A stretch of 64,000 nucleotides of DNA from an archaeon HR01. Lineage in GTDB: Archaea > Thermoproteota > Nitrososphaeria_A > Caldarchaeales > Caldarchaeaceae. Shown here one piece after another: positions 1 through 64,000 of this stretch. The DNA lies in NCBI GenBank assembly GCA_002898355.1, contig BEHD01000008.1, forward strand, positions 1-64,000, given 5' to 3'. Below the pieces are notes generated by a model. It saw nothing but the letters and a program-made list of their open reading frames with translations. It was not told the DNA's origin and did no database searches. The position numbers were made by a program, and so were the translations under genes. Position 1 is the stretch's first letter, and every line of letters starts with the position of its first letter.

Positions 1-237
1 TCTAGCATCATTTTGGCCACCAGCTTCCCGGAACTCCTCTCTCCTCTGGGTAACGTTTTTGCCCTCGCTGTAACTGGCGTCAGAGAAGATCAGGTTGAAG
101 GGGTTCTCAACAGAATTGATTAGGCCCCTTACATCCAGAAGTGTCTTCTCCAACGGGTCTTTGAGCTTTTTAAACTCCTCCTCCAACTGCTTCAACCGTT
201 TATCCAAGACACCCGAAGACGAGGATGATTCCTCCAC
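1..237 (-). CDS. Partial CDS running off the window edge; acidic/coiled-coil-like protein, possibly an archaellum accessory protein (FlaC/D/E type)
   Basis: Open minus-strand frame from GTG at 237, read by hand as VEESSSSSGVLDKRLKQLEEEFKKLKDPLEKTLLDVRGLINSVENPFNLIFSDASYSEGKNVTQRREEFREAGGQNDAR. The archaellum link rests only on the neighbouring archaellin. Confidence 0.4.
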   Translation of the reverse strand, partial: MEESSSSSGVLDKRLKQLEEEFKKLKDPLEKTLLDVRGLINSVENPFNLIFSDASYSEGKNVTQRREEFREAGGQNDAR

Positions 238-379
238 CCCCTTTCACCCCATGTCCTATTCGGGGATTGTGTAGAAATAGCATAAATCTCTTACTAGAAT
301 AATTTTGGAATCTTATTCATGTCTGATTTTTGTCTGAAAAAACTTATCTGCAGGAGGTTGAATATAAGCTTGAGGAAAA

Positions 380-961
380 ATGCGGTGGAACAACAAGGCG
401 GCAAAACAAAGGTCCAAGAAAGCGTTGACAGGCCTGGAGACAGCGATAATACTGATAGCCTTCGTCATCGTGGCCAGCGCCTTCAGCTTCGCCGTCCTAA
501 ACCTCGGCCTCTTCACCACACAGAAGACAGGAGAGGTTATGCAGGCGGGTCTCGAGGAGACCCTGAGCTCAATCGAGACAGCCGGCGCAGTCATAGCCGA
601 GAGCGACGGCACCGACATCACAAAGATCACAATATACATCAAGTCTTCAGTGGGCAAGGGTGAGGTGGATGTCCGGCCCGGTAAAATGGTGATATCCTAT
701 AGGGATAAGGCCGTCTTCCGTGAGAATATCTACGCCACCAACTCCACCACCGGCACCCTTGTGACAGAGATAACAGGTGACGGCGACACCGTTCTCGAAT
801 TCGGAGAGGTTTGGGCCGTAACCATAAACATGACCGGCGTCTCCTCGAACCTAGATCCGAACGACACATTCGCCGTCGAGATCAAGCCTCCGCAGGGCTC
901 TCTTCTGAAAGTTGAGCGGCGTCTACCTCCATCCTTCGACCCCATAATGGACCTGACGTAA
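380..961 (+). CDS. Archaellin / archaeal flagellin-like protein with class III signal peptide
   Basis: N-terminus KKALTGLETAIILIAFVIVASAFSFAVLNLGLF is a typical archaellin signal/hydrophobic region; NST, NMT and NDT sequons follow. Confidence 0.85.
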   Translation: MRWNNKAAKQRSKKALTGLETAIILIAFVIVASAFSFAVLNLGLFTTQKTGEVMQAGLEETLSSIETAGAVIAESDGTDITKITIYIKSSVGKGEVDVRPGKMVISYRDKAVFRENIYATNSTTGTLVTEITGDGDTVLEFGEVWAVTINMTGVSSNLDPNDTFAVEIKPPQGSLLKVERRLPPSFDPIMDLT

Positions 962-1102
962 CCGCCTAAACCCCCCTCTCTATTTTTTGCGAGAAGTCGG
1001 CCGGCCTGGTCATTCGAGAGCTGAGATGATCTACAGCCATATCATCTGGGTTGAGACGGCCTACATAGATAGGGGTGGAAGAACATCAGATGACATGGAT
1101 GC

Positions 1103-1176
1103 GGGCCCGGTGGGACTTGAACCCACGACCACCGACTTAGAAGGCCGGTGCGCTATCCATTCTGCGCTACGGGCCC
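1103..1176 (-). tRNA. tRNA-Arg (anticodon TCT)
   Basis: Minus strand GGGCCCG-TA-GCGC...CCGGC-CTTCTAA-GTCGG...GTGGGTTCAAGTCCCAC-CGGGCCC-G; acceptor, anticodon and T arms all pair. Confidence 0.93.
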
Positions 1177-1249
1177 CCAGTAATTCCTGAAGGAACACCT
1201 AATAAATATCCCTTATAGGCGTTATCCTCTATGTGCTTGTAGAGGCCAG

Positions 1250-2305
1250 CTATGAGAGGGGGTAGAAGCATGCGGTAAACTGTCCGTTCCGCAACTCTGT
1301 CAGCGGTGGCGGCTCTTTAAGACATCTCTCGCGGACATAGGGACATCGGGTCGAGAACGGGCAGCCCTGAGGCGGTTTTACGGGGCTAGGTATCTCACCC
1401 TTCAGTATTATCCTTTTTCTTCTGGTGAAGGGGTCTGCGACTGGTATGGCTGAGAGGAGCGCCTCCGTATATGGGTGGGATGGCTTGTCAAAGATTAGGG
1501 CACGCTCACCGAACTCCATCATCTTGCCGAGATACATAATCATGACGCGGTTGGCTATGTAGTCAACCACGTTGAGGTCGTGGGTGATGAACATGTAGGT
1601 CAGCCTCATCTGCCTCTGCAGCTCCTTCAGAAGGTTCAGTATCTGCACCCTCACCGACACATCAACAGCCGAGGTGGGCTCATCCAAGACAACAAAGTCA
1701 GGATTAGTGGATAGGGCCCTAGCTATGGCAACTCTCTGGCGCTGGCCTCCACTCAGCTCATGGGGATATCTATACATGTGCTCCTCACCCATACCAACCC
1801 GGGTCAAAAGCTCTCTAACATGGTGGTCAACATCAAGCTTGAGTTTATGTATCCTAACAGGTTCAGCGATAATATCTTTGACCAGCATACGTGGGTTAAG
1901 ACTGCTGGAAGGGTCTTGGTAGACGATCTGCATCCTACGCCTGATAGATTTGAGTCTATTCCCATCAAACTTGGACAAGTCATAGAGTTCTGCAAGCTTC
2001 TCAGGGAGCCCCCAACCCTCCGACATCCTTCTCCTTATCTCCAGAGGTACGTCAAAGAATATGTTGCCAGAGGTGGGCTCGTAAACTCTTAGGATGGTTT
2101 TTGCCAGTGTTGTTTTGCCGGAGCCCGACTCGCCAACCACAGCCAGTGTCTCACCAGCCCTTATACCGAAAGTGACACCGTCTACAGCTCGCACATATGC
2201 AACAACCCGCCGAAATACCCCACCATACACCGGAAAGTGTTTAACAAGGTTTCTAACATCCAAGAGGACGTTTTCATCCAATAGTGTCTTTAGTATAGAT
2301 GACAT
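1250..2305 (-). CDS. Dipeptide/oligopeptide ABC transporter ATP-binding protein (DppF/OppF type)
   Basis: Walker [25 protein letters not shown], Walker [13 protein letters not shown]-terminal Cys-rich [14 protein letters not shown]. Confidence 0.93.
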
Positions 2306-3426
2306 GCGACCAGCCTCCCCTCTCCGACATGTACTAGCTGAGGCTGAACCTGTCTACACTTGTCAAAAGCATAGGGACATCGTGGGTGGAATCGGCAACC
2401 CGCCGGCGGGTTGATCAGGTTTGGGATGCTGCCCTCGATAGGTGTAAGTTCCCTAACGCCTATCTTGGGTATGGCCTTTAAAAGGGCTTGGGTGTAAGGA
2501 TGTAGAGGCTTGGTGAAGATCCCCAATACATCAGCTACTTCAACCACTGAGCCCGCATACATTACCGCAACCCTCTCGGCCATCTCAGCTATTAGGCCGA
2601 AATCGTGAGTGATGAAGAGGAGCGTGGCATTATACCTCTCCTTCAGCGTCCTCATCAGCTCTAGGATCTGCGCCTCTATTGTTACGTCTAGAGAGGTTGT
2701 AGGCTCGTCGGCTATGAGAATTGTCGGCCTACATGCAAGCGCCATAGCTATAACTGCCCTCTGCTTCATGCCCCCGCTCAACTGGTGGGGATAGGAGGAT
2801 GCTACCCTCTCCGGGTCAGGTATCTCCATTTGACGGAGAATTTCCACCACCATATTTCTCACAATCCTCCTAACTCGCCGTCTGTAAGACCTGAGTAGAG
2901 GCAATTTCCCCAAGAGGTTTGCGAGACGGTCTCTCCGGTTCTTAAGAAATCTTCTTAGAATAAGTCTTTCGATTCCAAGTATTATGGAGCTTGGTTTTTC
3001 GGCGATCTCTTCCTCAACCTCCTTTAGCGCTTGCCCATATATATCTGCGAACATATGCGTCAGATATGCCTCACCTATCTGGTCTTCTATCGTGTAGACT
3101 GGGTTGAGGGCCTGGCTTGGTTCCTGGAATATCATGGCAACAACCCTTCCCCTCAGCCTCTGTAATGTATTTTCGTCGGCGCGTGTCACCTCGATGAAGC
3201 CTCCATCCATAAACACCCTGATATTTCCCCCCTCGATCTTCCCTGGCGGGATAACAATACCCATCAACGCCAGGGCGGTCACCGACTTGCCTGAGCCAGT
3301 CTCACCAACTATTCCAAGGGTTTCACCTGGCTTTATTACTAGACGTACCTTTTCAAGGGCTTTTACCACACCTTCATATGTGTAGTATCTAAGGGTCAGG
3401 TCCTCTATCTCAGCGAGCTTATCCAT
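2290..3426 (-). CDS. Dipeptide/oligopeptide ABC transporter ATP-binding protein (DppD/OppD type)
   Basis: Walker [45 protein letters not shown]-terminal [14 protein letters not shown]. Confidence 0.93.
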
Positions 3427-3430
3427 ACAT

Positions 3431-4357
3431 CTACCGCCTCCTTATCTTGGGATCGAGGATATCCCTAAAGGCATCGCCTAGGAGGTTCCATCCCAGAACG
3501 AATAGGAGTATGAATGCTCCGGGTATTGCCCATGTGTACCAGTATTTTAGTGGGTCGTGGGGAGGGCCCACCACCCAGTTTCTCGCCAGATTTATCAGCT
3601 GTCCCCAGTCCGCATAACCTAAAGGCACGCCTATACCCAGAAAACTTAAAGCGGCTGCCAGCAATACTATGGAGCCTATGTCAAGTGTGGCTACTATGAA
3701 TAGAGGATATATTGCGTTGGGGAGTATGTGGCGTGTTATTATCCAGTAGTCTGAGCCACCTAGGGTCTTTGACGCTTCAACATATGTTTCCTGCTTAACT
3801 TGAAGTATGTCTCCCCGGAGTATCCGGGCATAGGTAGGCCAGCTCACCAAGGTTATTGCCAGCATCACGCTCTCCATACTTCTTCCCAGGGCTACTGCAA
3901 AAGCTACTGCGAGAATTAGTCCCGGGAAGGCGAAGACTATATCAGTTATACGCATGATTATGTTGTCTATTCTCCCTCCGTAATAGCCTGATATGCTGCC
4001 GGCCGAAATACCCAAGAGAAGGGAGGCGCCAACCACAACAATACCTATTACAAAAGCGGTCCTAGACCCCCATATCACCCCATAGTATATGTCGTACTGT
4101 CCCTCGGTTGTTCCAAATATGTGCTCCCTAGATGGAGGTCTTGGCTCTGAAGAGAACCCATCCCTAGGTATGTTGAATGGTCTACTGGGGTCTGCTGGGG
4201 GTGCGAGGACCGGGGCGAGCACCGCTATTATTGCGAATGCTGCTATTATTGTGATGCCTGCTAATGAGAGGGGTGATGAACGCAGCCTCTTAACAGTGAA
4301 CCTTATCTCCCTAAGCCTTGGCTCAAATTTTCTGGAGCTAAGGTAAGGCATTACCAT
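3431..4357 (-). CDS. Peptide-type ABC transporter permease (DppC/OppC type)
   Basis: Multi-TM protein with EAA-like loop EASKTLGGSDYWIITRHILPNAIYPL; operonic position. Confidence 0.92.
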   Translation of the reverse strand: MVMPYLSSRKFEPRLREIRFTVKRLRSSPLSLAGITIIAAFAIIAVLAPVLAPPADPSRPFNIPRDGFSSEPRPPSREHIFGTTEGQYDIYYGVIWGSRTAFVIGIVVVGASLLLGISAGSISGYYGGRIDNIIMRITDIVFAFPGLILAVAFAVALGRSMESVMLAITLVSWPTYARILRGDILQVKQETYVEASKTLGGSDYWIITRHILPNAIYPLFIVATLDIGSIVLLAAALSFLGIGVPLGYADWGQLINLARNWVVGPPHDPLKYWYTWAIPGAFILLFVLGWNLLGDAFRDILDPKIRRR

Positions 4358-4358
4358 G

Positions 4359-5399
4359 CTATGTCAACCTTATCCTAGGGTCTATGTATGCGTAGAGAAG
4401 ATCTACGACCAGGTTTGTTATCACGAAGAGGACGGCGGCGAAAATAGAAAAGCCAAGGACAGAGGGTATGTCGAGTTGCGAGGCGGCTCTGACAAACCAC
4501 CATCCGACTCCCTTGTAATTGAAAACGGTCTCTGTGATAACCACACCGCTTAACATGCCCGAGACAAGCAACCCCGAGAGGGTTGCCACAGGTATCATCG
4601 CGTTGCGGCCTGCGTGCTTGTCAATCACTGTTTTTAAATCAAGTCCCTTGGCTCTGGCAGCGACCACATACCCCTGGCCGAGGGCCTCCAGCATACTGGA
4701 GCGCATCACCCTCATCAGTAGCGCTACCTGTACCACTACGAGCGTAAGTGTTGGCAGGACCAGATGCCTCAACGCGTCAACAAAGATCCAGAGCTGCCCG
4801 TTCAATAATGCGTCAATCGTGTTAATCCCTGTATATCTGATAAATTTTCCAGACTGGACGTAAATGCTTGCTTCGACACTTAGCCTGTCGGGTGGGAAGA
4901 GCCCGCCGAAATATCCGTAGAAAATAGCGAGCAGCATTATGGCTAGCCAGAATGTTGGCATTGACCAGCCTATTATGGCTAGAGTCCTTGTCGCATGGTC
5001 TATAGCCTTATCCTTGTGAACGGCGGCCTTCTTCCCCAGATATATGCCTAACAGGATGGTTATAGGTGCGGCATAGAGAGTGAGTTCGGCCGTAGCGGGT
5101 AGGAAGGTTACTAGGGCGTCTAGGACAGGCTTGGAGACAACCTTTGACCAGCCAAGGTTTCCCCGGAGAACCTCCGATAGCCATGTAAAGTATTGTATGT
5201 GGATGGGCTGGTCTAACCCGTACTTCCTGATTATACCCTCTACGTTGGCGGCCTCCCTCTCGCTTCTTATGAAGAGCGCCGCCCTCTCGATGGGGTTGAA
5301 AAGTTGAACGACTGAGAAAATAAGTATTGAGACACCGAATAATACAGGGATTACCATCAGTAAACGTCTAATGATGTAGCTTCTTAAGTCGCCGCTCAT
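4359..5399 (-). CDS. Peptide-type ABC transporter permease (DppB/OppB type)
   Basis: N-terminus YIIRRLLMVIPVLFGVSILIFSVVQL; EAA-like loop AARAKGLDLKTVIDKHAGRNAMIPV. Confidence 0.92.
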   Translation of the reverse strand: MSGDLRSYIIRRLLMVIPVLFGVSILIFSVVQLFNPIERAALFIRSEREAANVEGIIRKYGLDQPIHIQYFTWLSEVLRGNLGWSKVVSKPVLDALVTFLPATAELTLYAAPITILLGIYLGKKAAVHKDKAIDHATRTLAIIGWSMPTFWLAIMLLAIFYGYFGGLFPPDRLSVEASIYVQSGKFIRYTGINTIDALLNGQLWIFVDALRHLVLPTLTLVVVQVALLMRVMRSSMLEALGQGYVVAARAKGLDLKTVIDKHAGRNAMIPVATLSGLLVSGMLSGVVITETVFNYKGVGWWFVRAASQLDIPSVLGFSIFAAVLFVITNLVVDLLYAYIDPRIRLT

Positions 5400-5430
5400 C
5401 TAGTCACTAGAATATAAAAATGAGGGGGCA

Positions 5431-7380
5431 TTAATAACCCTTCCAGATAGTGTAGAAGTAGGTTCCCGGATATATCGGGTTGTAATGCCAGCCCTGCACC
5501 CAATCCCTCTCATAGTGGCGGCCACTTGGCTGGTCTATTGGGATGCTTATTGCCTCCTCATAATAGATACTGTCTAGCTGCCTATAGATTCTCTGCCTCT
5601 CAGCGGGGTCGGTAGACTTGGCGGCGGTTTCTATCAGCTCATCAACTTGCGGGTTCGAGTATCCCTGCCACTGGGCGAATGTCCCTGAGCTGTGGAAGAA
5701 GGGCTGGTAAAAGTTGTGGGGGTCTGGGTAGTCGGCCAGCCATCCGATGAAGAATATGGGTAGCTTCCGCTGTATCATGCTTCTCAGAAATACCGGCCAG
5801 TCCACGTTTCTTACCTCGATTTTGAATTTGGGGTTTATACTCTCTACATTCTTCTTTATTATCTCGGCGGCTGTCTGCCTGGCCACGTTGCCAGTGTTGT
5901 AGAGTAGTACGAGCTGGAAGCCCTTCTCCCATACCTGTCCATTCCAAGCCTTCTGGAAGTGTTCCCTTGCAAGGTCGAGGTTAAAGGTGTAACATTTGGC
6001 TTGCGGGTCGAAGAACGCCAACCCCTGAACTATGGGGCTGCAGGGCCTTATTGCCTCTCCGAGCCATGCATCCTTTATATACGTCTCATAGTCGAAGGCA
6101 TAGGCGAAGGCCTTACGCAGGTCCGGGTCCTCGAAAAAGTTCGGTGGGATACCGTTGCCGTCCAGCTGTCCACTCCCAATATACTCGCTATCGGTGCTTA
6201 TGTCAAGTGTGAAGAAGAAGGCATCAACCGACAGGGATGGTAGGTCTTTGACGAACCGGATACCTGTAGGACATGTACTTGTCAAACCTTCACAGGCTGT
6301 CCCCTCGAGTTCCGGAACGAACTGTCTTGGAACAACTACCATGTCCGCATCTCCGCTTAGCAACATGAACTTCCTCGTTGTCCACTCATCCACCACCTTC
6401 ACGATTACCCTCTCCAGCTTGGCTGGCGGCCTCCAATAGTTGTCATTGCGTACGAGCACATACTGCACTCCAGGCTCCCACGACTCCAGCTTGAATGGGC
6501 CTGTACCGCACATCTTATTCTGTAGAGGCGGTGTCTCAGGGTTGTTGTACTGCTGCCATGTCTCCGCCGTACCTGGCCAGTCTCCCTGTTCTATAGCCCA
6601 TTCCTTGGAGACTATCGACCCCCAAGACTGGGCGATTATCTGTAGGAATGCGGTGGGTGGAAACTCGTGAGCTAAGTGAAAGACAACCCATTGCCCGTCG
6701 ACCTCGACAGCTTTATCAATATCATCAAAGCTTACTGCTATATTTCCTTCGTCATCACGTGTAGATGATACACCCAGCAGAGGCTCTAGCAGGAGCCAGA
6801 CTGGGCCGCCATCCCTATCCTGCACCATCGCCCTCTCAAAAGAGTATTCCACATCCTCGGGTGTGAGCGTGTCTCCACAGTGGAATACCACGTTCTCCCT
6901 TATCTTGAACCGGACTGTTCTAGGGTCATCCCACACCCATTCGGTGGCCAGCCTCGGCTCAAACTCACCAGTCAATCCTCTCTTCTCAGCTGGGAGGCTG
7001 GGGTCTATCTTGAAGAAGATTAACGGCTCGTATACGTTGAATATCGCCTCGGCGCTTGCTGTATCATAGGCCCATGCGGGGTCTAGGGACTCGACGTCAC
7101 CAATGGTTGCGATGACAAGGGTGTTCGGGTTCTTGACCTGAGGGCCGGGTGTTGTTACAACAGTTTGAACCATTGTAGTTATCTGCGGTGTTGTCACAGT
7201 CTGAACAATCGTTGTAGGTATCTGGCTTATGGTTGTTACTATGGTTTGGGTCTGGACTATTGTTGGACTGGGTGCCTGCTGAGAAAAGCTGAACAAGGCA
7301 TAGGAAAATCCGGCTATCACCAAAACCAGGACTATGGCTAAGGCGAGTGTTACCCGCCCTATCCCACGCCTCTTGGACAT
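5431..7380 (-). CDS. Solute-binding protein family 5 (DppA/OppA type) with Thr/Gln-rich stalk
   Basis: N-terminal TM, stalk TIVQTQTIVTTISQIPTTIVQTVTTP, then SBP_bac_5-like body (LVIATIGDVESLDPAWAYDTASAEAIFNVYEPL, YSFERAM). Confidence 0.92.
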   Translation of the reverse strand: MSKRRGIGRVTLALAIVLVLVIAGFSYALFSFSQQAPSPTIVQTQTIVTTISQIPTTIVQTVTTPQITTMVQTVVTTPGPQVKNPNTLVIATIGDVESLDPAWAYDTASAEAIFNVYEPLIFFKIDPSLPAEKRGLTGEFEPRLATEWVWDDPRTVRFKIRENVVFHCGDTLTPEDVEYSFERAMVQDRDGGPVWLLLEPLLGVSSTRDDEGNIAVSFDDIDKAVEVDGQWVVFHLAHEFPPTAFLQIIAQSWGSIVSKEWAIEQGDWPGTAETWQQYNNPETPPLQNKMCGTGPFKLESWEPGVQYVLVRNDNYWRPPAKLERVIVKVVDEWTTRKFMLLSGDADMVVVPRQFVPELEGTACEGLTSTCPTGIRFVKDLPSLSVDAFFFTLDISTDSEYIGSGQLDGNGIPPNFFEDPDLRKAFAYAFDYETYIKDAWLGEAIRPCSPIVQGLAFFDPQAKCYTFNLDLAREHFQKAWNGQVWEKGFQLVLLYNTGNVARQTAAEIIKKNVESINPKFKIEVRNVDWPVFLRSMIQRKLPIFFIGWLADYPDPHNFYQPFFHSSGTFAQWQGYSNPQVDELIETAAKSTDPAERQRIYRQLDSIYYEEAISIPIDQPSGRHYERDWVQGWHYNPIYPGTYFYTIWKGY

Positions 7381-7398
7381 ACCTGTATTTTTGTCTCT

Positions 7399-7410
7399 TA
7401 ATATATAAAT
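7399..7410 (-). promoter_or_regulatory. Putative archaeal TATA box for the dppA-like gene
   Basis: Minus strand ATTTATATATTA centred about 25 bp upstream of the ATG at 7380, consistent with a leaderless mRNA. Confidence 0.55.
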
Positions 7411-7502
7411 CTTCTAAGGAGCCATGGGGGACAGAAGCTTATACGGATTTGCGGACTCGTGCGCCTTCATAGCGAGCTATTTTGTGGGATGTGTCTGGCT
7501 TG

Positions 7503-7853
7503 TTAGAATGTGGCTATGCTGAGCCCCTCTGCCACTGCTTCGGCGAGGACCGCCGCTGTGTCGTCGGCTATGACTAGGTTTTTGTCGATCTTTTCCTCAA
7601 GCCCGTAGGCCCTCAGATTTCCGGCGCAGGCCGACGCTCTAACCCCATACTGTTTATAGGCTTGGAGAAACTCCTCCACCTGCCCATAGTTCTCGCCTTC
7701 CCTATCCAGTAGGAGGACGCCTGGGCCGACGAAAAATACCCTGACATCTTCGATCAGCCTCCCCCTCTTCAGGTTTCTGGCCGCTCTCAACCCCTGCCTC
7801 GCCTTCTCAAACTCGTTAGGCCCTGAGACGATTACGACCAATATACCCGCCAA
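7503..7853 (-). CDS. DsrE/DsrF-like small protein
   Basis: 117-residue-scale alpha/beta protein with LVVIVSGPNEFEKARQGLRAARNLK...VRVFFVGPGVLLL...GVRASACAGNLRAYGL. Confidence 0.65.
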   Translation of the reverse strand: MAGILVVIVSGPNEFEKARQGLRAARNLKRGRLIEDVRVFFVGPGVLLLDREGENYGQVEEFLQAYKQYGVRASACAGNLRAYGLEEKIDKNLVIADDTAAVLAEAVAEGLSIATF

Positions 7854-7856
7854 CCC

Positions 7857-8738
7857 CTATCGCCCCACACCCAGCTGAGCCATCCTAACACCCAACAATG
7901 TCACCGCCACACCGGCCACCATAGTCAGGGACAGGGGCTCTCCGAGAACAGCTATTGAGAGGGCTGCGGCTGTTACCGGGCTTATGAAGAAGAAGGCACC
8001 AGCCCTAACAGCGTCCACTCTTTTGAGGGCTAGATAGAATAACAGGTTTCCCAGGGTGACCGCTACACCCCAGTAGCCGACCAGTAACAGGTCTAGGGGC
8101 CCTGAGCCTGAGATGGCTTGGAAGCCAGAGCCCACATACGTGGCAAGGCCTACAATGCCTAGTCCCTGAACCGTTCCCACCATTGTAACGGCGAAGACAT
8201 CCTGACTCTTCATCAGATGGCGGCCGGAGACTGCGTAGACAGCCGCAGATGCAGCGGCTGAGAAGGATAGGAGAGGCCCAAGCCATGAGCTGAAATAGAG
8301 CCTGTAATCGCCCAGCAGTATGGCAAGCCCGGTAAATGAGACACAGACACCCGCATACCCCACCCATCTAAGCCTCTCACCTAGGAAGAGCCGGGAAAAT
8401 ACGGCGATCAGTATGGGTGAAGACCCTACAATCACCGCGTTGAGGGATGCGGGAATAAAACCCAGGGCCGTATATGATAGAATGGGGTAGAGACCGTACT
8501 GGAGGCATCCGGCGAGGGATGCGAGAAGGAGACCTTGGCGACCCATTCTCCTGAATCTATCCAGCCCCCTCCCGAGGATGACTGCCGGAAGTAATATTGT
8601 GAGGCCTATTAGGGTGCTGAGGAAGGCGATGTGGAGTGATGTCATCACCGCGCCATCGTGGCCCAGAACATATCTTATGACGGGGTGGCCCGAGCCCCAG
8701 AGGATACCGGCCGTGATGAGATAGCTGTATTCCTTCAA
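7857..8738 (-). CDS. EamA/DMT-family transporter
   Basis: About ten TM segments; repeats with SPILIAVFSRLFLGERLRWVGYAGVCVSFTGLAIL and SPVTAAALSIAVLGEPLSLTMVAGVAVTLLGV. Confidence 0.88.
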   Translation of the reverse strand: MKEYSYLITAGILWGSGHPVIRYVLGHDGAVMTSLHIAFLSTLIGLTILLPAVILGRGLDRFRRMGRQGLLLASLAGCLQYGLYPILSYTALGFIPASLNAVIVGSSPILIAVFSRLFLGERLRWVGYAGVCVSFTGLAILLGDYRLYFSSWLGPLLSFSAAASAAVYAVSGRHLMKSQDVFAVTMVGTVQGLGIVGLATYVGSGFQAISGSGPLDLLLVGYWGVAVTLGNLLFYLALKRVDAVRAGAFFFISPVTAAALSIAVLGEPLSLTMVAGVAVTLLGVRMAQLGVGR

Positions 8739-8742
8739 AAGT

Positions 8743-11685
8743 CTAGGCCCTCCTAGCGGCCACGTAGACTGCAGGCCGGAGAGGGAGGGCGCGGGCGGCC
8801 TTGCCTGCTGGGTCGTTCTTGGAGGCCTCCTCCTCGGAGAGGACTCTTACGGGAGCCTTCACCTCATCCTCCAACAGTTTCGCAGCCTGCAGGCATATAT
8901 CCCTATCCAGCCTTATGAGCCTTCTAACAACCTCCTCGGGGTCTCCCCATCCAGCCAGCTCGGTAAACTTTCTCGTCTTCTCCACATACCTCCTCAAAAC
9001 CTCCACCAGCCTAGGCACCTGTTTCAGGAGGGCCTGGTCTCTATCCCCAAGAATCTTCACCGCCTCTCTAACCTCAAGCCCCACCATCTTCTCAGCCATC
9101 TCCACCTTATCCGCAGAGGCCGTATATAGGAAGACCTCACCGACACCGTTTTTCACAAGCTTCACAATCTCCCTCACATCATCGAGAATATCCTTGATGA
9201 CCTCCTCAAACATTATAGCGGCGAAGTCGACCTTCGAGGGGTCATACCGTGGCCATGACTCCAGTGAGGCATATCCTTGGAAACCCAGTCGCCTCCAGGC
9301 CTCCTCAGCTGTGAAAGGTGCGAAAGGCGTCAGCAGGAGGGTCCAAGTCCTCAGCAGACTCCTCCCGCCCCCTCCCCCTCCACGTCTAACCCACCATCTC
9401 CATAGATTCAGCAGCCCGTAGACAGCCTCGCTGGCGGCGGTTCTGGTCTTCATATTATCCATCGCATCGGAGATTTTCTTCACAGAGAGTTGGAGCATGG
9501 ACTCCAGCCATCTATCGGCGGGGCCTTGACCCGTGGACTGGCCACCCCTACCAATAATCTCCAAGAAATAGGATAGGAACCCTTTAGCCTCTAAGACGTT
9601 CTTCTCCCTCCAGTCGGGGTCGTCCATGTCCTCAGCGCTGAGCAGGAGGGTGAGTCTGGTGGGGTCTGCACCATATCGCGATATGGCCTGCTTTAATGTG
9701 ATGAAGTTGCCCCGGCTCTTGGACATTTTAGCCCCCTCGATGGAGATGAGGCCGTTTACGCTGACTCCCCGTGGCCAGTGGTGCTGGGGAAATATGCCTA
9801 CATGGTGGAAGATGTAGAATGTTAGATGGTTTTGCACCAAGTCCTTGGCCGACACCCTAAGGTCGACAGGGTACCAGTACAGGAATTCCTCCCTCATCTG
9901 TTTAAGCATGTTCGCAGGTATTCCGAGACGTGCCGATAACGTGTCTGGGTCCCCCTCACCGAGGAAGACATAGTCGAAGAGCTCAGGGCCCGCCTTCTCA
10001 CCCAGCTCGGGATATCTGTTTAGGTAGCTGCTAATGGTGTATAGGGATGGGTATATGGTGGAGTCGCTTAATGTTTCGATTATCCACGACTCATCCCAAG
10101 GTAGCTTGGTACCCAGCCCGCTCCTCCTCGTGCAGGCCCAGTCGTGGAGCCAATCAACAACGTTTAAGAACCACTGCCTAGCCGTCGGAGGATATATCTC
10201 CATGTTATTGATGTGCTCCCTGACCCTCCTCTTCCAGTCCCCATCTGAAAACTTGAGAAACCACTGGTCTTCAACGATCTTGACCACGCACTCATCACCC
10301 GACCTGCACACAACCTTACCCGAAAGCCCGTAGAAGACGGCGGCCTCCCCCGCGTTGACGAGCATCTCCTTAACTGTGTTTCTGGCCTGGGATACCGGCT
10401 GGCCTCCAAGGCCCACGACCCAGTCCCTCATAACGCCTCTGTGAAACTCCTCGGAATACACCTCACGGGTCGCATCTTCAAGCCTTTCATCATCTTGCCC
10501 AGCTATACCATAACGCTCAACGATTTCAACAGCCGGAAATTCACCGTATCCTGGAACGTTGATGAGCGATATTGGCTTCAGCTCCAAAACCGTATCCGGT
10601 GATAGGCCATACCTAGACAGTTCTCCAGGGTTTTTCTGAAGGTCCCTCAGGGCAGCGTAGTCGTACGGTGCATGGGCTGGGACGCTGTATACGACCCCGG
10701 TGCCGAGGGTGGGGTCTACAAATCTGGCTGGGAGAACCGGTATCTCACGGCCGATAAGCGGCACTCGGCATCTTTTACCGATGAGCTCCTCGGCTGGTAT
10801 AGTTTCTAAAACCTTCAGCCCCTCCCACTGCAGAGCCAAATTCTCGGCAGCCTTCCTGCTTAGGATTAAGGCGGTGTCTCCATATTGGGCTTTGACGTAT
10901 TCAGATTCTGGGTTGACCCATACGTTTGTGGCCCCATATATCGTTTCAGGCCTAAGGGTGGCTGCTGCCAGCTTATAGTCTCCACAGCTAAAGAAGACGG
11001 CGGTATACTCTTCGGGGTATATCCCCTCACCGCTGAGACGGTCATGGTCCCCTGTAGCACTCTGGCATACAGGACACCACACAACCGGATGGCGGCCCAT
11101 AACCAACAGTCCTTTACGCTTTAGAGTCATGTACTGCCACTCGATAAACTTGCTATAGTATGGATGCAGGCTTGTTGTGTAGAACTCCCTACTCCAGTCC
11201 ACAGACCAGCCCATCAGATCCACAACGGCCCTGTTCTCGGAGGTATAGTAGGCACATATGAAGGGTGGGTTCTTGAAGAGGGGTATCAGCTCCTCAGGTA
11301 TCCCATCTATATCCCTTAACATCCTGATGACGCTGGCATCCCCCCTCTTCAGCCGCTCACTCGTTCCGGCAACAGCCTCTCCTGTCCAGTGCCAGGCCCA
11401 CGGGAAGAGAACGTTGAAACCCCTCATCCTCATATACCGGGCGATGGCGTCACCCCGCGTGAACGTAAAGCCATGTCCTAGATGTAGAGGGCCATTCTGA
11501 TAGGAGTAGGGTACGCAGATGAAAAACTTCTTCTTGGCAGTGTCTGGGGAGGCCTCGAATAACTTATTGGACCGCCATCTAATCCTCCACTCGTTCTCGT
11601 ATTCGGCCGGCGACCTGTAAGTCTGGTGGGAGCCTAGCTGAAATCCATGTCTCACAAGGCTGAAATCTTCAGTTTCCTTCAACAC
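8743..11685 (-). CDS. leuS: Leucyl-tRNA synthetase (archaeal type)
   Basis: HIGH-like PYSYQNGPLHLGHGFTF, KMSKSRGN, LRPETIYGATNVWVNPE editing domain. Confidence 0.95.
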   Translation of the reverse strand: MLKETEDFSLVRHGFQLGSHQTYRSPAEYENEWRIRWRSNKLFEASPDTAKKKFFICVPYSYQNGPLHLGHGFTFTRGDAIARYMRMRGFNVLFPWAWHWTGEAVAGTSERLKRGDASVIRMLRDIDGIPEELIPLFKNPPFICAYYTSENRAVVDLMGWSVDWSREFYTTSLHPYYSKFIEWQYMTLKRKGLLVMGRHPVVWCPVCQSATGDHDRLSGEGIYPEEYTAVFFSCGDYKLAAATLRPETIYGATNVWVNPESEYVKAQYGDTALILSRKAAENLALQWEGLKVLETIPAEELIGKRCRVPLIGREIPVLPARFVDPTLGTGVVYSVPAHAPYDYAALRDLQKNPGELSRYGLSPDTVLELKPISLINVPGYGEFPAVEIVERYGIAGQDDERLEDATREVYSEEFHRGVMRDWVVGLGGQPVSQARNTVKEMLVNAGEAAVFYGLSGKVVCRSGDECVVKIVEDQWFLKFSDGDWKRRVREHINNMEIYPPTARQWFLNVVDWLHDWACTRRSGLGTKLPWDESWIIETLSDSTIYPSLYTISSYLNRYPELGEKAGPELFDYVFLGEGDPDTLSARLGIPANMLKQMREEFLYWYPVDLRVSAKDLVQNHLTFYIFHHVGIFPQHHWPRGVSVNGLISIEGAKMSKSRGNFITLKQAISRYGADPTRLTLLLSAEDMDDPDWREKNVLEAKGFLSYFLEIIGRGGQSTGQGPADRWLESMLQLSVKKISDAMDNMKTRTAASEAVYGLLNLWRWWVRRGGGGGGRSLLRTWTLLLTPFAPFTAEEAWRRLGFQGYASLESWPRYDPSKVDFAAIMFEEVIKDILDDVREIVKLVKNGVGEVFLYTASADKVEMAEKMVGLEVREAVKILGDRDQALLKQVPRLVEVLRRYVEKTRKFTELAGWGDPEEVVRRLIRLDRDICLQAAKLLEDEVKAPVRVLSEEEASKNDPAGKAARALPLRPAVYVAARRA

Positions 11686-11710
11686 TATTCAACACCCCGG
11701 AGGGTAGATA

Positions 11711-12694
11711 TCAGCCCTTGAAGTATGGGATGACTTTACGGCGGAATATCTCTATGGTCTTGGCTGGGTTAGGGCTGAAGTCTGTGAAAATCAGGTGATT
11801 CGCCCCAATCTCAGTAAATCTTGATAGGTGGTCGATAAAGTCTTCAACATCATCGTATAGGAGGTAATATTTCCTTATCGCTTCATCTGGGAGCTGGAGA
11901 CCTGAAGCCTCAATCTTCCTAGGGTCTTCCTCGTCGAAGTTCTCCATTATAGTGGCTCCGGCATGTATCTTCTTAATCCTTTTTATGGTTCTCTCGATAT
12001 CCACAAGCGCTCCCTCCACCAAGACAGCCTTCTCAATCTTCCTCGGGTCTCTTCCAGCCTCACTCGCCGCTCTATCGAATACCGGAAAGATCTTATCACG
12101 GCATGTCTCCAAGGTGTTGGCCGTCATCAACCTGTCTCCGTACCGGCCTGCAAACTCCGCAGCCTTCACACCTATGGCTGAGAAGTAGATGGGTACGGGT
12201 TTTCTAGGTTTTAGATGGAGATAGACCTTACTCATCTTGAAATATCTCCCATCAAAGTCGAAGTAATCGTTGGTTGACCAGAGTTTCTTCATCAGGTCTA
12301 TGGCCTCCACCAACCTCTCCATTCTTTCCCTCCAAGATGGCCACCGGCCCATGAATCTTTTCTCGCTCATAGCCTCTCCTGTGCCAACACCCAGTAGTAT
12401 GCGGCCGGGATACATGTTCTCCAGCGTACCCACTGCCTGTGCTATGAGGGCCGGGTGGTATCTCCCACCTATAGGGACTGTAACATCCACGCCGACAGAT
12501 ATCTTCTTGGTTCTCTCGGCGGCGGCGGCCAGGACGGACCAGACAAAGAAGTTATGCTTGAAGGAGTGATGCCATGGCAGGAAGTGGTCTCCAAACCAGA
12601 CCGAGTCGAAGCCAGCCCTCTCGCAGAGTTTTAAGAACTTCATCTCATAGCGGTCGTCCATCCAGAAGGATGCGTCAACACCTATCTTAATCAA
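11711..12694 (-). CDS. F420-dependent LLM-class oxidoreductase
   Basis: CERAGFDSVWFGDHFLPW, PALIAQAVGTLENMYPGRILLGVGTGEAMSEKRFMGRWPSWRERMERLVEAIDLMKKLW. Confidence 0.88.
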   Translation of the reverse strand: MIKIGVDASFWMDDRYEMKFLKLCERAGFDSVWFGDHFLPWHHSFKHNFFVWSVLAAAAERTKKISVGVDVTVPIGGRYHPALIAQAVGTLENMYPGRILLGVGTGEAMSEKRFMGRWPSWRERMERLVEAIDLMKKLWSTNDYFDFDGRYFKMSKVYLHLKPRKPVPIYFSAIGVKAAEFAGRYGDRLMTANTLETCRDKIFPVFDRAASEAGRDPRKIEKAVLVEGALVDIERTIKRIKKIHAGATIMENFDEEDPRKIEASGLQLPDEAIRKYYLLYDDVEDFIDHLSRFTEIGANHLIFTDFSPNPAKTIEIFRRKVIPYFKG

Positions 12695-12825
12695 TTTCCA
12701 GGAAAACTAGCTATTTGGAGGTATTTTAAGGATTTGATGGCCGACCGCCCAATCATAGATGAGGGCGGCCTGCATCCTACGGAGACAAGAAGCCTATCCC
12801 GCTGGGTTCTCCCTATATCCACGGC

Positions 12826-13845
12826 TTAAATATCTTTCATGTCCCTCACTATCCCTGCGGTGAAGCTTGTCTCCAAAGACGCGCCGGCCTCTAAAGTGAT
12901 GTGTGTCTTCATTTTGATTTGGTCTGGCAGTCCTCCCGGGTAGCTGGAGGATGGTTCTAGCGCTATATTCCACGCACGGCCGTACCATGGATAGTCTGGG
13001 GTGTTATAGTTTTGCCAGAACCAGAGATATTTGAATACCGATGTATCCCAGCCCATCATAAAGCCGAGGTTAAGCCCTGGGTTCCAGAGGATGTAGCTGC
13101 CCTCCCTCATACCTGTTATAAACGATGTCTCCTCAGCCAGCAAGTCCCTAGAAGGTATCAGGCTCAGGTCTACCTCATGGCCCCTCCTATCCCTTACGTG
13201 GGGCCAGTCGTATTCTCCAGGCATTAGACGGCCGTAGGGGTTGTAGGATTCGGGCTGGACGAGGACCCTGCACCCTTCAGGCAGAACTATCTTGGAGCCG
13301 GGTTGGAGGAAAGGCTCGCCGAAGGACGGGTGCTGGAGCCATGAGAACTCCAGCGTCTGTTTACCTGTGTTAACCAGCCTCTCACTGAAGCTTATCTCCT
13401 CAGCGTTTTCGTGGAGCATCACATACTTTTCCAGCCTGAAAGGGTATCTGACACCCTCCACACGCATATAGGCTGAGACCATATCCCCTCCCTCCTCATC
13501 CACCACACAATCCCATGGTAGCATGGAGGATTCGCCGTGTATCCCCATCGCTGCACCCCTATGGGACACTGGATGCCCGCCTGCGCTGGGGACTATATCC
13601 TGCCATCCTCCGCCGTAGTAGTCTAGGAAGCCGCCCTCGGAGACAGGGTTGGGCGCCGTGTCTCTCAACGGGTTTCTCCAGCCGATGGGGGACTGCCAAA
13701 GCAGGTTCATGTCAAGGGGCTTATACCGTATCTCCATTATGTCCGAGCCCTTATCCAGCAGGAAGACAACCCGCAGAAAACGGTTCTCCATAACAAGGGT
13801 TCTCATATCTCTATACTTCCAGTCTAGGGATATGCTGCAGGGCAT
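12826..13845 (-). CDS. DUF4432-like / aldose-epimerase-fold protein
   Basis: NRFLRVVFLLDKGSDIMEIRYKPLDMNLLWQSPIGWRNP...GGGWQDIVPSAGG...ISFSERLVNTGKQTLEFSWLQHPSFGEPFL. Confidence 0.7.
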   Translation of the reverse strand: MPCSISLDWKYRDMRTLVMENRFLRVVFLLDKGSDIMEIRYKPLDMNLLWQSPIGWRNPLRDTAPNPVSEGGFLDYYGGGWQDIVPSAGGHPVSHRGAAMGIHGESSMLPWDCVVDEEGGDMVSAYMRVEGVRYPFRLEKYVMLHENAEEISFSERLVNTGKQTLEFSWLQHPSFGEPFLQPGSKIVLPEGCRVLVQPESYNPYGRLMPGEYDWPHVRDRRGHEVDLSLIPSRDLLAEETSFITGMREGSYILWNPGLNLGFMMGWDTSVFKYLWFWQNYNTPDYPWYGRAWNIALEPSSSYPGGLPDQIKMKTHITLEAGASLETSFTAGIVRDMKDI

Positions 13846-13888
13846 GTATAGGTTCTGGACCCCGGATATTTAACCATCTAAATCTTAT

Positions 13889-14680
13889 ATGCCTCTCCAT
13901 ACGATGAGGGACATGGCTGTCTTCTGGGCTGAGAAGTCCTCGCCCGATATAGGCGGGTTATCCAGAAAATACAGGGTGGCCATCTTTCCTGTAGGTAGTA
14001 CGGAGCAGCATGGACCCCACCTGCCAACGGGTACAGACCATATTATAGCGTGGGAGCTATCCAAGAGGGTGGCGGAGGAGATAGACGCGCTTCTCCTGCC
14101 GCTGCTTCCCTACGGTTTTTCAGACGACCACTTCCCCAAGCCTGGGACTATAAGCATATCAGCTGACACCTTGAAGGGGGTCATAAGAGATGTGGCCAAC
14201 AGCCTAAACCGTAACGGGTTGAGACATCTGGTTATAGTCTCCGGACATGCGGGGCATCTGGGCCAGATATCCGACATCGCCTACCAACTCAACCTAGCTC
14301 TCCCACCCTATGGGCTGAGGGTTCACAACATATCACCCTATACGGCGGTCCCTGTTGAGCGGCTGGGCACAATTCTTGAGGAGGAGATGTTCATCCACGC
14401 TGAAGAGCTGGAGACAAGCCTAATGCTGTATCTAAGGCCTGAGCTGGTTGATATGGGGAGGGCTGTGAAGGAGCATCCAGACTTCATACCGAGAGGATTG
14501 ACCACGCCCAACTTCTTAGAAGCCATAAGGATTGTCACAACCTCCAAGTTTCTCGGCAGAGACTTCGAGACAGGTGTCTGCGGTGACGCCACACTGGCCA
14601 CTAGGGAGAAAGGTGAGAAACTCTTCTCGCTACTGGTCTCAGGCCTGGTGGAGGCTATAAAACATGTGACTAGGGAGTAG
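13889..14680 (+). CDS. Creatininase family amidohydrolase
   Basis: FPVGSTEQHGPHLPTGTDHIIAWELSKRVAEE...LPYGFSDDH...LVIVSGHAGHLGQ. Confidence 0.88.
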   Translation: MPLHTMRDMAVFWAEKSSPDIGGLSRKYRVAIFPVGSTEQHGPHLPTGTDHIIAWELSKRVAEEIDALLLPLLPYGFSDDHFPKPGTISISADTLKGVIRDVANSLNRNGLRHLVIVSGHAGHLGQISDIAYQLNLALPPYGLRVHNISPYTAVPVERLGTILEEEMFIHAEELETSLMLYLRPELVDMGRAVKEHPDFIPRGLTTPNFLEAIRIVTTSKFLGRDFETGVCGDATLATREKGEKLFSLLVSGLVEAIKHVTRE

Positions 14681-15716
14681 CCGGAACCCATCTTTTTGCG
14701 TTTTCCCTAACGACCCTCATGGCGTTGTGATATGCGATCTTCTCGATATCCCTCTCACCCAGACCTCTACGCCTCAGCTCATCCCATAGGGTTAGGATGC
14801 CTGTGATGTCGCCAAGCCCTTCGGGTTCATCGACGTTGAGCAGGCCGAAATAGTCAGTTCCAACTGCGAGGATATCGGGTCCAAAACTTTCATATATGTA
14901 GAGGATGTGGTCTGCCAAGCTCTTGACCGAAGGCTTGTCGGAGATGGCTGGAGGTATGCACGTAACCCCCACAACCCCTCCGTTCTTTTTCAGCGCCTCC
15001 AGCTCCTCATCATCCAGGTTTCTTGCATGTTTTCTCACAGAGGCTGCGTTGGCATGGCTTACGATGGATGGCATCTTGGAGGCTTCCAACGCCTCTAAAG
15101 TGGTCCTCTTGCTGGCGTGGGAGAGGTCGACTATAACCCCGTATTCGTTGCAGAGTTTAACCAAGTCCTCACCGTCGCCTGTCAGCCCATAATCCTTCTT
15201 GGACATACATGTGGCCCCGTATTTGTTATCGAAGTTCCAGGTGAGCTGTAGTGAGCGTACACCCAACCTGTAGAAAATCTCTAGGTCCTCCACATCTTCC
15301 AAGGGTTCAGCTCCCTCGATGGCCATGAGAAAGCCAACCCTACCATCCACTTCCAGATTCTCGACATCGCTGAGGGTTAGTATAGGCCGTAGGTCTTGAC
15401 GGTGTTTTTTAAGAAGGTTGTTGTAGGCTACTATGTGTTCTAAAGTGGTTAGAGTGGCGGACCGCATCCTGTAGGCTCCGTAGAACCCGCCATAGCCTCT
15501 GGTCAACTGTTCAACCCTCATCTGCGATATCGTGGGGGTCAGTGGCGCTATAGATGAGAAGACAAGCCTCACGTTGGCCCTCCTATATTTCGGTATGTCA
15601 CCATGCCTGCCTCTCATATCCTGTGAGAAATCGGCTGGTTTGAATTTCAGTCCTGCGCCGGCCTGGACATAGTAGAGGGAGATATCCTCATGAAGATCTA
15701 CCAAAGGTGGGGGCAT
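14670..15716 (-). CDS. Membrane dipeptidase family (peptidase M19)
   Basis: VDLHEDI, LMAIEGAEPLEDVEDLEIFYRLGVRSLQLTWNFDNKYG, VDLSHASKRTTLEALEASKMPSIVSHANAASV, AVGTDYFG. Confidence 0.9.
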   Translation of the reverse strand: MPPPLVDLHEDISLYYVQAGAGLKFKPADFSQDMRGRHGDIPKYRRANVRLVFSSIAPLTPTISQMRVEQLTRGYGGFYGAYRMRSATLTTLEHIVAYNNLLKKHRQDLRPILTLSDVENLEVDGRVGFLMAIEGAEPLEDVEDLEIFYRLGVRSLQLTWNFDNKYGATCMSKKDYGLTGDGEDLVKLCNEYGVIVDLSHASKRTTLEALEASKMPSIVSHANAASVRKHARNLDDEELEALKKNGGVVGVTCIPPAISDKPSVKSLADHILYIYESFGPDILAVGTDYFGLLNVDEPEGLGDITGILTLWDELRRRGLGERDIEKIAYHNAMRVVRENAKRWVPATP

Positions 15717-15749
15717 GCAATCACTGCATCAAGCCGCTATTTAAGTCGG

Positions 15750-18026
15750 CTACCTGCCCCCGGATAGGAGCCTCCACATCCTGAAGGGTGTGAGGGGTGT
15801 CTCAGATATCTCAACACCCAAGTGGGCCACCGCATCCTCTATGGCGTTTGCAATAGCTTGTGTGAGGCCGATGGTAGCTGCCTCACCCACACCTTTGGAG
15901 CCTAAATTGTTGGGGGCGGGGGTTACTGTCCAGTCAGTCTCCATGCGGGGTATGTCTGGGGCTGTAGGGACCAGATATTCGGCGAAGGACGAGGTTAGGA
16001 GGGCTCCCGAGCCGTCGTATACATGCTCCTCGTAGAGGGCCTGCCCTATAGCCTGAGCCGCGCCTCCATGTATCTGTCCCTCAGCCAATACCGGGTTTAC
16101 TAAGAAACCGCAGTCATTAACCATCACTACCTTACGAAGGTCTACCCGACCTGTTTCGGGGTCTACTTCGACAATAGCCACATGGGTGCCGAAGGGGAAG
16201 GTTAGCTCCGGCTTGTAGAACCTTGTGGAAACTAGGCCGGGCTCCATACCCTCTGGAAGAGAGCCTGGGTTGTAGGCCTTCTCAGCCACATCCTTAATCT
16301 CTAGGGAGTGTTCCGGCGAGCCCCTGACATACACTCTACCATCTGAGACATCTAGGTCCTCTGGGTTAGCCTCCATCAGATGGGCCGCAATTCTTATGAT
16401 TTTTTCTCTCACATCAGAGGCTGCTAGAAATACTGCGTTGCCTCCGGATGTTAGGGACCAACTGCCTGCGGTACCGGGCGATCTAGGAGTTAACGCGGTG
16501 TCGCCGTGTAGGACGGTTATATCCTCTATGGGAATGCCCAAAATATCTGAGGCTATCTGGGCCAACGCTGTGGCCACACCCTGGCCATGGGGAGATGTCC
16601 CTGTTAAGACGTATGCCTTTCCTCCACGGTCCACCCTGACCTGGGCCGTCTGATATGCGAAGTTGCATACCTCAACGTAGGAGGAGAGGCCTATGCCTAC
16701 CAGCTTTCCCACACGCCTCATCTCAGGCTGCATTTTCCTGACATTCCAGTAATCCGAGAGCTGTAACGCCCTCTCAAGCGTTTTAACGTAGTCTCCAGAG
16801 TCGTAGGTGTAGCCTGTTACTGATTTGTAGGGGAAGCTCTCCCTAGGTATGAAGTTGATCTTCCTCACCTCGGCAGGGTCAAGCCCCAGCCGCCTCGCCA
16901 CCCTATCCATCGTCCGCTCGATGATATACGATGCTTCAGGCCTGCCCGCGCCACGATATGAATGGGTTGCATTCTTGTTGGTGAAGACGCCTACCACATC
17001 CACCTCCATGTTCCTTATGTCATAGCATCCTGGAAGCATCTTCGCTGTAACTATCGGGATCTCCTGTGAGAAGCTGTGGTTGTAAGCCCCAAGGTCGGCC
17101 ACTATTCTAACCCGCAGCCCCTCCACCCTCCCATTTCTCCTGACCGCAGCCTCGACATCGGCGTACATGTCTCGGCCATGGCTCATCGTATGCATGTTCT
17201 CAGAACGGTCTTCAACCCATTTGACGGGCCTTCCATACTTGATGGAGAGATATGAGGCTAGGACGTCTTCGGGGTAGCAGTTGTATTTAGCTCCGAAGGC
17301 TCCTCCAACATCCGGCGCTATAACCCTCAGCCGGTTCTCGGATAGGCCTAGGACCTCGGCCAGCCACTCCCTGAGACTGTGGGGGCTCTGGGTGGATGAC
17401 CAGACTGTCAAAACATCGGACCTCCCATCATAGCTGGCTACAACACCCCTAGTCTCCATCGGTGCTGGGGCCAGCCTCTGAATCCTAAGACTCAGCCGAA
17501 TTACTTGGTCGGATTCTCTGAATGCCCCATCTACATCGCCGTAAACCCTACGCCATCGGAAACATACGTTGTCGGCGTATCCCTCATGAACCCTAGGAGA
17601 GTTGGGAGCCATGGCTTTTATCGGGTCCACTACAGGGGTTAGAGGCTCATACTCCACGTAAACTTCATCTACAGCATCCCTGACACGGTATCTGTCCCAG
17701 CCTACAACGACGGCTACTGGCTCACCAACATATCTAACCCTACCAAGGGCTAGCACACGCTGATCCGGAACCTTCGAACCCGCCTCTACACTCTCGACAG
17801 GTAACGGCCTGATATCTTTCAGGTCCTCCCCCGTCAGGACATCTAGGATGCCGTTTCTAAGGGCTTTGGATTTGTCAATGGATTTTATCTCTGCGCTGGC
17901 GTGGGGTGACCGCACCAATCCGATATGGAGCATACCCGGCAGCGTTAAGTCGTCTACGTAGCAGCCAGCCCCCCGCAGAAGCCTCGGGTCCTCGACACGT
18001 TTTACGTATTTACCGACTAGACTCAT
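15750..18026 (-). CDS. Xanthine dehydrogenase/aldehyde oxidase-type molybdenum-binding large subunit
   Basis: VGKYVKRVEDPRLLRGAGCYVDDL, DVGGAFGAKYNCYPEDVLASYLS, SYRGAGRPEASYIIERTMDRVARRLGLDPAEVR, NLGSKGVGEAATIGLTQAIANAI. Confidence 0.93.
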   Translation of the reverse strand: MSLVGKYVKRVEDPRLLRGAGCYVDDLTLPGMLHIGLVRSPHASAEIKSIDKSKALRNGILDVLTGEDLKDIRPLPVESVEAGSKVPDQRVLALGRVRYVGEPVAVVVGWDRYRVRDAVDEVYVEYEPLTPVVDPIKAMAPNSPRVHEGYADNVCFRWRRVYGDVDGAFRESDQVIRLSLRIQRLAPAPMETRGVVASYDGRSDVLTVWSSTQSPHSLREWLAEVLGLSENRLRVIAPDVGGAFGAKYNCYPEDVLASYLSIKYGRPVKWVEDRSENMHTMSHGRDMYADVEAAVRRNGRVEGLRVRIVADLGAYNHSFSQEIPIVTAKMLPGCYDIRNMEVDVVGVFTNKNATHSYRGAGRPEASYIIERTMDRVARRLGLDPAEVRKINFIPRESFPYKSVTGYTYDSGDYVKTLERALQLSDYWNVRKMQPEMRRVGKLVGIGLSSYVEVCNFAYQTAQVRVDRGGKAYVLTGTSPHGQGVATALAQIASDILGIPIEDITVLHGDTALTPRSPGTAGSWSLTSGGNAVFLAASDVREKIIRIAAHLMEANPEDLDVSDGRVYVRGSPEHSLEIKDVAEKAYNPGSLPEGMEPGLVSTRFYKPELTFPFGTHVAIVEVDPETGRVDLRKVVMVNDCGFLVNPVLAEGQIHGGAAQAIGQALYEEHVYDGSGALLTSSFAEYLVPTAPDIPRMETDWTVTPAPNNLGSKGVGEAATIGLTQAIANAIEDAVAHLGVEISETPLTPFRMWRLLSGGR

Positions 18027-18029
18027 GAC

Positions 18030-18992
18030 TTAGAAAAACTCCACCACTGTACCTATTTTCTTTTTCTTGGCTAGGCTGTATGCGGCAAGTCCTGCAGCTG
18101 CATCCTGTATACCTAAACCCGAGGAATCCATTATCGTTATCTCTTCGGAGCTTGTTCTGCCAGGTTTGATGCCTGCCACGACCTCTCCCAGCTCTGCGTA
18201 GATATGGTGGGGTTTGAGATAGTCCTTCTCGAGGGCTACCTCCCTCTTATCTACCACCACCTTGGCCGCATCGTATATCCTGTTCTCCAGTTCCTGCTTC
18301 CCCTTATGGTCGCTTCCCACAGTGGTTATATGCACACCCTTAGAAAGCATCTCAAGCCTGATGTATGGGGTTCTACTGGGCGTTGCTGTAGAGACCACGT
18401 CAACATCCCTCAACGCCTCCTCAACGGATTTGGAAATCCTCACCTCTATACCGGTTTTTGCGGACATCTCAGACGCAAACTTCTCTGCAGAAGCTTGGAC
18501 CACGTCATAGACGTTTACAGTCTCGAGCCTCAAGACCTCCGCTAGCGCGAGGAGCTGTGTCCTGCCTTGGACACCTGCGCCGAATATTGCGGCTTTTTCG
18601 GAGTCTTTTCTGGCCAGATAGCGGGCCGCCACACCGGCCACAGCGCCAGTCCTATAAGCCGTTATTATAGACGCATCCATCACGGCCAAGGGTATGCCAT
18701 GCTTCGAGTCGGCTACAACAACAACTCCCGTGATGCTGGGAAGGTTATACTTGGACGGGTTTTCAAAATAGCCGCTGCTGAGCTTCACCCCAACAACATC
18801 CTGTGTATTAATCAACGCCGACTTCACACCCCATACACCATTATGCTTGGGGACATCGATTATGTAGGGCATAGGCATAACCACCTCACCCAGGGCCAGG
18901 CCCTTGAAAGCGGTCTCAACAGCTTCTATAACCTCCTTCATTGTAAGAACCTTTTCCAAATCAGACCTTGAGAGGATAAGGAGCTCGGTCAT
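18030..18992 (-). CDS. Ornithine cyclodeaminase / mu-crystallin family protein
   Basis: GVKLSSGYFENPSKYNLPSITGVVVVADSKHGIPLAVMDASIITAYRTGAVAGVAARYLARKDSEKAAIFGAGVQGRTQLLAL. Confidence 0.9.
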   Translation of the reverse strand: MTELLILSRSDLEKVLTMKEVIEAVETAFKGLALGEVVMPMPYIIDVPKHNGVWGVKSALINTQDVVGVKLSSGYFENPSKYNLPSITGVVVVADSKHGIPLAVMDASIITAYRTGAVAGVAARYLARKDSEKAAIFGAGVQGRTQLLALAEVLRLETVNVYDVVQASAEKFASEMSAKTGIEVRISKSVEEALRDVDVVSTATPSRTPYIRLEMLSKGVHITTVGSDHKGKQELENRIYDAAKVVVDKREVALEKDYLKPHHIYAELGEVVAGIKPGRTSSEEITIMDSSGLGIQDAAAGLAAYSLAKKKKIGTVVEFF

Positions 18993-19072
18993 GAGATTTT
19001 ATTGTTTACTCCCTAATAAAATTCTTTCCCTCCATAGATTAGACTTATATTTTGTGGGGGTGAGGCTTTACC

Positions 19073-19738
19073 ATGGATTATGGAAGTTTAGCCCAGCGTC
19101 TAAGACAGCTCTATGTCCCAGCTGTTGCAGACATCTTGGATGACATGGGTTACACTCGACAGGTTCTACGCTGTATGCCGAGGCCCATCTTCCCAGATGT
19201 CAAGCTGGCAGGGCCTGCCGTCACAGTCTCCACCTACTGGTATTCATCCTACAAGACAGGTGAGAGGGATGTCGAATCACTCGCATCCATCTTCGATATA
19301 TGCTATTCCGGATGTGTGGTTGTTGTGGCTGCCGGTGAGAGGAGGGATGCAGCGTGCTGGGGTGAGCTCATGTCTAATGCCGCAAGGGGGAGGGGTGCTG
19401 TGGGAGCTGTAACGGACGGCCCAATCAGGGATGTCCCTAAAATCCTTGAGATACACCCGCCATTCCAGGTCTTTTCCACAGGTTTTACACCGGCGGACTC
19501 GAAGGGCCGGGTGGAGTTCGGTGAAAAACAGGTTGAGGTCGAGTGTGGTGGTGTGAGGGTTCGGCCCGATGATTTAATTTTTGGCGACTTCGACGGCGTC
19601 GTAGTCATACCTAAGGAAGTGGCGGAGCAGGTGGTTAAAGAGGCGGAGGATAAGGTTAGGAGAGAGACTGAGTTCAGAGCGGCGATAAGACGTGGTGAAG
19701 ACTTTAGGAAGTCTGTGGAAAAATACCGTGTAGTCTGA
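19073..19738 (+). CDS. RraA-like / HMG-aldolase family protein
   Basis: AVADILDDMG, LAGPAVTVST, GRGAVGAVTDGPIRDVPKI, VRPDDLIFGDFDGVVVIPKEVAEQVVKEAEDKVRRE. Confidence 0.88.
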   Translation: MDYGSLAQRLRQLYVPAVADILDDMGYTRQVLRCMPRPIFPDVKLAGPAVTVSTYWYSSYKTGERDVESLASIFDICYSGCVVVVAAGERRDAACWGELMSNAARGRGAVGAVTDGPIRDVPKILEIHPPFQVFSTGFTPADSKGRVEFGEKQVEVECGGVRVRPDDLIFGDFDGVVVIPKEVAEQVVKEAEDKVRRETEFRAAIRRGEDFRKSVEKYRVV

Positions 19739-19741
19739 TCT

Positions 19742-20758
19742 TTAGCCTGGCCTAACCGGCCTGCCCTCCATGCTGGACTGATAGCTTGCCAGGGTTACTG
19801 CGACACCTTGACGGCCGTCATATACGTTGGCACGTGGCTTGCCACCCCCCAGGATACATTGTATGAAGTCTTTGACTAGGAGGAGGTCGGGGTTGCAGCC
19901 ATAATAGTGCCAGACCAGCCTGTCGTCGGGTTTCTCGCTGGATATGAAGTAGACGTTCTGGCGGAAGGCGTCCACCTGTAATACTCCCTCACTGCCCAGC
20001 AGCTCTAAAGTTACGTCACCCCAGGTGTAGTGACCTGATGAATAGGTCCAGCTGCCATCTATGTGGCCTATGGAGCCATCTCCCATGACCACCGTAGTGA
20101 GAAAACTATCCTCTACCTGAAGTTTCGGGTTTGCGTTTCTTCCAATCTCGGTATAGACCTCAACAACCTCGGCGGAAGATATCCATCTCATGAGGTCTGA
20201 GAGATGGACTGTATGGTCCATGACAGCCCCGCCTCCGGATAGGGATTTGTCGGTAAACCAGGCCCTGAGGAGTGGGAGAGACCTGTTGAGCTTGTTGGTT
20301 CCCACCATTACGAGGAGCCTTCCAATCCTCCCCCCAACCACGAGGTCCCGGGCCAGGGAAGTTACTGTATGATACCTCATCACATAACACATCTGAAAGA
20401 CTATTCTCTTCTTCTCCACAAGGCCGACCAACTCGTCAGCATCCCGCAGCGTCGTCGTCATAGGCTTCTCGCAGAGAATATGTTTCCCTTCCTCGGCTGC
20501 TTTTACGGCGTACTCGTGATGAAGGGCGTTCTCGGAGGTTATGACGACAGCGTCACAGATTTTGAGTAGTTTCTCCATGTCGTCGTAGGTCGGTACCGAG
20601 AATTTTTGGGAGAACTCGTGGGCCAACCCCTTGTCTCTATCGAATACGCCGACCAGCTCGGCCTGTGGGATGGTTTTTAGAGATTGGGCGTAGCTGTCGG
20701 CATGGAAATGGGCTACACCGAGAAAACCTGTCCTAACCTTCTCCACCAAATACATCAA
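19742..20758 (-). CDS. Gfo/Idh/MocA family oxidoreductase
   Basis: GFLGVAHFHADSYAQSL Rossmann motif; KHILCEKPMTTTLRDADEL. Confidence 0.92.
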   Translation of the reverse strand: MMYLVEKVRTGFLGVAHFHADSYAQSLKTIPQAELVGVFDRDKGLAHEFSQKFSVPTYDDMEKLLKICDAVVITSENALHHEYAVKAAEEGKHILCEKPMTTTLRDADELVGLVEKKRIVFQMCYVMRYHTVTSLARDLVVGGRIGRLLVMVGTNKLNRSLPLLRAWFTDKSLSGGGAVMDHTVHLSDLMRWISSAEVVEVYTEIGRNANPKLQVEDSFLTTVVMGDGSIGHIDGSWTYSSGHYTWGDVTLELLGSEGVLQVDAFRQNVYFISSEKPDDRLVWHYYGCNPDLLLVKDFIQCILGGGKPRANVYDGRQGVAVTLASYQSSMEGRPVRPG

Positions 20759-21789
20759 CCTCCCACCGTTACGGGTGCTCCCTTCTCAGAAGATTCGACG
20801 GCGGCAAGGCATGTGGCCAAGCTTTTTCTAGCCTCCTCACCATCGGTAATGGGCTTCCGGTCCTGTATGATGCATTCCACGAAGTGTCTTATCTCACGGT
20901 AGAAGGGGTCTAGAGGGAATGGGTGAACCCCAGGCTTCCAAGGAAGGGTTTCAGGGGCGAAGCCCTCCACTTTATCTCCGGTCCACATCTTCAGAGGTAT
21001 CGGTGTCTGGTTATCCAGCTGTACAACACCCTTAGACCCGTCTATCTCCAGCTTCATCGTGAATGGGTAGGTTTTGGGAAGGGCCCAGTTGGCCTCTATG
21101 ACGGCTATAGAGCCGGTGGGAAACCTAAGGGTTATCAGGGCGAAGTCATGAACCCTATATTCTTTGTGGACGAGGTTAACAATCTTTGCGTAGACCCGTG
21201 ATGGCAGACCACCATTCACCCAGATGGCATAGTCTACATCGTGTATGGCCAGGTCCACCGCCACACCGCCGCTCTTCTCCAAATCCATAAACCAAGGACT
21301 CCATTCAGGCGCAGGCCCGCCCCTCCACGCCCTCAGAGATGTAATTTCTCCCAGATGCCCGCCATCAACAAGCTCCTTAACCCTCATATATTCTGGGAAG
21401 AACCGGAGAACATGCGCCACCATCAGCTTCCTCCCATTCTTTCTAGCCGCTCTAATCATCCGGTCCGCCTCCCCAAGGTTTAAGGCCATAGGCTTCTCCA
21501 CGAGAACATGCTTTCCCGCCTCTAACGCTCTAACAGCCAGCTCCACATGGGTGTAAGTGGGTGTACAGATATCGACCACTTCAATCTTGTCGTTCTTCAG
21601 GATATTATCCAGCTCTGTTATGGGTTCTACCCCATACCGGGATGCAGCCTCCTCGAGCTTAGCCCTGTTTCTACCCCAAAGCCCTAATACCGAGCAGCCC
21701 TCCATCATCTTCCAAGCCGCCAGATGCGTAGTACCCATGAAACCATAACCCAGAACCGCCACACCGATCATACATATCTGTCCCCCCAT
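20755..21789 (-). CDS. Gfo/Idh/MocA family oxidoreductase
   Basis: VAVLGYGFMGTTHLAAW; KHVLVEKPMALNLGEADRMI. Overlaps 19742..20758 by 4 bp. Confidence 0.92.
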   Translation of the reverse strand: MGGQICMIGVAVLGYGFMGTTHLAAWKMMEGCSVLGLWGRNRAKLEEAASRYGVEPITELDNILKNDKIEVVDICTPTYTHVELAVRALEAGKHVLVEKPMALNLGEADRMIRAARKNGRKLMVAHVLRFFPEYMRVKELVDGGHLGEITSLRAWRGGPAPEWSPWFMDLEKSGGVAVDLAIHDVDYAIWVNGGLPSRVYAKIVNLVHKEYRVHDFALITLRFPTGSIAVIEANWALPKTYPFTMKLEIDGSKGVVQLDNQTPIPLKMWTGDKVEGFAPETLPWKPGVHPFPLDPFYREIRHFVECIIQDRKPITDGEEARKSLATCLAAVESSEKGAPVTVGG

Positions 21790-21834
21790 CGAGGATAATT
21801 AAATCTTAAGTGCAGGCGTTTCACAGACTTTTGC

Positions 21835-22926
21835 ATGAAAGAAAAGTTGGGTGTATTGGTGCATGGCGCCGGCTGGGTCTCAACCCAACACATCAAAGCC
21901 TTCATGAACAATCCCCACACAAGGGTTGTGGCGATATCCAGCAGAAAGTTGGAGAGCGCTAGGAAGAGGGCCGAGGAGGCCGGACTTAAAGATGTCAAGT
22001 TGTACGATAACCTGGACAAGGCGCTGGAAAACCCGGAGGTTGACATAGTCTCAGTATGTACGCCCCAACACGTTCACGCAGAAAACACTATCGCAGCGGC
22101 TAAGGCTGGAAAGCATATCGTTATCGAGAAACCAATCGGCAACTCTCTGGAGGAGATAAGGAATATGAGGGATGCCGTGAGAAAGGCCAAGGTCAAAACT
22201 GTTGTAAGCTTTGTCCTGAGATGGAACCCTCTCTTCCAGATTCTTAAAAGGATTATAGCCGACGGAATGCTTGGTAACCTCTACTACGTGGAGGCAGACT
22301 ATCAGAGCGCCATCGCAGCATGGTGGTCAGGCTACGAGGATGCGAGGAAGAAATCCACCGGTGTCAGCGCCTTCCTAGTCGGCGGATGCCACGCCATAGA
22401 CGCCGTCAGATGGTTCGCGGAAAAACAGGAGTATAAGGCGGCCAATCCGGTGGAGGTCTTCGCCTATTCTGGAGGATTGAGGAAGGGGAGGATAAGGCAG
22501 TGGAACTACTACACGCAGAGATGGGAGGATATGCCGCCGTTAGAGTATGACGACTTGGAGGTGGCGTTAGTCAAATTCGAAAACGGCGTCATAGGGAAGG
22601 TATCTGTAAACTTCGGAGGTGTGCAGCCATACACCTTCCCCATCGAGATATTCGGTGACGAAGGCACTGTTAAGGATAACAGGATATGGTCTACGAGGTT
22701 CCAGGGACAGAGGGGATGGATTGAAATTCCGACAATCCTACCTGACAGCGCAGAGGTAACCCACCACCCTTTCCAGGCCCAGATGGACCACTTCGTAGAC
22801 TGCATCCTACAGGATAGGGAGAGCCACTGCAACCTGGAGGACGCCATAAAAACCCATGAGATAGCCTTCGCCGCCCTAGAATGCTACAAGACGGGGAAGC
22901 CTGTGAGGCTCCCCCTCCTCACTTAA
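21835..22926 (+). CDS. Gfo/Idh/MocA family oxidoreductase
   Basis: LGVLVHGAGWVSTQHIKAFMNNPHTRVVAISSR; KHIVIEKPIGNSLEEIRNM. Confidence 0.92.
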   Translation: MKEKLGVLVHGAGWVSTQHIKAFMNNPHTRVVAISSRKLESARKRAEEAGLKDVKLYDNLDKALENPEVDIVSVCTPQHVHAENTIAAAKAGKHIVIEKPIGNSLEEIRNMRDAVRKAKVKTVVSFVLRWNPLFQILKRIIADGMLGNLYYVEADYQSAIAAWWSGYEDARKKSTGVSAFLVGGCHAIDAVRWFAEKQEYKAANPVEVFAYSGGLRKGRIRQWNYYTQRWEDMPPLEYDDLEVALVKFENGVIGKVSVNFGGVQPYTFPIEIFGDEGTVKDNRIWSTRFQGQRGWIEIPTILPDSAEVTHHPFQAQMDHFVDCILQDRESHCNLEDAIKTHEIAFAALECYKTGKPVRLPLLT

Positions 22927-22967
22927 AATATATGGGATGGCCCTAGCTTTTTGATGGGGGTAGAAGG

Positions 22968-24053
22968 ATGGCGGACGTGAAGCTTGTCAAAGTGTCAAAG
23001 AGGTTTGGAAGGCAGGTGGCTGTTAAAGACCTCAGCCTTGAGGTGTCGGAGGGCTCTTTTACCTGTCTGCTGGGGCCATCGGGATGCGGTAAGACAACAA
23101 CCCTACGTATGGTGGCTGGGCTGGAGAAGCCTGACAGCGGAGACATCTACATAGGCGGTGTACGGGTTAACGATATACCTGCCTATGAAAGGGACATAGC
23201 GATGGTCTTCCAGTTTTACGCCATCTACCCCGGGATGACCGTATTCGAAAACATGGCCTTCCCACTGAAGCAGAGGAAGTGGTCTAAAAACGACATCAGC
23301 AGAAGGGTTAGGGAGATTGCCGAGATACTCCAGATAAGCCATCTCCTAGACAAGGACGCCATGAGCCTGACAGTGGGAGAGAAGCAGAGAGTGGCCTTGG
23401 GCAGGGCCATGGTAAGAGACCCAAAGGTATTCCTCCTAGATGAGCCTCTAACCAACCTCGACGCTAGGCTAAGAGCTAGGATGAGGGTTGAGCTTAAGAT
23501 GCTTCACCAACGCATAAAAACTACCACAATTTACGTCACCCACGACCAGCTTGAAGCCATGACCCTCGCAGACAAGATTGGTGTAATGAATCTAGGCGAG
23601 CTCCAGCAATATGATACGCCGGAAAACCTCTACAACAGGCCGGCCAACGTATTTGTAGCCGGATTTATCGGAACCCCCACAATGAACCTTGTAGAGTGTA
23701 GGGTATCGAGGCGGGGTGGGGGGCAGTCACTTGCTGGAGAGGGCTTCACGTTTTCGGCTGATTCCCTAAACGGCCGTCTGAGAGATCTCCCCGAGGGCTA
23801 TGAGGTTATAATGGGTTTAAGGCCTACGGAGATAGTTGTTGACAGGGCTGAGAGAGGGGCTGGCCTTATCGGGAAGGTGGAGGTGTTGGAGCCTATAGGC
23901 GATAAATCGATACTGGACATCTCTGTGGGTAAAACACTTTTCAGGGCTGTGGTCCCCCGAACATTTGACATACGTGTCGGTGAAACAGTATCGCTGTACG
24001 TAGAGAGTGAGAGGGTACATATCTTCGATAAGAATACGGGGGTTAGATTGTAA
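22968..24053 (+). CDS. Carbohydrate-type (MalK/UgpC-like) ABC ATPase with degenerate signature motif
   Basis: Walker A GPSGCGKTT, Walker B VFLLDEP, H-loop VTHDQ intact; signature reads LTVGE instead of LSGGE/Q. Confidence 0.92.
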   Translation: MADVKLVKVSKRFGRQVAVKDLSLEVSEGSFTCLLGPSGCGKTTTLRMVAGLEKPDSGDIYIGGVRVNDIPAYERDIAMVFQFYAIYPGMTVFENMAFPLKQRKWSKNDISRRVREIAEILQISHLLDKDAMSLTVGEKQRVALGRAMVRDPKVFLLDEPLTNLDARLRARMRVELKMLHQRIKTTTIYVTHDQLEAMTLADKIGVMNLGELQQYDTPENLYNRPANVFVAGFIGTPTMNLVECRVSRRGGGQSLAGEGFTFSADSLNGRLRDLPEGYEVIMGLRPTEIVVDRAERGAGLIGKVEVLEPIGDKSILDISVGKTLFRAVVPRTFDIRVGETVSLYVESERVHIFDKNTGVRL

Positions 24054-25141
24054 TGGCCCGTGTTTTTCTCGAGAATCTGGTTAAGGTTTTTGGGAGAACC
24101 CGTGTAGTTGACGACCTCACGCTAGAGGTTAAAGACGGCGAGTTCGTGGCAATCTTCGGCCCGCCGGGAGCGGGGAAGACAACAATCCTGAGAATGATTG
24201 CGGGTCTTGAGGATGTCACGGCGGGCAGGATATGGATAGGTGACAGGGTGGTCAACGACCTCAGCCCAGCCGAGAGAGATGTAGCCATGGTCTTTCAAAG
24301 CTTTGCCTTATACCCAACCAAAACTGTCTATGAGAACCTGGCCTTCCCCCTCAGGAAGAGGAGGCTCTCCCCCCAGGAAATCGACCGTAGGGTTAAAGAG
24401 ATCTCGGAGATTCTCAACATCAGCCATCTGCTGGAGAAGACTCCTGGAACCCTTAGCGGTGGGGAGAGGCAGAGGGTTGCCCTTGGCAGGGCTATGGTCC
24501 GTAAACCCCAGGTCTTCCTGCTCGACGAGCCTCTCACAAACCTAGATGCTAAGCTCCGGCTGGGTATGAGGGCTGAGCTTAAGAAGCTCCAGAGGGAGAT
24601 GGGTCAGACAGCCATATTCAGCACGCCGGACGACTTGGAGGCGATATCGATGGCCGACAGGATAGCGGTCCTTGACAGAGGGAGACTAATACAGTATGAT
24701 ACTGTGGATAACGTGTATGACAGACCCAACTGCCTATATGTGGCGAAGAATTTTGGCTCTCCGGAGATCAACACAGCCAAGGGCGAGCTATCCTCCAAGG
24801 ATGGAAAGATTCTTCTAGACCTAGGCTTTACACAGCTGGACCTATCCCAACACTCCGAAGTCCTCAAAGGCCATCTAGGCAAGAAGGTTGTTTTGGGCAT
24901 CAGACCACAGTATATCAGGGTCTACACAGAGGAGAAGAGGGGTGTAGCTGTGCGTGGTAGGGTTGAGGCCCTTGAGAACACCGGACCTGAGATATATGCT
25001 TTGGTGTCCCTGGATGGCGCCGAATTCACCGTCATAGTGCCGCCGAGGCTAAATCTACGGCCTGGGCTTGGCGTATGGCTGGAAATGGACTCTTCACACA
25101 TACACATCTTTGACGGGGAGTCTGGCGTAGTCCTTATCTGA
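24053..25141 (+). CDS. Carbohydrate-type (MalK/UgpC-like) ABC ATPase lacking the H-loop histidine
   Basis: Walker A GPPGAGKTT, signature LSGGERQR, Walker B VFLLDEP; H-loop position reads STPDD (Pro instead of His). Confidence 0.92.
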   Translation: MARVFLENLVKVFGRTRVVDDLTLEVKDGEFVAIFGPPGAGKTTILRMIAGLEDVTAGRIWIGDRVVNDLSPAERDVAMVFQSFALYPTKTVYENLAFPLRKRRLSPQEIDRRVKEISEILNISHLLEKTPGTLSGGERQRVALGRAMVRKPQVFLLDEPLTNLDAKLRLGMRAELKKLQREMGQTAIFSTPDDLEAISMADRIAVLDRGRLIQYDTVDNVYDRPNCLYVAKNFGSPEINTAKGELSSKDGKILLDLGFTQLDLSQHSEVLKGHLGKKVVLGIRPQYIRVYTEEKRGVAVRGRVEALENTGPEIYALVSLDGAEFTVIVPPRLNLRPGLGVWLEMDSSHIHIFDGESGVVLI

Positions 25142-26027
25142 CCGCCCCAGCCACTAGACCCCTCAGGAGATATCTTCTGAATACCGCTATCACAACTAGG
25201 GCTGGCAGCATGGAGACGAGTCCACCGGCCATAAGTATGCCCACGGGTTTGTAGGGCTGTGCCGCCATAAACCCTACTATTACCGGCAGTGTTCTGCTGA
25301 GCTGGGTCTGCGTCACCATGAATGCGAAGAAGAACTCTCCCCAAGAAACCATGAAGGAGATTATGCCGATGGCCACTATCCCCGGCTTGATAACGGGTAG
25401 AACAACCTTAAACAATGTCTCAAGCCTACCGTACCCGTCCACTCTGGCTGCGTCCTCGATGTCTGAAGGTATAGCCGAGAGATAGGTGTTGAGTATCCAG
25501 ATGTTGATTGGTAGGGTGAAGGCCGCGTGGACGAGTATCACTGCGAGTAGAGTGTCTAAGAGGTTGAATCCGAAGAAGTTCTGGATGATAATGTAGTATG
25601 GCACCACTATCGCAACAGGGGGTATCAGCCTCCCCGCCACAGACATGTAGAAGAGGAGCCCGCTACCCCTGAACCTAATCCTCGTGAAGGTGTATGATGC
25701 TAGTGTGGCCGCCAATATGTTGATGCCTGTTATCACAAGGCCTATGATAACGCTGTTGGCTAGGGCGTTGGGAAACCATCGGGCCACGGCCGGCAGGAAC
25801 GATAGCCTCCCACTCTCTTGAAGCCTGGCTTCTATCGCGCTGCTGGCGTCGAAGATGAACCAGTAGTTGAAGATGTTGGGGTTTTTAGGCCATAGGGTTG
25901 GTGGGGCCGAATGAATTTCAGGCTCTGTCTGCAGGCTTATGCTGAACATCCAAGCTATAGGGAATAGAACCCATATCCCGACTATGATGGAGGAGATGAC
26001 AATAACCGCTTTATACCCATTCACCAT
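25134..26027 (-). CDS. Carbohydrate-type ABC transporter permease (MalG/UgpE-like)
   Basis: Multi-TM protein with EAA-like loop DAARVDGYGRLETLFKVVLPVIKPGIV. Confidence 0.9.
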   Translation of the reverse strand: MVNGYKAVIVISSIIVGIWVLFPIAWMFSISLQTEPEIHSAPPTLWPKNPNIFNYWFIFDASSAIEARLQESGRLSFLPAVARWFPNALANSVIIGLVITGINILAATLASYTFTRIRFRGSGLLFYMSVAGRLIPPVAIVVPYYIIIQNFFGFNLLDTLLAVILVHAAFTLPINIWILNTYLSAIPSDIEDAARVDGYGRLETLFKVVLPVIKPGIVAIGIISFMVSWGEFFFAFMVTQTQLSRTLPVIVGFMAAQPYKPVGILMAGGLVSMLPALVVIAVFRRYLLRGLVAGAVR

Positions 26028-26033
26028 GGCATA

Positions 26034-26921
26034 TCACACCCTCAACCTTATTCTACCAACCCTTAACGCCCTGAAATAGGCTATTATCAACGCTATGCTG
26101 ACCAGAACCACTAGGAATGCTAGGGCGCTAGCCCTCCCAAAGTTGAGGAATGTAAACATCTCGCTCCAGGTGTAGTATGATATTACAGCGGTGAAGTTTC
26201 CCGGCCCACCCGCTGTGATGACGTAGACTAGGTCGAAAGTCCAGATCGCCATCAGGCTGACATATACAGCCACTATGAGCATGAAGGGCCGCAGCCAGGT
26301 TAGGGTGATGGCCCTGAATTTAGCCCAGCTCTTCGCCCCGTCTATCATCGCCGCCTCATAAAGCTCCTGGGGTATCGACTGTATCCCGGCTAGGAACAGC
26401 AGTGTGGGTAGGGGGAGCTGAACCCATAAAAAGGCGACAACCAGTATCAGCATGGCGGGCCAGCGGAGGTTGAGCCATGGCACATAGCTGTCAATAAGTC
26501 CTAGAGATTTCATTGCTGCGTTGAAGATGCCGTAGTTGGCGTCGAATATCCATTTCCATATCGCCCCACTGTCCACGAGAGGTATAGCCCATGGAACCAT
26601 AACCAGCCACTGGAGAAATCCCACACCCCTGAAGTTCTGGGAGAGAAGTAGCGCAAGCCCAAGGGAGATTAACACCACCAAGGGGACAGCTAATGCCACG
26701 AATGTTACTGTCGCCATGGTGGAGTCAGCCATATAGTATGAGTTGAACACCTCTATGAAGTTATTGAATCCTGCGAAGCGAATTTCCTCCGGATACTTGA
26801 GATCATAGTGGAGGGAGCTAACATATGCTGCATAAGCTATTGGATAGAATGTGAAAGGAAAAATAAAGGATAGGGCTGGGACTAGCCCCACTATTATGAA
26901 TTTTAGGTCGCCTCTCCGCAT
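26034..26921 (-). CDS. Carbohydrate-type ABC transporter permease (MalF/UgpA-like)
   Basis: Multi-TM protein with EAA-like loop EAAMIDGAKSWAKFRAITLTWLRPFML. Confidence 0.9.
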   Translation of the reverse strand: MRRGDLKFIIVGLVPALSFIFPFTFYPIAYAAYVSSLHYDLKYPEEIRFAGFNNFIEVFNSYYMADSTMATVTFVALAVPLVVLISLGLALLLSQNFRGVGFLQWLVMVPWAIPLVDSGAIWKWIFDANYGIFNAAMKSLGLIDSYVPWLNLRWPAMLILVVAFLWVQLPLPTLLFLAGIQSIPQELYEAAMIDGAKSWAKFRAITLTWLRPFMLIVAVYVSLMAIWTFDLVYVITAGGPGNFTAVISYYTWSEMFTFLNFGRASALAFLVVLVSIALIIAYFRALRVGRIRLRV

Positions 26922-26931
26922 CTTCGGCTTC

Positions 26932-28533
26932 CTACTTGCCTGTCTTCGACTCCGCCTTCTTCTTCTTCCACTCCTCAGCTATCCTGTTCAACACCCTCAA
27001 TATATCATCGTCTGAGGTGCCGACGTTGCCGAGTATGAGGTCGTGGATAGCTGGTCTTGCAACACCTGCCTGCCAGTACCCCCACCACTCAGACCACCAC
27101 GTTGTCATCCTCGGGTCGTTGAAGAAGTCATATGTGTTGAATAGGACTTGCTTCTTTATCTCCGGGTCCACCCACGTCTTGATGGACTCTCTGATATCCG
27201 CATATTTCGGGTCCTCCCACATGGATATGTATATGGGGCCTACACCCTTCTCATTGTTCAGACGTCTGCATACGAAGTATTCTCCATTCTCGAAGTCCGG
27301 CTTGCCGTTTCTCGTCCTTCCACCGACAAACTGCATCACACGCCATGCAGCCTCGAGGTGTTTAGGTCCCTTATCGGCCGTGGCCTTGGAGACCAGATAG
27401 GACCTGTATATGGCTGAGACCTTTCCGGTTCCCGGGTTCATCCCCATCCTCAGGTTTCCAGCCTCCTTCGAAGGCGGGGTGTTGGCGAAGGCTAGGTCGT
27501 AGTCGGGCATCCAGAAGAATGTATGCGCTCCGGAGCCGAATGCGTTGACGGCCTGAGCCTCGTCGTAGAGAACGCCTTTGGTTGAGGCCAGCTTCTCCTT
27601 GTGTATCATGTCCAGCTGCCAGCGGAGAGACCTGAAGAGGGCTGAGCCCTTGTCGTTGAAGATGGGGTTGAGGTCTTCGTCCCACATGTATGGACCTTTG
27701 TCACCCTCAGCCATTCCAAGCATGAAGTCGTATATGCCTACCTCGACAAACCCCCAGCTGCCGTACCAGATGCCTATCGGGTCGTCGTTGATACCTTTCT
27801 GCTTTATTGTCCTAGCCTGCTCCTCCAACTCCTCCCAAGTCTTCGGCGGCTCACCTATACCAGCTTCATCCAGATGCCTCTTGTTATACATGAATGGCTG
27901 TGCACCTCCATAGTATGCGAGCCCACTCATCAGACCTGTGTCTGGGTTGATGAATCCCGACCTAAACCCTGGGAATATGTCGTCCAAGTATCGGCGTATC
28001 TCTGGGAAGTAGGCCTCCATATCTATGGCCCATCCGTTCTGCTGGTAGATGTATGTGACGTCCGGTGTGCTGTAGTGTATCGTGGGCGGGTTCCCCGCTG
28101 TATAGGCTGCGCTTATCCCCGAGAAGAATGTATCCAAACCATAGTCAACGACTTTAATCTTGACGTCGTCGTTCCAAGCGTTAAACTTTTCAGCGTTATC
28201 CTGTACAAGCTCTACACCCCAGCTCCATATACCCCATGTAACCTCAACCACCTGGGGTGGTGGCTGGGTCTGGGTCACGGTCCCTGCTACGGTCTGGGTC
28301 ACGGTCCCTGTTACGGTCTGTGTCACAGTTCGGGTTACCGTCTCGGTTCTTGCAGGCCCTGCCTGTGAGAGGCCTGCGAAATACCCGCCCGACCCCGCAA
28401 CTACAGCTCCAACAACCGCACCTATAGCAGCAGCGCCCGCCTTGCTAATCGCTTTCCTTCGTGTTATGTTGGTGGACAAGAAGTCTGGCGACTTGGACGA
28501 TTCGCTCTCCCTCAAATCCCTGTTTTTCTTCAC
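26932..28533 (-). CDS. Extracellular solute-binding protein family 1, possible Tat signal
   Basis: TRRKAISKAGAAAIGAVVGAVVAG signal, T/V/Q-rich stalk, SBP_bac_1-like body (FNAWNDDVKIKVVDYG..PPKTWEELEEQARTIKQKG). Confidence 0.88.
   Translation of the reverse strand: MKKNRDLRESESSKSPDFLSTNITRRKAISKAGAAAIGAVVGAVVAGSGGYFAGLSQAGPARTETVTRTVTQTVTGTVTQTVAGTVTQTQPPPQVVEVTWGIWSWGVELVQDNAEKFNAWNDDVKIKVVDYGLDTFFSGISAAYTAGNPPTIHYSTPDVTYIYQQNGWAIDMEAYFPEIRRYLDDIFPGFRSGFINPDTGLMSGLAYYGGAQPFMYNKRHLDEAGIGEPPKTWEELEEQARTIKQKGINDDPIGIWYGSWGFVEVGIYDFMLGMAEGDKGPYMWDEDLNPIFNDKGSALFRSLRWQLDMIHKEKLASTKGVLYDEAQAVNAFGSGAHTFFWMPDYDLAFANTPPSKEAGNLRMGMNPGTGKVSAIYRSYLVSKATADKGPKHLEAAWRVMQFVGGRTRNGKPDFENGEYFVCRRLNNEKGVGPIYISMWEDPKYADIRESIKTWVDPEIKKQVLFNTYDFFNDPRMTTWWSEWWGYWQAGVARPAIHDLILGNVGTSDDDILRVLNRIAEEWKKKKAESKTGK
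28269..28340. repeat. About three tandem copies of a 24-bp unit encoding the TVTQTVTG-like stalk of the binding protein
   Basis: tctgggtcacggtccctgctacgg / tctgggtcacggtccctgttacgg / tctgtgtcacagttcgggttaccg. Confidence 0.85.
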
Positions 28534-28571
28534 AGCTAGAAAAGATAGTTTAGGAGGGAAATAAGTTTTTC

Positions 28572-28647
28572 CCTCCCCATTAAGAACTAGTTACGCATCT
28601 ATCTCCCTCACCAGCTTCGATAGCCACTCATGCGGTTAATGGGGAGG
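28572..28647. repeat. Perfect 12-bp inverted repeat with a nested inner stem upstream of the binding-protein gene
   Basis: CCTCCCCATTAA (28572-28583) and TTAATGGGGAGG (28636-28647); inner CGCAT/ATGCG (28594-28598/28630-28634) and CTATC/GATAG (28599-28603/28619-28623). Confidence 0.8.
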
Positions 28648-28795
28648 AGCTAGCCGTAAGATATCTCCCAGTAGCGGCTTCCAGAGTGTTGGGGACTGGC
28701 CCCACAGGACAATACCCTCCCTCAACCCCACCATAACAGTAGGATTTCTGGAAGATGTTGGTTAGAGTGGGGGCATACAAGGCTTCGGTAGAGAA

Positions 28796-29647
28796 CTAGC
28801 AGGTCCTCTCCCAGACCCTGTAGACACCGAGGGCGCTTAAACCGATTAGGAGATAAACCTCACCGGTGTATGCGTCTATTAGGGCTTCGTAGCCGTGGAG
28901 GGGGCTCTGCTCAGCCACCACTCTGAGGCTATACATCGGTTTACCGCCGCAGATTTTCAAGCCCTGGAGATGGGGCTCCCCATACGTAAACCCTGTAAAG
29001 CCATACTCGTATATCATGGCCATAACCTTCTCAAAGTTGGGTTTGGGTAGGGGTCTCTGGATTAGCGGAAGCCGGTAGACATCGAAGAGGGTTATAGAGT
29101 TGGCCACATCATCCTCTAGACCCCACTCCACCAAGTAGCCGCTGGCCAGAATCCTCTGCCCCCTATAGGCCTGGTAGCCCCTATAGATTTTGGAGAGCCC
29201 GCCGTCTCCGCCAACATCGAGGATAAAGTCGGCCGTCACATATGGGTTGCCTGAAAGTTCCTTCAGGAGAAACGCCACAGATGAGGGGACATCGGAGGTG
29301 AAACCCCTAAGCGATATCTTGGCTAGGTTGGTATAGCTCATAAATCTGAACTCACCCCTGCAAAACCCTACCTGTACACTGTTGTTCTCCTCGGTGCGGA
29401 AATACTCGATCACACACCCCTGAAGCCTGATCACGTTAGTCCTTTCCACCAGTCTGTCGCCTAATATTTCGGAGAATCTCGAGGCCAGGCCGCCTGAACT
29501 CATCCTGTTGTAGGGTATGATGCTTTCAAGCCTAACCGTTTCAGGGATGGGTGTGAGGAGCCCTGCGGATTGTAGATACATGTAGGTGGAGAAGATGAGG
29601 AGCGCCGATAGGGCTGAGATGTAAAGTTTAAACCTCAAACAAGGCAC
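28796..29647 (-). CDS. Uncharacterised membrane-anchored/secreted protein, possible PepSY-like C-terminus
   Basis: N-terminal hydrophobic KLYISALSALLIFSTYMYL; C-terminal YSLRVVAEQSPLHGYEALIDAYTGEVYLLI resembles PepSY-type repeats. Family not recognised. Confidence 0.6.
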   Translation of the reverse strand: MPCLRFKLYISALSALLIFSTYMYLQSAGLLTPIPETVRLESIIPYNRMSSGGLASRFSEILGDRLVERTNVIRLQGCVIEYFRTEENNSVQVGFCRGEFRFMSYTNLAKISLRGFTSDVPSSVAFLLKELSGNPYVTADFILDVGGDGGLSKIYRGYQAYRGQRILASGYLVEWGLEDDVANSITLFDVYRLPLIQRPLPKPNFEKVMAMIYEYGFTGFTYGEPHLQGLKICGGKPMYSLRVVAEQSPLHGYEALIDAYTGEVYLLIGLSALGVYRVWERTC

Positions 29648-30652
29648 CTAGGACAGCTTCACCACCCTCCCTTCCCTCGCAGACTCTTCAGCCGCCAATA
29701 CAGCCTCCAGAGCAGCCCTAGCATCCTCGGGCGGAGCTAGCACAGGCTTCCTATCCTCGGCTACACATCTCACGAAATATGCTATCTCCTCCTTCAACGC
29801 TCCAACAATACCCCCATGGACGACAGGCCAGTGGACCGTGTCAGGCATCTTCACACCTGAGCCGTCGTTTATGAGGAGGCCGGACTCCGCACAGTCGATG
29901 TATAATGCTCCCCGGTCGCCTAGGACCTCCATCTTTGCGTCGATGGCGTAGGGTGTGTTCTCGGGTAGGAACCATAGGCTTTCACACACACATTTAGACC
30001 CGCCCCTGAAACTGTATACCGTCCAAGTTATTTCGGGGTTAGGTGCTCCCGTGCGGGTGTCCAGCATCGTGGCATAGACCGATTCCACCCTATCGCCGAG
30101 ATACCAGAGCATCAGGTCCGTATCATGTATGGCGTCAAGGGATATCGGGGTGCCATACCTTAGATGGGGCCTCGCAAAAACCCCAGGTATATTCCTCCTC
30201 GCATACATCGAAAGTATCCTCCCTATCCTTCCTTCTGAAATGGCCTGCTTGGCCAGGGCGTACCGGTTCTCAAACCGGAGTATATGGCCCACCATGAAGT
30301 GGGCTCCAGACCTCTTCGCAGCCCTTATCATGTCGTCAGCCTCATCCAGAGACGCCGCTATGGGTTTCTCCACAAGTACATGCTTACCGTGTTCAAAAGC
30401 TGTTATGACTGGTTTGGCGTGGTCGCTGACATGCGTTACAACGCTGACGGCCTCCAGCTCCGGGTCTGAGAGCATCCTCTCCCAGTCTGTGTAGGCTTTG
30501 GATACGCCATATCTTCTAGCCATATTCTCCGCCCTCTCACGTGTCCTAGAACAGACGGCCACAACCCTAGCATTCGGTAGCTGGGAGAGAACCTGGAGAT
30601 GTTTTTCACCGAACCATCCGAGGCCTACAACCCCCACGTTTACCTGTTTCAT
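29648..30652 (-). CDS. Gfo/Idh/MocA family oxidoreductase
   Basis: VGVVGLGWFGEKHLQVL; KHVLVEKPIAASLDEADDMI. Confidence 0.93.
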   Translation of the reverse strand: MKQVNVGVVGLGWFGEKHLQVLSQLPNARVVAVCSRTRERAENMARRYGVSKAYTDWERMLSDPELEAVSVVTHVSDHAKPVITAFEHGKHVLVEKPIAASLDEADDMIRAAKRSGAHFMVGHILRFENRYALAKQAISEGRIGRILSMYARRNIPGVFARPHLRYGTPISLDAIHDTDLMLWYLGDRVESVYATMLDTRTGAPNPEITWTVYSFRGGSKCVCESLWFLPENTPYAIDAKMEVLGDRGALYIDCAESGLLINDGSGVKMPDTVHWPVVHGGIVGALKEEIAYFVRCVAEDRKPVLAPPEDARAALEAVLAAEESAREGRVVKLS

Positions 30653-30705
30653 GGTCTAGGTTATGAGTGGAAAATATTTAAAAATTATAATGTGAAGGAG
30701 TTGTT

Positions 30706-31839
30706 ATGCCTTGGGGTGAAGGCCAGAGGAGGAGGTGTAGCAGGCTTCAAGAGATTATGGATGAGAAAAACCTTGACCTAGTTGTTGTGGGAAGCCCTAA
30801 AAACATCTTCTACTTCACAGGATACATCACAGCCCATCTGTACATGCCCTCTATGCTACTGGTCTTTAGGGTGGATGAGCCTGTCTTGATAACTGGAGCC
30901 GCAGATAAGGAGCTGGCGGCCAGAAAATTTGGGGGCGAGGTCTTAGAATACGTCAACTACAGCCTCGATACCAGGATGCGCCCATATCCAAATCTTGCTG
31001 TGGAGACATCCCGGAAGATCCTAGCCCGTTTCAAGCCTGAAAATGGTAGAATAGGGTATGAGGGCTGGGGTCTAAACTCGGCCATGCTCCACGAATTGGT
31101 GAGGTCGTTCAAGGGGGCAGACTTGCAGGATATCTCCCAGGATATCCTCTGGATGAGGATTAGCAAGGACGAGGACGAGCTGGAGGAGCTGCGTAAAGCA
31201 GGCAGACTAAACGACCTAGCATATGGGCTGGCCAAGAGGGTGGCTTTGGAGGGGAAGACCGAGGTGGATATCTACTCGTATGTTCAGTCAGAACTTATCA
31301 AGGAGGTAGGGGGGTATCAGTATTTCTACGGCGACATAGTGTCGGGAGAGAGATGTGTAAACATCGGTGGGCCGCCTACGAGGAGGGTTCTCAGAAACGG
31401 CGAGACGGTCATCCTTGACCTATGGGTTGTGACAGGGGAGTACTGGTCGGACACCTGTAGAACTTTCGTGGTGGGTGGCAAGCCCTCCCCGGAACAGGAT
31501 AAGGTCTTCAAGGTTTTGATTGAGGTTTTGAAGGCTGGGGAGGACGTGCTACGGCCTGGTGTGACAGGGGCCGAGGTATACAAGGCCGTCTACGACGCCA
31601 TAGACCGTGCTGGATACGGGAAATATTTCCCACACCATGCTGGCCACTGTCTTGGGCTTGAGGCTTGGGAGCCACCCTACTTCATACCTGGCGACAACAC
31701 ACCGTTGAGGGAGAATTCGGTCTGCACCCTCGAGCCGGGGATCTACTTCAGTGAGATAGGTGGGGTCAGGTTGGAGAACAACTACGTGGTACGGAGGGAT
31801 GGGGTGGAGGTCCTGAATAGGTTCCCCTTGGAGCCGTGA
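30706..31839 (+). CDS. M24 family peptidase (Xaa-Pro dipeptidase/aminopeptidase type)
   Basis: Metal-site segments LDLWVVTGEYWSDTCRTF, HHAGHCLGLEAWEPP, TLEPGIYFSEIGGVRLENNYVV. Confidence 0.92.
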   Translation: MPWGEGQRRRCSRLQEIMDEKNLDLVVVGSPKNIFYFTGYITAHLYMPSMLLVFRVDEPVLITGAADKELAARKFGGEVLEYVNYSLDTRMRPYPNLAVETSRKILARFKPENGRIGYEGWGLNSAMLHELVRSFKGADLQDISQDILWMRISKDEDELEELRKAGRLNDLAYGLAKRVALEGKTEVDIYSYVQSELIKEVGGYQYFYGDIVSGERCVNIGGPPTRRVLRNGETVILDLWVVTGEYWSDTCRTFVVGGKPSPEQDKVFKVLIEVLKAGEDVLRPGVTGAEVYKAVYDAIDRAGYGKYFPHHAGHCLGLEAWEPPYFIPGDNTPLRENSVCTLEPGIYFSEIGGVRLENNYVVRRDGVEVLNRFPLEP

Positions 31840-31872
31840 AAAACTTAAAAGTGCTGGCTGGGTGGTAGAGAC

Positions 31873-32259
31873 ATGCCTAAAACGGTTGTCTTCTCCGAGA
31901 AGGCACCACGCCCAGTGGGCAAGTATTCCCAAGCGATAAAGGCAGGCGACTTCCTATTCATATCTGGCCAGATAGCGATAAACCCTGCATCCGGCAAGAT
32001 AGAGGAGAATACGGTGGCGGGGCAGACGAGGAGAATCCTAGAGAACGTCAAAGCCCTTCTGGAGTCGCAGGGTGCAAGCCTCAAAAACGTGGTTAAGGTG
32101 ACGGTCTTTCTCTCCAAGCCCGAGGATTTTGGGGAGATGAACAGGGTCTACAGCGAATACTTCTCCGAGGAGCCCCCCGCCCGTTCGACTGTGGCGGCAA
32201 ACATACCGGGTGAGGGAGCCCTCCTAGAGATAGATTTCATAGCGTATCTTGGGGACTGA
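31873..32259 (+). CDS. RidA family (reactive intermediate/imine deaminase)
   Basis: APRPVGKYSQAIKAGDFLFISGQIAINPASGKI...PPARSTVAANIPGEGALLEIDFIAYLG. Confidence 0.93.
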   Translation: MPKTVVFSEKAPRPVGKYSQAIKAGDFLFISGQIAINPASGKIEENTVAGQTRRILENVKALLESQGASLKNVVKVTVFLSKPEDFGEMNRVYSEYFSEEPPARSTVAANIPGEGALLEIDFIAYLGD

Positions 32260-32274
32260 CGGTGCAGCATCCTC

Positions 32275-33276
32275 TTGCATAGGCTGAGGGCTGGAGTTGT
32301 CGGGGTAGGCTCTTTCGGCTCCCTCCACGCAAGGGCATATTTTGAGAACCCTTCAACAGAGCTGGTTGCCGTAGCAGACGTAGACCAGGCGAGGTCTGTA
32401 GAGGTGGCCAGACGATACGGTGCAAAATCATACACCGATTATGAGGAGATGTATAGGTCTGAGAGGCTGGACCTGGTCTCCGTGGCCACCCCAGATAACC
32501 TCCACGTCAACCCAGCTGTGAAGGCCGCCGAGGCGGGCATCCATATCTTGGTGGAGAAGCCTATAGCGATGACCCTCGAGGACGCAGACCGGATAATCTC
32601 TTCAGCGGCGAGGAATGGTGTTAAGCTCATGGTCAACTTTATACTGCGATTCGACCCCCGTTACAGAGCTGCCTACGAGCGTGTCTCATCGGGCGGTATC
32701 GGGGAGGTGGTGACCATGTGGGGTAGGCGGACAACACTTCTGGAGACAGCTAGAAAATATGGGAAGTTCTCCAACCTTCTCCACGATGTTATCATACACG
32801 ACATAGATATGTTCAATCTAATGTCCCTCTCGGAGCCGACTCAAGCCTACTGTGTCAAGGTTAGAAAGGCGTGTAGGGAGCTGGGTGTTGACGACGCCTA
32901 CCTCGGGATAGTCAGGTATAGAAATGGTGCCGCAGCCTCGTTCGAGACGAGCTGGGTTCTGCCCTCGTCAAGCCCCCACTGGCTTGATGCAAGGCTACAC
33001 ATCGTAGGGACCGGCGGCGCCATATACATCGACCTCCAATCCCACGGACTGGAGGTTGTGGAGGATGTGAAATTCTCAAGACCTGACCTCTCCAACTGGC
33101 CTGTGGTCGGTGGGAGGCTTATGGGTAATCTCAGGGAGGCGGTAAACCATTTCGTCGAATGCGTGGCCGGGGATAAAGAGCCTTGGCCGGGCGGTGCTGA
33201 TGCTAGGAAGGCTTTGGCTGTCGTGCTTGCATTATCCGAGTCGGCCGAGACGGAGAGGCCGGTGGCGCTGGGTTAG
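32275..33276 (+). CDS. Gfo/Idh/MocA family oxidoreductase
   Basis: AGVVGVGSFGSLHARAYFENPSTELVAVADVD; IHILVEKPIAMTLEDADRII. Confidence 0.93.
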   Translation: MHRLRAGVVGVGSFGSLHARAYFENPSTELVAVADVDQARSVEVARRYGAKSYTDYEEMYRSERLDLVSVATPDNLHVNPAVKAAEAGIHILVEKPIAMTLEDADRIISSAARNGVKLMVNFILRFDPRYRAAYERVSSGGIGEVVTMWGRRTTLLETARKYGKFSNLLHDVIIHDIDMFNLMSLSEPTQAYCVKVRKACRELGVDDAYLGIVRYRNGAAASFETSWVLPSSSPHWLDARLHIVGTGGAIYIDLQSHGLEVVEDVKFSRPDLSNWPVVGGRLMGNLREAVNHFVECVAGDKEPWPGGADARKALAVVLALSESAETERPVALG

Positions 33277-33284
33277 ATGAGACG

Positions 33285-34274
33285 ATGAGCCTCGAAGAGA
33301 TCAGTGGCGTGATACGCAGTCTGACGGATGGCGAGATTGTGGAACTGAAACCCCTCAGCGGCGGGGTATCCTGCATAGTCTATCTAGTCTCCACGTCGAG
33401 GGGGAGCTGGGTGGTGAAGAAGGCTCTTCCCAGGCTTATGGTCCAGGATGAATGGGTTGCCGATGTTAACAGGGTCTTCCGGGAGTCTGCCTGTCTTAAA
33501 GCCATCAGAGAGCTGGTGGGTGAGGATGCGGCTCCCAAGGTTCTTCTAGAGGATAGGCAGCACCACATGTTTGTGATGGAATATGGTGAGGGCGGTGTTA
33601 CTTGGAAGGAGATGCTTATGAAGGGGGTGATAGATCCCTCGCTAACCATCCGTGCCGCCCACATATTGGCCAAACTCCACACTAAAAGCGTGGGGCTGGA
33701 GTGGGTGCGGGAAGAGTTCTACGAGGCCACCAACTTCCACCAGCTGAGGATAGATCCATACATCCTGCATACGTCGAGAAAACATCCTGATATCTCTGGC
33801 CAGCTCCTCAAGATAGCGGATATCCTCTGGACGAGGAAGATGTGTCTGGTCCACGGTGATTATAGCCCTAAGAATATCCTCTATCTGCCTGACGGCAGGC
33901 TCTGGGTTCTGGACTGTGAGCCGGCCCACTACGGCCATCCAGCCTTCGATATAGCCTTCTGCACCAACCATCTACTCCTTAAATCTATCCACTTCAACGG
34001 ACCTGCTTATCTACGGGAGGCTAGAAGGCTGTGGGCAGAGTACTGGCGTGGCGTGGGCTGGGATGGAGGGGAGGAGCTGGAGAGGGAGGCTGCTATGATT
34101 CTCTCAGCTTTGATGTTGGCGCGTGTGGACGGCAAATCGCCGGTTGAGTATCTCTCCGAGGAGAACAGGGTTAGAACCCGTCTTCTGGCTAAGAAGATGA
34201 TAAGGGATGGGGTGGATAGCTTCGAGATGCTTAGCTGTAGGGTTGAGGAGGAGTTAAGACGTGAAAATATCTGA
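33285..34274 (+). CDS. APH/fructosamine-kinase-fold small-molecule kinase
   Basis: CLVHGDYSPKNILYLPDGRLWVLDCEPAHYGHPAFDIAF (HGDxxxxN and DxE motifs). Confidence 0.85.
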   Translation: MSLEEISGVIRSLTDGEIVELKPLSGGVSCIVYLVSTSRGSWVVKKALPRLMVQDEWVADVNRVFRESACLKAIRELVGEDAAPKVLLEDRQHHMFVMEYGEGGVTWKEMLMKGVIDPSLTIRAAHILAKLHTKSVGLEWVREEFYEATNFHQLRIDPYILHTSRKHPDISGQLLKIADILWTRKMCLVHGDYSPKNILYLPDGRLWVLDCEPAHYGHPAFDIAFCTNHLLLKSIHFNGPAYLREARRLWAEYWRGVGWDGGEELEREAAMILSALMLARVDGKSPVEYLSEENRVRTRLLAKKMIRDGVDSFEMLSCRVEEELRRENI

Positions 34275-35547
34275 CGTCAAAGCCTTTGAGGTTTTGGATT
34301 CCCGTGGATTCCCCACAGTTGAGGCCGTTGTATGGATAGGGGATAGACATGTGGGTTCTGCTATTGTGCCGGCCGGCGCCTCCAAGGGAAGCCATGAGGC
34401 CTTTGAGATGAGGGATGGGGGGAGACGTTGGATGGGCCGTGGTGTCAGGAAGGCGGTAGATAACGTCAACACTGTGATACGGAAGGCCTTGATAGGTGTT
34501 GAGGCTGAGCATGTGGATGATATATTGCTGGGACTTGACGATAGCGGGAACAAATCTAAGCTTGGGGCTAACGCAGTGCTGGCGGTATCACTGGCGGCGG
34601 CTAGAGCCGCTGCAAATTACAAGGGGGTACCGTTATACCGCTATATTCAGGGTCTTACAGGCGCTAAGCCCGTCATCCCAACCCCTATGGTTAACATGAT
34701 AAGTGGTGGCCATCACGCTGCGTGGAACCTGGACTTCCAAGACCTCCTGATAATACCCCTCAAAGCTGAAAACTTCAGCCAGGCGTTGGAGGATGTGGGG
34801 CTGGTATATCACAGCCTTAAAAAGACCCTCTCGGAGAGGGGTTATTCAACACTGCTGGCCGATGAGGGTGGGTTCAGCCCCAGATGTAGAAGCCATGAGG
34901 AGGCCTTCCAGCTCCTCCTCGCCTCCATCGAGGAGCCAGGGTTTAAGCCAGGCCACGACATCGGCCTAGCGCTAGACGTAGCCGCAACCCATCTCTACAG
35001 CGGGGGTTTCTACAACATACATCTCGAAAACCTTCGCCTCAGCCCTGGGGAGATGGTGGACTACATCACCCAGCTATGCGGGAGATATCCGGTCGTATCT
35101 GTTGAAGACGGATGCTCCGAAGACGACTGGGATGGCTGGAGAGTTCTCACCAGGAGGCTGGGCGGCAGAGTCCAGCTGCTGGGGGACGACCTTTTCACAA
35201 CAGATGTCAAAAGAATAAGGAAGGGTGTTGAGGAGGGTGTGGCCAACTCGGTTCTCATTAAGCCCAACCAGGTGGGCACACTTAGAGAGACTCTGGAGGC
35301 TTTGAAATACTGCTCCGAGGTTGGGTATACGCCTGTGGTGTCGGCCCGGTCAGGAGATACGGAGGACAGCTTCATCTCAGACCTTGCAGTAGGTGCCGGA
35401 GTAGCCCAGATAAAGATAGGCTCTATCGCCAGGTCTGAGAGGACATCAAAATACAACAGGCTTCTCAGGATTGAGGATGAGTTATCGGGGGCGGCCAAGT
35501 ACCTAGGTGGGAAGGCGTTGAGGCTCTCTGGCGACCTTGTTGGCTAG
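34261..35547 (+). CDS. Enolase homologue with altered active-site residues
   Basis: GTG start; DSRGFPTVEA, PAGASKGSHEAFEMRD, ISGGHHAAWNLDFQDLLI, ADEGGFSP, VSVEDGCSEDDW, LLGDDLFTTD, LIKPNQVGTL, VVSARSGDTEDSFISDLAVG, QIKIGSIARSERTSKYN. Confidence 0.9.
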   Translation: MKISDVKAFEVLDSRGFPTVEAVVWIGDRHVGSAIVPAGASKGSHEAFEMRDGGRRWMGRGVRKAVDNVNTVIRKALIGVEAEHVDDILLGLDDSGNKSKLGANAVLAVSLAAARAAANYKGVPLYRYIQGLTGAKPVIPTPMVNMISGGHHAAWNLDFQDLLIIPLKAENFSQALEDVGLVYHSLKKTLSERGYSTLLADEGGFSPRCRSHEEAFQLLLASIEEPGFKPGHDIGLALDVAATHLYSGGFYNIHLENLRLSPGEMVDYITQLCGRYPVVSVEDGCSEDDWDGWRVLTRRLGGRVQLLGDDLFTTDVKRIRKGVEEGVANSVLIKPNQVGTLRETLEALKYCSEVGYTPVVSARSGDTEDSFISDLAVGAGVAQIKIGSIARSERTSKYNRLLRIEDELSGAAKYLGGKALRLSGDLVG

Positions 35548-36429
35548 GACGCCTATCCTCTCAATCTCTACCTCCACAACATCTCCGACGTTGAGGAGTT
35601 TTGGCTCAGGCTTGTAGAAGATACCCACACCCGACGGCGTCCCAGTGGCTATTATATCTCCAGGCTCCAAAGTCATCACCATGCTGATGAAGGACACCAG
35701 CTTATCCACCCCGAAGATGAGGTTTCCCGTACTGGAGTTCTGCCTCACCTCACCATTAACCCTCGCCATGATTTTCAGATTGTGGGGGTTTCCCACCTGG
35801 TCTGCGGTGGCTATCCAAGGCCCTATCGGTGCGAAGGTGTCGAAGGATTTACCCCGGACCCACTGCCCATCCCTAAACTGTATATCCCTGGCGGAGACGT
35901 CGTTGAAGCAGGTGTATCCCAGAACATAGTTTAAAGCCTCTGAGGGGCTGACCTTCCTACATCTACGGCCTATAACCACGGCCAGCTCCGCCTCGTAGTC
36001 CAGCTTCTCCGTAATCTCTGGGTAGATTATCGGCTGCCCCGGCCCAGTAATAGCTGTGTAGGGCTTCATGAATATGACAGGCTCCTCAGGAGGTTCAACC
36101 CCCTGCTCCTCAGCATGGTCCCTATAGTTGAGGCCGACGCAGATAATTTTCGGCCTACCATCGACGGGCGCCCTCAACTCAACATCGGAAAGCCGGAGGC
36201 CTGTCGACACCTTCTCCACGGCATCCTCGATAGAATCTCTCACGCCGTAATCCATCAGATATTCGATCAGCCCCAGAACCGTGTCGGGGAGGCTCCTGCC
36301 CAGAGCGGTTTCCAACACGGCTCTCTCGTAAATCCTGTCGCCAACGACTAAACCATATTTGACGGAGCCGCCGTGGATAAACCTCGCTATCCTCACGTAG
36401 GTCCGGCGTGTAGGGCCTCTAAAAAACAT
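35503..36429 (-). CDS. Fumarylacetoacetate hydrolase (FAH) family protein
   Basis: IICVGLNYRDHAEEQG..EPVIFMKP, YEAELAVVIGRRCRKVS, YTCFNDVSARDIQFRDGQWVRGKSFDTFAPIGPW, GDIIATGTPSGVG. Start moved from 36531 to 36429 because the longer ORF runs into tRNA-Pro. Confidence 0.92.
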   Translation of the reverse strand: MFFRGPTRRTYVRIARFIHGGSVKYGLVVGDRIYERAVLETALGRSLPDTVLGLIEYLMDYGVRDSIEDAVEKVSTGLRLSDVELRAPVDGRPKIICVGLNYRDHAEEQGVEPPEEPVIFMKPYTAITGPGQPIIYPEITEKLDYEAELAVVIGRRCRKVSPSEALNYVLGYTCFNDVSARDIQFRDGQWVRGKSFDTFAPIGPWIATADQVGNPHNLKIMARVNGEVRQNSSTGNLIFGVDKLVSFISMVMTLEPGDIIATGTPSGVGIFYKPEPKLLNVGDVVEVEIERIGVLANKVAREPQRLPT

Positions 36430-36490
36430 AATCTTAAGATGGGAAGAAATAGAGGAGGGGTCGGCTGGAGGCATCGACCGGAACATATGG

Positions 36491-36566
36491 TGGGGTCGGT
36501 GGGATTTGAACCCACGACCTCGCGGGCCCAAGCCGCGAATCTTAGACCAAGCTAGACCACGACCCC
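36491..36566 (-). tRNA. tRNA-Pro (anticodon TGG), CCA encoded at 36488-36490
   Basis: Minus strand GGGGTCG...CGCGG-CTTGGGC-CCGCG...GTGGGTTCAAATCCCAC-CGACCCC-A-CCA. Confidence 0.93.
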
Positions 36567-36653
36567 GTCAAATCCTAAGATGTTCATGCAGGTATTTAGG
36601 AGTTAGGCTGGGTTGGGGTATTGGCTGTGCAGGCTCCTTACTATGAGGGTGTT

Positions 36654-37493
36654 TTAACGTCTCAGCATCACGGTTATTACCTGACGGTTTTCAGCTATTT
36701 TGATGGCTTCGGCTGGCCGTGTGGCTAGTTCTAGGGCGTAGACAGCATCCATATCTCCGGCCTCAGCCTCGGTCTCGGCCACCATCCACTCCCTCTCGGT
36801 GACTGTCCTGCCATCCCTCTCCACCCGCATCTCCCGGAAGCCGTAGATTCTGACGGGTTTCACATCGTAGCTCCTCACTATCTCTAAGGCGGTTCTGGTT
36901 GGTAGGGCATCCCTCAAGGGTATGTAGACTGTGACCTCCTGATTTGGTGAAGACTGCTGCAGCTGCTGGAGTGGCTGTAGGAGCTCCCGGTATTCACGGC
37001 CGTAGCCCACCCGGCCTTTCAAACCCGTAGCATATATGTTACCTTCGCCGTCTATCTCCAGCTCCAGCTCCGGCAGTGCGTTGGTGGGGTATGGCTGTAA
37101 GGATGCCGGCCCTCTCACGGCCACCCCTGTGTCGGGGTTGTAGACTGTGCCATGGCATGGGCACTGCATCTCCCTGCTGGAGGGGAAGTAGTCCCAGAGG
37201 CACCAGAGGTGGACGCAGACCTTGCTGTAAGCCTTAACCTCGCCTGTGGGAAGCCTTATCAGACCATACTGGCGGAAAGGGTCCGAGTCTATCTGGGGGT
37301 TGCCGGTGGCTGGATAGCTGAAGGTTATCCTCGAGTTGGGCTCAAGGTCCTTGATGTTGGCTATCCGCTGGCGTAGCGCTGCACTCCTCTCGGGTCTATA
37401 GAGGAAGCCACCCCATGAGAGGAATGGAGCTAAGGTCGCTATGAGGGATACGCCGAAGAACGTCTTGAGTATATTCCTACGCTGGCCGGCCAT
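36654..37493 (-). CDS. Rieske-type [2Fe-2S] protein
   Basis: CVHLWC and CPCHG cluster motifs; N-terminal hydrophobic segment. Confidence 0.85.
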   Translation of the reverse strand: MAGQRRNILKTFFGVSLIATLAPFLSWGGFLYRPERSAALRQRIANIKDLEPNSRITFSYPATGNPQIDSDPFRQYGLIRLPTGEVKAYSKVCVHLWCLWDYFPSSREMQCPCHGTVYNPDTGVAVRGPASLQPYPTNALPELELEIDGEGNIYATGLKGRVGYGREYRELLQPLQQLQQSSPNQEVTVYIPLRDALPTRTALEIVRSYDVKPVRIYGFREMRVERDGRTVTEREWMVAETEAEAGDMDAVYALELATRPAEAIKIAENRQVITVMLRR

Positions 37494-37541
37494 GTTATAT
37501 CCGCTATATGCTCAACATATAAACCCATATCTCGCCAGCTA

Positions 37542-39104
37542 TCATGCTTCAGCAGCCCTCTCAGCCTCTATGTGCTCCTCTGTCACCCCCAGCTTTTTGA
37601 GGAGGCTATTCACATCCGGCGGCTTCTTAAGCCCTGCGGTGGCCGCTGAGAACTCAGCTATTTTGGGCAGGTATTTGGCGTATATGCCCAGCCTCTTCTC
37701 CCTTGCCTCCCTCTTCTCTATCCTGCTGAGATAGGCCTTGAGGTTTCTAGCGCACTCCCTGAGGGCTATGGTGAGCTCCCTCTCGATTTCAGGCCTGTCG
37801 GCTATCGCCTCCTTCCCCACAGTCTTGTAGGGGATTTTAGTCGAGCATATACTGGTGAAAACCGCTAGAGGTGCTATCTTGGGGACTTTGTAGTTGGACC
37901 AGTCTATCTTCTCGGAGACAACCTTCCAGGAGACGTCAGCCCGTTCATCGTAGAGGAGGGGTATCTTGTTGGCGAACCTGTAGAGATGTATCGTCTCTGA
38001 GGGCTCTATTAGCCCGCCATAGGCTATCGCCGCCTCCACCACGACAGGATGCCCTCCATAGGATGATGGCTCCCGTGAGACCACATGGATGAAGTCGGGT
38101 TTGAGAAGGCTTCTTATACCTGTCTCAAGAAACTCGGCGCCTATCGGGCTGAGGGGGGAGGGGTCGGGAGGCCTAAACTTTCCATACCTCTTGAAGGCGT
38201 CGATGAGGGCGGTCACCTGCTCGTGGGTGAGCTTCCTCACATTCATGTCGGGCTTGAGGCCCGCCATCTCAACGACCTCGAGGGCTGTCTTCCGCCCAAC
38301 CTTCTGGAAGGATGCCTGTAGGAATGCGGCGAGGCTTCTGGCGCTGGCCGAAGCTATGAGGCGGGTGATCGTCTCCACATCCACACCCACCGGATGGGGT
38401 TTGGCCTCACGGGGCGGCTCGGGAACCTTCTCCACAACCCTCGGATAGTGGTAGAGCCTCCCCCTGCTATCCACGAAAGTTATGGATGCGTGTGGGTTGA
38501 CTATGGCGGTGTTCCTGAAGTATTCGAGTATCTTAGGCCTGCTGGTGGTGTAGTCGGCTTCAAGGTAGAAATTTACTATAGTCCCACGCCACCCTCTCGG
38601 ATTCTTCAGCTCCTGATAGGATATTATTCGTGGCTTGTTCTCCACCACATCAATCATCAGCTCGTATCTATGGATGGTTTTGCCGTCGGTGCTGGAGATG
38701 ACTGTGGCGGGCTTGTTGGTTGTTATCTGGCCGTAGAGGAGGGCCATGGTCCCCCCCAGCCCAAAGGTTCCACGGGACTGTCTATAACCGTATTTGCTGC
38801 CGTAGAGGACCGTTGCGAAGGCCAGAGGAATCTTATCCCCCGGCACACCTATGCCGTTATCCTCAACCCTAAGCCTGAAGACGTTCACACCCCCCTCCTC
38901 GTCGGAGGCCTTCTCCTGGGAGAGCTCCACCAATATCTCTGGGAGTATGCGGCCCGCCTCCGCTCCGTCGAGGGAGTTCTCCACCAGCTCTCTTATGCTC
39001 ATGTAGAGGCTGCGGGCTGGGCTGCTGAACCCTGCGATATCCCTATTACGGTAGAAGAACTCACTGGGAGATATCTGCTCAAACTTGACCGGGGTCTCAA
39101 CCAT
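37542..39104 (-). CDS. top6B: DNA topoisomerase VI subunit B
   Basis: FFYRNRDIAGFSSPARSLYMSIRELVENSLDGAEAGRILPEI...RVEDNGIGVPGDKIPLAFATVLYGSKYGYRQSRGTFGLGGTMALLYGQ (GHKL fold). Confidence 0.96.
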   Translation of the reverse strand: MVETPVKFEQISPSEFFYRNRDIAGFSSPARSLYMSIRELVENSLDGAEAGRILPEILVELSQEKASDEEGGVNVFRLRVEDNGIGVPGDKIPLAFATVLYGSKYGYRQSRGTFGLGGTMALLYGQITTNKPATVISSTDGKTIHRYELMIDVVENKPRIISYQELKNPRGWRGTIVNFYLEADYTTSRPKILEYFRNTAIVNPHASITFVDSRGRLYHYPRVVEKVPEPPREAKPHPVGVDVETITRLIASASARSLAAFLQASFQKVGRKTALEVVEMAGLKPDMNVRKLTHEQVTALIDAFKRYGKFRPPDPSPLSPIGAEFLETGIRSLLKPDFIHVVSREPSSYGGHPVVVEAAIAYGGLIEPSETIHLYRFANKIPLLYDERADVSWKVVSEKIDWSNYKVPKIAPLAVFTSICSTKIPYKTVGKEAIADRPEIERELTIALRECARNLKAYLSRIEKREAREKRLGIYAKYLPKIAEFSAATAGLKKPPDVNSLLKKLGVTEEHIEAERAAEA

Positions 39105-39228
39105 CTGATAACACCCCCAGAGGCCCGGAGGCTACCCACTCCACCCTATAGCCAACACAGCGGTAAACCACCAGCTCAGCCGTGTGTGACATGACACCGC
39201 CACACCCCCGTCGGTCGAGGTAATAACC

Positions 39229-39852
39229 TTACCTTGGAATAGGCGGTCCGCCGGCCTTCCTCATCCTCGCATACTCATCCACCATACGGTAGACGGCTCC
39301 GTGGGGCGCTCCCCTGACGAGGGCTAGGACAGCCTCCTCAGCCGCTTGGACATCACGGTGTTCACCTATTATAGCCACGGTGTCGCCGTATATCGATATA
39401 TCCACGTGGCAGTTCTCGCTTATTATCCGTCTTGTCTTCCCACCCGTGCCTATAAGCCTGGCCTTCACACGGGTGAGGCTGTTGTGGCTCCTCCCCACGT
39501 AGTCGCTGATATCTATCACCGAGAGGAAGACTCCGTCGTCGAAGAGTTTGAAGGCCCGCTCGGGGGAGAAGCCCCGGCCTATCGCAGTCACCACATCCCT
39601 GGCTTTGAAGAGGGATGCCGGGTCACCTCCCTCGCTAACCGGCTTGGCGAGGTCTATTATGACCGAGCCATCCCTGCTATCTATCGAGAGGGTTACACCC
39701 AGCCTCTTCTCAATCTCGTTCTTGACCGTGCCTTTCTCACCTATCAGAACACCCACCCTCTCCAGGGGTATGTTGACCACGAATGTCGTCATCCCTATCC
39801 GCCTTTCGGCTATCGGAGCCAACTTGGCAGCCACCACATCCCAATCAGGCAA
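39229..39852 (-). CDS. KH-domain RNA-binding protein (Dim2/Pno1-like)
   Basis: VNIPLERVGVLIGEKGTVKNEIEKRLGVTLSIDSRDGSVII; GRGFSPERAFKLFDDGVFLSVIDISDYVG. Confidence 0.92.
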   Translation of the reverse strand: MPDWDVVAAKLAPIAERRIGMTTFVVNIPLERVGVLIGEKGTVKNEIEKRLGVTLSIDSRDGSVIIDLAKPVSEGGDPASLFKARDVVTAIGRGFSPERAFKLFDDGVFLSVIDISDYVGRSHNSLTRVKARLIGTGGKTRRIISENCHVDISIYGDTVAIIGEHRDVQAAEEAVLALVRGAPHGAVYRMVDEYARMRKAGGPPIPR

Positions 39853-39912
39853 AGCGTTTATTTTCCTTTTTCTCCCCCGAGCTGGCTAATATGGCGTTGT
39901 CCTGCCGGCTGC

Positions 39913-40176
39913 CTAGATGTCTCCATGCTCTTTAATCTTTCCATCCTCGTACGGAGCCACCCTCCGCCTGTAAAACTCTAGCAGCACCGACGAGATGACA
40001 CCGACAGCCCTGTTGTAGTGGAAGTAGCCCGGCGGATATAGGCTGTTCAAAAGTCTCGAGATCACGTAGTTGAGCCTTCCATCCAGCTTCTCCAGGGGAG
40101 CCTGCCTAAGCTTCTCCACCAGCTCCTCAATAACGGGGTCCAGCTCACGCCTATCCTCCTGTGGTATGTAGGGCAT
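39913..40176 (-). CDS. Small conserved protein of unknown function (DUF6899-like)
   Basis: MPYIPQEDRRELDPVIEELVEKLRQAPLEKLDGRLNYVISRLLNSLYPPGYFHYNRAVGVISSVLLEFYRRRVAPYEDGKI. Confidence 0.7.
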   Translation of the reverse strand: MPYIPQEDRRELDPVIEELVEKLRQAPLEKLDGRLNYVISRLLNSLYPPGYFHYNRAVGVISSVLLEFYRRRVAPYEDGKIKEHGDI

Positions 40177-40236
40177 GGATAGATAGGCGAATGTCCTCCC
40201 TTAAAAGAATAAGTACCACCGTCCACAGCTAAAGAT

Positions 40237-40503
40237 ATGCAGTTTGTAACCTTGATAAGGTTTAGGCGTAAACTCACCAGAGATGACGTGGATAGGACCG
40301 ATAGGATTATCAGGGAGAACCCGCAGGTGAAGGTGAGTCTGATGCTTTGGACCTTCGGGAGCTATGACGGTTTGCTGGTGGCTGAGGCGGCCGACGAGAA
40401 GACCTACATGAAATTTATTCTCCAGTTCGCCGACTACCTCTCCACCGAGACACTGGTAGCGGTTCCCAGAGACGAGGCTTTAAAGCTGGCGGGCCTCCGC
40501 TAA
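40237..40503 (+). CDS. GYD-domain-like small protein
   Basis: MQFVTLIRFRRK...YDGLLVAEAADEKTYMKFILQFADYLSTETLVAV. Confidence 0.65.
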   Translation: MQFVTLIRFRRKLTRDDVDRTDRIIRENPQVKVSLMLWTFGSYDGLLVAEAADEKTYMKFILQFADYLSTETLVAVPRDEALKLAGLR

Positions 40504-40543
40504 CCATCCAAATAAACAACCTCCCAACATATACAAGTGGTAG

Positions 40544-41686
40544 ATGGCGGTATTCCGGAACAGCGGCGTCCTATCACCCCACTACACGCCAGTTAGGCTG
40601 ATTCATAGGGAGAGGGAGATGGAGCTTTTGAAGAAGAACCTGGAGAAAACCATCCATAACATACATCAAACCTATCCGGCGGTACTCCAGATTCAAGGAG
40701 GTGTGGGCGCTGGGAAGACAACCCTCTCACTAAAGGCTGGAAGATGGCTGGAGGATGAGGGGAGGAGAAATGGTCTCCCCATCCGGCATATCTACGTGAA
40801 CCTGAGAATGTTCTCGGGTGGTAGGGTCCCGATATACAGGTATATCGTCAGGATGGTGAGCGAGGATATCTACAGCCCCTCCCTCTCCGCAGGAGAGCTC
40901 CTCAACAATCTAATCCGGTATCTGGGTAAAACCAGCACCTACGCCCTAATGATATTCGATGAGGTAGACCATCACGTACGCCAGTCTATGGATAACTCCC
41001 TCATCTATGATTTCACAAGGCTGCCGGAGCTGGCCGGAGGCTCCACAGTCAACATTCTAGGCTCCATATTCATCTCAAGGGAGGGAGAGTTCAGGAAATA
41101 TCTTGGAAGGACCGAGCTGAGCTCCCTGGGAGCCCACATAATCCATCTACAGCCCTACAACAGCAGACAGGTTTACGACATACTTTATGCACGGGCTGCG
41201 GAGGCATTCCACGAAGGAGCCATATCAGACGATATCCTGGAGTTCGTGGCTGAGAAGACGGCCAGCCCACCGATAAACGGTGATATACGGTTCGGGCTTG
41301 ACGTCCTCCTGTATGCGGGGACCATCGCCGAATCCAGCGGCCGCAGACACGTGGGGTTGGAGGATGTGAGAAAGGTCATCGCCGGGCTGGGAGCTGTGGT
41401 GGAATCCCAGTGGATTGAGGAGCTGAAGGTTGATGAGGTGATAGCGTTGAAAGCCTTAACACGCCTCCTCAAATACTCGGGGAAGCCCACGGCCAGCCTC
41501 GAGGATATACGTAGAATGTGCGATGTGGTGGCGGAGGAGATGGGGGTCTATAAGCTCTCCAATCTTAGAAAGGTTTTGCAGAGTCTGGAGATGCTGGGCG
41601 TCATCTATAGGGATGGCTCAGGAGGGCTGGGGGTTAGGGATATAGACCTGGCCTCCCTAGAGAGGTATCTCGAGAGGTTTGTGTGA
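40544..41686 (+). CDS. Orc1/Cdc6-family AAA+ ATPase
   Basis: HREREMELLKKNL, Walker A GGVGAGKTT, Walker B LMIFDEVD, C-terminal winged-helix-like region. Confidence 0.8.
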   Translation: MAVFRNSGVLSPHYTPVRLIHREREMELLKKNLEKTIHNIHQTYPAVLQIQGGVGAGKTTLSLKAGRWLEDEGRRNGLPIRHIYVNLRMFSGGRVPIYRYIVRMVSEDIYSPSLSAGELLNNLIRYLGKTSTYALMIFDEVDHHVRQSMDNSLIYDFTRLPELAGGSTVNILGSIFISREGEFRKYLGRTELSSLGAHIIHLQPYNSRQVYDILYARAAEAFHEGAISDDILEFVAEKTASPPINGDIRFGLDVLLYAGTIAESSGRRHVGLEDVRKVIAGLGAVVESQWIEELKVDEVIALKALTRLLKYSGKPTASLEDIRRMCDVVAEEMGVYKLSNLRKVLQSLEMLGVIYRDGSGGLGVRDIDLASLERYLERFV

Positions 41687-41692
41687 TAGGGT

Positions 41693-41956
41693 ATGGAGGC
41701 CATCGAGGAGATTTTGAAGTCGTACAAGCATCTCAGAGTGGTTAGGGAGCTGGCCATAAACGGCCCCTCCACAAAATACATGCTACAGAAGAATACGGGT
41801 ATCGGCCCCCGCGAGCTGGGGAAAGCCCTCGAAATTCTCATGAGGCATGGCTGGGTTTCTAGGGATGACTACCGCCCCCACAAATACCGGCTCAACGAGG
41901 GTAGGGAGGATGTGGGGATGCTGCTGGAGCTCCTCCGCCACCATAGCTACATCTAG
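41693..41956 (+). CDS. Small winged-helix protein
   Basis: YKHLRVVRELAINGPSTKYMLQKNTGIGPRELGKALEILMRHGWVSRDDYRPHKYRLNE; 6 bp after the Orc1/Cdc6-like gene. Confidence 0.7.
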   Translation: MEAIEEILKSYKHLRVVRELAINGPSTKYMLQKNTGIGPRELGKALEILMRHGWVSRDDYRPHKYRLNEGREDVGMLLELLRHHSYI

Positions 41957-44066
41957 GCTTGAGGGCTATGGTCTTTAGGGGATGCTCCACAGACATCCCG
42001 GTACCCTGCTGTATGTGTATAGTGCATACACTGCTCTCGGATATGATGAGGTCTACACCCGCCCTCCTGAATTCTTCGAAGAGCCTCGCCCCAACCATGT
42101 TGGATAATTGGTAGCCTAGCAATCCCTTCTTCATCCCGAATGAGCCGGCCATCCCACAGCATGTGCCTGTCTCAACGGCTACAACCTCGTAGCCTGCTCT
42201 CCTCAGCAGGTATAGGGTGTTAGAAGCCGAGTCCAACGCCCTCTGATGGCATGGTATGTGGAGGCCCAGACGTCTCCCATCGTAGGCCGCCTCCACCTCC
42301 AGCCTATTCGCCCTCACCAGAGAAGATAGATACTCCATCAATCCGAAGGTCTTCGAGGAAACAGTCATCGAGTCATCGCTGTACCCCATCAGCTTTGGAT
42401 AGATATACTTCAGCGTGTAAGTGGCTGTGGGCTCTAGGGATATGATATCGTATCTTTGACGTGCTAGGGGGGCTAGCTCCCCAATGTTGTATCTGGCCCT
42501 CTCCACCACTTTGCCGAGGTCTCCGTAGGCTATGTACGGGTATCCCGCCGACATCTGCTTAGGAACCACCACCTCATATCCCGCAGCCTCCAAGGCTTCA
42601 ACAGTTTTTACCGCAAGCTCAGGGCTTACATAGAGGGGGAAGAAATCGAGGAAAATCGCCGCCCTACCATCTCCCCCCGCCGCCCCCGCCTTCCTACCCC
42701 TAAACCAACGTATAAAATCGAACCCTGACACGGGCGGAATAGGCCTACTCATCTCGACCCCCAAGAGATGGTGGAGGAGGTATCTGAAGAGCCTCCTCCC
42801 GATTACCCAGTTGAAAAACCTTGGGAAACGTCTTGCGATGTTGTAGAGGCTTTCATACTCTTCGAGGAGCTTATTGGTTAGCAGCTGCCCCCTCTCCATG
42901 ACATCGAGGCTCTTAACCTTGGATATCAGCATCGGGATGTCGATATCTACGGGGCAGACCTCCCTACAGAGCCCACAAGATATGCAGAGGGGGGTGAAGG
43001 AGGCCTTCTCAATACCGTGGACCATCGCTGTCCAAGGTATTCCTATAGGGCCTGGATAGATGTGGCCGAAGATATGCCCGCCCACCACAGAGTAGGTTGG
43101 GCAGACATTCATGCAGGCCCCACACCTTATACAGTTAAGCGCCTCCCTGAACCATGGGTCTTGAAGCATCCTTCTCCTACCGTTGTCGAGGACTATAACA
43201 TGCATCTCCCTCCCCTCTTCGCCGCCGTAGAGTGGGCAGCGGCCAGATATCATCGTGACATAGTTGGTGAGTAGCTGGCCTGTTGAGTTCATGGGATGCG
43301 CTCTGATAAGATTCAACGCATCCTCAACCTTCTCCACAATCTTCTCCAGCCCCATCAACACTATGAGGGTCCGGGGCATACAGCTTGTCAACCGGCCGTT
43401 CCCCTCGTTGGTCTCCAGAACGATTGTCCCGGTCTCCGCAATCGCTATGTTGGCCCCCGTCACCCCTATGTCAGCGGTTAGAAAGACCTCCCTCAAACTT
43501 TTTCTCACGGCGGCCATGACATCGCCGACATCGGCCGGTATATCCTCGCCAGCATCTCTGGAGAACAGTTCCGCCACCTCGCCCACAGACTTGTGGACAG
43601 CCGGGAAAACAAGGTGGTAGGGCTTCTCCCGGGCCAGCTGGATTATCCTCTCCCCCAGGTCGGTCTCCACCACCTTCAAACCCCGGGCCTCGAAAGGCGT
43701 GTTAAACTCTATCTCCTCACTGGTTAGGGATTTGGCCTTGGCCACAAGCCTCGCACCCACCCTCTCCGCCACCTCCAAAACATATCTTATGGCTTCAGCT
43801 CCGTCTCCAGCATAATACACCCTGACACCACGTCTCCTCGCGTTGGCGGCAAACTCTTCCAGAAGACGTTCAAGATTCTCGACGGCATATCTTTTAATCC
43901 GTGTAGACTCTTGGCGGAAAGCCTCTGGGTCCTCCAGCGTGGCCAGGGCCCTCAGCCGCCCCTCCCTACCCCTCTTCATCGCCTCCCAGAGGAGTGGATG
44001 GCCCAGCCTCGACCTGGCCAGGGCTTCCAAAGTCTTCCTGTGGGAGGCTTTCGACATCTTCACCAC
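41892..44066 (-). CDS. LutB/LldF-like Fe-S protein: LUD domain, two 4Fe-4S motifs and C-terminal CCG domain
   Basis: TGTIVLETNEGNGRLTSCMPRTLIVLMGLEKIV, CIRCGACMNVCPTY, CISCGLCREVCPVD, GTCCGMAGSFGMKKG. Confidence 0.88.
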   Translation of the reverse strand: MVKMSKASHRKTLEALARSRLGHPLLWEAMKRGREGRLRALATLEDPEAFRQESTRIKRYAVENLERLLEEFAANARRRGVRVYYAGDGAEAIRYVLEVAERVGARLVAKAKSLTSEEIEFNTPFEARGLKVVETDLGERIIQLAREKPYHLVFPAVHKSVGEVAELFSRDAGEDIPADVGDVMAAVRKSLREVFLTADIGVTGANIAIAETGTIVLETNEGNGRLTSCMPRTLIVLMGLEKIVEKVEDALNLIRAHPMNSTGQLLTNYVTMISGRCPLYGGEEGREMHVIVLDNGRRRMLQDPWFREALNCIRCGACMNVCPTYSVVGGHIFGHIYPGPIGIPWTAMVHGIEKASFTPLCISCGLCREVCPVDIDIPMLISKVKSLDVMERGQLLTNKLLEEYESLYNIARRFPRFFNWVIGRRLFRYLLHHLLGVEMSRPIPPVSGFDFIRWFRGRKAGAAGGDGRAAIFLDFFPLYVSPELAVKTVEALEAAGYEVVVPKQMSAGYPYIAYGDLGKVVERARYNIGELAPLARQRYDIISLEPTATYTLKYIYPKLMGYSDDSMTVSSKTFGLMEYLSSLVRANRLEVEAAYDGRRLGLHIPCHQRALDSASNTLYLLRRAGYEVVAVETGTCCGMAGSFGMKKGLLGYQLSNMVGARLFEEFRRAGVDLIISESSVCTIHIQQGTGMSVEHPLKTIALKPRCSYGGGGAPAASPHPPYPR

Positions 44067-44599
44067 CTTGTAAAAACCAGAACATGGACTGAGTGCGGGC
44101 CATGAACTCCCAGAACTGTCCTCAGCTCGATATCGGATGTGCGGCTGGGCCCAGAAATGAACGTTATGGTGTTTCTCAAAGTCTTCTCAGATAGCTTCTC
44201 CCTGATGATTTCAGCCATGGCCTCGAGTCTCGGCAGTATTCTATCCTTTTTGAGGAAGGCTACGTGGATGCGGGGAAGGGATGAGACCAGCCTATCCCTA
44301 TCCATCTCTGTTATCTCAACTATGGTCCCGGTATCTGCTATACCGTAGTCAGCCCATGTTATCCCCACATCAGCCTCGGCCACGTTATCTCCCACATCCC
44401 TCGCATCCAACCCGGCGAAGAACCTTCCAAACCTCTGGGGAAGACGTGCCACAGCAAACCTTCCCACATCCTCCGAAGAGAATATATCTTCAAAAACCCC
44501 CACCGCATCACCCACCTCCTCAACAACATGGACAACCCCCGAGTTGGCCTCGAACCTATCCTTGAAGAGCTCAACCAGCGATTTAGAGCCCACAACCAC
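44060..44599 (-). CDS. LutC-like LUD-domain protein
   Basis: VGITWADYGIADTGTIVEITEMDRDRLVSSLPRIHVAFLKKDRILPRLEAM...FISGPSRTSDIE; overlaps the LutB-like gene by 7 bp. Confidence 0.88.
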   Translation of the reverse strand: MVVGSKSLVELFKDRFEANSGVVHVVEEVGDAVGVFEDIFSSEDVGRFAVARLPQRFGRFFAGLDARDVGDNVAEADVGITWADYGIADTGTIVEITEMDRDRLVSSLPRIHVAFLKKDRILPRLEAMAEIIREKLSEKTLRNTITFISGPSRTSDIELRTVLGVHGPHSVHVLVFTRW

Positions 44600-44982
44600 C
44601 AGACATCACCGGCCCATTATATTAGGCATAACCATGACTATATAATTCAATCCTAGGATTTTAGTGGGCATCCTGATTCCTCATCTAGGAAAGACCGCAA
44701 GACCACCTAACACCTTAAAGAGCTTAACCAGCTCACCGCTAAGCATGACCAACATACTATATGACGACGCCCCAAGGTATATCGGCTGCGCTCAAAGCTG
44801 CTAGATGGGCCAAGTCCACGAATATCGCCTACATGTCGCTGAACGAGCTACACTGTTGTTCGACGGCATCTCTGCGCTTCTCAACCCAGTGATGATGGTC
44901 AGGAGGGGTATTGCGGCTTGTGCTGGGTGAGGTTTTATTCCGGAGCCAAGATAGAAATATGGCCGTTGGGGATGTTCTCTGG

Positions 44983-45073
44983 GCCCCGGTAGCATAGCCC
45001 GGTAATGCGCCCGCCTCGTAAGCCATAGGGCCTAGCCAGCGGGAGATCCTGGGTTCAAAGCCCAGCCGGGGCT
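44983..45073 (+). tRNA. tRNA-Thr (anticodon CGT) with a 17-nt anticodon-loop intron (about 45021-45037)
   Basis: GCCCCGG-TA-GCAT..ATGC-G-CCCGC-CTCGTA-[AGCCATAGGGCCTAGCC]-A-GCGGG-..-CTGGG-TTCAAAG-CCCAG-CCGGGGC-T. Confidence 0.9.
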
Positions 45074-45079
45074 TCATGA

Positions 45080-45098
45080 AAGTCCAGCTGCTGGACTT
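45080..45098 (+). repeat. Short hairpin directly downstream of tRNA-Thr
   Basis: AAGTCCAG-CTG-CTGGACTT, 8-bp stem, starting 7 nt after the tRNA end. Confidence 0.6.
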
Positions 45099-45262
45099 AA
45101 GAGGGGTCGCAAACCCATAAGATTTTATATATCCACCAGCCGCCGGATTTGAACATTAGGCTGTGGTTGGTGGATGGTCTGGGATTGGGAGAGGTGTTGT
45201 AGCCTCTCTCCAAGGTTGTCTTCGTAGCCGGAGACATGAAGGCCTATCCAGGAAAGCGTCTC

Positions 45263-46792
45263 TCACTGGGGTTCTATGGTGGCTGGAGGCTTGGATGTGA
45301 TGGCGTAAGTGACCCATGTGACGCCCTCCACCTCGTTGGTGATTCTCCTCGATATCTGGTCGAGGACGTTGTAGGGTATCCTGGCCCAGTCGGCCGTCAT
45401 GGCGTCACTGGAGGTAACTATCCGAACGGTTACTATGCGGCCTACTTTTCTCTCGTCGCCCATAACCCCTGTGGCCATGTCGTCGCCCACAACGGCGAAG
45501 ACCTGCCAGACGGTGTCGTAGAGGCCGTGTCGGGCCAGCTCCTCCTCAACTATAGCCGAGGCCTCTCTACATATTCGGAGCTTTTCGGCTGTGACTTCGC
45601 CGATTATCCTCACCGCCAGCCCGGGTCCTGGGAATGGGTGTTTTCTGAGAAGCTCCTCAGGCAGGCCTAGGATGCTCCCCAGTTTTCTCACCTCGTCTTT
45701 GTAGAGCATTCGGAGAGGCTCCACCAGCTGGAAGTTGAGCTGGCTTGGTAGGCCGCCTACGTTGTGGTGGGTCTTTATCACCGAGGATGGGCCAGCCGAT
45801 CTTCCGCTCTCCACCACATCTGGGTAGAGGGTTCCCTGTGCTAGAAACTGGAAGGGCCCATGGGATGCGTTGACCTCCTTGAAGACCTCCACGAAGATGC
45901 TTCCCACTATTCTACGCTTCTCCTCGGGGTCCGAGACTCCGGCCAGCCTTCTCAGAAATCTCTCCGACGCATCGACGTACACGAGGTTTTTTAGCCCCAG
46001 CTTCTCCAGGAGTTTCAGGGTCTTCTCCGCCTCGCCTTTTCTCAGCAGCCCATGGTTGACGAAGACGCATACAAGCCTGTCACCCACTGCCCTGTGAACT
46101 ATAGACGCCGTCACAGCCGAGTCAATCCCGCCGCTTAATGCGCATAGGACGCGGCCGTCACCTACGGTCTCCGCCACCTCCTTCACCGCTTTCTCGAGGT
46201 AGTTCTCCATGGTCCAGCCGCCCCTGCATCCGCAGATGCCGTAGACGAAGTTGGCCAGTATCTTGTCGCCGTGCTCTGTGTGGCTTACTTCCGGGTGGAA
46301 CTGGACACCGTATAGCCTTTTGCCTGTGTTCTCTATGGCTGCGTAGGGTGCGGAGTCGGTGTAGCCTGTGACCTCGAAACCTTCAGGCAGCTCCTCCACC
46401 TGGTCTGAATGGCTCATCCATATCTGGAACTTCTCCGGTAGGCCTTGGAAGAGCTGTGACTGGGTTGAAACCCTTATCGTAGCCCTTCCGTATTCACGGA
46501 CCTCGGCCCTCCTCACCCTCCCACCCAGAAGATGGGCTATGAGCTGTAGTCCGTAGCATATCCCCAAAACAGGCATGGGGGCGAGCATCTCCAGCTCTAT
46601 CTTTGGGCTTCCAGACGTGTATACGCTGGCTGGTCCGCCGGAGAGCACCCATCCCCGTATGCCTTCTTTTTCTACGTTGTGTAGGCTGTGGTAGGGGACT
46701 ATGATGGATTGGACCCCCAGCTCCCTTATACGCCTGCTTATCAGGTGGGTGTACTGGCCTCCAAAATCTACTACAGCTATGGTCTCAGACAT
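45263..46792 (-). CDS. guaA: GMP synthase (single-chain, glutamine-hydrolysing)
   Basis: GATase motifs GICYGLQLIAHLLGG and QFHPEVSHTEHG; PP-loop CALSGGIDSAVTA; QTxYPD-like QGTLYPDVVESG. Confidence 0.96.
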   Translation of the reverse strand: MSETIAVVDFGGQYTHLISRRIRELGVQSIIVPYHSLHNVEKEGIRGWVLSGGPASVYTSGSPKIELEMLAPMPVLGICYGLQLIAHLLGGRVRRAEVREYGRATIRVSTQSQLFQGLPEKFQIWMSHSDQVEELPEGFEVTGYTDSAPYAAIENTGKRLYGVQFHPEVSHTEHGDKILANFVYGICGCRGGWTMENYLEKAVKEVAETVGDGRVLCALSGGIDSAVTASIVHRAVGDRLVCVFVNHGLLRKGEAEKTLKLLEKLGLKNLVYVDASERFLRRLAGVSDPEEKRRIVGSIFVEVFKEVNASHGPFQFLAQGTLYPDVVESGRSAGPSSVIKTHHNVGGLPSQLNFQLVEPLRMLYKDEVRKLGSILGLPEELLRKHPFPGPGLAVRIIGEVTAEKLRICREASAIVEEELARHGLYDTVWQVFAVVGDDMATGVMGDERKVGRIVTVRIVTSSDAMTADWARIPYNVLDQISRRITNEVEGVTWVTYAITSKPPATIEPQ

Positions 46793-47444
46793 GGCCTTCG
46801 AGATGCTTTAACACTATACCTTCTGAGATTGTGCAGCGGCCCATCCTGTCAACCGAAGAGATGACTAGGAGCGGGTGATACCTATCCCTCGGTATCGTGG
46901 AGGGTGGGCTATGGCCTGCGAAGGCTAGGTCGAGGATTACAAAACATGCTTCAATATTCACTCCGCAGGCTGCTAGGAGCCTGGCCGCAGCCTCCAAGGT
47001 TTTTGAAGACCGCCTAATATCATCCACCAACACCACAGATTTGAAACGGGAGGCCACCTGACGGTCCAGGTAGAGCCTCACATCCCTCGACTCCGTCACA
47101 GACGTCCCCGCCTCCTCTACCGTGTCCTGGAAGACCAGCTTCCTATTCTTGTGAATTGAGAAGTATGGCAGCCCTGTCGCCATCGATAAGGCCACCCCAT
47201 ACTTTGCACCTGATGTCTCTATGGAGGCGACTGCTTCTGGCCTGTATCCTCTAGACCTTATCTCAGAGGCTATGACCTGGGCTAGGGTTTGGAAGTATCT
47301 GGGGTTGTTGAGGATGTTGAGCCAGGATATCCTTAGAATCCTCTCAGAACCCTTCTCGAAGACCGTTACATCGGAGCCTGTCCTTAAACCCTCGACAATC
47401 CCGGCTAGGTCGCTGTAGTATGACTGGAGACCCATACTCAGCAT
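46785..47444 (-). CDS. Phosphoribosyltransferase-fold protein (orotate-PRTase-like)
   Basis: YRPEAVASIETSGAKYGVALSMATGLPYFSIHK...SVVLVDDIRRSSKTLEAAARLLAACG; overlaps guaA by 8 bp. Confidence 0.78.
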   Translation of the reverse strand: MLSMGLQSYYSDLAGIVEGLRTGSDVTVFEKGSERILRISWLNILNNPRYFQTLAQVIASEIRSRGYRPEAVASIETSGAKYGVALSMATGLPYFSIHKNRKLVFQDTVEEAGTSVTESRDVRLYLDRQVASRFKSVVLVDDIRRSSKTLEAAARLLAACGVNIEACFVILDLAFAGHSPPSTIPRDRYHPLLVISSVDRMGRCTISEGIVLKHLEGHV

Positions 47445-47466
47445 TTTCAGAAACCATATTTAAGTT

Positions 47467-47880
47467 TTAGGCATGGGTGGCTACTATACGCCTGGACTTT
47501 TCAGTTAGGCTGTAGCGGAAGGGTTTACCGTCCCTCGCTACCAGCCCTGCCTCGTATAGGTTTTTTAGGAGTCTCGCCACGTGCTCCCTGCTCATCTTCA
47601 AAGCGTTGGTGACGTCACTTGAGGTCACGCTTCCCCTCTCGTTAATCAGCTTAAGGGCGGCTATGGCTGTGGGTGTTAGGTGGGCTGGTGGATGTGGCTC
47701 ATCGGCCTCCCCCTCCTCAGGTTTCTGCTGCTGAAGCCTGCTCTCCAGCTCCATAAGCTTGGCCGCCAGAGCCTCCATCCTTGTGACGTCTAGTTGCATC
47801 ACAATTCTCCTCAGTATAAGGAGGAATATGACGGTCTGGATGGCTAGGAGGGCTGCGAAGAAGACTGTGATGTCCTGCAT
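47467..47880 (-). CDS. Predicted membrane-anchored winged-helix regulator
   Basis: N-terminal TM ITVFFAALLAIQTVIFLLILRRIV, short coiled coil, C-terminal wHTH TPTAIAALKLINERGSVTSSDVTNALKMSREHVARLLKNLYEAGLVARDGKPFRYSLTEKSR. Confidence 0.75.
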   Translation of the reverse strand: MQDITVFFAALLAIQTVIFLLILRRIVMQLDVTRMEALAAKLMELESRLQQQKPEEGEADEPHPPAHLTPTAIAALKLINERGSVTSSDVTNALKMSREHVARLLKNLYEAGLVARDGKPFRYSLTEKSRRIVATHA

Positions 47881-47881
47881 G

Positions 47882-48298
47882 CTACATCCTCCCTGACAGC
47901 TCTTCCACCATCTTCTTCACGGTCTCCATATCCTTCTCCTCCACAGCCTCGCTGAATTGGAAGAACCAGCTGTAGGATGGTAGTTTGATGATACCCAGAT
48001 ATGATAGGAGTAGTAGCGTGTGTAGTGCCTGGCTGATATTGCGTAGGGCCTGCTGCCTAGTTCTGGTGAAGGAGCCCTTGCTTACACCTCTGAGTCTCGC
48101 CTTCTCCTCCGATGTAAGCTGTGATGTCATGAGGTCATATAGCAGTGTCTCGGCCTGTGTATGGGTTAGGCTGGACCTTTCTAGGAGGTACTGGTAGAGA
48201 CGGTCTTCCGCCAGTCTGTGGGTTAGAGAACGGATATTCTGGGTTTCAGGACTTTTCCCACTCAAACCCCTTCCCAGGGATACATTTTTGTAAACCAC
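47882..48298 (-). CDS. Uncharacterised HTH-like protein
   Basis: LTHTQAETLLYDLMTSQLTSEEKARLRGVSKGSFTRTRQQALRNISQALHTLLLLSYLGII looks like a helix-turn-helix; 1 bp upstream of the membrane wHTH gene. Confidence 0.6.
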   Translation of the reverse strand: MVYKNVSLGRGLSGKSPETQNIRSLTHRLAEDRLYQYLLERSSLTHTQAETLLYDLMTSQLTSEEKARLRGVSKGSFTRTRQQALRNISQALHTLLLLSYLGIIKLPSYSWFFQFSEAVEEKDMETVKKMVEELSGRM

Positions 48299-48309
48299 CG
48301 CTATATAGC

Positions 48310-48490
48310 ATCACTGGATATCACACTGATTTTTCATACGCTACACATCCCTACGTATTACCCTTGTATCTCTGCGTATTTTCCCGGTTTTTCCGTAGTT
48401 TCTCCCAGTTCTACTTCGTGATTTCTGTGATGTCAACGAAAAATCTGAAAACACCACAGCCAATGATAAGCTTATATCCGCTACATCACA
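48310..48490. promoter_or_regulatory. Divergent promoter region with five ATCAC/GTGAT motifs
   Basis: ATCAC at 48310, 48320 and 48485; GTGAT at 48418 and 48427. Exact inverted pair TGTGATGT (48426-48433) / ACATCACA (48483-48490). Plus-strand TATA GCTTATATCC at 48470-48479, about 25 bp before the ATG at 48501. Confidence 0.5.
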
Positions 48491-48500
48491 ACTCTATACC

Positions 48501-49814
48501 ATGAGAGGTGTGGAGTTTATAGCATTAGTCGTTGTTTTAGCCCTACTACCGTTGGCGGCTTATGCTGACGGCTACTCCTCCATAGTGGATAATGGCAGGA
48601 TAAAGTTCAGCCTCCACTATCCTGCAGAGGTTAAGATTGGCTCATGCTTCACCCTCACATTCCAGACCACCATTATGGACTCGATTAATATTGAGCGGCT
48701 CAAGCTCACCGTAACATATGTAAGCGATGCAGGCAGCACCAACATCCTCTCCGACACCATCATTTCGTCGACAACCTCCTTCACAGCAGGCGACACCATC
48801 AACAAGGCCTACTCGATATGCGTTCCCAGGACTGCTGCGAGGGACCCTGTGGTGGTGGCGAGCCTCTTCGCCAACTATACTAGAGATGGTGGCGCTGAGC
48901 CTTTGACCCATAACTGGATGCTGGCTGTGGCAAGGGAGAGGACCTACGATGAGTTGGTCCGGGAGCTTGCCGAGGCTAGGTCATCCATCAACAGCCTCCA
49001 AACGGAGGTAAACAATCTAAGGGCTGAGGCTACAGCTTTGAGGGGGAGGGTTGATTCGCTGGGCCGGGAGATAGCTAGACTGGAGACCCTTCTAGCCGTC
49101 TCAGAGCAAGATTATGACGAGCTGAAGGCTAGGTATGAGAATCTGGATACAGAGTTCAAAGCCCTCAACGAAAGATATCTTAGAACTCTCGGAGACCTCC
49201 AGAACCTACAGGCCAGATATGACGAGCTGGGCCGGGAGAACCAGGCCCTCTCAGCCAACTATGACAAGCTCTTGGAGAGCTTCAACAGCCTCTCAGACGA
49301 CTTCAAGGCCTTACAGGCTTCCTACAGCCAGCTCAACACGGTCTATCAGGAGTTGAGGGATAGGCATGAGGCCGCAAAGCAGCAGATAGGGATGCTGCAG
49401 CAGCAGCTCGACGACACCCGTAAGTCCTACGACCTGCTACAGCTGAGCTACAGCTCCCTCAGCCAAGAGAATGCTATGACTAGAAACCTGGCTCTGGCCC
49501 AGGCCTTAGGCCTTGCAGGTATCAGCTCGGCTGCTGCCAGCATATTCCTCACCAAGCGGAGGGGCCGGCAGAAACCATCCACCACTCCCAGCCTTCCACC
49601 TCCTCCACCACCGCCTCCAGGCCAGCCATCCCAGGGCCAGACTCCAGCAACACCCACAGTGGGTGCGGGAAACGGCAGGGTTCAGAGGGTTCTGGCTGGC
49701 AGGCGTGTGACTATACCGGCCGAATATGCGGCCAGGCTGGGTCTGAAAGAGGGTGAAAGCATCTCGGTGGAGGTAGTGGATGACTCCCTAGTTATCAGGC
49801 CTGTAAAGACCTAG
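48501..49814 (+). CDS. Predicted single-pass membrane protein: signal peptide, beta-rich extracellular domain, long coiled coil, TM, Pro-rich linker, C-terminal AbrB/SpoVT-type domain
   Basis: FIALVVVLALLPLAAYADG; heptad-rich YDELKARYENLDTEFKALNERY..; TM LALAQALGLAGISSAAASIFLTKRRG; PPPPPPPPG; VQRVLAGRRVTIPAEYAARLGLKEGESISVEVVDDSLVIRPVKT. Confidence 0.85.
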   Translation: MRGVEFIALVVVLALLPLAAYADGYSSIVDNGRIKFSLHYPAEVKIGSCFTLTFQTTIMDSINIERLKLTVTYVSDAGSTNILSDTIISSTTSFTAGDTINKAYSICVPRTAARDPVVVASLFANYTRDGGAEPLTHNWMLAVARERTYDELVRELAEARSSINSLQTEVNNLRAEATALRGRVDSLGREIARLETLLAVSEQDYDELKARYENLDTEFKALNERYLRTLGDLQNLQARYDELGRENQALSANYDKLLESFNSLSDDFKALQASYSQLNTVYQELRDRHEAAKQQIGMLQQQLDDTRKSYDLLQLSYSSLSQENAMTRNLALAQALGLAGISSAAASIFLTKRRGRQKPSTTPSLPPPPPPPPGQPSQGQTPATPTVGAGNGRVQRVLAGRRVTIPAEYAARLGLKEGESISVEVVDDSLVIRPVKT

Positions 49815-49841
49815 CAATCATGTAGAACTGGACCGCCACCC

Positions 49842-51041
49842 CTAGTATCTGGGCATCTCGGGGTCTATCCTCTCAGCCCATGCATCGATTCCGCCGGCCA
49901 GGTTCTTAACCCTGGTGAAGCCTAGGTCCCGCAGAAGTTTCGTGGCGAGGCTGCTCCTAGCGCCGGTGTGGCAGTATGCCACGATGTTGTCCACGAGGTT
50001 TAGCTTGTGGAGGTTCTCGGGCAACTTGCTGAGGGGTATGAGGACGGCGTTTTCGAGGTGGCATATCTCATACTCCACCTCCTCCCTCACATCCAAGAGT
50101 ATGAACTTCTCACCCCTGTCCAGACGGGCCTTCAACTCCTCGGGTGTGATATGCATGCTGCTGTCAAGATGTTGAGCGTCGACACCGCAGAAGGCCTCAT
50201 AGTCTATCAGCTCCCTTATCCGGGGGTTCTCACCGCAGACGACGCAGTTGGGGTCCTTCCTCAGCTTTAGCTCCCGAAAACTCATCTGCAGAGCGTCGAA
50301 GAGGAGGAGCCTACCTATGAGGGGTTTGCCGACTCCTAGGATGAGCTTGATAACCTCGTTGGCTTGGAGGGTTCCGATTATCCCCGGCAATACACCTAGC
50401 ACGCCACCCTCCGCACAGCTGGGGACAAGACCTGGAGGCGGTGGCTCGGGGTAGAGGCAGCGGTAGCATGGGCCTCTCCGGGCGTCGAAGACCGAGACCT
50501 GGCCGTCAAACCTGAATATGCTGCCGTATACGTTGGGCTTCCCGAGGAAGACGCATGCGTCGTTGACGAGGTAGCGTGTGGGGAAGTTGTCGGTTCCATC
50601 CACGATTATGTCGTAGTCCTCCATTATCTGGAGGGCGTTATCGGATGTGAGCCTTGTCTCGTAGGTCTCCACCTCTATGTGGGGGTTCATCGCCGTAAGC
50701 CTCTCCCTGGCCGCCTCCAGCTTGGGCCTCCTCACATCCTTGGAGGTGTAGAGGACCTGGCGCTGGAGGTTGCTCTCATCCACCACGTCAAAGTCCACCA
50801 GGCCAATCCTTCCCACCCCCGCTGCGGCCAGGTAGAGAGCTAGTGGAGACCCCAGCCCTCCGGCTCCGACAATTAGGACGCTGGCGGCCTTGAGCTTCTT
50901 CTGGCCCGCCATACCCACATCCGGTATTATGAGGTGTCGGCCATACCTCCTAATCTCCTCATAGCTGAGGGATACCTCTTCAGGTGCAGTTTTTTTCCTT
51001 GTTAGAGTGGTCAACCTCTCCGTATCCCTCCAAACCAGCAT
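49842..51041 (-). CDS. ThiF/MoeB-family adenylyltransferase fused to a rhodanese domain (MoeZ-like)
   Basis: GRHLIIPDVGMAGQKKLKAASVLIVGAGGLGSPLALYLAAAGVGRIGLVD; CxxC zinc motifs; rhodanese LLDVREEVEYEICHLENAVLIPLSKL..VAYCHTGARSSLAT. Confidence 0.95.
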   Translation of the reverse strand: MLVWRDTERLTTLTRKKTAPEEVSLSYEEIRRYGRHLIIPDVGMAGQKKLKAASVLIVGAGGLGSPLALYLAAAGVGRIGLVDFDVVDESNLQRQVLYTSKDVRRPKLEAARERLTAMNPHIEVETYETRLTSDNALQIMEDYDIIVDGTDNFPTRYLVNDACVFLGKPNVYGSIFRFDGQVSVFDARRGPCYRCLYPEPPPPGLVPSCAEGGVLGVLPGIIGTLQANEVIKLILGVGKPLIGRLLLFDALQMSFRELKLRKDPNCVVCGENPRIRELIDYEAFCGVDAQHLDSSMHITPEELKARLDRGEKFILLDVREEVEYEICHLENAVLIPLSKLPENLHKLNLVDNIVAYCHTGARSSLATKLLRDLGFTRVKNLAGGIDAWAERIDPEMPRY

Positions 51042-51139
51042 TATATATAGCTAATTACATCCTCCACTATCCCGTGGATATTTATACTGTGACGGGTTGG
51101 CTCCTTTGAGGTCTCGCTGAGTTTATAAGTCTATAATCT

Positions 51140-52606
51140 ATGTTTAGGTCTGGGTTGAAGCTTATCGGGAGGGTGGGCGACGGCGCCACAGAGACCGGGG
51201 CCAGAGTCATACTGTTGAAGGATATGGAGAGGGAGGTGAGGTCTGAAGAGCTGGTCCTAGTCAGGAACGGAGGAGACGACAACCCGGTTAACGAGGTGAT
51301 CGGCGTCCTGAGGGAGGGGCTGGGGAAGAACGAATTCCTAAGCCACAACACCTACAGGCCTGATATCGCATACCTCAAATACGGCGGAGAGCCATCAGGG
51401 GCCAGAGAGGTCTACTCCTTCAAGATTATACCCATAGGGGTTAGAGCCGAGAACGGGCTCGAACCCAACAAAACCATCATCGCACCCCGCTCCCCAGTCT
51501 ACCTCTTGGACGACCTAGACAACCCCATGGGGCTCATCGCCTCCAAGACAGGTGGCGTCCACTACCTCAACGCATACCTCGAAGGGCATGAGAACTGGCA
51601 TGTCCCAGTCCTCAAAGAATACATAACCTACCACGTCGGGGTCTTCGGCAGTACAGGCAGCGGCAAATCATGGCTGGCCAAATACGTCCTCTCAAGGCTC
51701 TACCACGAATGCGGATACAGGGTCCTCATCCTAGACTGGAGCGGCACCGACTACACACCCCTCTTCCAAGAGAAAACCATATCCATCCAGGAGATACAGC
51801 TGGACACCAGCTCGATATTCTCATACCTCTCCGACGTCACCCTAAACTTCGGCGGCAACAACAGCTTAAGAGACGCCTTCGAGGAATTCCTGGAAGAGTG
51901 GCATGACGAGGTGAAGAAGACCGGCGCAGACCCATACCAGCTCTACGAGAAGATGAAATCCAAGATCAGCAGCAAGCTGGAAAGTATTAAGAGGGAAGAT
52001 TACAAGGAGGGGGCGCGAAGGGCCTTCCGCAGGGCCTTCAAGAGGCTGATGCCCGAGACCCTGAAGCCCCTCATGGGCAACACCTCGATAGAGGAACTCT
52101 TGCATAGGCTCGATAGGGAGAAGACACTGGTGATAGATATGGGCGGCGTCACCAGCTCCAGCAAGCTGAGCTTCTTCCTAGCCCTAGGCTCTGAGCTCTA
52201 CCGGCTTATGGATATGGGGGAGAACATCAACACAGCCCTCGTGGTGGATGAGGCGCCCCAGTATGCGCCTTGGGAGCCGAGGGGGATACAGGTGGAGACC
52301 ACCGAGATGATAAAGAACCTGGCAGCCCTAGGCCGGAAGAGAGGGCTCAACCTCACGCTGATATCCCAGGGTATCAGGGGTGAGATAGGTATAAACGCTG
52401 CGGTCAGGAGGAACCTCAACACCTACTTCATAGGCAGGATACACCCCCTCGACGCCTCTGGGGAGGGTGGAGCGGCTGAGTGGCTGGAACCCTACGGTGT
52501 GAGGGCTGAGCAGCTTCTACAGCTCAAGCCTGGAAGATTCTACATCTCAGGCATCATGAACCCGTCTCCTATCCCCCTCCTCCTCACCTTCAACCCAGGT
52601 GAATGA
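51140..52606 (+). CDS. herA: HerA-family ATPase
   Basis: N-terminal HAS-barrel-like region, Walker A GSTGSGKSW, DWSGTDYTPLF, Walker B ALVVDEAPQYAP. Confidence 0.9.
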   Translation: MFRSGLKLIGRVGDGATETGARVILLKDMEREVRSEELVLVRNGGDDNPVNEVIGVLREGLGKNEFLSHNTYRPDIAYLKYGGEPSGAREVYSFKIIPIGVRAENGLEPNKTIIAPRSPVYLLDDLDNPMGLIASKTGGVHYLNAYLEGHENWHVPVLKEYITYHVGVFGSTGSGKSWLAKYVLSRLYHECGYRVLILDWSGTDYTPLFQEKTISIQEIQLDTSSIFSYLSDVTLNFGGNNSLRDAFEEFLEEWHDEVKKTGADPYQLYEKMKSKISSKLESIKREDYKEGARRAFRRAFKRLMPETLKPLMGNTSIEELLHRLDREKTLVIDMGGVTSSSKLSFFLALGSELYRLMDMGENINTALVVDEAPQYAPWEPRGIQVETTEMIKNLAALGRKRGLNLTLISQGIRGEIGINAAVRRNLNTYFIGRIHPLDASGEGGAAEWLEPYGVRAEQLLQLKPGRFYISGIMNPSPIPLLLTFNPGE

Positions 52607-53780
52607 GATGGCTGAGGAATACTTCGAGTGGCAGCTGCTACCCCACGACCTCAAGGCATCCTTCTTCCACGAGGCCGACAAGGAGTCCAGATTCCTAGCC
52701 GAGAGAATCCAGCAGCTCTCGGAGCATCTGGAGAAGGCCGTACCCATCATCAAGCCCCATCTCCAGAGGCTAAAGACTCATAACCGTCTCCACACCGTCT
52801 CGGCGGTGGACGGCTCCCGCTCACCCAAGCTCAGCGAGAGGCTGGGCGCAAGATACGGAGTCTACTCGGTCGGCTCCGTAACCGTCTACGGCCTGGAGAG
52901 GAGGGATGAGATACTGAAGGGCTCCGTCTTCAAGAGGCGGCAGGCCCTCTCCAGGGATGTGAGCAAGCACCTCTTCGACCTCCTGATGACCAACGCCGAG
53001 AGGAAGCTGGCCCTGGAGATGCTTGGGAAGGCCGACCTGGTGGTGATAGACGGCAGCTTCCTAGGGTTCCTCACCAAGTCCCTAAGGATAAAATCCGAGG
53101 AGATATCGGAGGAGATAGCCCGCACCCTAGATGAGACCGTCGGGATAACGAGGGATTTGATGGATAGCGGTAATGTGATTTCGGTGGTTAAGCGGAGCCC
53201 GTCCAAGGCCATAGGAGGCCATCTGGTTCTTAGGGATGGGCTGGAGACACCTTTCAAATACATCCTGGATAGGTTCATCCTATCATTCATCATGGAGCCT
53301 GGGTCCGTCTTCTACTATGAGGACCTTTTAGGCGAGGCCCATCCCATCTCCTACTATAACGCAGTCGCCGCCCATGCCCAGAGGCTCACATCGCTGGAGG
53401 ATGTGGAGATGAGGGCTAGGAGGGATATCTACGCACCCATCCAGCGGTTCAGATATGAGGGTGGTGAGGAGCTTCTGAGACGGCTCACAAGGGTTCAGGT
53501 GAGGGTATCCGCCTCGGCTCCTACATGCGAGATAGAATATCCCCGCAACATATCGAGGGCTAGGCTGGAGGAGTGGCTGGGCCAGCCCCACTTCTTCAGC
53601 CATGGGACAGGGCTTCCCGTAGCCTTGGACCTTGTGGACAGCCTGGTGGGCATACCGTCGAGGTTTACCGATGAGTTCGTGGCGGAGCTGGAGGCTAGGA
53701 CCCTTGATAGGCTGGGCGGCAGAGACTTCGAGGTCCTCAAGCTCTTCTTCGCATATCTCAACCCCCAGAAGCCCATCTAG
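52599..53780 (+). CDS. nurA: NurA-family nuclease
   Basis: VSAVDGSRSPKLSERLGARYGVYSVGSVTVYG and LVVIDGSFLGFL conserved Asp motifs; overlaps herA by 8 bp. Confidence 0.88.
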   Translation: MNEMAEEYFEWQLLPHDLKASFFHEADKESRFLAERIQQLSEHLEKAVPIIKPHLQRLKTHNRLHTVSAVDGSRSPKLSERLGARYGVYSVGSVTVYGLERRDEILKGSVFKRRQALSRDVSKHLFDLLMTNAERKLALEMLGKADLVVIDGSFLGFLTKSLRIKSEEISEEIARTLDETVGITRDLMDSGNVISVVKRSPSKAIGGHLVLRDGLETPFKYILDRFILSFIMEPGSVFYYEDLLGEAHPISYYNAVAAHAQRLTSLEDVEMRARRDIYAPIQRFRYEGGEELLRRLTRVQVRVSASAPTCEIEYPRNISRARLEEWLGQPHFFSHGTGLPVALDLVDSLVGIPSRFTDEFVAELEARTLDRLGGRDFEVLKLFFAYLNPQKPI

Positions 53781-53784
53781 GCCG

Positions 53785-55194
53785 GTGTCAGATGGTTTGA
53801 GGCTCACCCTCTACGGTGGGGCCGGCGAGATAGGGGGTAACAAAATCCTCCTAGAGACCAAGTCCACCAGGATATTCCTCGACTTCGGAATACGATACTC
53901 CGTCCGGGCTATGTATTTTGGAGCCTTCCTCCAGCCCCGCCGTTTCAGCCTCCTCTCCGACTACCTGCTGACAGGTATTCTGCCGCCTGTTAGGGGGATA
54001 TACAGCCGGGAGCTACTGGGTGAGGGCCTTGACTCGCTGGATAGCGACGCCCCAGCCGTTGACGCATGCATAATCAGCCACGCCCACCTAGACCATAGCG
54101 GACATGCCAGCTTCCTCCGGGAGGATATACCCCTCTACATGGGCGAGGGTGCCAGGGTCTTGATAAGGGCCAGGGAGATGGTGAGAAACCCATCGCCAGA
54201 ACACCTCTTCAACAGGGGGAGGAGCAGGGGTGAACGCCTCTGCCAAACCTTCAGGACGGGAAGCAGAATCACCGTGGGAGACATCGTACTCCACCCCATA
54301 CATGTGGACCACTCCATCCCAGCCGCCTACGGCTTCATCATCGAGACGCCGGAGAAGACCCTAGCATACACCGGCGACTTCCGCCTCCACGGCCCTATGG
54401 GATGGATGAGCCGTGAATTCATCGAAGCCTGCGGGGAGAAGGCTGTGGAGGCCCTCCTAGTGGAGGGGACGAGGGTTGGGGATGACAAACGCTTCACCGA
54501 GGAGGATGTGAGGCGGGAGATGACGTCGCTGATGTCCAGCTCCCATGGGAAGATGGTGGCGGTGGTGGTGGGGTCCCTAGACTTCGACAGGCTGAAGACG
54601 GTCCTGGAAGCCTCCCAAGCCAGCGGTAGAACCCTGGTAGTCTCACTACACCACGCCCACATCCTCAAACACCTCGCAGGCGGGGGGCTGCGGATGGATG
54701 TGCCGAGGATGGCCGAGGACGTCCTGATGGCTTACCAGAAGAGGAGAGGGAGTGGCAAATATGAGCCGGCCGACTACTCGGGGTGGATGGCGGAGCTGGT
54801 GGAGGACCCTACGATACCTCTGTTGAGGGATGCCGACATCTCATCCAGGCCGGACCGCTATGTCCTGGCACTCAGCAGGGCTGAGGATATCATCGAGCTG
54901 GCGGACCTCAGGCCGCCGCCAGGCTCACCCTTCATCCTATCCACCAGCGAAGCCCACTCCGAGGAGCAGGTCCTGGAGCAGGAGAAGATACTCAACTGGG
55001 CCACCCTCCTCAACATGAGGTTCCACCACATCCACGCGTCAGGCCACGCGTCGGCAGGCGACCTGATAGAATCCATCGAGAGGATAAACCCTGAGAAGGT
55101 GATACCCATCCACACGGAGAACCCCCACCTCTTCAGGAAGAACCTCCAGATGGAGGTGGAGATACCTAGGACGGGTGAGGCCCTGGAGCTGTAA
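53785..55194 (+). CDS. Metallo-beta-lactamase/beta-CASP nuclease (RNase J-like)
   Basis: LTLYGGAGEIGGNKILLETKSTRIFLDFG, ISHAHLDHSGHASFL, LAYTGDFRLHGPMGW, HHIHASGHASAGDLIESIERINPEKVIPIHTENP. GTG start chosen over the track start at 53632, which lies inside nurA. Confidence 0.88.
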   Translation: MSDGLRLTLYGGAGEIGGNKILLETKSTRIFLDFGIRYSVRAMYFGAFLQPRRFSLLSDYLLTGILPPVRGIYSRELLGEGLDSLDSDAPAVDACIISHAHLDHSGHASFLREDIPLYMGEGARVLIRAREMVRNPSPEHLFNRGRSRGERLCQTFRTGSRITVGDIVLHPIHVDHSIPAAYGFIIETPEKTLAYTGDFRLHGPMGWMSREFIEACGEKAVEALLVEGTRVGDDKRFTEEDVRREMTSLMSSSHGKMVAVVVGSLDFDRLKTVLEASQASGRTLVVSLHHAHILKHLAGGGLRMDVPRMAEDVLMAYQKRRGSGKYEPADYSGWMAELVEDPTIPLLRDADISSRPDRYVLALSRAEDIIELADLRPPPGSPFILSTSEAHSEEQVLEQEKILNWATLLNMRFHHIHASGHASAGDLIESIERINPEKVIPIHTENPHLFRKNLQMEVEIPRTGEALEL

Positions 55195-55231
55195 GGATTA
55201 AATCTTTGCAACTTGGGGTGTTGGGCTGGGC

Positions 55232-55735
55232 TTGCTGAGTACCTTCATGCACTGGATGCATCTTCTCGGCGTGGTCTTCTGGATAGGCGGTGTAGCCTAC
55301 ATCCTCCTAGTGTTGATGGCTGGCCTACCCCATGTGGCTTTGAGGGATAGGGCCCGTATGATGCCCATACTGCTGAGGAGGTTCCTATACTTGGTCTGGG
55401 TGAGTGTAGCTGTGGTGGCTGCCACAGGCCTTTACAGGGTCGTCTTCGTGATGGGGATAACCGATGTGGCAGCCCTCACCATGACAAGGTACGGCAACCT
55501 GCTGCTGGCTAAGCTGGTGCTGGTGGCTGCGCTTCTGGCGGTGGCGTCCTCCGTAACCCTCCGAGTATATCCAAGGACGGTCAGACATCTCCAAACCCAT
55601 CTGGAGGAGCCGGCGGACAGCTACAGGTGCACCTCCTGCCGTATGATTACAGGCTCCATCAAGCTACATCTTGAGACGGGGCTTGTCCTGGCCGCTGTGA
55701 TAATCTTTGCGGCGGCCCTCCTCAGGGGTGCCTGA
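55232..55735 (+). CDS. Four-TM membrane protein, CopD/DUF2269-like
   Basis: MHWMHLLGVVFWIGGVAYILLVLM..LRRFLYLVWVSVAVVAATGLYRV..YGNLLLAKLVLVAALLAVASS. Confidence 0.7.
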   Translation: MLSTFMHWMHLLGVVFWIGGVAYILLVLMAGLPHVALRDRARMMPILLRRFLYLVWVSVAVVAATGLYRVVFVMGITDVAALTMTRYGNLLLAKLVLVAALLAVASSVTLRVYPRTVRHLQTHLEEPADSYRCTSCRMITGSIKLHLETGLVLAAVIIFAAALLRGA

Positions 55736-57607
55736 CTACATCTCCTCTAGGAGCGGTATACCTATCAGGTTGGCTGTGGAGGAGAGGGCTGTCCGGAAGG
55801 CCTCCACGATGGCCAGCCTAAACCCTTTAACATCCGCCTCGGCCGTTAGGACGGGGCATTTCTCGTAGAAGTCGTTGAAGGCTGATGCCAGGTCGTGGGC
55901 GTGGTTGACCACCTTCTTCACCAACAGCATCCTGGCAGCATCCTCCACCACCAGCGGTGTGTGGGCTATCTTGAGGATGAGGGCCTTCTCCTCATCGGCC
56001 AGGCTGGCCGGGCATTCGTATCTCGGCCCCGTATCCGCCTTCTCCAAGATCCTTGACGCACGGGCGTAGGCGTATTGGATGTAGGGGCCTGTGTCACCCT
56101 CCATATCCATGGCCTCCTCCGTGTCAAAGACTATCATCTTGTCGCTGTCGCTTCTGATGAGGTTGTAGCGGAGGGCTGCAACAGCTATGGCCTCGGCGGT
56201 CTCCTCCACCTTCCCACGGCTCCAGTCGGGATGCCTCTTCAACGTCTCCGACACGGCCTTCTCCTTCAGATGTGTGAGGAGCTGCTCCACGTTTATGAAG
56301 ACGCCGCCCCTACCGCTCATGTGGACGAACCCCTGCTGCACCTGTCTGACACCGAGCTTCTCTGCGTCCCTGGCGCTGAGGGAGACCACCTCATAGGAGT
56401 GGTGGTGGTAGCGGCTCCTATCCACACCTAGAAAACCTATGGCGTATCTGACAATTTCCTGGGGCCTCCTCTGGCGTGCATCCACGACGTTGACAGTGTG
56501 GTCCACCCCTCCTATCCGGTATTCCCTATCCCCTGCATAGTCTGTGATGAGTACGGTGGTTCCGTCGGGGTTGGTTCCCCAGACTCTGTATCTGAAGTCC
56601 CGTGTTAGGAGTCCCAGCTTCCACGCCGCATACGCTATATCCCTGGCCACGTAGGTTGTGGCTCCGTCGCTCTTCACGAGGACTTCGTCACCCTCCCTGG
56701 CTAGGGTGGGGTGCTGGGATAGGTTGATGAGCCAGCAACCCTTCTTCGGCCCGTCCACCGCCACATATATGGCCCCTGATTTCTTCAGCTTCTCGAAGAC
56801 CTCGTCCCAGAGGTTGAAGGCTAGGATGTCGCTCTCCCTGTTGAGGATGTCGTAGCGGGCTCCGAGCCTCCAGCAGGTTTTGAGCTGGTCTGCGAGAACC
56901 CTCTCGGCAACCATCCTATTTAGCCTGAAGGTCTCGGTGTCACGCCCCTCTATCTCCAGGGTTATTCTCCGCTTCTCCTGCGACAGGGCCTGGTCAGACT
57001 CGATCAATCGGTTGACCTCAACGTATATTCTTCCACAGTATTCGTCGAACCTCTCGCCGGCCGGTGGTTCAGGGCTGTATCCCAGCCTTGTGAATGCGAG
57101 GAGTATGTCGGCCATCTGGCTTCCGCTGTCGTCGATGTAGTTGGCCACCACAACCCTGTAGCCCTGGCTACGGTATATTCTGGCTATGCTGTCGCCTAGG
57201 CATGTGTTCCTGGCGTGGCCGATGTGGAGGGCCTTGTTGGGGTTGACGCTTGTATGCTCCACCAGGACGGTCTTTCCACGGCCGACTGCTGACCAGCAGA
57301 ACCTCTCACCCTCACCTATAACGGTGTTCAGGAGGTCTGGGGCGAAATTCACCCATCTAACCCAGAAGTTGATGTATCCGGGTCTTACGGCCTCCACCCT
57401 CTCCACAAGCCTGGCCTTCGAGAGGTCTATCCCAGACGCTATCTCCTCGGCTATGCTCTGGGGTGGTTTTCTGACGGTTTTGGCGATGTCGAAGGCTGAG
57501 GTGCATGATACTTCGCCGAAACCAGCCTGTCTAGGAATCTCCAGCCGGGGCTCCTCCACCCCCGCATCCCTCAGCAGCATCCGAACCTCGTCGAGAAGCT
57601 TTCTCAA
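55736..57607 (-). CDS. argS: Arginyl-tRNA synthetase
   Basis: EHTSVNPNKALHIGHARNTCLGDSIARIYRSQGYRVVVANYIDDSGSQ; C-terminal anticodon-binding domain. Confidence 0.95.
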   Translation of the reverse strand: MRKLLDEVRMLLRDAGVEEPRLEIPRQAGFGEVSCTSAFDIAKTVRKPPQSIAEEIASGIDLSKARLVERVEAVRPGYINFWVRWVNFAPDLLNTVIGEGERFCWSAVGRGKTVLVEHTSVNPNKALHIGHARNTCLGDSIARIYRSQGYRVVVANYIDDSGSQMADILLAFTRLGYSPEPPAGERFDEYCGRIYVEVNRLIESDQALSQEKRRITLEIEGRDTETFRLNRMVAERVLADQLKTCWRLGARYDILNRESDILAFNLWDEVFEKLKKSGAIYVAVDGPKKGCWLINLSQHPTLAREGDEVLVKSDGATTYVARDIAYAAWKLGLLTRDFRYRVWGTNPDGTTVLITDYAGDREYRIGGVDHTVNVVDARQRRPQEIVRYAIGFLGVDRSRYHHHSYEVVSLSARDAEKLGVRQVQQGFVHMSGRGGVFINVEQLLTHLKEKAVSETLKRHPDWSRGKVEETAEAIAVAALRYNLIRSDSDKMIVFDTEEAMDMEGDTGPYIQYAYARASRILEKADTGPRYECPASLADEEKALILKIAHTPLVVEDAARMLLVKKVVNHAHDLASAFNDFYEKCPVLTAEADVKGFRLAIVEAFRTALSSTANLIGIPLLEEM

Positions 57608-57878
57608 CCCAGGAGAGGAGGGCCATGTGGAATATATGGGTGTGAGGTGGGCTGGCTATCTCACCGTTGGCGGTTTAAAAAGGGGCTGCTAAGCCGGTCT
57701 TCTTCGGGCCTGTGTAGGTTCTCAACTATAGGAATGGCCCCAGCGTTGTGGTTGGTGGGGTATTGGGGTGGGTAAGCGGGCTAGAAGATGGGGGAGAACC
57801 AGAGAAATGCATGGATAGCCTAACATAGTAGCATATCTGCTTGTTGACAATTCATTCTAAAATATTCGGTTACATCAC

Positions 57879-59297
57879 GTGGGGGAGATAATGGAGGATA
57901 ATATTCGGCCATCCCCTATGATATTGCTCGCCCTCCTCCTAGCTATATTCCTGTCGGCCATAGATGCTACTGTAGTAGCGGTGGCCATGCCGAGAGTTGT
58001 CGCCCAGCTAGGGGGTGTGAACATCTACAGCTGGGTCTTCACAGCCTACATCCTTTCGTCAACAATTTCAGGCCCACTATGGGGTAGGATATCCGACATC
58101 TACGGGAGGAAAACCGTCTACATGGCAGGGATAGCCATCTTCATAGTTGGGTCAGCCCTCAGCGGAATATCAGCCAGCATGCTTCAGCTGGTCATCTTCC
58201 GGGCCCTACAGGGCTTGGGAGCGGGCTCGGTGCTCGTTCTCACCTTCACCATGATTGGTGAACTCTACAAGCTCGAGGAGAGGGCCAGGATAACAGGCTA
58301 CACAACATCGGTGTGGACTCTGGCCAGTGTCGCAGGCCCTCCACTGGGCGGCTTCCTCGTAGACAACGTAGACTGGAGATGGGTCTTCTACATCAACATC
58401 CCCTTCGGCATAGTATCGGCATCAATAATCTGGCGTAAACTGGCCTCTATCCGTGGAGAGGTGAAAAGTATTGACGTGGTAGGGGCTGCCCTCTTCTCAT
58501 CCGCCTTCACAACAATCCTCCTATACCTCAACGAGTACAGCAGCCTAGGACCTCTGGGATTACTAGCCATACCGGTATCCATCACGGCCCTCTCAGCATT
58601 CATATATGTGGAGAGACGGGCCGCCAACCCACTCATACCCTTAAACATCTTCAGGGACAGAGTTCTAAGGGTAGCCTATCTAGGAAACCTGACAGCCGGC
58701 TTCATCTTCTTCGGCACAATAGCCTACATGCCCCTCTATCTCCAGTGGGGGATACGTCTTAACGCCACTCAATCGGGACTCGCCCTCCTACCCATCACAA
58801 TCGGATGGCTCAAATCCGCCAACCTGTCCGCAAGACTCGTAGTGACGATGGGGCCCAAGCCCCTCGCCCTATCCAGCGGCCTCTTCCTACTAGCGGGAAC
58901 TGCTGCCATGACATTCCTGAAAGATATCCTCCCCCTCCTGCTGACATCGCTATGGCTTCTAGGTATGGGTATGGGGTTCACAGTCTCCACATTCCTCATC
59001 ACGACGCAGACGGTTGTATCCCGGAGCATCCTAGGAGTTGCCACATCCCTCCTGAGCTTTCTAAGACTTCTGGGTGGGGCGGTCTCAGCAGTTGTCTTAT
59101 GGGTTCCAATATCGGCGGTGGTGGGAGGCCTAGAGCCCGGCCTGGACGCCAGCGTCCCCACCCTAACCCCAGAGCAGGTAGCCGCCTTCAGCACAGCTAT
59201 ATCCCAGGCATTCACCATATGCATCGCCATAGCAGCAACCTCCCTCGCAATCTATCTACTCCTTCCACCCATCAAGCTGAGGGGCAGGCAGGCTTGA
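57879..59297 (+). CDS. MFS transporter (EmrB/QacA-like)
   Basis: LSAIDATVVAVAMPRVVAQLGG, WGRISDIYGRKTVYMAGIAIFIVGSALSG, RALQGLGAGSVL; many TMs. Confidence 0.92.
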   Translation: MGEIMEDNIRPSPMILLALLLAIFLSAIDATVVAVAMPRVVAQLGGVNIYSWVFTAYILSSTISGPLWGRISDIYGRKTVYMAGIAIFIVGSALSGISASMLQLVIFRALQGLGAGSVLVLTFTMIGELYKLEERARITGYTTSVWTLASVAGPPLGGFLVDNVDWRWVFYINIPFGIVSASIIWRKLASIRGEVKSIDVVGAALFSSAFTTILLYLNEYSSLGPLGLLAIPVSITALSAFIYVERRAANPLIPLNIFRDRVLRVAYLGNLTAGFIFFGTIAYMPLYLQWGIRLNATQSGLALLPITIGWLKSANLSARLVVTMGPKPLALSSGLFLLAGTAAMTFLKDILPLLLTSLWLLGMGMGFTVSTFLITTQTVVSRSILGVATSLLSFLRLLGGAVSAVVLWVPISAVVGGLEPGLDASVPTLTPEQVAAFSTAISQAFTICIAIAATSLAIYLLLPPIKLRGRQA

Positions 59298-59995
59298 GCT
59301 TTGAGATAGCTGTGAGTATAGATATCATGGGTGGGAGGACTGTTAGGCTTGAGAAGGGTAGTCCAGAAAAGCCGACATACTATCCCCACACCCCTGTGGA
59401 ATATGCGAGACATTTCAGCCAGGGTAGATGCGACAGGCTTCATGTGGTGGATTTGGATGCCGCTCTGGGGCGGGGGAGAAACACCGATATCATAGCTGGG
59501 GTTGTGGCCGCTTCTAAAAAGCCTGTGCAGGTGGCCGGCGGAATCAGAAGAATGGAGACAGCGGAAGAGGTCTTCAAAACCGGGGCCTCTAAGATTGTGA
59601 TCTCCTCGCTCATATTCACCGATGAGGGTGAGGCGGCGAAGATACTTGCGAGATATGGGGGCCGGCGTGTGGTCGCAGCCCTTGACGTCAGGGCTGACGG
59701 AGGAATTACAGTCCATGGATGGCGGCGGGACATCGGCCTCAACCTACTGGATGCTCTACAGCATGTTTTGGAGCTGGGGTTCGAGGAGATCATACTGACA
59801 GATACATCCAGGGATGGAACACTTCAGGGTGTTTCCACCCAGCTGATGGAGAAGGTTCCAGCCAAGCTTAGAGGAAGGATACATGTGGCTGGAGGAATCG
59901 CAGGTGAAGACGACCTATCCACCCTGAAGGGGATGGGTTTTGCTGGCGCAGTGCTGGGGAAGGCGGTCTATGAGGGGCTGATAAAAATACTGTGA
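59294..59995 (+). CDS. HisA-like (ProFAR isomerase family) TIM barrel
   Basis: VSIDIMGGRTVRL, LHVVDLDAALGRGRNTDII, VQVAGGIRRMETAEE, GFEEIILTDTSRDGTLQGVS, VAGGIAGEDDLSTLKGMGFAGAVLGKAVYEG. TTG start overlaps the MFS stop codon (TTGA). Confidence 0.85.
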   Translation: MSFEIAVSIDIMGGRTVRLEKGSPEKPTYYPHTPVEYARHFSQGRCDRLHVVDLDAALGRGRNTDIIAGVVAASKKPVQVAGGIRRMETAEEVFKTGASKIVISSLIFTDEGEAAKILARYGGRRVVAALDVRADGGITVHGWRRDIGLNLLDALQHVLELGFEEIILTDTSRDGTLQGVSTQLMEKVPAKLRGRIHVAGGIAGEDDLSTLKGMGFAGAVLGKAVYEGLIKIL

Positions 59996-60104
59996 GAACC
60001 GTCAAAAACAAGATACAGCATATATGTAGCCTGTCATAGTGATTGAAAACATTTGGGGCTGTCCCATATTAAATCGTTTCAGCCGTTTTTTCGACGTTGA
60101 GGGG

Positions 60105-60112
60105 TTTATATC
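60105..60112 (+). promoter_or_regulatory. Putative TATA box for the glutamate-synthase-like cluster
   Basis: ggTTTATATCat in the 59996-60250 non-coding stretch. Confidence 0.35.
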
Positions 60113-60250
60113 ATCTGTCGAGAAAACATCTAAATATCTCGTATTCATCAACCCGTAATCCAACGAGGTGGGGACTGGCTGGAGAGTGTCAGAGTAATAC
60201 AGGAATACCTGCCCATACCGCATAGCACGGGTGAGGAGTTCTGGAACCGT

Positions 60251-61462
60251 GTGAGAATCGAGCATATCAGGGCTCTGGCCAGATTTGGGAGGCCTGTGTG
60301 GGTGTGGGATAAGGCCAAGTTCGGCTCCCGCAGAATCCTGGACAGGGTTAGGTTCAGGGCTGAGCTGGAGGAGCCCGGGGCAGAGCCGTCGGGTGGGTGC
60401 GACGCCGACGTATCCACAAGACTGGCCTACGGCGAGATAGAGATGACGTCTCCTCTCTACCTTGGAGACATGTCCTTCGGAGCCCTCAGCGGGATACCCA
60501 ACATAGCCCTCGCCCGGACAGCAGACCTCACAGGCATACTCACAGGCACAGGTGAGGGGGGACTCTACGAGGAAGTCAGACGCTACAGGAGAATAACCGT
60601 ACAGTGGGCCTCGGCCAGATTCGGCGTAGACATAGATGTTCTAAACGCGGGAATGGCCGTAGTCATCAAGATAGGTCAGGGCGCCAAGCCGGGCATCGGT
60701 GGACACCTCCCAGGAGTCAAGGTGACGAAGCCCATCTCAGATACGAGGCGAATCCCCGTGGGGATGGACGCCATCTCACCAGCCCCCCACCACGACATCT
60801 ACTCAATCGAGGATTTGGGCCAGCGTATAATGGCCATCAAAGAGGCGACGGGGAAGCCTGTTTTCGTCAAGGTAGGTGTAACCAACTACATCTCCTACAT
60901 CGCCTGCGGCGTGGCTAGGATGGGCGCGGATGGGATAATCATGGATGGGCAGGGTGCCGGAACCGGTGCCGCTCCCGCTGTTGTAAGGGATAACGTGGGC
61001 CTACCCATAGAGGTTGCGGTCCCCGTGGTGGATAGAGCGTTGAGGAGGGAGGGCTTAAGGGATGGGTTCTCCGTGGTTGCGGCCGGACGTGTGAGCAGCG
61101 CGGAGGATGCGGCCAAGCTCATCGCCCTCGGAGCAGACTGCGTATCCATCGGCACCGCAGCCCTGATAGGCATGGGATGCATAATGGTCCATAAATGCCA
61201 TCTCGGCTTCTGCCCAGCTGTCCTAACCAACAAGATAGAGGAGAGCCCCCGTAGGCTACTGTCTCTGGAGACCGCAACAAGATGGTCTGTAAACCTTGTG
61301 AGGGGCTGGGCTGAGGAGCTCCGAGAGATAATGGAGAGAGTGGGCGTCTCCACGCTGGACTCCCTGATATCTAGACGTGAGCTTCTGGTGGGTGAGGGGC
61401 TAGACCCAGAGGATGCAGAGCTGTTGGGTGTTGGGCTTGCTAGCGAGGGCATGGACCGATAG
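60251..61462 (+). CDS. Glutamate synthase FMN-binding domain protein (archaeal GltB-2 / MgsC-like)
   Basis: LYLGDMSFGALSG, IKIGQGAKPGIGGHLPGVKVTKPISDTRRIPVGMDAISPAPHHDIYSIEDL, Fe-S motif C-IMVHK-C-HLGF-CP. Open frame extends upstream to 60134 without ATG/GTG/TTG, so the start is uncertain. Confidence 0.9.
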   Translation: MRIEHIRALARFGRPVWVWDKAKFGSRRILDRVRFRAELEEPGAEPSGGCDADVSTRLAYGEIEMTSPLYLGDMSFGALSGIPNIALARTADLTGILTGTGEGGLYEEVRRYRRITVQWASARFGVDIDVLNAGMAVVIKIGQGAKPGIGGHLPGVKVTKPISDTRRIPVGMDAISPAPHHDIYSIEDLGQRIMAIKEATGKPVFVKVGVTNYISYIACGVARMGADGIIMDGQGAGTGAAPAVVRDNVGLPIEVAVPVVDRALRREGLRDGFSVVAAGRVSSAEDAAKLIALGADCVSIGTAALIGMGCIMVHKCHLGFCPAVLTNKIEESPRRLLSLETATRWSVNLVRGWAEELREIMERVGVSTLDSLISRRELLVGEGLDPEDAELLGVGLASEGMDR

Positions 61463-61484
61463 ACGTATACGCCATCTCAGGGAG

Positions 61485-62402
61485 ATGGCTGGTGTGGCTG
61501 GAAAATCAGCCGGAGAGCCGGTGATAGCGAGCATGGGCAGTACGGCGCCGCCAAACGTTGAAGAGCCTTTCTTCATAAGGGACCACATAGTCTGTGACGG
61601 CGCACAGGTCACTAGGCCCAGCATAGACCCCTACAGAGAGCCCGTATCCACCTACGTCTATCTCCCAGGTCTGGGGATCAGGCTCAGCCAGCCACTCATC
61701 CTCACCGTGTACCCGGAGTACCCCCCACCTGTAGCGAGAGCCTTTGTGAGGGCTGCCTACAACCACGGCCTCCTCGTCTACATACGCGGGAGAAGATTGG
61801 AGGATTATGTGGGCGGATATGCTGAGAGGATATTGGCTGATATATCATATTTAGGAGCCGCCGGAGGTTTCTGGACAGTCTCCGACAGCCTCGACACACA
61901 TCCACAGATTCTCCTACAGCCTTCCAAGGCATCTCATGAATACGTGTCATCGGCTGGCTTCCAAAATGTTTGCGGCGTGATAGTGGATGAGGATGCGTAC
62001 GGCTCTGACACACCGATAGAGGTCTCCGTCTCCCTCTTGGATAGGACGCTCAAACAGAGGGGGTTGAGGGATAGGGTGGCTCTTATAGCCTCCAGCAGGC
62101 ATGTGAGGGGCTCGGACGATATATTCAAGCTTGTGGGGCTGGGAGCTGACGCCGTCTCCATAGGAGACGCAGCAGTGATAGCTGCTGACTGCCTCGAACA
62201 CCAGCTGGATGAGGATACAATCTACGAAAGGGTTGAGAACCTCATCCTCGCCATCCAGAAGGAGGTTAAGCTTCTGGCCGGCGCCGCCGGCGTGAGCAGG
62301 ATATTCAGCACACTGGTGGGTAACCGTGAGCTATTCAGGTCTATCGGCCTAAGGTCCGACCTGAGATTGATGCTGGGGGTTAAGCAAGCTGGTGTGGGCT
62401 AG
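61485..62402 (+). CDS. Degenerate glutamate-synthase FMN-domain-like protein lacking the Fe-S cysteines
   Basis: VSLLDRTLKQRGLRDRVALIASSRHVRGSDDIFKLVGLGADAVSIGDAAVIAADCLEHQ parallels VPVVDRALRREGLRDGFSVVAAGRVSSAEDAAKLIALGADCVSIGTAALIGMGC of the preceding gene. Start at ATG 61485 chosen to avoid overlap. Confidence 0.7.
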   Translation: MAGVAGKSAGEPVIASMGSTAPPNVEEPFFIRDHIVCDGAQVTRPSIDPYREPVSTYVYLPGLGIRLSQPLILTVYPEYPPPVARAFVRAAYNHGLLVYIRGRRLEDYVGGYAERILADISYLGAAGGFWTVSDSLDTHPQILLQPSKASHEYVSSAGFQNVCGVIVDEDAYGSDTPIEVSVSLLDRTLKQRGLRDRVALIASSRHVRGSDDIFKLVGLGADAVSIGDAAVIAADCLEHQLDEDTIYERVENLILAIQKEVKLLAGAAGVSRIFSTLVGNRELFRSIGLRSDLRLMLGVKQAGVG

Positions 62403-62404
62403 AG

Positions 62405-64000
62405 ATGGATGAGATACCCCACGTCAAATCGGGATGCGGAATACTAGGTATCATGCGGAGGCCTGGTTCTGAAAAGGTCCACGCCTCCGAGACGCTTACA
62501 TCGATTGAGTGTGTCAGATATAGGGGTAGCAGGCTGGGAGCTGGATTCGCAGTATATGATCTCGAAAGGGCTGGAAGCCCTCTTAAATTGAAGGCCTTTG
62601 TGGACTCGGATGAGACGGTAGAGAAAATCTCTGAGGCTCTACATGGGATGGATATTCTGGTGGAGCCCCTCGGCTTCGACAGCAAGCCTATGAATGGTTT
62701 CACCTCGTGGACCGCCTACATCGAGTCCAGCCCAGACAATGTGAGGAGGGCCGTCAACAGTGTGAACCACCACCTCCTCAGAGACGGGTTTAAAGGAAGG
62801 ATATACTCGTGGGGGAGGTTTCTCGAGGTTTTCAAGGCTGTTGGCTATCCCTCAGACGTCTACGGGCTCTACGGGCTGGATGAGGGAGATGTATGCGGCG
62901 ACCTCTGGCTGGCCCACACACGTCAACCCACCAACTCTCCCGGAGTATATCCGATATGGTCCCACCCCTTCGCCTCGTATGAGGTCTCCATCGTACACAA
63001 CGGCGACGTCAGCTCATTCGGCGCCAACATGGAGTTCCTCAGGTATAGGGGTTTTGAGAGCTTCGTGGGAACAGACAGCGAGGTAGCAGCCTACACATTA
63101 GACTATCTAACCTCTGTGGAGGGTGTGTCTCTCGTGGAGGCTGCCTCGCTGATGGCCGGCCTCTACGACGACATAGATGTGGCTAAGGCGGTGAAGTATA
63201 GGGGTGTATGCTTGGACGGACCCTACAGCATCCTGGCCGGATACTGCGACGGCGAGGACCTGTACTTGCTGGCTGTGGCTGATACGATGAAATTTAGACC
63301 CTTGGTGGTTGGGTATGACGATGAGAGAATATACGCCGCAAGTGAGGAGGCGGAGATTAGAAGCCTATCGGAGAAGGCTCGGGTCTGGCCTGTAAAGCCT
63401 GGAGGTATTTTCCTAGCATCGCTGAAACGCGGCATCATACTAAGCGGTAGAGAGCATGTCGAATGTTTCTACGGACCCTACTGCAGGCACCCAACACCAT
63501 CCAACGCGATAGATGCGACGGGGATGAGCTACAGCATGGTGAACGCTCTGCTGAGAAAGCTCTTCCAGGAAGGTGTTAGGGAGGTTGCGCTGAAAAATGT
63601 CAACGGCCACCGCTATCTCGGAATAAACATGCCTCCAGACTCGAGGCTCCACATATACGGGACTGCTGGCAACTGTTTAGCCAACTTCAACAAACACGGT
63701 GAGATATATGTCTACGGCAACGCACAGGATGATGTGGGTGATGCGATGTATGGTGGCCGGGTGGTGATACACGGCGACGCCAGAGATGTCGTGGGACAGG
63801 CGCTGCAGGGCGGGGCCATATTTGTCCGTGGAAGCGTAGGCAACAGGGCGGCTATACAGATGAGGGAGTTCAGGGATAGGCGGCCCTGCTTGGTTGTGGG
63901 GGGTAGGGCTGACGACTTCCTAGGCGAGTATATGGCCGGCGGCGTGGTGATGGTTCTCGGCGTCGACGCTTTAGATGTAGAGGATGTCCGGCTTGCGGGC
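62405..64000 (+). CDS. Class II glutamine amidotransferase fused to a GXGXG (GltB alpha-like) domain; runs off the window
   Basis: GCGILGI, VRYRGSRLGAGFAVYD, LAHTRQPTNSPGVYPIWSHPFASYEVSIVHNGDVSSFGANMEFLRYRGFESFVGTDSEV, then LHIYGTAGNCLANFNKHGEIYVYGNAQDDVGDAMYGGRVVIHGDARDVVGQALQGGAIFVRGSVGNRAAIQM. Confidence 0.88.
   Translation, partial: MDEIPHVKSGCGILGIMRRPGSEKVHASETLTSIECVRYRGSRLGAGFAVYDLERAGSPLKLKAFVDSDETVEKISEALHGMDILVEPLGFDSKPMNGFTSWTAYIESSPDNVRRAVNSVNHHLLRDGFKGRIYSWGRFLEVFKAVGYPSDVYGLYGLDEGDVCGDLWLAHTRQPTNSPGVYPIWSHPFASYEVSIVHNGDVSSFGANMEFLRYRGFESFVGTDSEVAAYTLDYLTSVEGVSLVEAASLMAGLYDDIDVAKAVKYRGVCLDGPYSILAGYCDGEDLYLLAVADTMKFRPLVVGYDDERIYAASEEAEIRSLSEKARVWPVKPGGIFLASLKRGIILSGREHVECFYGPYCRHPTPSNAIDATGMSYSMVNALLRKLFQEGVREVALKNVNGHRYLGINMPPDSRLHIYGTAGNCLANFNKHGEIYVYGNAQDDVGDAMYGGRVVIHGDARDVVGQALQGGAIFVRGSVGNRAAIQMREFRDRRPCLVVGGRADDFLGEYMAGGVVMVLGVDALDVEDVRLAG

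Follow-up and report, generated by a model that had tools for sequence, protein, structure and literature searches.

Here we report that a membrane protein of the archaeon HR01, from the hot-spring order Caldarchaeales, has the shape of a long surface rod whose cytosolic end carries an AbrB-type domain; the rod, acting from the membrane, probably regulates the gene that encodes it. Our main reading, to which we give a probability of about 0.68, is that the surface stalk is a transmembrane one-component regulator that autoregulates its own gene. The gene lies in the window, i.e. the 64,000-nucleotide stretch of contig BEHD01000008.1 analysed here; the source genome is 1.76 Mb in 32 contigs and 93% complete. 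The literature searched yielded no AbrB-type DNA binder placed in this way, inside the cell on a surface rod.

A surface stalk with a cytosolic AbrB tail

The gene and the parts of its product are located in the window as follows.

48501..49814, forward strand: stalk protein (P0001), 437 aa, a surface stalk with a cytosolic AbrB tail (open reading frame and translation; orthologs in 39 of 44 order genomes)
48501..48566, forward strand: signal peptide, aa 1-22, ending in AYA before DG (hydropathy 2.41; position kept in the alignment; cleavage site placed by eye)
48567..48938, forward strand: extracytoplasmic beta-sandwich, aa 23-146, with invariant C49 and C107 (AlphaFold pLDDT about 90; alignment)
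48945..49460, forward strand: coiled-coil stalk, aa 149-320, about 25 heptads with Tyr at a and Leu at d (AlphaFold; heptad analysis)
49494..49550, forward strand: transmembrane helix, aa 332-350 (hydropathy and flanking charge, 30 of 30 orthologs)
49554..49568, forward strand: KRRGR, aa 352-356, positive-inside signal (sequence; charge)
49596..49619, forward strand: polyproline run, aa 366-373, in a variable linker (sequence; linker identity and dN/dS)
49671..49811, forward strand: AbrB/SpoVT domain, aa 391-437, motif (Q)(K/R)x(L/I)(S/A)GRR(V/I)T(I/L)P (Pfam; NCBIfam; alignment; dN/dS)

The preliminary description of this DNA had proposed a signal peptide, a beta-rich region and a long coil, then one transmembrane helix with KRRGR on its cytoplasmic side, and the analysis confirms that layout over the 437 residues. 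Hydropathy reaches 2.41 in the N-terminal segment and 1.64 at aa 332-350. In the AlphaFold monomer, the beta-sandwich (23-145) is modelled at a pLDDT of about 90 and is followed by one helix (149-319) mostly above 90, the transmembrane helix has low confidence (about 42-50), the linker (371-398) is disordered, and the AbrB helix and last two strands reach a moderate 71-80. A Foldseek search with the tip returned Ig/arrestin-like sandwiches only, which is unspecific; the two tip cysteines are invariant and fit an exported disulfide. The coil keeps one unbroken heptad register over aa 149-320 (period 3.50, 84% hydrophobic residues at a and d), and among orthologs Tyr occupies position a in 46% and Leu position d in 78% of cases, an unusual Tyr-Leu zipper in which indels are, in most cases, whole heptads. 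At a rise of 0.1485 nm per coil residue, its 172 residues span about 26 nm.

The AbrB tail is on the cytosolic side of the membrane. The net charge of the stalk protein is 0 before the transmembrane helix and +5 after it, and across 30 aligned orthologs it runs from -1 to +1 before the helix and from +3 to +5 after it; because the charge rises after the helix, the C-terminus is placed inside in 30 of 30. A PPPPPPPPG linker had also been described. The run of prolines is indeed present (P366-373), but it is missing from several genera of the order; since it is not conserved, the linker is best regarded as variable and the run as no defining part of the architecture. In five order genomes, all proline runs of at least seven residues readable in frame (loci L010/L175 in genome G003, L161, L165, L176 and L168, and the window at 49596-49619) lie on a tail or linker beside a transmembrane helix of a membrane protein, including unrelated proteins such as a metalloprotease-coil-transmembrane protein, multi-transmembrane proteins and a transmembrane winged-helix protein. 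The L010 metalloprotease (HEAGHxxGxxH) ends in coil, transmembrane helix and polyproline as the stalk does.

The tail is ancient and its sequence is under selection

The stalk protein occurs in all eight genomes of its family, and a clear ortholog was found in 39 of the 44 genomes of the order, mostly draft assemblies (38 near-complete orthologs and one fragment, in G040); the class-level search covered the same 44 genomes. The same architecture, which the preliminary description had suggested looking for in other archaea, was thus recovered in the 32 orthologs in which the AbrB tail can be read in the sequence, and the tail is absent from seven, namely the orthologs of genus g2 (four genomes) and three from genus g13. 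When mapped on a tree of the protein body, presence or absence of the tail changes three times, which makes the tail ancestral and its absence the result of separate losses; on this tree the architecture is ancestral to the order and the tail has been lost at least twice. No relic AbrB sequence was found downstream of the stop codon in tail-less orthologs. A chance fusion or a chimera in a metagenome-assembled genome was ruled out, as the same architecture recurs across many genera.

Beyond the order, a search of 399 phylum genomes with the tip gave distant relatives in other families, with signal peptide, beta domain, coil, transmembrane helix and a short basic or proline tail, all without AbrB, of which the weakest (E around 1e-4 to 1e-5) may share only an Ig-like fold. 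A search of 300 phylum genomes with the tail gave, among the matches listed, the orthologs down to E 4.7e-16 and then a clean gap; past it, again among the matches listed, come small soluble AbrB proteins and, of the longer matches inspected, PhoU-AbrB proteins, with no other membrane-anchored AbrB. Together, the tail-less relatives and this gap indicate that a type of surface stalk widespread among archaea acquired its AbrB domain in Caldarchaeales.

The C-terminal domain itself had been recognised as AbrB-type from the letters alone, and profile searches confirm it: PF04014 matches aa 402-436 of the stalk protein at E 3.8e-9 (36.8 bits, the curated cut-off being 24.7) and the tail alone at 41.8 bits, and TIGR01439 of NCBIfam matches at E 5.4e-8. 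The domain is common to 26 aligned orthologs, in which the motif given above is nearly fixed. The tail is the best-conserved region and is under selection, with a mean pairwise identity of 47% (tip 38%, coil 34%, linker 25%) and the lowest dN/dS of the protein (0.083, against 0.132 for the coil, 0.149 for the tip and 0.270 for the linker). G400, R401, R402, P406 and G418 are invariant in 26 of 26 tails and position 396 is always basic, so that charge is kept in the hairpin loop region, beyond the core residues, with an invariant GRR.

In sequence the tail matches B. subtilis AbrB, Sso7c4 (2l66/5itm) and MazE (1mvf), which are small soluble proteins whereas the stalk tail is membrane-anchored. 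The DNA-binding arginines are R23 and R24 in AbrB and R11 and R22 in Sso7c4 (PMC5222340). In the tail, the helix arginines R23/R24 and R22 are replaced and an RR stands in the loop instead: aa 410, at the helix site R22/R23, is A, V, L or M and non-basic in 26 of 26, which counts against DNA reading. In a gapless alignment, position 396 (K/R) corresponds to Sso7c4 K8 and R402 to AbrB R15, and R401 is new. With the helix arginine missing and the loop basics present, the tail has a basic patch of its own, and its predicted DNA contact residues are not simply inherited from AbrB or Sso7c4.

A candidate operator upstream of the stalk gene

The promoter region of the stalk gene and the genes beyond it contain the following features.

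48341..48379: candidate operator CTACA-N5-CTACG-N9-TGTAT-N5-CGTAT, four half-sites (found once in the window; no match in 100 shuffles)
48465..48479, forward strand: TATA-like element GATAAGCTTATATCC, putative, about 28 bp before the ATG (sequence)
48479..48485: extra half-site CGCTACA between the TATA-like element and the ATG (sequence)
47882..48298, reverse strand: 138-aa protein, its gene divergent from the stalk gene with the candidate operator between the two (no Pfam match)
47467..47880, reverse strand: protein with N-terminal transmembrane helix and MarR-like winged helix, beyond the divergent 138-aa gene (HTH_27, E 9e-8)

With the TATA-like element only about 28 bp ahead of the ATG, the stalk gene start is likely leaderless; a sigma-70 promoter scan was set aside as not meaningful for archaea. 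The element at 48341-48379, CTACACATCCCTACGTATTACCCTTGTATCTCTGCGTAT, is a palindrome of two inverted pairs between divergent genes. Across the 44 genomes the four-half-site pattern occurs in three places only, at the window gene and at its orthologs in G036 and G037, which belong to another family; as the pattern was written after the sites had been seen, only its absence elsewhere and its sharing between families count. In the ortholog promoters, TGTAG pentamers recur with a spacing of 10-11 bp, and most lie 50-76 bp ahead of the start. Strict tandem repeats were found at 8 of 26 AbrB-bearing genes, at none of the 7 AbrB-less ones and at none of 183 control starts, and a looser tandem form at 14 of 26, 0 of 7 and 2 of 183, respectively. 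The B. subtilis AbrB site is TGGNA-4/5 bp-TGGNA, which the candidate operator resembles in having pentamers about 10 bp apart (PMC8552724, PMC11497800).

Because the motif was not to be chosen by eye, all 6-mers in the 200 bp upstream of 32 AbrB-bearing orthologs were ranked against the starts of 181 other genes in the same loci. GCTACA (TGTAGC) came first (22 of 32 versus 5 of 181, p 1e-25) and CGCTAC (GTAGCG) second (23 of 32 versus 10 of 181, p 1e-21), and the next 6-mer trailed by over ten orders of magnitude, at 2e-9. GTAGCG is present in 9 of 11 AbrB-bearing genera, for which the genus-level chance is about 3e-7, and in none of the seven AbrB-less orthologs (Fisher 0.001, species not being independent). 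It is missing in g5 and in g10, the latter with tandem TGTAG, occurs in only one of three in g6, and is all that is left of the motif, as single GTAGCG elements, in g3 and g4. Half-site number, orientation and spacing differ between genera, which counts against our main reading. In most genera half-sites are located upstream of the TATA region; the window and g13 also have them between TATA and the start, so both activation and repression are possible. A genome-wide search for a regulon by tandem TGTAG gave no excess over the reversed pattern; most of the tandem matches examined lie inside genes, and no other target was found among them.

Loss of the tail was found in two lineages only; in one of them, g13, tail loss with operator decay constitutes a natural experiment. 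Five g13 promoters align well, and 24 operator and 66 flank positions were compared. Between the two AbrB-bearing species, 1 of 24 operator positions and 13 of 66 flank positions differ; comparisons among the AbrB-less species give 9-14 of 24 in the operator but just 5-11 of 66 in the flanks. In these promoters the candidate operator is conserved where the tail is present and drifts where it is missing. A further point against our main reading is that in the AbrB-less g2 genomes the promoter region is also rearranged. That the upstream half-site tracks the presence of the tail gives independent evidence that the tail may read DNA at its own promoter.

Neighbouring genes

The 138-aa gene adjoins the transmembrane winged-helix gene in g1, g3 and g4, divergent from the stalk gene, and the winged-helix neighbour is kept in the three AbrB-bearing genera of the family. 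As this gene pair (47467-48298) faces the operator, it is possibly a second target. The winged-helix protein is a second membrane-bound DNA-binding protein, with a match in 30 of the 44 order genomes. Elsewhere, in G007, a metalloprotease gene (L124:2570-5203, Matrixin match) adjoins the stalk gene. The ten neighbouring genes of the orthologs are metabolic, transport, protease, RNA-binding or of unknown type, and neighbours change between families.

Alternative explanations

The protein could instead be mainly structural, a SlaB-like stalk for an S-layer or coat whose tail serves as a dimer clamp or protein binder and reads no DNA. Indeed, SlaB, the Sulfolobales S-layer stalk, has the same order of parts, namely signal peptide, beta-sandwich tip, coil and C-terminal transmembrane helix (PMC6911244), relatives of our protein outside the order lack AbrB, and where the tail was lost, at least twice, the stalk was retained. 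However, SlaB has two to three sandwiches and is a trimer, with no AbrB tail described (PMC6911244), and we found no sequence link: the tip has no PDB match, and with the NCBIfam SlaB model the stalk protein reaches 26.7 bits, where the cut-off is 700, over aa 68-222, much of it coil. A clamp would also leave the invariant GRR of the hairpin loop, beyond the core residues, and the tracking of the tail by the operator half-site unexplained, and we consider this explanation unlikely.

Alternatively, another factor could read the operator, for example a soluble AbrB-like protein, and its coincidence with the tail would then be a phylogenetic accident of two or three losses. Indeed, the tail was lost in two lineages only and the tree needs just three label changes. 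Against this, the flanks and TATA of the g13 promoters stay and only the repeats decay. The transmembrane winged-helix neighbour was considered as the reader and is excluded by its distribution: no match to it turned up in family f2, where genus g7 nevertheless retains the motif in five of six cases, and it is present in AbrB-less g13 genomes that lost the motif. Overall, a reader other than the tail seems rather improbable to us.

The preliminary description had left the choice between a one-component transmembrane regulator and an envelope-to-chromosome tether, and topology, AbrB domain and order-wide conservation support this putative pair of roles. As a tether, the tail would bind many DNA sites with little specificity and anchor the nucleoid to the envelope, for which the archaeal AbrB-fold protein Sso7c4, an architectural DNA binder (PMC5222340), offers a precedent and the variable-length linker the reach. 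A conserved gene-specific site argues instead for specific regulation, and tandem sites show no genome-wide excess, so that we give the tether little credence. A membrane-bound antitoxin, with the AbrB domain as part of a type II toxin-antitoxin pair, is highly improbable: PF04014 is best known from MazE/VapB antitoxins and the first PDB match of the tail profile is MazE, but a scan of the ten neighbouring genes found no known toxin family, PIN and MazF-like included, and those neighbours differ between families.

Proposed mechanism and known regulators

For the autoregulating stalk, we propose that Sec would export the N-terminus, placing a disulfide-stapled beta-sandwich at the tip of a parallel coil of about 26 nm, with one transmembrane helix anchoring the stalk and a flexible linker holding the AbrB domain inside the cell. 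The coil would pair two AbrB halves into a swapped-hairpin dimer, and this dimer may bind the repeated YGTAG(CG) half-sites in its own promoter. The state of the surface, such as a tip that is engaged or free, or the abundance of stalks, might thereby be fed back to the amount of stalk made.

In one protein, the stalk combines a transmembrane helix with a cytosolic domain that is DNA-binding by family. Transmembrane transcription regulators of the ToxR/CadC type (survey: PMC10269533) are likewise single-pass proteins that act from the membrane, joining an extracytoplasmic part to a DNA-binding domain in the cytosol; the stalk differs in that this domain is AbrB instead of HTH and forms the C-terminus, preceded by a signal peptide and a 170-residue coil. 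AbrB is not mentioned in the main text of that 2023 survey (PMC10269533), whose supplementary domain table may list AbrB-type cases. ArnR and ArnR1 are likewise archaeal one-component membrane-bound regulators and control surface proteins; unlike the stalk, they have an N-terminal HTH, a HAMP-like part and two C-terminal transmembrane helices, with no large outside domain (PMC6396743).

To conclude, membrane-bound regulators are already known, and an AbrB tail on a surface rod would constitute a direct route from the surface to the chromosome, in archaea known mostly from metagenomes and with a candidate operator of defined sequence. More tentatively, and with doubts of our own, the protein may be the principal stalk in the surface coat of Caldarchaeales, its AbrB tail coupling coat assembly directly to transcription. 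If so, the cell wall itself would be the transcription factor for its own gene.
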